A stretch of DNA of 20,238 nt from positions 1 to 20,238 of the IMG/VR virus record IMGVR_UViG_3300046010_006941; one strand, 5' to 3'. Numbering within the stretch: position 1 is the first letter of the stretch; each line of letters begins with the position of its first letter. The notes under the pieces were generated by a model that saw only the letters and a program-made list of their open reading frames with translations, did not search any database and was not told the origin of the DNA. The translations under genes and the position numbers were made by a program. Shown piece after piece: positions 1-20,238 of this stretch. Source of the DNA: a virus.

Positions 1-311
1 GACCAGTCGGTTGAAGAAAGGTATCCGTCTGTTAGCGCGCTTGCTTGGGAAATTGAGAGATTAGGGGTGGTGCCACCGCTAGACGCTAATGGAGCGCTAG
101 CTGTTACGGAAGTGACACCAGAGGCTGGCAAAGCTGCCCACGCTGGAACACCAGAAACTAGCGTAAGTACTTGACCGTTTGAGCCTGAAAGTGAAAGATT
201 TTGAAGATTTGTGGCAGCTTTTAAAGCTAGAGCATCATATACCGCGTTTTCCGTAGGGGATCTATTTACTACGCCATCTTGTATTTGATCTTGGGGTCTT
301 ATATAAGACAT
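1..311 (-). CDS. Tail fibre-like protein, N-terminal part (runs off window)
   Basis: The frame opens at an ATG at 309-311 behind a good ribosome site (AGGAGAC, 314-320) and stays open for 103 codons to the window edge, so the C-terminus is missing. The protein begins MSYIRPQDQIQDGVV, followed by a short helical stretch and then low-complexity Ser/Thr/Ala/Gly-rich sequence with segments such as GVTSVTASAPLASSGG and ALTDGYLSSTDW. This style is typical of phage tail-fibre and appendage proteins, where such segments link beta-structured stalk or tip domains. It lies directly downstream of the long fibre gene but is separated from it by a terminator hairpin, so it may be expressed at a different level. 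The receptor-binding part, if any, is outside the window. Confidence 0.75.
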   Translation of the reverse strand, partial: MSYIRPQDQIQDGVVNRSPTENAVYDALALKAATNLQNLSLSGSNGQVLTLVSGVPAWAALPASGVTSVTASAPLASSGGTTPNLSISQASALTDGYLSSTDW

Positions 312-320
312 AAGTCTCCT

Positions 321-365
321 GAAAATATAAAAGGGTTGCCCCCACCAGCCTAAGCCAGTGAGGGC
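321..365 (-). terminator. Rho-independent terminator after the long fibre gene
   Basis: In the minus-strand transcript a 12-bp stem (338-349 with 354-365) closes a UUAG tetraloop and is followed by CUUUU and AUUUU runs (321-337). Three pairs in the stem are G-U, so the hairpin is complete only in the minus-strand RNA, matching the direction of the fibre gene. The U-tract is interrupted, so termination may be partial and allow readthrough into the next fibre gene. Confidence 0.7.
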
Positions 366-374
366 CCCTGTTTG

Positions 375-3239
375 TTAGACTATGAACCAGCTTGTACCGT
401 TTGAATAAACGATAACAGATTCATAAGGAACTACGATTTCGAAATTGCTTTGTCCATCGATCAGTTGACCTGATTGAGGGGCAATTCGGATGCAGTTCGA
501 CACGCTTGCAGAGCCGCTTTCATCTTTAATGATGAAATGTCTGTTTGTAACAGTGTTTGCAGCAGGCAACGTGATTACCCTAGCAGCAGCGGTATCTGTA
601 ACAGCAATTAATCCGTGTGAGGATGTTACTGTTAAGTTTCCAGCCACAGCTGTTCGAACCAGCGAGTAACCGCTCATCATAGCTAGCGGTTTTACAGCCG
701 CTACAGTTGCAGCAGTGCAGGTTAGAGCTGCTTGTCCTTGAGCGGAAAGACCAACCGTGTTTGTATCGTAATACATACCAAAGTTAGTAGCTCCGCCGAA
801 CGTATATCCAGGAGCAGCAGCGTTCGACTGAGTGAACACAGCTTTACCGGATGATGTTACGCTCGTTTTTGCGTAGATGTTGTTTGGTCGGAAGTTTCCA
901 GATGCTCCGATGTCGCCAGATCCATCGCTTACCCAAGCCATGTTCTGTTGAATACTGATGAAGCCACCGATGTATACAGTGTCTTTAACGTAGACATTGC
1001 TTGGTCGATTTGCTCCAGAGGCACCGATGTTACCACCACCGTCACTAGCCCAAGTAATATTTTTGGAGGTACCAGTGAAAGCCAAGCCTCCGGTCATATT
1101 TCTAGAACCGTCTAGCTTAAGCATCTTCAAGTCTTCAGATTGTAACAATGTTACCTTAGAATCGACGTAGGATTTAGTAGTAGGATCGGCTTCTAAGCTA
1201 TCAAGTCGTGTATCAAGCGCATTATCTGCGGATTGACGAGCTGAAGCTTCTGAGCTTACGGCTGACTGTCTGTCGCTGATTTCTTGAGTGATCTGTCCTT
1301 GTAAATCGGATACTTCACCGTCAACGTAAGTTTTAGTTACGCTGTCAAGTTCTAATGCATCCAATCGCATGTCCATAGCACCATCAGCGCTATCAACGTA
1401 CGATTTAGTAACAGGATCTAACTCTAGAGAATCAAGACGAGTGTCCAGAGCATTGTCAGCTGCGATACGAGCACTTTCTTCCGAACCCATCTCAGAGTCA
1501 ACATAGGACTTTGTAACAGGGTCGAGTTCGAGTACATCGAGTCTAGCACCCAAAGCACTGTCGGCTGACATTCTAGCAGATTCCTCTGCAGACATTTCAG
1601 AATCGACATATGACTTTGTTGTAGGATCAGCTTCCAATACATCTAAACGAGCGTCTAGACCGCTTGAAAGAGAAGAGATTGCACCGTTGATGGAGCTGTC
1701 TGCAGCTTGAAAAGCCGCTACAACTTCACTTAACGAATCAATAGCTGCAGGGTCAACATTGCTCAACACATTGTTGATTTGTCCTTGCAGATCACTGACT
1801 TCGCTGTCAACATATGCTTGGGTTACAGGATCAGCTTCGAGAACGTCCATGCGTCCGTCGAGAACTGACTGAATACCATCAACATAGGTCTTAGTAACCG
1901 GATCAAGCTCGAGGATATCCAAACGACCATCTAAAGCGCTTTCGGCAGACATAGCGCGAGATTCCTCGGCGCTAATCATTCCTTCTACGCTAGTGATAGC
2001 AGATTGTCTATCGGAGATTTCTTGTGTAATTTGACCTTGAAGATCGCTTACTTCCCCGTCTACATAGCCTTTGGTGACAGGATCTTGTTCTAGGATATCG
2101 ATGCGAGCATCAATAGCCGACATTTCCTGGCTAAGCTGAGAGCTTAGGTCACTTACTTCGCCATCGACATAAGTCTTAGTTACTGGATCTTGCTCCAGAA
2201 TATCTAATCTTCCGTCTAAAGCTTGGTCAGCAGACATTCTAGCCGACTGTTCAGAGCTAATAGCTCCTTGTCGGTCAGAAATTTCCTGCGTGATTTGCCC
2301 TTGTAGGTCAGAGACTTCCCCATCCACATAAGATTTTGTGGTAGGGTCTTGCTCAAGAATATCAAGACGTCCATCAAGAAGTCCTTCTGCAGCCATTGCA
2401 CGTGCTTCTTCAGCACTTACTGCACTTTGTCTGTCAGAGATCTCTTGTGCGATTTGGCCCTGTAGACCAGAATCTTGACTGTCAACGTAGGTCTTAGTGA
2501 CTGGGTCCAATTCAAGAACATCAATTCTTGAATCTAATCCACTGACTAAACCGTCTACATAGGTCTTGGTAGTATCATCTTGCTCGAGAGCGTCTAAACG
2601 CCCATCAAGAGAAGTTACTTGTCCGTCAACATATGTTTTCGTGACAGGGTCAGCTTCCAGTGTTTCCAGACGGCTGCTTAAAGCGCTGTCTGCAGACTGT
2701 CGTGCTGACTGTTCGTCTGAAATAGCTGCCATTCTTGCAGATTCTTCAGAAGCAATCTCGCTGTCTACATATGACTTAGTCACCGGGTCAGCTTCAAGAG
2801 CGACCACTCGTAGATTTAAAGCAGAGATAGCTGCTGATCTGTCAAGGATTTCTTGGTCAACCTTACCATCTACAGTACCGATTTGACCGGCAACTGTAGC
2901 TGCGAAATTAGCATCTCCGCCTAAAGCGTCGCTTAATTCCTTTAAGGTGTCAAGAACGCTAGGAGCACTGTTTACAAGTGCTGCAATCTTAGCGTCAGCA
3001 TAGTCCTTAGCATCCTGTTCGGCCTTCGCCACGCTGCCTTCGACAGCGGCGTTGCCTTCCAGGGTGTTAAGTCTTAAGATCATAGCACTGTCAGCGGATT
3101 CCCGTGACGACTGCTCTGAACTAATACTTAAAGAGAGCGAATCCAGGTCAACCTGTACCGCACCCTTGGCCCTTTGATTTGTGAAGAAAAGTTGACTAGA
3201 GCCCTCAATCAACTTATCTGTATTGCGAATAAACGCCAT
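375..3239 (-). CDS. Long trimeric coiled-coil tail fibre (954 aa)
   Basis: Likely the host-recognition fibre, at the position of T7 gp17. The N-terminus (MAFIRNTDKLIEGSSQLFFT) resembles fibre anchor segments; residues ~85-125 hold a LDTLKELSDALGGD segment seen in many phage fibres. Residues ~146-697 contain 14 copies of a node, LDxRLDxLExDPxTKxYVD, joined by Ser/Ala/Glu-rich coiled coil with 11-residue units such as SEESARMAAIS. Residues ~705-785 hold two copies of a W(A/V)SDGxGxIGASGxxRPxNxY motif, a beta element common in fibres. The last ~80 residues form a beta domain (VITLPAANT, HFIIKDE, IAPQSG, VVPYESVIV, SWFIV) that is paralogous to the separate 116-aa gene just upstream. Start at ATG 3237-3239 with an AAGGA ribosome site 9 nt away. 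A terminator follows. Receptor unknown. Confidence 0.88.
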   Translation of the reverse strand: MAFIRNTDKLIEGSSQLFFTNQRAKGAVQVDLDSLSLSISSEQSSRESADSAMILRLNTLEGNAAVEGSVAKAEQDAKDYADAKIAALVNSAPSVLDTLKELSDALGGDANFAATVAGQIGTVDGKVDQEILDRSAAISALNLRVVALEADPVTKSYVDSEIASEESARMAAISDEQSARQSADSALSSRLETLEADPVTKTYVDGQVTSLDGRLDALEQDDTTKTYVDGLVSGLDSRIDVLELDPVTKTYVDSQDSGLQGQIAQEISDRQSAVSAEEARAMAAEGLLDGRLDILEQDPTTKSYVDGEVSDLQGQITQEISDRQGAISSEQSARMSADQALDGRLDILEQDPVTKTYVDGEVSDLSSQLSQEMSAIDARIDILEQDPVTKGYVDGEVSDLQGQITQEISDRQSAITSVEGMISAEESRAMSAESALDGRLDILELDPVTKTYVDGIQSVLDGRMDVLEADPVTQAYVDSEVSDLQGQINNVLSNVDPAAIDSLSEVVAAFQAADSSINGAISSLSSGLDARLDVLEADPTTKSYVDSEMSAEESARMSADSALGARLDVLELDPVTKSYVDSEMGSEESARIAADNALDTRLDSLELDPVTKSYVDSADGAMDMRLDALELDSVTKTYVDGEVSDLQGQITQEISDRQSAVSSEASARQSADNALDTRLDSLEADPTTKSYVDSKVTLLQSEDLKMLKLDGSRNMTGGLAFTGTSKNITWASDGGGNIGASGANRPSNVYVKDTVYIGGFISIQQNMAWVSDGSGDIGASGNFRPNNIYAKTSVTSSGKAVFTQSNAAAPGYTFGGATNFGMYYDTNTVGLSAQGQAALTCTAATVAAVKPLAMMSGYSLVRTAVAGNLTVTSSHGLIAVTDTAAARVITLPAANTVTNRHFIIKDESGSASVSNCIRIAPQSGQLIDGQSNFEIVVPYESVIVYSNGTSWFIV
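1161..2805 (-). repeat. Fourteen protein-level YVD-node repeats in the fibre shaft
   Basis: Fourteen copies of the node LDxRLDxLExDPxTKxYVD span residues ~146-693. The distances from one YVD to the next are 46, 24, 24, 53, 53, 35, 60, 24, 68, 35, 35, 24 and 53 residues. They sum to 534, which agrees with the nucleotide positions of the first (2763-2765) and last (1161-1163) YVD Asp codons. The repeats are diverged at the DNA level, with many synonymous differences, so they are old rather than a recent tandem expansion. Confidence 0.85.
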
Positions 3240-3251
3240 ACGTAACTATCC

Positions 3252-3602
3252 TTAAATTATGTACCAACTACCAACGCCATCACTAACCACAGTAATAGAT
3301 TCGTAGTTGACAACTAATGTTAGCCCCAAGGCAGATCCGTCTAATACATCACTACCGGAGGGGGCTATCGTGATGTTACGCACACTACAATTACCACCTT
3401 CGTCTTTAATAATAAGTACTTTTCCATTGTTAGCAGCGACTGCCTCTGGCAATGTAATAGTCACTGTGGGACCAGCTACCGCAGTGTCTACTCCAATGTA
3501 ATAATCAGAGGTGTTAGCAGAATAAGAAGCATCTACTTGAATACGAGTAATGTAAGAAGCATTAGGACCAGCTTGTGACGCGTATCGTACTATTGTACCC
3601 AT
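3252..3602 (-). CDS. Small beta-rich virion protein related to the fibre C-terminus (116 aa)
   Basis: After about 30 N-terminal residues the rest of this protein is one beta domain with VTITLPEAVAANN, VLIIKDEGGNCSV, NITIAPSGSDVLDG, VVNYESITVVSDG and a terminal SWYII. This matches, in the same order, the C-terminal ~80 residues of the 954-aa fibre encoded next in the operon, so the two are paralogues. The domain is common at the ends of phage fibres and appendages. It could be a free-standing tip, cap or decoration protein, or a chaperone-like copy; the sequence does not decide. Start at ATG 3600-3602, with a GGGAG ribosome site inside the end of the upstream gene; the two genes are 1 nt apart. 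Confidence 0.75.
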   Translation of the reverse strand: MGTIVRYASQAGPNASYITRIQVDASYSANTSDYYIGVDTAVAGPTVTITLPEAVAANNGKVLIIKDEGGNCSVRNITIAPSGSDVLDGSALGLTLVVNYESITVVSDGVGSWYII

Positions 3603-3603
3603 T

Positions 3604-3969
3604 TTAATCTCCCAATCGTTTGTATGTGAAGAAGATATTCATAGTACCAGTACCACTGGCTCTAGTATATTTCAACTTAAGAAAAGGTAATGCGCTACCG
3701 TAGAGGTCTACGACAATAGGACTTGAGTTAGCTGGGATCGGGACAGTAAGCCCTGATGCTCCGTTTATATTTAGATAAAGAGAAGCATAATTGTCACCGT
3801 CAACGCTACCTTGGATTTCCAAAGTACCTACAGGCGATCCTGCTGAAGTGTAATTAAGTTGAACACCTACAACGTCAGCCTGAAGCGAAGAAGGCAAAAG
3901 CACTTCAAAACTCGCCCCCATGCTTTGGCTTGTTGCGACCTGAGCTGGTTTTAGTACGAATTTAGCCAT
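3604..3969 (-). CDS. Small beta-sandwich-like virion protein (121 aa)
   Basis: I do not recognise a named family. The sequence alternates short beta-strand-like segments (VVGVQLNYTSAG, TLEIQGSVDGDNYASLYLNI, PIVVDLYGSALPFLKLKYTR, TMNIFFTYKRLGD) with Gly/Ser turns and has no membrane segment or catalytic motif. It lies in the virion operon between the largest ejection-type gene and the fibre genes, with a 3-nt gap upstream and 1 nt downstream, so a structural role such as fibre attachment or decoration is the reasonable inference. The start is ATG 3967-3969 with AAGGA 11 nt upstream. Confidence 0.65.
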   Translation of the reverse strand: MAKFVLKPAQVATSQSMGASFEVLLPSSLQADVVGVQLNYTSAGSPVGTLEIQGSVDGDNYASLYLNINGASGLTVPIPANSSPIVVDLYGSALPFLKLKYTRASGTGTMNIFFTYKRLGD

Positions 3970-3972
3970 TTG

Positions 3973-6756
3973 TTATTTTCCTTTTTTCTGCTCCCTCAAC
4001 TGCTGAGGAGTAGCATGAATGTTTGGTAGTTTTCCCAAACTAGATTTAGCCGAGCTTGGTGAAAATGTTGGTTTAGGGGCCTGTACTGGTTGAGCGTACA
4101 GAGCTTGATTTCTAAGGATGTTCTGAGAATCAATAGAACTTTCCATAGGAACACCTAAAAATAAACTTAGTCCTAATCTGGTTTGATAAGGAATTTCTTG
4201 ACCTTTATGCATGTGATCAATCATTTTGGTCATGATGTCCTGTTTCAAACCTTGGTACAGTGAGGGATAAATAGCTGAGATTGCTTTAATATCATCCGCC
4301 GTAACTGAACCGTCTTTAACGTGCTGTAGAACCAGTAATGGTTGCTCAGCAATCGCTAAAGCTCTATTATATCTAGCCTTTTCAACTTCTGAAGGCTCTT
4401 TTTGCCTGTCTAATGGGTTAGCCTTACCTGTATCAGGCTTCAATGATGCTAAATATGACACAGCCCTGGCTGCGGTGGAGGCCATTTCTGTGGAATGCTC
4501 AGGCAAGTAATGACTGTAATCATTTTTATCTTCATCCAATCCCATTAAAGACGTAGGATCGGTCTCAGCTGCCATTATCTTTCGTTGTAGTAAATTCAAG
4601 GACTTAGCTGAAGGAGTAAGCTCCATTCCTAAGCCTGTTGTGCCAGCTTTAAACAAATTGTTTACTGCTTTCGCTTGTTTAGCTGCACCTTTGTAAAAAC
4701 TTTCTGCAACTTTGTACATTGCATTAAAGCCAGCTCCAGATACGGGCACAGAACTGCCCATCATCTTAAGTGCTGATAATCTTAGAGCATCTGGGATCTC
4801 GGTCATTATCTTTTTACCGGTTTTACCTGCAGCGTAGTACATTGCAGCTGTCATAGGATCACCAGTATGCAGTAAACTTAGCAAACCTGCTACCCCGCCT
4901 GGGCTCTTTAACAAAGAATCTTCCACAGCTCTTGTAGCTTTGGATTTACCAAAACGTCCTGAGAGCTGTTCTAAGGCTGCCAAACGTTCCAACTGTTCCG
5001 GAGCCATTACAAAACCCTTAAGCTCTTCACTAAGGCCATTTAAATGCTTAAAAACCTTATTTACGTTGATGAGTCCCGTCTCAACATTACGCTCTAACGG
5101 AATATTGTTTAAGTGTAATTGTTTAACAGACTGTGCAACTTGTGGAAATTTTTCAGATAATAAAGTTAAAAGCTCTGAGTCAGCCTCAGAACCTAATTTC
5201 TTAACAAGCGTCTCAGGAGGCATGCTCTCGAGATTCTTCATGAATTTTCCAATATTTTGAGCACCTTTTACTTTTAATCTTTTATTTAAAGCGCCAACAA
5301 GTTCAAACATTTCGCGGTATCCTGTGCGCGCGGCTGCGTGTTGACCCACAATACCGGGGGCAATGCGCTCTAACACTTCTCTCTCAGCAGCTTCCTCAAC
5401 ATTTCTCAGCACAGGCATTATCATTCCCTGTAATTTAAAGAACTTATCGGCTTTTAGATGCTCAGCTACTCTAGTGCTAAAGTCAGCATACTCTTTAAAT
5501 GATTTAACATTTTTTAAATCTTTAATAATATTCTCTACAACCTTAAGCTCTCCTCTACCGGAGTAAGTATGTAGGCCATTCTCTAAAGCTCTTTGAGCTA
5601 GGTTTTCTGCTGCATCCCTAAGATGCCATTCAGGAATTACTTCTGATTTCAATACTTTGTTTACTGGCTCGAAGGCTTTTTGTGCGGACTCAACCACAGG
5701 TTTTAAACTATCAACAAGATTTTGTTTAATAGTTTTGCCCATTTGAGCTTCAGATACGGCTGCCGTTTCAGCTCTACCGAGCGTGGACTCAACTGCTTGA
5801 TTTACATCAGTAGCAAATTTACCTAAAGATTCCTGGTAAACTCTTCCTGCTTTTGTACCAGAGCTTGCTGCCATATTTTTAGCAACTTGGCTAACTACTG
5901 GGTCATTCGATAAACGAGCTGCTACTTCGGGAGATACTTCTATACCAGCTCTTTGTGCTGTTTGTTGGATATCGTCAACAAAGTTCTCACCTTTAACTCT
6001 TGCTTTTACAGCTTCTAAAGTTTTAGCAATCTGACTTTCTTTAGTAGCTTTCCACAAAGGACTAACAGCTAACTTACCGGCAGACAGTGTTCCACCTACA
6101 CCAGCACCCATCAAAGAAGAAAGTCCTACGTCAATAGCGGATTGACCTAAAGACTTCTCTGGTTCTAGTACAAACTGTTTAGATAGCTCGTCACCTGTCT
6201 GTAAAAGAGCCATCTGAGCTGCTTGTTCAGCTGCAGCAATACCTATTCTACCTACTGCAGTAGCTTCTGTAGCTCCTAAAGCTGTAGCTGCTGCTTTTCC
6301 TAAAGTTCCAACTGAAGTGAGAGCTTTAGCTGCACCTGCCTCAGGTGCAAACACAGAAGAAGCAACAAGGCCCCCTATTTTAGCAGCTTCGCTAATTCCA
6401 GGATTAGTTAACTTACGATATTTAATATCTTCAGGCGTAGAAATACCTAAAGAAGTTTCAATGATAGGAGAAAGACCTAGGGTAGCGCCTTCAGCAAAAC
6501 CTTCTGCTCCAGCTTTAAACTGTTGCTCAGGGGAAGAGTACTTGGCGTACTTCATTAAACTTCCAAGTTCTTCTTGCGTAGGCTGTCTCATTTGTTGGGA
6601 CAGAGCTTGTGAAGCTTCTTTGTAAGGGATAGATACAGTGTTACCTTCTGGATCAACAAAAGGCAAAGAATGTGATCCGCTATCTAATGCAGACTTAGCT
6701 TGATCTGTAGGTAGATTTTCAGCTAACCCTGTTTCATTATTAATGATAATTGGCAT
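3973..6756 (-). CDS. Large internal virion / ejection protein (927 aa, T7 gp16-like position)
   Basis: A long, mostly helical protein with no recognised enzyme motif. Residues ~33-62 carry a VDPEGNTVSIPYKEASQAL segment of the D-x-x-G-N type. Residues ~120-230 are small-residue-rich and amphipathic (Ala/Gly/Val helices such as IGGLVASSVFAPEAGAAKAL), suited to membrane association. The middle is charged and helical; the C-terminus is Pro/Ser/Lys-rich and ends QLREQKKGK. It is the last and largest of three consecutive helical Ala/Gln/Lys-rich genes (312, 560, 927 aa), like T7 gp14-gp15-gp16 and P22 gp7/gp20/gp16, which are packaged in the head and form the DNA-ejection conduit. It lacks an obvious lytic transglycosylase signature. 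Start ATG overlaps the upstream stop (TAATG) behind AAAGG. Assignment rests on order and composition. Confidence 0.7.
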   Translation of the reverse strand: MPIIINNETGLAENLPTDQAKSALDSGSHSLPFVDPEGNTVSIPYKEASQALSQQMRQPTQEELGSLMKYAKYSSPEQQFKAGAEGFAEGATLGLSPIIETSLGISTPEDIKYRKLTNPGISEAAKIGGLVASSVFAPEAGAAKALTSVGTLGKAAATALGATEATAVGRIGIAAAEQAAQMALLQTGDELSKQFVLEPEKSLGQSAIDVGLSSLMGAGVGGTLSAGKLAVSPLWKATKESQIAKTLEAVKARVKGENFVDDIQQTAQRAGIEVSPEVAARLSNDPVVSQVAKNMAASSGTKAGRVYQESLGKFATDVNQAVESTLGRAETAAVSEAQMGKTIKQNLVDSLKPVVESAQKAFEPVNKVLKSEVIPEWHLRDAAENLAQRALENGLHTYSGRGELKVVENIIKDLKNVKSFKEYADFSTRVAEHLKADKFFKLQGMIMPVLRNVEEAAEREVLERIAPGIVGQHAAARTGYREMFELVGALNKRLKVKGAQNIGKFMKNLESMPPETLVKKLGSEADSELLTLLSEKFPQVAQSVKQLHLNNIPLERNVETGLINVNKVFKHLNGLSEELKGFVMAPEQLERLAALEQLSGRFGKSKATRAVEDSLLKSPGGVAGLLSLLHTGDPMTAAMYYAAGKTGKKIMTEIPDALRLSALKMMGSSVPVSGAGFNAMYKVAESFYKGAAKQAKAVNNLFKAGTTGLGMELTPSAKSLNLLQRKIMAAETDPTSLMGLDEDKNDYSHYLPEHSTEMASTAARAVSYLASLKPDTGKANPLDRQKEPSEVEKARYNRALAIAEQPLLVLQHVKDGSVTADDIKAISAIYPSLYQGLKQDIMTKMIDHMHKGQEIPYQTRLGLSLFLGVPMESSIDSQNILRNQALYAQPVQAPKPTFSPSSAKSSLGKLPNIHATPQQLREQKKGK

Positions 6757-8438
6757 TATTTACCTTTTAAGGGGTTTGGTATAATTTGTTTTTTTACAGG
6801 CATAGCTGGTTTATATCCAGGTATGTATGTTTGCAAAACAGTAGTCTCAGGCTCAATTTGATCTCTTAACGAGCTAACTAGTAATTCTTTCAAAGTGTTA
6901 GCTGCATTTCGACTTGTCATGATGCTAGGAATTTGAGGCTCAACTAGCATTTTAAAATCTTGATCGGTAAACTTTCCCTCTCTAGTCATAAGCTTAATGA
7001 CAGGAACTAACTGAACTTGTAAAGCTTTTATCGTCTTAGTAGAGTCAAAAGGCTTACCTAATCTAGCAGCAATTCTGGATTGCTCAAAGATTTGATCAGA
7101 GATCTGACTAATACGGTTAATACCTGAAACAAGCTTCGCGTGCTGCTTAAGCTCTTCTCTGGCTTCTTTTCTAGCTGATTCTGGGATTTTAGTTTCAATA
7201 AGTCTTCCAACTTCAGGTAAACTAAGCTGCTGACCTACTTGCATTCTTCTCATCATCTCAGCGTCAGCTTGCTGTGCTGCAACCTGGTTCTTTATGTCTT
7301 GACGTTTAGCCATCATGTTGCTGGTAAACTGCATAAGCTCGCCTTGAGCTTTCATTCCTGCAGTCTTAGCACCAAGCTTTCTAGCTTCCATTTCAAGCAT
7401 AGACATATGATGCAATCTTAACATATTCTCAGCTTCTTTCATACTACCTAGTTTTTTGTAGTAGGCGCTAAGAAGATTGTCCCTATTTTCCATTTCTTTC
7501 TTTTGAGATTCAATATCTCTTTCAATCAAAGTATCTAGAGACTTTTGAACTTGATTATCCGGTCCACCTAATCCGCCGATAAGTAATCCAAGTCCTAATC
7601 TTAGTTTATCTGCAATAGAGCTATAGTTTTGGCTCATGAACCTATTAGGATCAATTTTACCTTCCGCTTGAGCTTTCTCAAGTTCTGCAATCTTGTTATC
7701 GATACCGGCTGTCTTTTGTAAAAGCAAGTCTTCTCTTTGCTTCATGAAGTCTACAGCTTGAGCTGCTGATTGCTCTGTCTGGGCAGCTTCTAACTGAGCT
7801 GCTTCAGAAATCATTCTACCACCTTTTTCGAACAAGTCTAGAGATTTCTCGTACTCAGACTTTCCTTGCGGCGCTTCAGGCATAGCAGCAAGTTGCTGTT
7901 GTCCAGGCTGTTGTCCTTCCAAAGGAAAGTTGTCAATTTGTTCTACAGCTTGTGCGGGCTGAGCTTGTTCCTCAGACCCGAGTAAGCCTTTAGTAAATTG
8001 ACCTACTCCTTTACCGATAATGCCATAAGCTCCGGCTACATCTTTTACACTTTCACCTATAGGGGCGACTGCGGATCTTACAGCTTGTCCTGCTCTTTGC
8101 ATCAAAGGAACTTCAGGTTGAGCCGGCACTTCGGATTCTGAAGGCATACTCTGTGGGGCTTTTTGCTCAATCAATCCTTGGATACCTTCCATAGCTATCT
8201 TCTTTCTATCTTCTTCAGATAGCTCTTCGATAGGCTTTTCTGTACCCTTGTTTAGTTTCTTTACACTCTTCTTATCTCTAAGTTTCTCCAGAGCGCTCTC
8301 GATAGGAATCTCTTTCATTTGTCTTTTTTGTTGGGGAGAGAGACTATCATGAGAGACGTGGATTGTGTGTCCCTCTGGATGTTTAAAAACAGTATGAGTA
8401 GACGTCACGTCTATTTTTTTGAAATCTTTGAAATTCAT
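6756..8438 (-). CDS. Internal virion / ejection protein (560 aa, T7 gp15-like position)
   Basis: The protein has a charged N-terminus, a Gln/Pro-rich linker (~90-190), a long coiled coil broken by a Gly-rich hydrophobic patch at ~278-292 (RLGLGLLIGGLGG), then SLDTLIERDIESQKKEMENR at ~298-318. That last pattern, an (E/N)RDIE(S/A)QK helix after a glycine-rich turn, recurs in podovirus internal or DNA-transfer proteins as I know them. Met-rich helices follow. It sits between the other two ejection-type genes. The start codon overlaps the stop of a 28-aa membrane peptide (ATGA), with an AAAGGA ribosome site inside that peptide's gene; its stop overlaps the next start (TAATG), so translation is chained through this block. 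Confidence 0.7.
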   Translation of the reverse strand: MNFKDFKKIDVTSTHTVFKHPEGHTIHVSHDSLSPQQKRQMKEIPIESALEKLRDKKSVKKLNKGTEKPIEELSEEDRKKIAMEGIQGLIEQKAPQSMPSESEVPAQPEVPLMQRAGQAVRSAVAPIGESVKDVAGAYGIIGKGVGQFTKGLLGSEEQAQPAQAVEQIDNFPLEGQQPGQQQLAAMPEAPQGKSEYEKSLDLFEKGGRMISEAAQLEAAQTEQSAAQAVDFMKQREDLLLQKTAGIDNKIAELEKAQAEGKIDPNRFMSQNYSSIADKLRLGLGLLIGGLGGPDNQVQKSLDTLIERDIESQKKEMENRDNLLSAYYKKLGSMKEAENMLRLHHMSMLEMEARKLGAKTAGMKAQGELMQFTSNMMAKRQDIKNQVAAQQADAEMMRRMQVGQQLSLPEVGRLIETKIPESARKEAREELKQHAKLVSGINRISQISDQIFEQSRIAARLGKPFDSTKTIKALQVQLVPVIKLMTREGKFTDQDFKMLVEPQIPSIMTSRNAANTLKELLVSSLRDQIEPETTVLQTYIPGYKPAMPVKKQIIPNPLKGK

Positions 8439-8521
8439 TTTCTATCCTTTAAGAAAATTTCTCCGATTACTCTACCAAGAAAATACCCTAAAATGAAGTA
8501 AAGAACTAATTCTAAGATCAT
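8435..8521 (-). CDS. 28-aa membrane peptide with glycine zipper
   Basis: A 28-codon frame exactly fills the gap between two ejection-type genes. Its ATG (8519-8521) overlaps the upstream stop in ATGA, and its TGA (8435-8437) overlaps the downstream start in ATGA. AAAAGG lies about 9 nt upstream of the ATG, within the preceding gene. The peptide starts MILELVLYFILGYFLGRVIG and ends with charged KDRK: one hydrophobic helix of ~20 residues with G12-x3-G16-x3-G20, a glycine zipper that favours helix packing in membranes. The basic C-terminal tail would be cytoplasmic by the positive-inside rule. Function unknown; a virion-associated or ejection-linked membrane peptide, or a small holin-like or regulatory peptide, are possibilities. 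The double ATGA coupling is the main evidence that it is real. Confidence 0.7.
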   Translation of the reverse strand: MILELVLYFILGYFLGRVIGEIFLKDRK

Positions 8522-9456
8522 TTCTTTTTGCCTTTTTTAGAACGCATTGCTACTGACTTCGCGAATGCTGCGGCTTTCTCAGGATCTTTTGCAGCAGATC
8601 GCGGGACTACTATTTCCCCCGGAGATAGTAGTGCGGGAACCGTATCGTTCTTTTCGCTATCGCCATCAACTTTAGCTGTACCAGGTACTTTAGCCCCATG
8701 AGCCATTCTTTGGGCATTGATCAACATATCGACAATGCTTTCTTCTTTTTCCATCTCAGGCATTTGATTGTCTTCAGATAGGGGATTTAAGCTGGAAGGT
8801 ATCATCCCGCCTTCTGCTTTTTTAAGAAATGCTTTTCCTACAGCACCTGTTATGCCTTTAAAAATATCTGCTTGAGCTCCTGCTGTTGCAGCTTCTACAC
8901 CAGCTTGTGCTTTTTGTTGAGCAGCTACTGCATCTAGAGCTTGACCTTGAGCTTGGAGAGAAGACTGTCCATACATACCTAAGCCAGCTTGTTGCTGTCC
9001 TACCTGTTGCCCGGATAAAGCTCTTAACTGCTCCATTGCACCGAACTGTTCATTGGCCCGTTGGATTGCAGCTTGAGAAGCTGCTTGCTGTTGGGCCTGC
9101 AATCCTGCTTGCGCAGCTTGCCGTCCAACCAATCCAACGTTCTGGCTAGCGCCGCGCTGACTGCCCATAAGAGCGGCCTGCTGTGCGGCCACGTTTCCAG
9201 CTTCCTTTTGAAGCATAGCTTGAGCTGCACTTGGACCTTCACCCCGGCCCATAGCAGCTAGCTGTTCGCTAAGTGCTTGCTGAGCCGCCATACCTTGGCC
9301 GCCACCTGCTTGAGCTGCTTGAGCAAAAGCTGCCATCTTAGCCAAAGCATCTTGCTGCTGTTGGTAGGTTTGCTCTAATTGTCCTGGCTGTAAACCAGAC
9401 TGAGCCTTGAAACCCATTCCACTTTTGCCGCCAAATAAATTTCCAATGAATCCCAT
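8518..9456 (-). CDS. Ala/Gln-rich internal virion protein (312 aa, T7 gp14-like position)
   Basis: The N-terminus MGFIGNLFGGKSG is short, glycine-rich and hydrophobic. Residues ~20-200 are an extreme Ala/Gln/Gly-rich helical region (for example AAQQALSEQLAAMGRG, LQAQQQAASQAAIQ). Residues ~255-290 contain KVDGDSEKNDTVPALLSPGE followed by IVVPRSAA, a D-x-V-P-A-x-L-S-P-G-E-x-V-V-P-R segment I know from phage tape-measure and internal virion proteins. The C-terminus is strongly basic (MRSKKGKKK). It is the first and smallest of three ejection-type genes directly after the GNAT-like gene, as T7 gp14 follows gp13. ATG at 9454-9456 overlaps the upstream stop (TAATG), with an AGGAGA ribosome site. 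Role in the head core or ejection channel is inferred. Confidence 0.72.
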   Translation of the reverse strand: MGFIGNLFGGKSGMGFKAQSGLQPGQLEQTYQQQQDALAKMAAFAQAAQAGGGQGMAAQQALSEQLAAMGRGEGPSAAQAMLQKEAGNVAAQQAALMGSQRGASQNVGLVGRQAAQAGLQAQQQAASQAAIQRANEQFGAMEQLRALSGQQVGQQQAGLGMYGQSSLQAQGQALDAVAAQQKAQAGVEAATAGAQADIFKGITGAVGKAFLKKAEGGMIPSSLNPLSEDNQMPEMEKEESIVDMLINAQRMAHGAKVPGTAKVDGDSEKNDTVPALLSPGEIVVPRSAAKDPEKAAAFAKSVAMRSKKGKKK

Positions 9457-9842
9457 TATTCTTCATCTCCTGCTGCGTTTAAATAAATCACTTTATGTGA
9501 CAGTTCTTTAAAACCAAATTTCTTTCCTAACGATTCAATGCTAGGATGTTTTGTTACTCCGATGATCTGAGTATAACCTAATTGGACACAAAAGTCAACA
9601 CAAAATCCAATTAGCTTAATTAAACTCTCTCGGCGAAAAGAAGCTACTGTTTTAGGATCAGAGATGACCCCGTCAATTAATGCCATGTTACTATTAGTGA
9701 GAAATACCCAGACCGCTACGCGCTCGTCAGCTATAAAGCCGGAATCACTCAAAGCCCTTGGGTCTGGTGCCTTCATACCGCGTTCGCGATACCAGGAAAC
9801 GATCATCGGGAAGTCCTTGCTTGTAACCCGTCTAATGCTCAT
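9456..9842 (-). CDS. GNAT-fold-like protein (128 aa, T7 gp13-like position)
   Basis: The sequence has a GNAT layout: N-terminal strand-helix (MSIRRVTSKDFPMIVSWYRE), central strands (VAVWVFLTN, MALIDGVISDP), a long helix (SLIKLIGFCVDFCVQLG), then YTQIIGVTKHPSIESLGKKF, GF and a final KVIYLNA strand. The acetyl-CoA loop motif (R/Q-x-x-G-x-G/A) is not visible where expected, after ASFRRES, so catalysis is doubtful. In T7-like phages a small protein of this fold (gp13) precedes the internal core genes and is needed for virion assembly; the same position here suggests the same role. First gene of its operon: a consensus promoter lies about 90 nt upstream and a GAGGTG ribosome site 5 nt before the ATG at 9840-9842. 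Confidence 0.72.
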   Translation of the reverse strand: MSIRRVTSKDFPMIVSWYRERGMKAPDPRALSDSGFIADERVAVWVFLTNSNMALIDGVISDPKTVASFRRESLIKLIGFCVDFCVQLGYTQIIGVTKHPSIESLGKKFGFKELSHKVIYLNAAGDEE

Positions 9843-9935
9843 TTACACCTCAAGGACACACGTCCCCTTAAATGCTAGGAATCAACCTTGCACTATGTAT
9901 AACGCCGCACTCTTCTACTATGCTCTATGGCTAAC

Positions 9936-9982
9936 ATTATAACAAACGAGTAAAACTCTGTCAAGCATTTTTTTTATTTTAC
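9936..9982 (-). promoter_or_regulatory. Very strong sigma70-type promoter for the ejection/fibre operon
   Basis: On the minus strand TTGACA (9959-9964), a 17-nt spacer and TATAAT (9936-9941) match the sigma70 consensus at every base. A TGT directly before TATAAT (9942-9944) supplies an extended -10, and AAAATAAAAAAAA (9968-9980) just upstream of the -35 resembles an UP element. The expected start is near 9929, giving an ~87-nt leader before the GNAT-like gene. The leader contains a small GGAC-GUGU-GUCC hairpin just before the GAGGTG ribosome site. No phage-type RNA polymerase promoter is needed to explain expression. Confidence 0.9.
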
Positions 9983-10109
9983 GCGGGAAATAATTGTAAC
10001 TAGTTGAAATTTGGTCAAGTTTAAAAAAATTTACCCCAGGACGATGGGCATTTATCAAGGGAATCATCACGTTAACGGCGGTGGTAGGGGGGTCTAAATA
10101 AAATATATA

Positions 10110-10195
10110 GCAATAGCCATGCCAATGTAAGGGGGGTGCAATAGCTATGCCACACATCGGTGGTCTAGAGTGTGCAGATAGCAACAATCATGCCA
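10110..10195. repeat. Three iteron-like 15-bp direct repeats
   Basis: GCAATAGCCATGCCA at 10110-10124, GCAATAGCTATGCCA at 10138-10152 and GCAACAATCATGCCA at 10181-10195. The first two differ at one base and the third at three or four. The spacing between starts is 28 and 43 bp. The second and third copies are each followed within 7-10 bp by GGTCTA, and the first two are preceded by a GGGGGGT tract at different distances. Confidence 0.65.
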
Positions 10196-10274
10196 CGCTT
10201 TTGGTCTAATTAATGCAATAATAAGGGTTGGTATGCGGATTGCAGAGAGATGGCATCGGGTTTTGCAGTTATAA

Positions 10275-10287
10275 CCGTTTGAAACGG
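10275..10287. promoter_or_regulatory. Perfect CCGTTT-G-AAACGG palindrome (operator candidate)
   Basis: Six-base arms flank a single central base, a form typical of a repressor-dimer site. As RNA it could fold only as a 5-bp stem with a 3-nt loop; on the plus strand TTTTT follows four bases later, so a weak plus-direction terminator is an alternative reading. Confidence 0.4.
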
Positions 10288-10355
10288 CACGATTTTTGTT
10301 AAGCTTCACGCTCAACTCAATCCATCCATTAAATGCTTCATTTCACCCCATTTAT

Positions 10356-10369
10356 CTTAATTTATTAAG
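10356..10369. promoter_or_regulatory. CTTAAT-TT-ATTAAG palindrome upstream of the cassette promoter
   Basis: A perfect inverted repeat with 6-base arms and a 2-base centre ends 24 bp upstream of the plus-strand -35. That placement suits an activator or a repressor of the small-gene cassette. AT-rich palindromes arise easily by chance, so confidence is low. Confidence 0.35.
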
Positions 10370-10393
10370 GATATCATGCACATAAAAAATATA

Positions 10394-10422
10394 TTGACAA
10401 ATCTTATTTTCATTGATATTCT
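10394..10422 (+). promoter_or_regulatory. Sigma70-type promoter of the small-gene cassette
   Basis: TTGACA (10394-10399), a 17-nt spacer and TATTCT (10417-10422), with TGA directly before the -10 (extended -10) and an A/T tract (AAAAAATATA) upstream of the -35. The expected start is near 10429, giving a ~24-nt leader that contains only the ribosome site of the first cassette gene. Confidence 0.85.
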
Positions 10423-10452
10423 GTATTTGTCAGGTACGAAATGGAGGCAAAA

Positions 10453-10590
10453 ATGAGTAAAGAAAAACTAAAATTAATCAGAGAAATCAGACAAATGACC
10501 TTATTTTACAGCATCTCTTATCTAAGCCATCAATACACAATCAACCTAGAAATGATTAAGAGATTAGCAGAAGAAGGCATTTATAACTAA
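10453..10590 (+). CDS. Cassette gene 1, 45-aa helical protein
   Basis: ATG at 10453 follows a strong GGAGG ribosome site (10443-10447), and the frame ends at TAA 10588-10590. The product is basic at its N-terminus (MSKEKLKLIREIRQ), with a central aromatic, partly hydrophobic stretch (MTLFYSISYLSHQYTI) and an amphipathic C-terminal helix (NLEMIKRLAEEGIYN). There are no Cys residues and no recognisable domain. As the first gene after the promoter it is probably made early and in quantity. Function unknown; position among tiny co-transcribed genes suggests a host-interaction or regulatory peptide. Confidence 0.72.
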   Translation: MSKEKLKLIREIRQMTLFYSISYLSHQYTINLEMIKRLAEEGIYN

Positions 10591-10603
10591 TAAGGAGAAT
10601 CAT

Positions 10604-10798
10604 ATGACAAACACACAATTACTAATCAGACTAAACGAAAAGTTAGAAGCAATCCAGTTCAGAAGCATTGATGATGACAGAGCAGCAAGTCAATTCTGGG
10701 AACTAGCGCAAGTAATTAAAATGGTTGAGAAAGGCTTATATACGCCAGCTGAAGTAGAATTAGTGTTGACAAGATACAGATTGAGTGATACAGTTTAA
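10604..10798 (+). CDS. Cassette gene 2, 64-aa helical acidic protein
   Basis: ATG at 10604 has an AGGAGA ribosome site and lies 13 nt after the previous stop. The product begins MTNTQLLIRLNEKLEAIQFR and reads as two or three amphipathic helices, the last being GLYTPAEVELVLTRYRLSD, where the P-A-E-V helix cap resembles DNA-binding or protein-binding helices without matching a family I can name. It has no Cys and no membrane segment. Its composition (Asn, Lys, Glu, Ile) and A/T-rich codons match the other cassette genes and differ from the Ala/Gln-rich virion proteins. Confidence 0.72.
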   Translation: MTNTQLLIRLNEKLEAIQFRSIDDDRAASQFWELAQVIKMVEKGLYTPAEVELVLTRYRLSDTV

Positions 10799-10812
10799 TC
10801 ATGGAGGCAATT

Positions 10813-10950
10813 ATGAGAGACCAATACTTATATGTAGTAGTAGAAATATCCACAGGATTAGTTATTAGGGTATACAAGAATCGTCAGGATATTGATGATG
10901 AGTATTATAGTAATGACTATTCCATTCAACGCACTTATTATTGGAGATAA
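10813..10950 (+). CDS. Cassette gene 3, 45-aa Tyr/Asp-rich protein
   Basis: ATG at 10813-10815 lies behind GGAGG in the same ATGGAGGCAAnnATGAG context as cassette gene 1. The product starts with a beta hairpin-like MRDQYLYVVVEISTGLVIRV followed by a Tyr/Asp-rich tail with IDDEYYSND. The TAA ends at 10950, 2 nt before the next ATG. The strand-turn-strand pattern resembles small beta-folded phage peptides that bind host proteins, but no family can be assigned. Confidence 0.68.
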   Translation: MRDQYLYVVVEISTGLVIRVYKNRQDIDDEYYSNDYSIQRTYYWR

Positions 10951-10952
10951 TT

Positions 10953-11159
10953 ATGACAGACTTAAGATTATTACCAGACAGCGAATTATCAATGATTGTC
11001 CATAATACCGATTACTTATTCAGCTTAAGACATGGCACTGGATTCTATGCTTTGATAGGTAAGTTATTTATCTATCGTCCAATGCAATTAGCTGTGCTTA
11101 TTAAAGATCTGCAAGAAGAAGTGATTGACAAAAAAGCACCTTACGGAGATAATGTATGA
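10953..11159 (+). CDS. Cassette gene 4, 68-aa protein
   Basis: The frame could extend upstream to a TTG at 10941, but the GGAGA ribosome site (10943-10947) sits 5 nt before the ATG at 10953, so that ATG is the start. The product begins MTDLRLLPDSELSMIVHNTD, has a moderately hydrophobic centre (GFYALIGKLFIYRPMQLAVL) and a charged C-terminal helix. The centre is not hydrophobic enough for a confident membrane segment. Its stop overlaps the next start as ATGA. Function unknown. Confidence 0.7.
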   Translation: MTDLRLLPDSELSMIVHNTDYLFSLRHGTGFYALIGKLFIYRPMQLAVLIKDLQEEVIDKKAPYGDNV

Positions 11160-11290
11160 GTGACCATGATTGGAAAACTTGTAAAGATGAAAATTGTAAA
11201 GAATGCTGTATGCATGATGACAATGATCATCTTATATGTTTAAACTGCGGAGCAGAGCTAGATCCCTTTATTGAGGTGGAATGTGAATAA
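11156..11290 (+). CDS. Cassette gene 5, 44-aa zinc-ribbon-like protein
   Basis: ATG overlaps the previous stop (ATGA), with GGAGA 6 nt upstream. The product carries seven Cys: C9, C14, C17, C18, C28, C31 and C43. The pairs C14-x2-C17 and C28-x2-C31 (ICLNCG) form a classical zinc-ribbon knuckle arrangement, and His20 and His25 lie between. Many short phage zinc ribbons bind RNA polymerase, nucleic acid or host regulators, but the target cannot be inferred here. It ends with an acidic tail (FIEVECE). TAA ends at 11290, overlapping the next gene's GTG start region. Confidence 0.72.
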   Translation: MSDHDWKTCKDENCKECCMHDDNDHLICLNCGAELDPFIEVECE

Positions 11291-11360
11291 ACGTATAGCA
11301 CAATACTTGTATTTAGCTGGAATATTAACTACTTACATACTAATGAGGATATTCTTATGA
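11283..11360 (+). CDS. Cassette gene 6, 25-aa single-span membrane peptide (GTG start)
   Basis: GTG at 11283-11285 has a GAGG ribosome site 6 nt upstream (11273-11276), overlaps the end of the previous gene, and its TGA (11358-11360) overlaps the next ATG (ATGA). The product has a basic N-terminus (MNKR) and a hydrophobic core (YLYLAGILTTYILM) ending RIFL, consistent with a single membrane span. The peptide may be functional, or the frame may mainly couple translation of its neighbours. The ribosome site and the overlap at both ends favour a real gene. Confidence 0.55.
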   Translation: MNKRIAQYLYLAGILTTYILMRIFL

Positions 11361-11545
11361 TGATTGATTTCACGGACCCAGGATTATATTATCAAGCTAA
11401 AAAACTTAACACCGACCCAACACTATACGAAAGATATAAGGCAGAAGTGGGCAGAGTTCAGCGCGCGCTTAATCGTCGTGCCTTGTTGGCCCTTTTTATA
11501 TGGGTGAGCCTGTTTCTAAGTTCTCTTATCCATCTTCTAAGATAA
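11357..11545 (+). CDS. Cassette gene 7, 62-aa C-terminal membrane-anchored protein
   Basis: ATG 11357-11359 overlaps the previous stop and follows GAGGA by 7 nt; a second ATG at 11360 is an alternative. The first ~40 residues are polar and helical (DPGLYYQAKKLNTDPTLYER); residues 42-61 are a clear membrane segment (ALLALFIWVSLFLSSLIHLL) preceded by NRR, so the N-terminal part should face the cytoplasm. The last 88 nt overlap a convergent minus-strand gene, so at most one of the two C-termini may be under strong selection. With cassette gene 6 it forms a pair of adjacent membrane proteins. No terminator is visible after it. Confidence 0.65.
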   Translation: MMIDFTDPGLYYQAKKLNTDPTLYERYKAEVGRVQRALNRRALLALFIWVSLFLSSLIHLLR

Positions 11546-11766
11546 CTAGCGCGTTCTTTATGTGTGCCTTTTAATAATTCGTCTTGGGCGCGTCTGATTG
11601 AGTGCTCAACGCGTAAGGATTGATCGGACATATACGCAATTTTATACATCCTGTAGCATTGCTTGGAGCAGTGCAATCGTTCTATTTTAATAGCACCGTC
11701 TGGACTCCAGCGCTCGGGCTTTGAGTACGGTAGATTGCACATATAGCATTGTTTTGTTGGATGCAT
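11458..11766 (-). CDS. Zinc-finger-like basic protein (102 aa)
   Basis: N-terminal residues hold C7-x2-C10 and, 22 residues later, HC33-x3-C37 (LHCSKQCYRMYK), a treble-clef or TRASH-like zinc-finger pattern often found in small phage proteins. The remainder is strongly basic and helical (LRRWIRELRNRLTHIKRANK). The start is ATG 11764-11766, 3 nt after the upstream stop, with GGGGA as ribosome site. It is the last gene of the first minus-strand block. Its final 29 codons lie antisense to the membrane segment of the convergent cassette gene. Nucleic-acid binding is a reasonable guess; an HNH nuclease is not supported because no HNH His-Asn pattern is visible. Confidence 0.65.
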   Translation of the reverse strand: MHPTKQCYMCNLPYSKPERWSPDGAIKIERLHCSKQCYRMYKIAYMSDQSLRVEHSIRRAQDELLKGTHKERASYLRRWIRELRNRLTHIKRANKARRLSAR

Positions 11767-11769
11767 ATT

Positions 11770-12120
11770 TCATCCCCAGCATAGTCGCAGTATTGCCGAA
11801 CCTTTGTCCAAAAATATATCAAACTTAACTGCATTCACCCAGTGCATAACTGTGTTGCAGAACATTCCGCCTTGTTTAATCTTGATGTAAATTGTTATGT
11901 ATTTCTCTTTAGTTACCCTATACTCAGCCTTTTCAGGCATCCAAAACTTAAAAGTAGCAATTACTGTAATAGGACTAAAAGACTTATCACCATCATCAAA
12001 AGCGCCTTTCAAGAACACAGCAAGCTCGCTAAGATTCATCCATTCGATGCTATCAAACTTCTTGTCGTAGTTATTGATTAGCCTGTCGATTCGGCTGGTT
12101 TTGATTAAAGTGAGCTTCAA
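11770..12120 (-). CDS. Hypothetical protein (116 aa, TTG start)
   Basis: I do not recognise this family. The frame starts at TTG 12118-12120 with AAAGG 8 nt upstream, overlapping the end of the nozzle gene; the next in-frame ATG is 27 codons later (MNLSELAVFLKGAF). The product is mixed alpha/beta, with ITVIATFKFWMPEKAEYRVT then ITIYIKIKQGG strands and a C-terminal FDIFLDKGSAILRLCWG. No signal, membrane or enzyme motif is visible. It is linked to the virion operon by gap size (2 nt to the nozzle gene) yet is Lys/Ile-rich like the accessory genes beside it, so it may be part of the accessory cluster. Confidence 0.6.
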   Translation of the reverse strand: MKLTLIKTSRIDRLINNYDKKFDSIEWMNLSELAVFLKGAFDDGDKSFSPITVIATFKFWMPEKAEYRVTKEKYITIYIKIKQGGMFCNTVMHWVNAVKFDIFLDKGSAILRLCWG

Positions 12121-12122
12121 AG

Positions 12123-15098
12123 TTATGACCTTTGTTGCGCAGCTGTAACTCTTGGGTAGGAAGACTTGAGTCCTGCTACTAAATTAATACCGCTTAATTG
12201 TACTCCTGCTCCGGGTACAGTGCTATACTGTGGGTCAAAGATTTCGCTAATACGCAATTGGAACGACTGGCACTTTTGTCTATTTAAGAATATTCGCCAC
12301 TGTTCCAAGTAACCAGGACCGCCATAAGGACTTCCATTACCATACAATGGGTCGTTACCATAATTAGGTGAATGATTCTCAGCTGTTACAAGCACACTTT
12401 GAGCTGGGCTTTCGTTATAATCGTAACAAATCTCAATGTTTAATTTATGGGGTGATTCATATCTACCAAGTAAGTTAAACCAATATGCTCGCTCGAATCC
12501 CTGTATGCCTGCAAAGGAAAACCATGCAGTGACGAATGCAAATTGCACAGGTCCTTGCTTTACGTTAAATGTGCCCCACTGTTTGTAGTAGTAATCGTAC
12601 ATTAGCATTAATCCTGCGCGACCACCATCTACGTAACTGTCAGGTGTTTGTAATAAAACGTCACCATCTCCGTTTAAAAGCGCTTGATTGCCTTTGTAGA
12701 CAGCCATGCTTACCGAGGGCTCAATAGATAATCTAATCTCGTTTGTATCAGGTACGACGACTCCATCGCTTACAGGTATTTGGTTGTATCCTTCAACAGG
12801 AGCGCCGACATACTCTGTTGTCAAGTTTCTATTTAACAACCATATCCCTTTGTTGGACTGGAAGAAAATACCTTGTGGGCTATATACTATGCTGTTCGAG
12901 TTGATACATCCTACTGTACCTGTAATGATTACAGGGTCTGAAAAGTCATTGTTAGCACCAGTGATATCTGGACCATTACCAGCTATGTAGTAGATAGTAT
13001 TAGCTTTAAACACAATAAGCTTATCATCCATTGCTGCGATAGCTGTTATAGCTCCTGGGTCGCCTTGTGCTGTGCTTGTAGGAGCTACGTAAATAGTGAA
13101 TAAATCAGAGAACTCTACCGGCGTAGACGCTAGCACTTGCTTGCTATAATAAATTGTATTACGATCCTCATCATTTACAGTAAACAATCTATTGTTAAAC
13201 GTAGTGATTAAAGAAGTGGCAGGGGGAGCAATGTTTTCAACCACGCCCCCAGTTGTATACAATACACTATTACCTAGAATAGCTGAATCAGCAAAGGTAT
13301 CAACAAATTGCACACTGTCTACAGCAGTGTTGTTAAGCAAAGGTGAAGTGACTGATGTAACTTGGTAATATATTTGCTGAGCCACTGACCAACGGTATAC
13401 AACAATTCTTACCCCTGTTTTAGCAGTAAATCTTAGCGTAGGAATATCCAATGTAATCGTATCGTTAGGAGCTATTAAATTGACACCAATTGGAACACTT
13501 GGAGCAGACCTGTGAATGAATCCTTGTCCATCTGTCCATTCGTAAGTAACTTGGTAGTAATACTGTTGAGCTGTAAGTGTACCTGCCCCGTTACTAGGCG
13601 TAGCTAATATAGACTCCGGCCATACATGAAATCCTTGCTCTACCGGAGTGACTGTGTCGTACATCCAAAGGAATCCACCCGAAATATTTAAAGTTTGAGC
13701 AAGTTCTTCTGTCTCAAGGTTTTTCTTGGACATATCAAATGTTGCTAGATTGACACCAGCTTGAGCGTACACTCCGTTAACAGCACTTACACCTTGTGTT
13801 TTGTTTACAGGAATAACAAGCGTTTTGTAAAGATAAGCCATGCTGACGATGTCGTCTGTAAGACTGATAGACGGCAGCACTTGTGTAGTGAGATATCCTG
13901 TACCGTTGCTGTAAGCAAGCTTAGATAGTACATAACCGTCTTCGTCAATAAGAAAATAAGTAGGCTGGTTGTTTCCGTTATGAGTACCTAAAAAATAAAC
14001 AGTATCGTTGTAAATAAAAGCTTCGCTGCCTAATCCAACATCTCTATGTACAACCACTGGACCTACGATTGTACCTGTAGGCGAGCAAGTAATCTTTTGT
14101 ATATAATCTGCACGGTCAGCAGAAAAGGAATAAGTATTAGTAACTTGGAACAGGATAGTAAGACCAGAAGCCTCAGCTACAGATGTAAGTTGTGTGCCTG
14201 TGGTAGTTACAATTGTATTGAAAGCAGCAGAAGGTGTAGTCAGAGCACTGTTAAACGCCCAGCTATAAGCATTGGTACCGTTATATGCAGTAAGCCAAAT
14301 AGTTGCAAGTCCGGTAGGGGGCAGGTATCCTGTAACACTCACACGTGTAGCTGTGTACCCTAAAAGTGTGTAAGTAGAGCCTTGTTGTAGCGTTCGACTC
14401 ATTTGACTGATACGCATATTAGCACCATCAGTCCAACCAAAATATAGAGTATCACTGATAATGTGTGCGTCGTATGCAGTAATAGCTGATGTGCTTAAAT
14501 CTACAGGACCTACCACACTTGTGATAGAAGCAATGGGAATTGCTATGTAACTTAAACGCGCGCCGCTACGTAAGAATGTGATAATAAAATAGTTTCCGAG
14601 CTGATGTACTTTAGATACATTTGCAGTAGAAGGTAAAGCTGTAATGTTTACAAGGGTTTCGCCTGTAGTTTTGGATGTGATTGTATATTTCCAAACACCG
14701 TCTCCATCTAGAAATGCAGAGCAGACAAGACCATTGGTTGATACGCATGAGTCAGCAGCTGTGATACTATAAACTGTACGAGCAATAGACTCCGTGGAAA
14801 GGGATATAGGTTGGATACGTCCCTTGTCTATCCATTGGTCACTCTCATCACTAAAGGCAAATAGGCTAACGCCGATAGCAGTGAGGTTGTTTTTGTACGT
14901 AGTAAGTGTAGTAGCCTCAGCTCCGCTGGGTAAGCTAGGCAATGGAGCGTAGGCAGTACGCTTCTTTAAAGCATTACCTCTTTGAAACAAAGCGTTTTCT
15001 AGTAATAAGAAGTTACCAGGCTGTATTTGCCATGGGTCATTCTTAGTGTCTAATCCTTGTGCAAAAGGGATGTTTAATGTTTGTTTTTGTACAGGCAT
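12123..15098 (-). CDS. Tail nozzle protein (T7 gp12 / P22 gp10-like, 991 aa)
   Basis: The N-terminus (IPFAQGLDTKNDPWQIQPGN, then FLLLENALFQRGNALKKRTAY) matches the usual opening of podovirus nozzle proteins. The body is beta-rich and repetitive, as in a beta-propeller. Residues ~635-760 carry the family-like series NNRLFTVNDEDRNTIYYSK, MDDKLIVFKANTIYYIAGNG, and YSPQGIFFQSNKGIWLLNRN. Residues ~500-535 (QYYYQVTYEWTDGQGFIHRS) resemble an inserted Ig/FN3-like unit. At 991 aa it is somewhat longer than T7 gp12 (about 790 aa). It lies after the adaptor gene as in T7, though two genes separate them. ATG overlaps the preceding TAA and lacks a clear ribosome site, so it probably depends on translational coupling. 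Confidence 0.82.
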   Translation of the reverse strand: MPVQKQTLNIPFAQGLDTKNDPWQIQPGNFLLLENALFQRGNALKKRTAYAPLPSLPSGAEATTLTTYKNNLTAIGVSLFAFSDESDQWIDKGRIQPISLSTESIARTVYSITAADSCVSTNGLVCSAFLDGDGVWKYTITSKTTGETLVNITALPSTANVSKVHQLGNYFIITFLRSGARLSYIAIPIASITSVVGPVDLSTSAITAYDAHIISDTLYFGWTDGANMRISQMSRTLQQGSTYTLLGYTATRVSVTGYLPPTGLATIWLTAYNGTNAYSWAFNSALTTPSAAFNTIVTTTGTQLTSVAEASGLTILFQVTNTYSFSADRADYIQKITCSPTGTIVGPVVVHRDVGLGSEAFIYNDTVYFLGTHNGNNQPTYFLIDEDGYVLSKLAYSNGTGYLTTQVLPSISLTDDIVSMAYLYKTLVIPVNKTQGVSAVNGVYAQAGVNLATFDMSKKNLETEELAQTLNISGGFLWMYDTVTPVEQGFHVWPESILATPSNGAGTLTAQQYYYQVTYEWTDGQGFIHRSAPSVPIGVNLIAPNDTITLDIPTLRFTAKTGVRIVVYRWSVAQQIYYQVTSVTSPLLNNTAVDSVQFVDTFADSAILGNSVLYTTGGVVENIAPPATSLITTFNNRLFTVNDEDRNTIYYSKQVLASTPVEFSDLFTIYVAPTSTAQGDPGAITAIAAMDDKLIVFKANTIYYIAGNGPDITGANNDFSDPVIITGTVGCINSNSIVYSPQGIFFQSNKGIWLLNRNLTTEYVGAPVEGYNQIPVSDGVVVPDTNEIRLSIEPSVSMAVYKGNQALLNGDGDVLLQTPDSYVDGGRAGLMLMYDYYYKQWGTFNVKQGPVQFAFVTAWFSFAGIQGFERAYWFNLLGRYESPHKLNIEICYDYNESPAQSVLVTAENHSPNYGNDPLYGNGSPYGGPGYLEQWRIFLNRQKCQSFQLRISEIFDPQYSTVPGAGVQLSGINLVAGLKSSYPRVTAAQQRS

Positions 15099-16219
15099 TA
15101 GTATTTAATAATGTAGTTAACGATCAAAGAAGGCTGAATATTATTGTGGGCTTGGCCGCCGCCCTGTGAAGAAATAGTGTGCGAGTGACTATTGCTTCCG
15201 GTAGCGGCTAATGCGGTGGCTCCCCCAAAACCATAATTAGTTACCGATGAAAAAGTTAAAGAGATTGAACCCGTTGATCCACCATGATCGTGAGACGGCA
15301 TTTCATTTACTGAAATTGCAACGCTTTCCGCACCGCCAGTATTTCCAATTAAGTTTCCTAAAATTGCGCTTCCAGTTCCCCCGGAACCTACAGGCACCCT
15401 ACGTCTAAAATCTGGAAGTCTAAAGTTACCTGCTCCTTCTCCACCAGTGTCAAATGCTGTACCGATTGTCGAGAACAAAGAAGCATAGGTAAGCTGAGAT
15501 ACTACGCTACCATCGCAAAATAACCATCCAGTAGGCACTGCTGTGCCTCCATACATCATAATTACACCCGAAGGAAGCAAAGAAGATAAAGCATTAAACG
15601 TAATATTTCCAATGTTATCCGAAACTAATACTGAGTTTACAGAAGGTAAAGCTGACGGTAAAGTTAAAGAATAATTCGAGGGCAATACAGCGTTAGGTTG
15701 TATATTTATGTAATTGCTGCCTGGGGTAATGTTCCTTAAAAATATGTTACCAACATCAATGGAAGCAGGGGTAGAATTGGTTTGATTTGATTCAAAAATT
15801 ACTGTTTGATTAGCTGGAACATATGTTACTGCTGCAGGAGCCACTAAGTTACCTATAGCACCTGGGGTACCATTTATAGCTCCTGAAGCTGTTAACTGTA
15901 TTTGATTACCTAAAGTATCATTATAATACAGATCTTGGCCAGACACGTAAATACACCCAATATCGAGTCCACCAGCTAACGGAGAACCTTGTACATCAAA
16001 TCTAGCTGACTTTAAACCTGTAGCATTGTTACCGCTAAAAGGTAAGTCTACGCTAATATTAATACCGGCAGGAGTGATTTGAACGCCGCTTCCAGATGCA
16101 TGATTATGCTGATCAACAAGCGATAAAGAACTATTAAGGTCTAAAGCCCAATTAGGTCCTGGTTCTTGTCCTACCGTTGGTAGAATCAGAGACATATTAG
16201 GTGACAATGTGCTGGGCAT
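15098..16219 (-). CDS. Phage tail-collar domain protein (373 aa)
   Basis: Residues ~40-90 contain SLVDQHNHASGSGVQITPAG, an opening common in podovirus appendage proteins. Residues ~215-280 are a tail-collar domain: PSGVIMMYGGTAVPTGWLFC, DGSVVSQLTYASLF, NFRLPDFRRRVPVGSGG. The C-terminus has the His-rich pattern MPSHDHGG, NSHSHTI and a final HNNIQPSLIVNYIIKY, as in T4 short-tail-fibre and microcystin-dependent-type proteins, where paired histidines bind metal along the trimer axis. A trimeric fibre or tailspike-like appendage is the likely form. ATG at 16217-16219 has a near-perfect AAGGAGG ribosome site. Its placement between adaptor-side genes and the nozzle, away from the other fibres, is unusual for a T7-type order. 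Confidence 0.88.
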   Translation of the reverse strand: MPSTLSPNMSLILPTVGQEPGPNWALDLNSSLSLVDQHNHASGSGVQITPAGINISVDLPFSGNNATGLKSARFDVQGSPLAGGLDIGCIYVSGQDLYYNDTLGNQIQLTASGAINGTPGAIGNLVAPAAVTYVPANQTVIFESNQTNSTPASIDVGNIFLRNITPGSNYINIQPNAVLPSNYSLTLPSALPSVNSVLVSDNIGNITFNALSSLLPSGVIMMYGGTAVPTGWLFCDGSVVSQLTYASLFSTIGTAFDTGGEGAGNFRLPDFRRRVPVGSGGTGSAILGNLIGNTGGAESVAISVNEMPSHDHGGSTGSISLTFSSVTNYGFGGATALAATGSNSHSHTISSQGGGQAHNNIQPSLIVNYIIKY

Positions 16220-16228
16220 AAGCCCTCC

Positions 16229-16534
16229 TTAAAATACAAATAAATCAACTACTACAGGAACTGAGCTGTTTAACACTAGCGTCCTAGACTTTAGTTGGTT
16301 AGAGTCTTGTTTGTCGTATATTGTAGCAGCTGCTCTTACCCGAATCAACTGCCATCCTTGTAAATCCCTGCCTAATCTATGGTCAATAGTATTGTCACCT
16401 AGAATTAAGCTAACATTCTTTAGAATGATACCAGAACTTTGAGGTAAAGACAATACAGGATTAATCTGTGTAGCCCAAGCGGTTTGTAGCAGCGTTAAAC
16501 TGTTATCTTCCGATTTGTATATCGGCAAAGCCAT
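16229..16534 (-). CDS. Small tail/virion protein (101 aa)
   Basis: The protein begins MALPIYKSEDNSLTLLQTAW and then alternates beta strands: ILKNVSLILGDNTIDHRLGR, LQGWQLIRVRAAATIYD, RTLVLNSSVPVVVDLFVF. The 'L-x-x-G-x-N-x-x-x-H-x-L-G-R-x-x-x-G-W' pattern recurs in small podovirus structural proteins encoded next to tail genes, but I know no defined function. ATG overlaps the adaptor's stop codon (TAATG) with GGAGG 7 nt upstream. It is followed 9 nt later by the collar-protein gene. It may be an attachment protein for the collar-domain fibre. Confidence 0.7.
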   Translation of the reverse strand: MALPIYKSEDNSLTLLQTAWATQINPVLSLPQSSGIILKNVSLILGDNTIDHRLGRDLQGWQLIRVRAAATIYDKQDSNQLKSRTLVLNSSVPVVVDLFVF

Positions 16535-17550
16535 TAGTAGCCTCCGAACGAGCCATCACCGTTTGGTGAACCATAGCCACCCCAACGTTCCCCGAAGGAG
16601 CGTATGTCAGAGATAGTATCAGGCTGACCTGCATCTCGGTTCATAGCCGAAGATTGAATACGGTCAATAAGCATTTGTTTCTGAGCTAATAAAACTGATA
16701 CGTCAGATTCTTCTTTTTGCAGACACTTAATCGCCGCATCAACGATAACGTACTCAATCCAACCACTTACGCTCTCTAGCATATCACTATCTTTTAATAA
16801 TGTATTGACTCTAGGAATATACCAAAGTCTGATATACTGATTGGCACTAGGTGTTGGAATAAAAAAGAGAGTATTGCCGACAACGCGATAACGAAGGTTG
16901 AATACCCCAAGAAAAGTAGAAGTAACGTTCGGAAAGACATATCGATTCCTGCTGATAAATTCAAATTTGTGCAGTGTTACCCAGGCGTTACCATTAGCGC
17001 CAAGTCCACAATCTGCTCCTAAAAGCTTGTAGAAAGCTGGAGCTCCGTTAAAGTTACTACCATTAGGCAGCGTATACTGGTTAGTCGATCCATCTGTGAT
17101 AAAAGTAAGAGGAGCGGCTACATAATAATCTTCATACAGTGTCACAAGAAGATCATACAATTCCGCATAGGATTGATTTATATAACTATTCCACTCTTCT
17201 TTCGTAACAAAGTTACTGTTGACTCGATCAGCTCTTTGCTGGGCAAGTAAGCGTACTTGACCTAGGGACATTTGTCCAGTTAGGGCAGGTACTACAGAAA
17301 CAGAGTTTGTATACGAAGAAGTCGTTCCGTTGTCGGATGCTACTTTGTAATAATATGTAGTACCCACAATGACGTTAGTATCAAGATACTGAGGCGTAGT
17401 AGGTGCAGGAGAGATAGCCGTAAAATTGACATTGTCTGTACTCCGTTGTAGTGGGTAACTGGTAGCTCCTGCAACCTGATCCCATGATAAGTATACCTGA
17501 CCATTGCCTTGTTGAGCAATAAGGTTTTGTGGTATTGAAGGTGCGGGCAC
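16534..17550 (-). CDS. Head-tail adaptor with N-terminal FN3 domain (338 aa)
   Basis: Residues ~1-88 form a fibronectin type III domain (PSIPQNLIAQQGNGQVYLSW, WDQVAGATSYPLQRS, YYYKVASDNG). From ~93 the protein follows the podovirus adaptor pattern (T7 gp11 / P22 gp4 type): LGQVRLLAQQRADRVNSNFV, EWNSYINQSYAELYDLLVTL, an aromatic YEDYY, YTLPN, FYKLLGAD, then a C-terminal helical WIEYVIVDAAIKCLQKEESD. The tail end is Gly/Tyr-rich. The start is GTG at 17548-17550, 5 nt after AAGGAG; an ATG 5 nt upstream is in another frame and too close to the ribosome site. The adaptor sits below the portal and carries the nozzle; the FN3 domain may add a surface contact. Confidence 0.8.
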   Translation of the reverse strand: MPAPSIPQNLIAQQGNGQVYLSWDQVAGATSYPLQRSTDNVNFTAISPAPTTPQYLDTNVIVGTTYYYKVASDNGTTSSYTNSVSVVPALTGQMSLGQVRLLAQQRADRVNSNFVTKEEWNSYINQSYAELYDLLVTLYEDYYVAAPLTFITDGSTNQYTLPNGSNFNGAPAFYKLLGADCGLGANGNAWVTLHKFEFISRNRYVFPNVTSTFLGVFNLRYRVVGNTLFFIPTPSANQYIRLWYIPRVNTLLKDSDMLESVSGWIEYVIVDAAIKCLQKEESDVSVLLAQKQMLIDRIQSSAMNRDAGQPDTISDIRSFGERWGGYGSPNGDGSFGGY

Positions 17551-17569
17551 GGCATCTCCTTAAGGAAGG

Positions 17570-17591
17570 GGGGCCAGCTTACGCCAGCCCC
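17570..17591 (-). terminator. GUAA-loop hairpin upstream of the adaptor gene
   Basis: In the minus-strand RNA a 9-bp stem (17570-17578 with 17583-17591), including two G-U pairs, is capped by GUAA, a GNRA-type tetraloop. What follows is pyrimidine-rich but not a U-run (CCUUCCUUAAGG), so it is a weak terminator at best. An RNA-processing or stability element between differently expressed virion genes is equally likely. Confidence 0.5.
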
Positions 17592-17616
17592 TTAGTCGCT
17601 TGCGACATTGGTAAGA

Positions 17617-18000
17617 TTAAGGAGCAGTGCTGTTACGAAGTACTAACACCATTTTACGAGATTCACCGGAAGATAAATATGTTCCGCCACCTGTAACAAG
17701 ACTTGCAAACTGTATATCAATAATTTTATTTTGCACGTCATCATTATCTAATGACATAAGTACTGCAGCAGATACTGGATTAACAGGAAGTTGTTCTATC
17801 ATTAAAAGTTTTACATAAGCATCTTGCATAGTAATTCTATACTTACCTGCAGTGCCTAACTTAGTGATAGACGCAATACCTTTGCTGTTAGCAACATCCA
17901 AAACTGGATCTCCACTACCATCGATCGAGAAGCTTAGGAACAAGCTTACCCGCATTTTTTCTAAACCGAAAGAGAATTGATTAAAAAGCCTATTAGCCAT
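17617..18000 (-). CDS. Small virion protein (127 aa)
   Basis: Start chosen at ATG 17998-18000 with AAAGGG ~6-8 nt upstream; the frame continues upstream to a TTG at 18069, but that extension has no ribosome site. The protein starts MANRLFNQFSFGLEKMRVSL and has strands FLSFSIDGSGDPVLDVAN, GIASITKLGTAGKYRITMQD, AYVKLLMIEQLP and a C-terminal GESRKMVLVLRNSTAP. The segment K-G-I-A-S-I-x-x-x-x-x-G-x-Y-x-I-x-x-Q-D resembles small proteins beside capsid genes of many environmental podoviruses. A decoration or head-fibre role is possible but unproven. It sits between the capsid region and the adaptor. Confidence 0.72.
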   Translation of the reverse strand: MANRLFNQFSFGLEKMRVSLFLSFSIDGSGDPVLDVANSKGIASITKLGTAGKYRITMQDAYVKLLMIEQLPVNPVSAAVLMSLDNDDVQNKIIDIQFASLVTGGGTYLSSGESRKMVLVLRNSTAP

Positions 18001-18015
18001 TTTAATGCCCTTTAT

Positions 18016-18053
18016 ATGCCTCCGTTCACATTCACCGTACTCAAGGAGGTCAT
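18016..18053 (-). promoter_or_regulatory. Possible leader hairpin before the 127-aa virion gene
   Basis: In the minus-strand RNA AUG-A-CCUCC (18045-18053) can pair with GGAGG-CAU (18016-18023) around a 21-nt loop, with one bulged base. The first arm (AUGACCUCCUU) resembles the 3' end of 16S rRNA. The gene's own ribosome site, AAAGGG, lies just outside the stem. The structure may tune translation; chance pairing cannot be excluded. Confidence 0.3.
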
Positions 18054-18089
18054 CTAAGTCCGGGTGCAACCTAGAGCATTCTAGGCGTC

Positions 18090-18115
18090 AAAAATGCTGT
18101 ACATCACACATACAG
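18090..18115 (-). terminator. Weak terminator candidate after the small basic protein
   Basis: In the minus-strand RNA a 5-bp stem CUGUA/UACAG (18111-18115 with 18097-18101) with a 9-nt loop is followed by GCAUUUUUG. The stem is short, so termination would be inefficient. A 10-bp direct repeat, CAAAAATGCT on the plus strand, occurs at 18089-18098 and 18117-18126, and a CCTAGA-GCAT-TCTAGG inverted repeat at 18070-18085. Confidence 0.35.
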
Positions 18116-18125
18116 ACAAAAATGC

Positions 18126-18434
18126 TTAACATTTCCAACGCTTAAGAGCGGCACCCTTTGGCGTAAGTTTACCGCCTTTTGAGGTAGGTCCTGACACTCC
18201 AGACATTCTTGCACAGAACGATTTACGTCTGCCAGCGGCTTTAGAACCTGGTTTTACTTTACCTGTAACAGGACGTTTAAGACGTGAGCCGTGTTCTCTA
18301 TTATACTTTTCGCGGTAGGCATCACTTAAGCCACCGGTACGGCTATGTTTTTTTGGATTGTATCCATGGAAGGGCTTTGATTTAATACGCCCGCCTCTTG
18401 ACATTTTTATAATTTTTGCTATTCTATCTCTCAT
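18126..18434 (-). CDS. Small basic capsid-region protein (102 aa)
   Basis: The product is very rich in Lys, Arg and Gly: RGGRIKSKPFHGYNPKKHSR, GGLSDAYREKYNREHGSRLK, KSFCARMSGVSGP and a terminal GGKLTPKGAALKRWKC. This G-G-L-S...Y-x-R-E-H-G-S...S-F-C-A-R-M...L-R/K-R-W-x-C layout recurs in small basic phage proteins of unknown function encoded near capsid genes. DNA binding inside the head, or a role in packaging or capsid assembly, is plausible from charge. Two starts are possible: ATG at 18434, which lies in the terminator's U-tract without a ribosome site, or ATG at 18404 (MSRGGRIKSK), which looks more natural as an N-terminus but also lacks a strong ribosome site. Confidence 0.72.
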   Translation of the reverse strand: MRDRIAKIIKMSRGGRIKSKPFHGYNPKKHSRTGGLSDAYREKYNREHGSRLKRPVTGKVKPGSKAAGRRKSFCARMSGVSGPTSKGGKLTPKGAALKRWKC

Positions 18435-18467
18435 AAAACAAAAGCCCCCAGGATTACTCCCAGGGGC
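18433..18467 (-). terminator. Rho-independent terminator after the major capsid gene
   Basis: In the minus-strand RNA a 10-bp stem (18444-18453 with 18458-18467) capped by GUAA is followed directly by UUUUGUUUU (18435-18443). Two central pairs are G-U and would be mismatches on the plus strand, so the element acts in the capsid gene's direction. It sits 20 nt after the capsid stop and would make capsid message more abundant than downstream genes. Confidence 0.88.
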
Positions 18468-18486
18468 CTCCGTTAGCTATTTGCAA

Positions 18487-19767
18487 TTAAGCAGAAAGCT
18501 TTACTGTGCAGTTCCACCCTGGAGCATTGCAAATCATATTGGCATAATATCCAATTCTGATCTCTAATGCATCAGCCGTGCCAACTCGTAAGCCTTCCAA
18601 ACCTTCTAGCCCGTAGGTTAGAATGTGAGGTGCCTTGCCGAGAGACCTGAGCTTCCAAGTGTCCATTTGCAGCAAAAATGCTCGGTTAGCCGGGCAATTT
18701 CTGTCTGGAATCACGGTGATAGGTCCGTATGGAGCGTGGATTCGGATACCAGCAAACGCAATATCAGCTTCTTCGTGCTTGACATCTACGTACTGAACCT
18801 TTGCGCCTAAACTCTTCTCCAAAGCGGAATAACTGGAGAAATTCATGAAGCACATATCTGGCTGTCCACCTTCTTGTGCGACAAGGCTTGAAGCGTCGAT
18901 TAGGGCTTCTTCGATTGACTGGCTTGAACCATCGTATCGCACTCCGGCGAGACGGGTTGGATCTGCCGATCTATCTACGTTCCAAAAGCTGTCTCCAGGA
19001 GCTGGAGCAACTTCAGGCAACCATGCGCTCAATCCGCTAACTTTCAAGAAGCTAGAAGTAGAGGTAGATCCACCAACAGCAACGTCACCTTGTACGGAGA
19101 GGTATCCAGAGGACGCCCAGCCAGACAACGGGTTAACTGACGCTGTACCGCGTAGTACACCGCTTGAGCGGTTAACAGCGGTAAGAACCACCGTAGAGCT
19201 TGAAGGAACACCACCATCTGTAGCAGATACTACAAGAGTCATGCCAACTTCGAAGTTAACAACGCTTGGTACGTCTGCTAATTGGATTACGGTGGCTCCG
19301 ACAGCTGTAGAAGGAGAGCTGATGGTGCCGATTTGACCACGGCTTCCTGTACCGCCTTTGAAGATATCGAGAGCTAAGTCGTTTGAGATATTGCGGAAAG
19401 CAGTATCCATAACAAGCTTTGCTTCATCTACGAAAGCACCGGCGTTATCTTTTGTTGCTTCCAACAGTTCGTTCGTGATAGTAGCTAACTGATAGTTGCT
19501 AATACGATAAACGAAGAAGCTGGAGATTTGTGGAGCTGTTTGGTTTCCTTGAGCGTTGCTGAAGGTTGCCGAACGGCCTTGCGGTGTACCATACACCAAC
19601 GGAACTGGAATATATTTTCCAGCGAATCCGCTTGGGCTCTCGTCCTTGGGGAGGAGGGCTAGTAGAGGATTCTTTTTATAGACGAGATCCTTCATATAAT
19701 CGTCACCAGTATAGAGCTCTTTTAAAGCAGCTACCTGGTTACTTACATTTGCGTAAATTGCTGACAT
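18487..19767 (-). CDS. Major capsid protein, HK97 fold (426 aa)
   Basis: The N-terminus (VAALKELYTGDDYMKDLVYK then NPLLALLPK) and the core (GKYIPVPLVYGTPQGRSATF, VYRISNYQLATITNELLEAT) follow the HK97-type pattern of N-arm, E-loop region and spine helix (AFVDEAKLVMDTAFRNISND). Residues ~146-230 are a beta-rich insertion (FEVGMTLVVSATDGG, SGYLSVQGDVAVGG), as in podovirus capsids with an I-domain. Residues ~280-310 are the SIEEALIDASSLVAQEGGQP helix, and the C-terminal part has YGPITVIPDRNCPANRAFLL. The position directly after the scaffold-like gene and before a strong terminator is the usual one. ATG at 19765-19767 has an AGGTGA ribosome site. About 415 copies per T=7 shell would be expected if the geometry is standard. 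Confidence 0.88.
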   Translation of the reverse strand: MSAIYANVSNQVAALKELYTGDDYMKDLVYKKNPLLALLPKDESPSGFAGKYIPVPLVYGTPQGRSATFSNAQGNQTAPQISSFFVYRISNYQLATITNELLEATKDNAGAFVDEAKLVMDTAFRNISNDLALDIFKGGTGSRGQIGTISSPSTAVGATVIQLADVPSVVNFEVGMTLVVSATDGGVPSSSTVVLTAVNRSSGVLRGTASVNPLSGWASSGYLSVQGDVAVGGSTSTSSFLKVSGLSAWLPEVAPAPGDSFWNVDRSADPTRLAGVRYDGSSQSIEEALIDASSLVAQEGGQPDMCFMNFSSYSALEKSLGAKVQYVDVKHEEADIAFAGIRIHAPYGPITVIPDRNCPANRAFLLQMDTWKLRSLGKAPHILTYGLEGLEGLRVGTADALEIRIGYYANMICNAPGWNCTVKLSA

Positions 19768-19779
19768 AAGTCACCTTTA

Positions 19780-20238
19780 TTATTTTAATTGTCCCTTGAA
19801 AGCAGCGATCGCACGTTCCCGGCGACCTTTGTTTGTCAAAGGTTTTGACGATGCTGTAACAGTATTCGTCAATGTTTTTGTTGTTATTTGTGGCTTCTGG
19901 CTTGACTTATCTTCTGATCCAGATTGTGCAGCTTCTGGCGGAGCTAATTTGGATTGCACCTTCTTCAGTTTGGCTAAAGATAGAGCTTCGTCTGTCAGGT
20001 AATCTTCTACCAATGCAGCGGCCTCTTCAGCACTCAGCAGTACACCATCCTCATCATACGTTTGTTTGATTAGTTCCACAACTGCGTCATAGGACCCAGT
20101 GGCGCGGATGGTTTCATAAGCCTCGTCTCCGTCAACCAACATTTTAACTTCTCGGCTGACTTGTTTCACGGCTTGTTCATAGGCAGCTTTTTGCTGCTCT
20201 TGAAGCTTTTCAAAATGACTTTGTTGAGCTCCTTCCTT
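19780..20238 (-). CDS. Capsid scaffolding protein, C-terminal part (runs off window)
   Basis: The frame is open from the right edge of the window through 152 codons to TAA at 19780, so the N-terminus is missing; a GTG at 20167-20169 is internal rather than a start because the same frame continues upstream with a Glu/Gln/Lys-rich coiled coil (EKLQEQQKAAYEQA). The visible part has MLVDGDEAYETIRATGSYDA and VLLSAEEAAALVEDYLTDEA, a pattern known from podovirus scaffold proteins, then a Ser/Thr/Pro linker and a basic C-terminal helix (NKGRRERAIAAFKGQLK). Scaffold proteins commonly bind the capsid protein through such a terminal basic helix. It ends 12 nt before the capsid gene. Confidence 0.72.
   Translation of the reverse strand, partial: KEGAQQSHFEKLQEQQKAAYEQAVKQVSREVKMLVDGDEAYETIRATGSYDAVVELIKQTYDEDGVLLSAEEAAALVEDYLTDEALSLAKLKKVQSKLAPPEAAQSGSEDKSSQKPQITTKTLTNTVTASSKPLTNKGRRERAIAAFKGQLK

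What the first reader, a model, noticed from the sequence alone, without database searches (positions are those of the whole stretch)
10453..11545. Seven tightly packed tiny genes of unrecognised families
The 45, 64, 45, 68, 44, 25 and 62-aa products are packed into 1.1 kb; the last four overlap one another by 4-8 nt. They include a zinc-ribbon-like protein and two adjacent membrane proteins, with none recognised as a virion part. Such sets in other phages encode host-takeover, superinfection-exclusion or anti-defence factors. Here the set lies among late genes rather than at a genome end.
Basis: partly seen in the sequence, partly recalled or inferred. Interest (0 to 1): 0.6.

Follow-up and report, generated by a model that had tools for sequence, protein, structure and literature searches.

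The report
Hidden tiny-gene operon with sigma-54-like sites
Seven real, tightly packed tiny genes of an uncultured bacterial virus form a separate operon inserted backwards into its particle-building genes, and the DNA that appears to control them carries a cluster of sites closely matching the bacterial sigma-54 promoter, a cluster that also occurs in many other uncultured phages and seems not to have been described.

Summary
Seven overlapping or abutting ORFs lie at 10453-11545, each with a Shine-Dalgarno site; no dinucleotide shuffle (0 of 1000) chains more than two. None matches a known family. (1) The set runs on the + strand, against every virion gene in the window and in the early-gene direction of a 38-kb relative. 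(2) It is an insertion: relatives without it have 113-696 bp between the flanking late genes, while the window and three relatives carry 1.8-3.2 kb more, with a fast-changing set of tiny Zn-ribbon and membrane genes. (3) The noncoding region between the cassette's sigma70-like promoter and a divergent perfect-consensus late promoter holds six sites resembling sigma54 -24/-12 elements (TGGYAY-N5-TTGC). A matrix built from published E. coli sigma54 ChIP-seq sites finds 20 strong sites in five related phages (permuted matrices: mean 0.07, max 3), mostly pointing outwards to the two flanks. Similar arrays of up to 13 sites occur in other uncultured phages, some beside terminase genes. I read the set as an accessory, probably early, host-takeover cassette with a sigma54-responsive or sigma54-binding control region. 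The DNA anatomy is shown; protein functions, timing and sigma54 binding are inferred.

The parts
10453..10590 (+). tiny gene 1, 45 aa, orphan
   Evidence: ORF with SD GGAGG; no family match
10604..10798 (+). tiny gene 2, 64 aa, orphan, predicted three helices
   Evidence: SD AAGGAG; single-sequence model pLDDT 82, no significant fold match
10813..10950 (+). tiny gene 3, 45 aa, orphan
   Evidence: SD GGAGG; no convincing family match
10953..11159 (+). tiny gene 4, 68 aa, orphan, helical
   Evidence: SD GGAG; single-sequence model pLDDT 69; no relative in viral contigs
11156..11290 (+). tiny gene 5, 44 aa, Cys-rich (zinc-ribbon-like); same slot as the ClpX-type finger of relatives
   Evidence: SD GGAG; four aligned cysteines shared with relatives; no profile match of its own
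11283..11360 (+). tiny gene 6, 25 aa, GTG start, one hydrophobic segment
   Evidence: SD GAGGTG; 10 of 25 aligned residues identical to the tiny membrane ORF of L083 in the same slot
11357..11545 (+). tiny gene 7, 62 aa, C-terminal hydrophobic segment; the cassette gene with relatives found by search
   Evidence: about 40% identity to L015 8379-8555(-) and L083 5914-6090(-)
10394..10422 (+). sigma70-like promoter of the cassette, TTGACA-N17-TATTCT with TG before the -10
   Evidence: consensus scan; 10 of 12 matches
10109..10125 (-). sigma54-like -24/-12 site pointing to the late genes, TTGGCATGGCTATTGCT
   Evidence: matrix score 18.6 (E. coli median 16.6)
10137..10153 (-). sigma54-like site pointing to the late genes, GTGGCATAGCTATTGCA
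   Evidence: matrix score 17.6
10180..10196 (-). sigma54-like site pointing to the late genes, GTGGCATGATTGTTGCT
   Evidence: matrix score 19.0
10201..10217 (+). weaker sigma54-like site pointing to the cassette, TTGGTCTAATTAATGCA
   Evidence: matrix score 10.6
10228..10244 (+). sigma54-like site pointing to the cassette, TTGGTATGCGGATTGCA
   Evidence: matrix score 13.4
10284..10300 (+). weaker sigma54-like site pointing to the cassette, ACGGCACGATTTTTGTT
   Evidence: matrix score 10.5
10021..10092 (.). conserved noncoding boxes TTAAAAAAATTTACCCCAGGACGAT and GGTGGTAGGGGGG, role unknown
   Evidence: present at the corresponding place in L006, L015, L083 and L081
9936..9964 (-). late sigma70 promoter, perfect TTGACA-N17-TATAAT with TG, for the late genes beyond the insertion
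   Evidence: same perfect promoter at the same place in L006, L015 and L083
11458..11766 (-). 102-aa Cys-rich gene, convergent with the cassette; overlaps tiny gene 7 tail-to-tail by 88 nt
   Evidence: 48-60% identical relatives in L006, L015, L083
11770..12120 (-). 116-aa gene, part of the insertion in the window and in L006
   Evidence: 52% identical relative in L006
9456..9842 (-). 128-aa late gene, first gene behind the late promoter
   Evidence: directly follows the 991-aa gene in relatives without the insertion, e.g. L022, L044, L066

Best explanation
The seven ORFs form a real accessory operon (a moron-like cassette) inserted into the late operon of a probably lytic phage with an SU10-type capsid protein, between the 991-aa gene and the 128-aa gene. 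It is transcribed against the late genes, in the early-gene direction, from its own host sigma70 promoter (10394-10422), probably early. The late genes cut off by the insertion have their own perfect sigma70 promoter (9936-9964). Between the two promoters the phage keeps an array of sigma54-type -24/-12 sites pointing outwards to both units, so host sigma54-RNA polymerase probably binds there, either at activator-dependent divergent promoters that tie both units to host physiology or as stalled closed complexes. The products (Cys-rich finger, tiny membrane proteins, helical orphans) most likely act on host proteins or the membrane. Late transcription arriving from the right would run antisense through the cassette and could switch it off. 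Shown by sequence: ORFs, strand, insertion, turnover of content, promoter and site matches. Inferred: timing, sigma54 binding, protein roles, switch-off.
For: ORF chain and SD sites beyond chance. Cassette strand equals the early strand of relative G001. Divergent sigma70 promoters, the late one recurring in L006, L015 and L083. Insertion: the 991-aa to 312-aa gene gap is 113-696 bp in relatives without it and 2.2-3.6 kb in L006, L015 and L083. Slot-wise relatives with third-position-biased changes between L015 and L083. E. coli sigma54 matrix: 20 sites of 13 bits or more in five regions, permuted matrices mean 0.07 and max 3, spacer exactly 5. Unbiased logo and TGG-N9-TGC spacing peak. Outward orientation, permutation p 0.0007-0.0016 with related records.
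Against: No expression or binding data. No sigma54 or activator gene in G001 or the other array records searched, so the host would have to supply both; the host is unknown. The strong sigma70 promoters alone could drive both units. No convincing terminator between the units. In L006 two of the weaker sites break the outward order. Five of the seven proteins have no relatives at all.
Confidence: 0.6

Rival explanations
1. The 15-17 bp sites are iterons or operators of a phage-encoded protein (replication initiator or repressor) and the resemblance to sigma54 promoters is accidental; the region is an origin or a regulatory switch.
For: Several copies within 200 bp of conserved noncoding DNA with A-runs nearby, in five related phages; the sites are in both orientations; packed two-way arrays in other phages are unlike ordinary promoters.
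Against: The consensus, the rigid 5-nt spacer, the purine after TGGCAY and the A/T after TTGC are those of sigma54, also under unbiased selection; no initiator gene next to the array; the spacer bases vary freely.
Confidence: 0.2
2. The array is a sponge: many copies of the phage genome soak up host sigma54 (or its RNA polymerase), shutting off the host sigma54 regulon, and the tiny genes are a separate matter.
For: sigma54 RNA polymerase can sit on sites inactive (PMC4591121); arrays of up to 13 tightly packed sites in other phages, often alternating in strand; no activator gene in the records searched.
Against: The window has only four good and two weak sites, and they mostly point outwards to the flanking units, as promoters would.
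Confidence: 0.2
3. The tiny ORFs are spurious, or are ordinary virion or lysis genes.
For: They are very short and have no database matches.
Against: SD sites, shuffles and conserved slots; opposite strand to every virion gene of the window; holin-like and lysozyme-like genes lie elsewhere in G001 (read by inspection).
Confidence: 0.04

Closest known systems
Phage 'moron' / accessory cassettes with their own promoter
   Same: Extra genes between conserved late genes, own promoter, lower G+C, content changing between relatives.
   Different: Described mainly in prophages; here the phage shows no integrase among the genes called in G001, the cassette runs antisense to the operon it interrupts, and it is paired with a sigma54-like array.
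Bacterial sigma54 (RpoN) -24/-12 promoters
   Same: Same TGGCAY-N5-TTGCW element with the same spacing; scores like real E. coli sites (PMC4591121).
   Different: Clustered four to six (elsewhere up to 13) within 200-350 bp, on both strands, in phage DNA; no activator known; binding untested.
Overlapping small exclusion genes of Pseudomonas phage Fc02 (PMC9936078)
   Same: Small overlapping phage genes; its title reports exclusion activity. A functional analogy for the membrane ORFs only.
   Different: No sequence relation tested; that phage is temperate and cultured.
ClpX C4-type zinc finger (Pfam PF06689)
   Same: The L015 protein at the zinc slot passes the Pfam cut-off.
   Different: The window's 44-aa protein does not match; it shares only slot and cysteines.
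T7 Ocr and Gp2, small phage proteins that bind host RNA polymerase (PMC7064336, PMC3778932)
   Same: Precedent for small phage products controlling host transcription (abstracts).
   Different: No sequence relation shown; here the candidate contact with sigma54 polymerase is DNA, not a protein.

Membership tests
phage moron / accessory cassette | absent from close relatives at the same site | tested here: met
   gap of 113-696 bp to the 312-aa gene without it, 2.2-3.6 kb with it
phage moron / accessory cassette | own promoter | tested here: met
   predicted sigma70 promoter 10394-10422; prediction only
phage moron / accessory cassette | own terminator | tested here: inconclusive
   one weak stem at 11549-11567; two such stems found where shuffles give 1.8
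phage moron / accessory cassette | base composition differs from neighbours | tested here: met
   34.6% G+C against 43%
phage moron / accessory cassette | expressed independently of the late genes | not testable with these tools
   needs RNA-seq
sigma54 promoter | GG-N10-GC core with TGGCAY-N5-TTGCW | tested here: met
sigma54 promoter | oriented towards a downstream gene | tested here: met
   late-pointing sites on the late side, cassette-pointing on the cassette side, two weak exceptions in L006; records are related
sigma54 promoter | bound by sigma54 RNA polymerase and activated by an enhancer-binding protein | not testable with these tools
   no activator or sigma54 gene in the array records searched; host unknown
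iteron-type replication origin | direct repeats of uniform orientation and spacing | tested here: not met
   both orientations, steps of 28, 43, 21, 27 and 56 bp
iteron-type replication origin | adjacent initiator gene | tested here: inconclusive
   none recognised among the neighbouring genes, but many are orphans
ClpX zinc-finger protein (tiny gene 5) | PF06689 match above the Pfam cut-off | tested here: not met
   no match for window 11156-11290; met only for L015 9403-9585

The most novel reading that the evidence does not exclude
Arrays of sigma54 binding sites in the control regions of many uncultured phages are a general, undescribed device by which phages exploit or sequester the host's sigma54 RNA polymerase, and the window shows a small version that governs an accessory takeover operon and the late genes.
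Probability: 0.35. Interest if true: 0.85.

Novelty: new variant of a known kind. Interest (0 to 1): 0.6.

Why it matters
Clusters of tiny orphan genes are common in phages. A divergent array of sigma54-like sites controlling one is, as far as the papers held here show, undescribed. If the sites bind sigma54 RNA polymerase, phage gene expression would be tied to, or would disarm, the host's nitrogen, stress and motility regulon. The claim is directly testable with cloned DNA in ordinary E. coli K-12 strains, without the phage or its host.

Tried and rejected
Cultured-phage matches by DNA or protein: none for the region, the capsid, the 991-aa protein or the cassette proteins. Rfam: nothing above threshold. 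Structured leader RNA: three of four pieces fold no better than shuffles, the fourth has z -1.3. Structure prediction: gene 2 pLDDT 82 but no significant fold match; gene 4 pLDDT 69, not searched. Relatives in GTDB genomes: none by the 128-aa gene or the capsid. Sigma54 array in other capsid relatives: clusters of three or more only in L006 and L015. Same array in five cultured phages with related portal or terminase proteins: none. Phage-borne sigma54 or activator: none. Literature on sigma54 promoters or arrays in phages: nothing found in the open-access library; one phage with a sigma54-type regulator gene (PMC3391216) is a different thing.

Full report
WHAT IS THERE. The window is a 20,238-base virus record. 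Every recognisable virion gene runs on the - strand: tail fibre, tail collar and SU10-type major capsid among those named by profiles. Each has a Shine-Dalgarno site, and no shuffle reproduces the chain. The DNA is poorer in G+C (34.6%) than the late genes (43%).

A SECOND TRANSCRIPTION UNIT. In the nearest long relative (L006 = G001, 38,352 bases) the late genes lie on one strand and the polymerase, exonuclease and primase-like genes on the other. The cassette's strand is the early strand. It has its own sigma70-like promoter, and the late genes beyond it have a perfect one pointing the other way. The perfect late promoter recurs at the same place in L006, L015 and L083. Early timing is inferred from strand and promoter, not measured.

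AN INSERTION. In relatives without the cassette the 991-aa gene is followed within 113-696 bp by the 312-aa gene, with the small 128-aa gene between them where it was found. In L006, L015 and L083 the same gap is 2.2-3.6 kb; in the window the insertion spans 9843-12122. IMG/VR yielded only these contigs plus L081, which is cut at the edge. The content changes fast: L083 and L015 share a Zn finger, a tiny membrane ORF, an acidic ORF, a 50-aa membrane ORF and the gene-7 relative; L006 has other ORFs. Of the window's own genes, gene 7 has relatives found by search and gene 6 one found by aligning its slot. Gene 7 overlaps the convergent 102-aa gene tail-to-tail by 88 nt here, 127 in L015 and 133 in L083 (ORF coordinates).

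THE ZINC SLOT. L015's protein before the tiny membrane ORF passes the Pfam cut-off for the ClpX C4 zinc finger, and those of L083 and L006 match weakly. The window's 44-aa protein shares the slot and four cysteines but has no match. A role on ClpX or its adaptors is a lead only.

THE CONTROL REGION. The conserved noncoding stretch between the promoters holds repeated sites first seen as GCAAN5ATGCCA. Their complement, TGGCATN5TTGC, is the sigma54 -24/-12 element. I built a matrix from 42 intergenic E. coli sigma54 ChIP-seq sites (PMC4591121, Table 1) and scored all members. Twenty sites of at least 13 bits fall in the five regions; column-permuted matrices give a mean of 0.07 and a maximum of 3, shuffled regions about 0.2 in sum, and changing the spacer removes the signal. 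Late-pointing sites lie on the late side and cassette-pointing ones on the cassette side, with two weaker exceptions in L006, so they look like divergent promoters; the records are related, so the p-values are soft.

A WIDER PATTERN. With a 6-nt spacer the full scan gave 84 stretches, nearly all with a single pair, and 4 of 84 reached five sites by the matched matrix. Selecting only GG-N10-GC in the other arrays still returns the sigma54 preferences. Some of these arrays lie beside terminase and SU10-type portal genes. Limits: the scan pattern itself selects for such sites, the loci include duplicates, and the count is not a census. Five cultured phages with related portal or terminase proteins had none, and no sigma54 or activator gene was found in the records searched.

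MECHANISM. sigma54 RNA polymerase can sit on DNA inactive until an activator works (PMC4591121). Three uses are possible: activator-dependent divergent promoters, a stalled complex shaping sigma70 traffic, or a sponge. In the window's clade orientation favours the first; the packed two-way arrays elsewhere favour the last. I cannot decide between them here. The proteins are best read as accessory host-takeover factors; which step they act on is unknown.

Noticed in passing
L197 5745-6100, L222 8823-9190 (same array in L169), L209 327-530, L205, L198, L186, L164, L152, L143, L131: Dense arrays of 9-13 sigma54-like sites in unrelated-looking uncultured phage contigs, some on alternating strands about 22-28 bp apart.
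   Followed up: partly
G001 7678-7694 (in L095): A lone very strong sigma54-like site (score 19.5) just before the relative of the window's 560-aa gene, pointing to it; the window has none there.
   Followed up: no
L015 9403-9585 (-): A 60-aa cassette protein that is a stand-alone ClpX-type C4 zinc finger (PF06689, E 3.3e-6, 27.3 bits against a cut-off of 27).
   Followed up: partly
G001 29919-30773 (L096 10919-11773): A ClpP-family protease gene (PF00574, E 5.7e-21) whose N-terminus looks like a lipoprotein signal by inspection, in the early region of the relative.
   Followed up: no
window 11458-11545: Long tail-to-tail gene overlap (88 nt; 127 and 133 nt in L015 and L083) between tiny gene 7 and the convergent 102-aa gene, kept in all three.
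   Followed up: partly
window 10021-10092: Two conserved noncoding boxes of unknown role (TTAAAAAAATTTACCCCAGGACGAT and GGTGGTAGGGGGG) between the late promoter and the sigma54-like sites.
   Followed up: no
whole window: The capsid and the 991-aa protein have no tblastn match in 50,697 cultured-phage records, so the lineage seems uncultured.
   Followed up: partly
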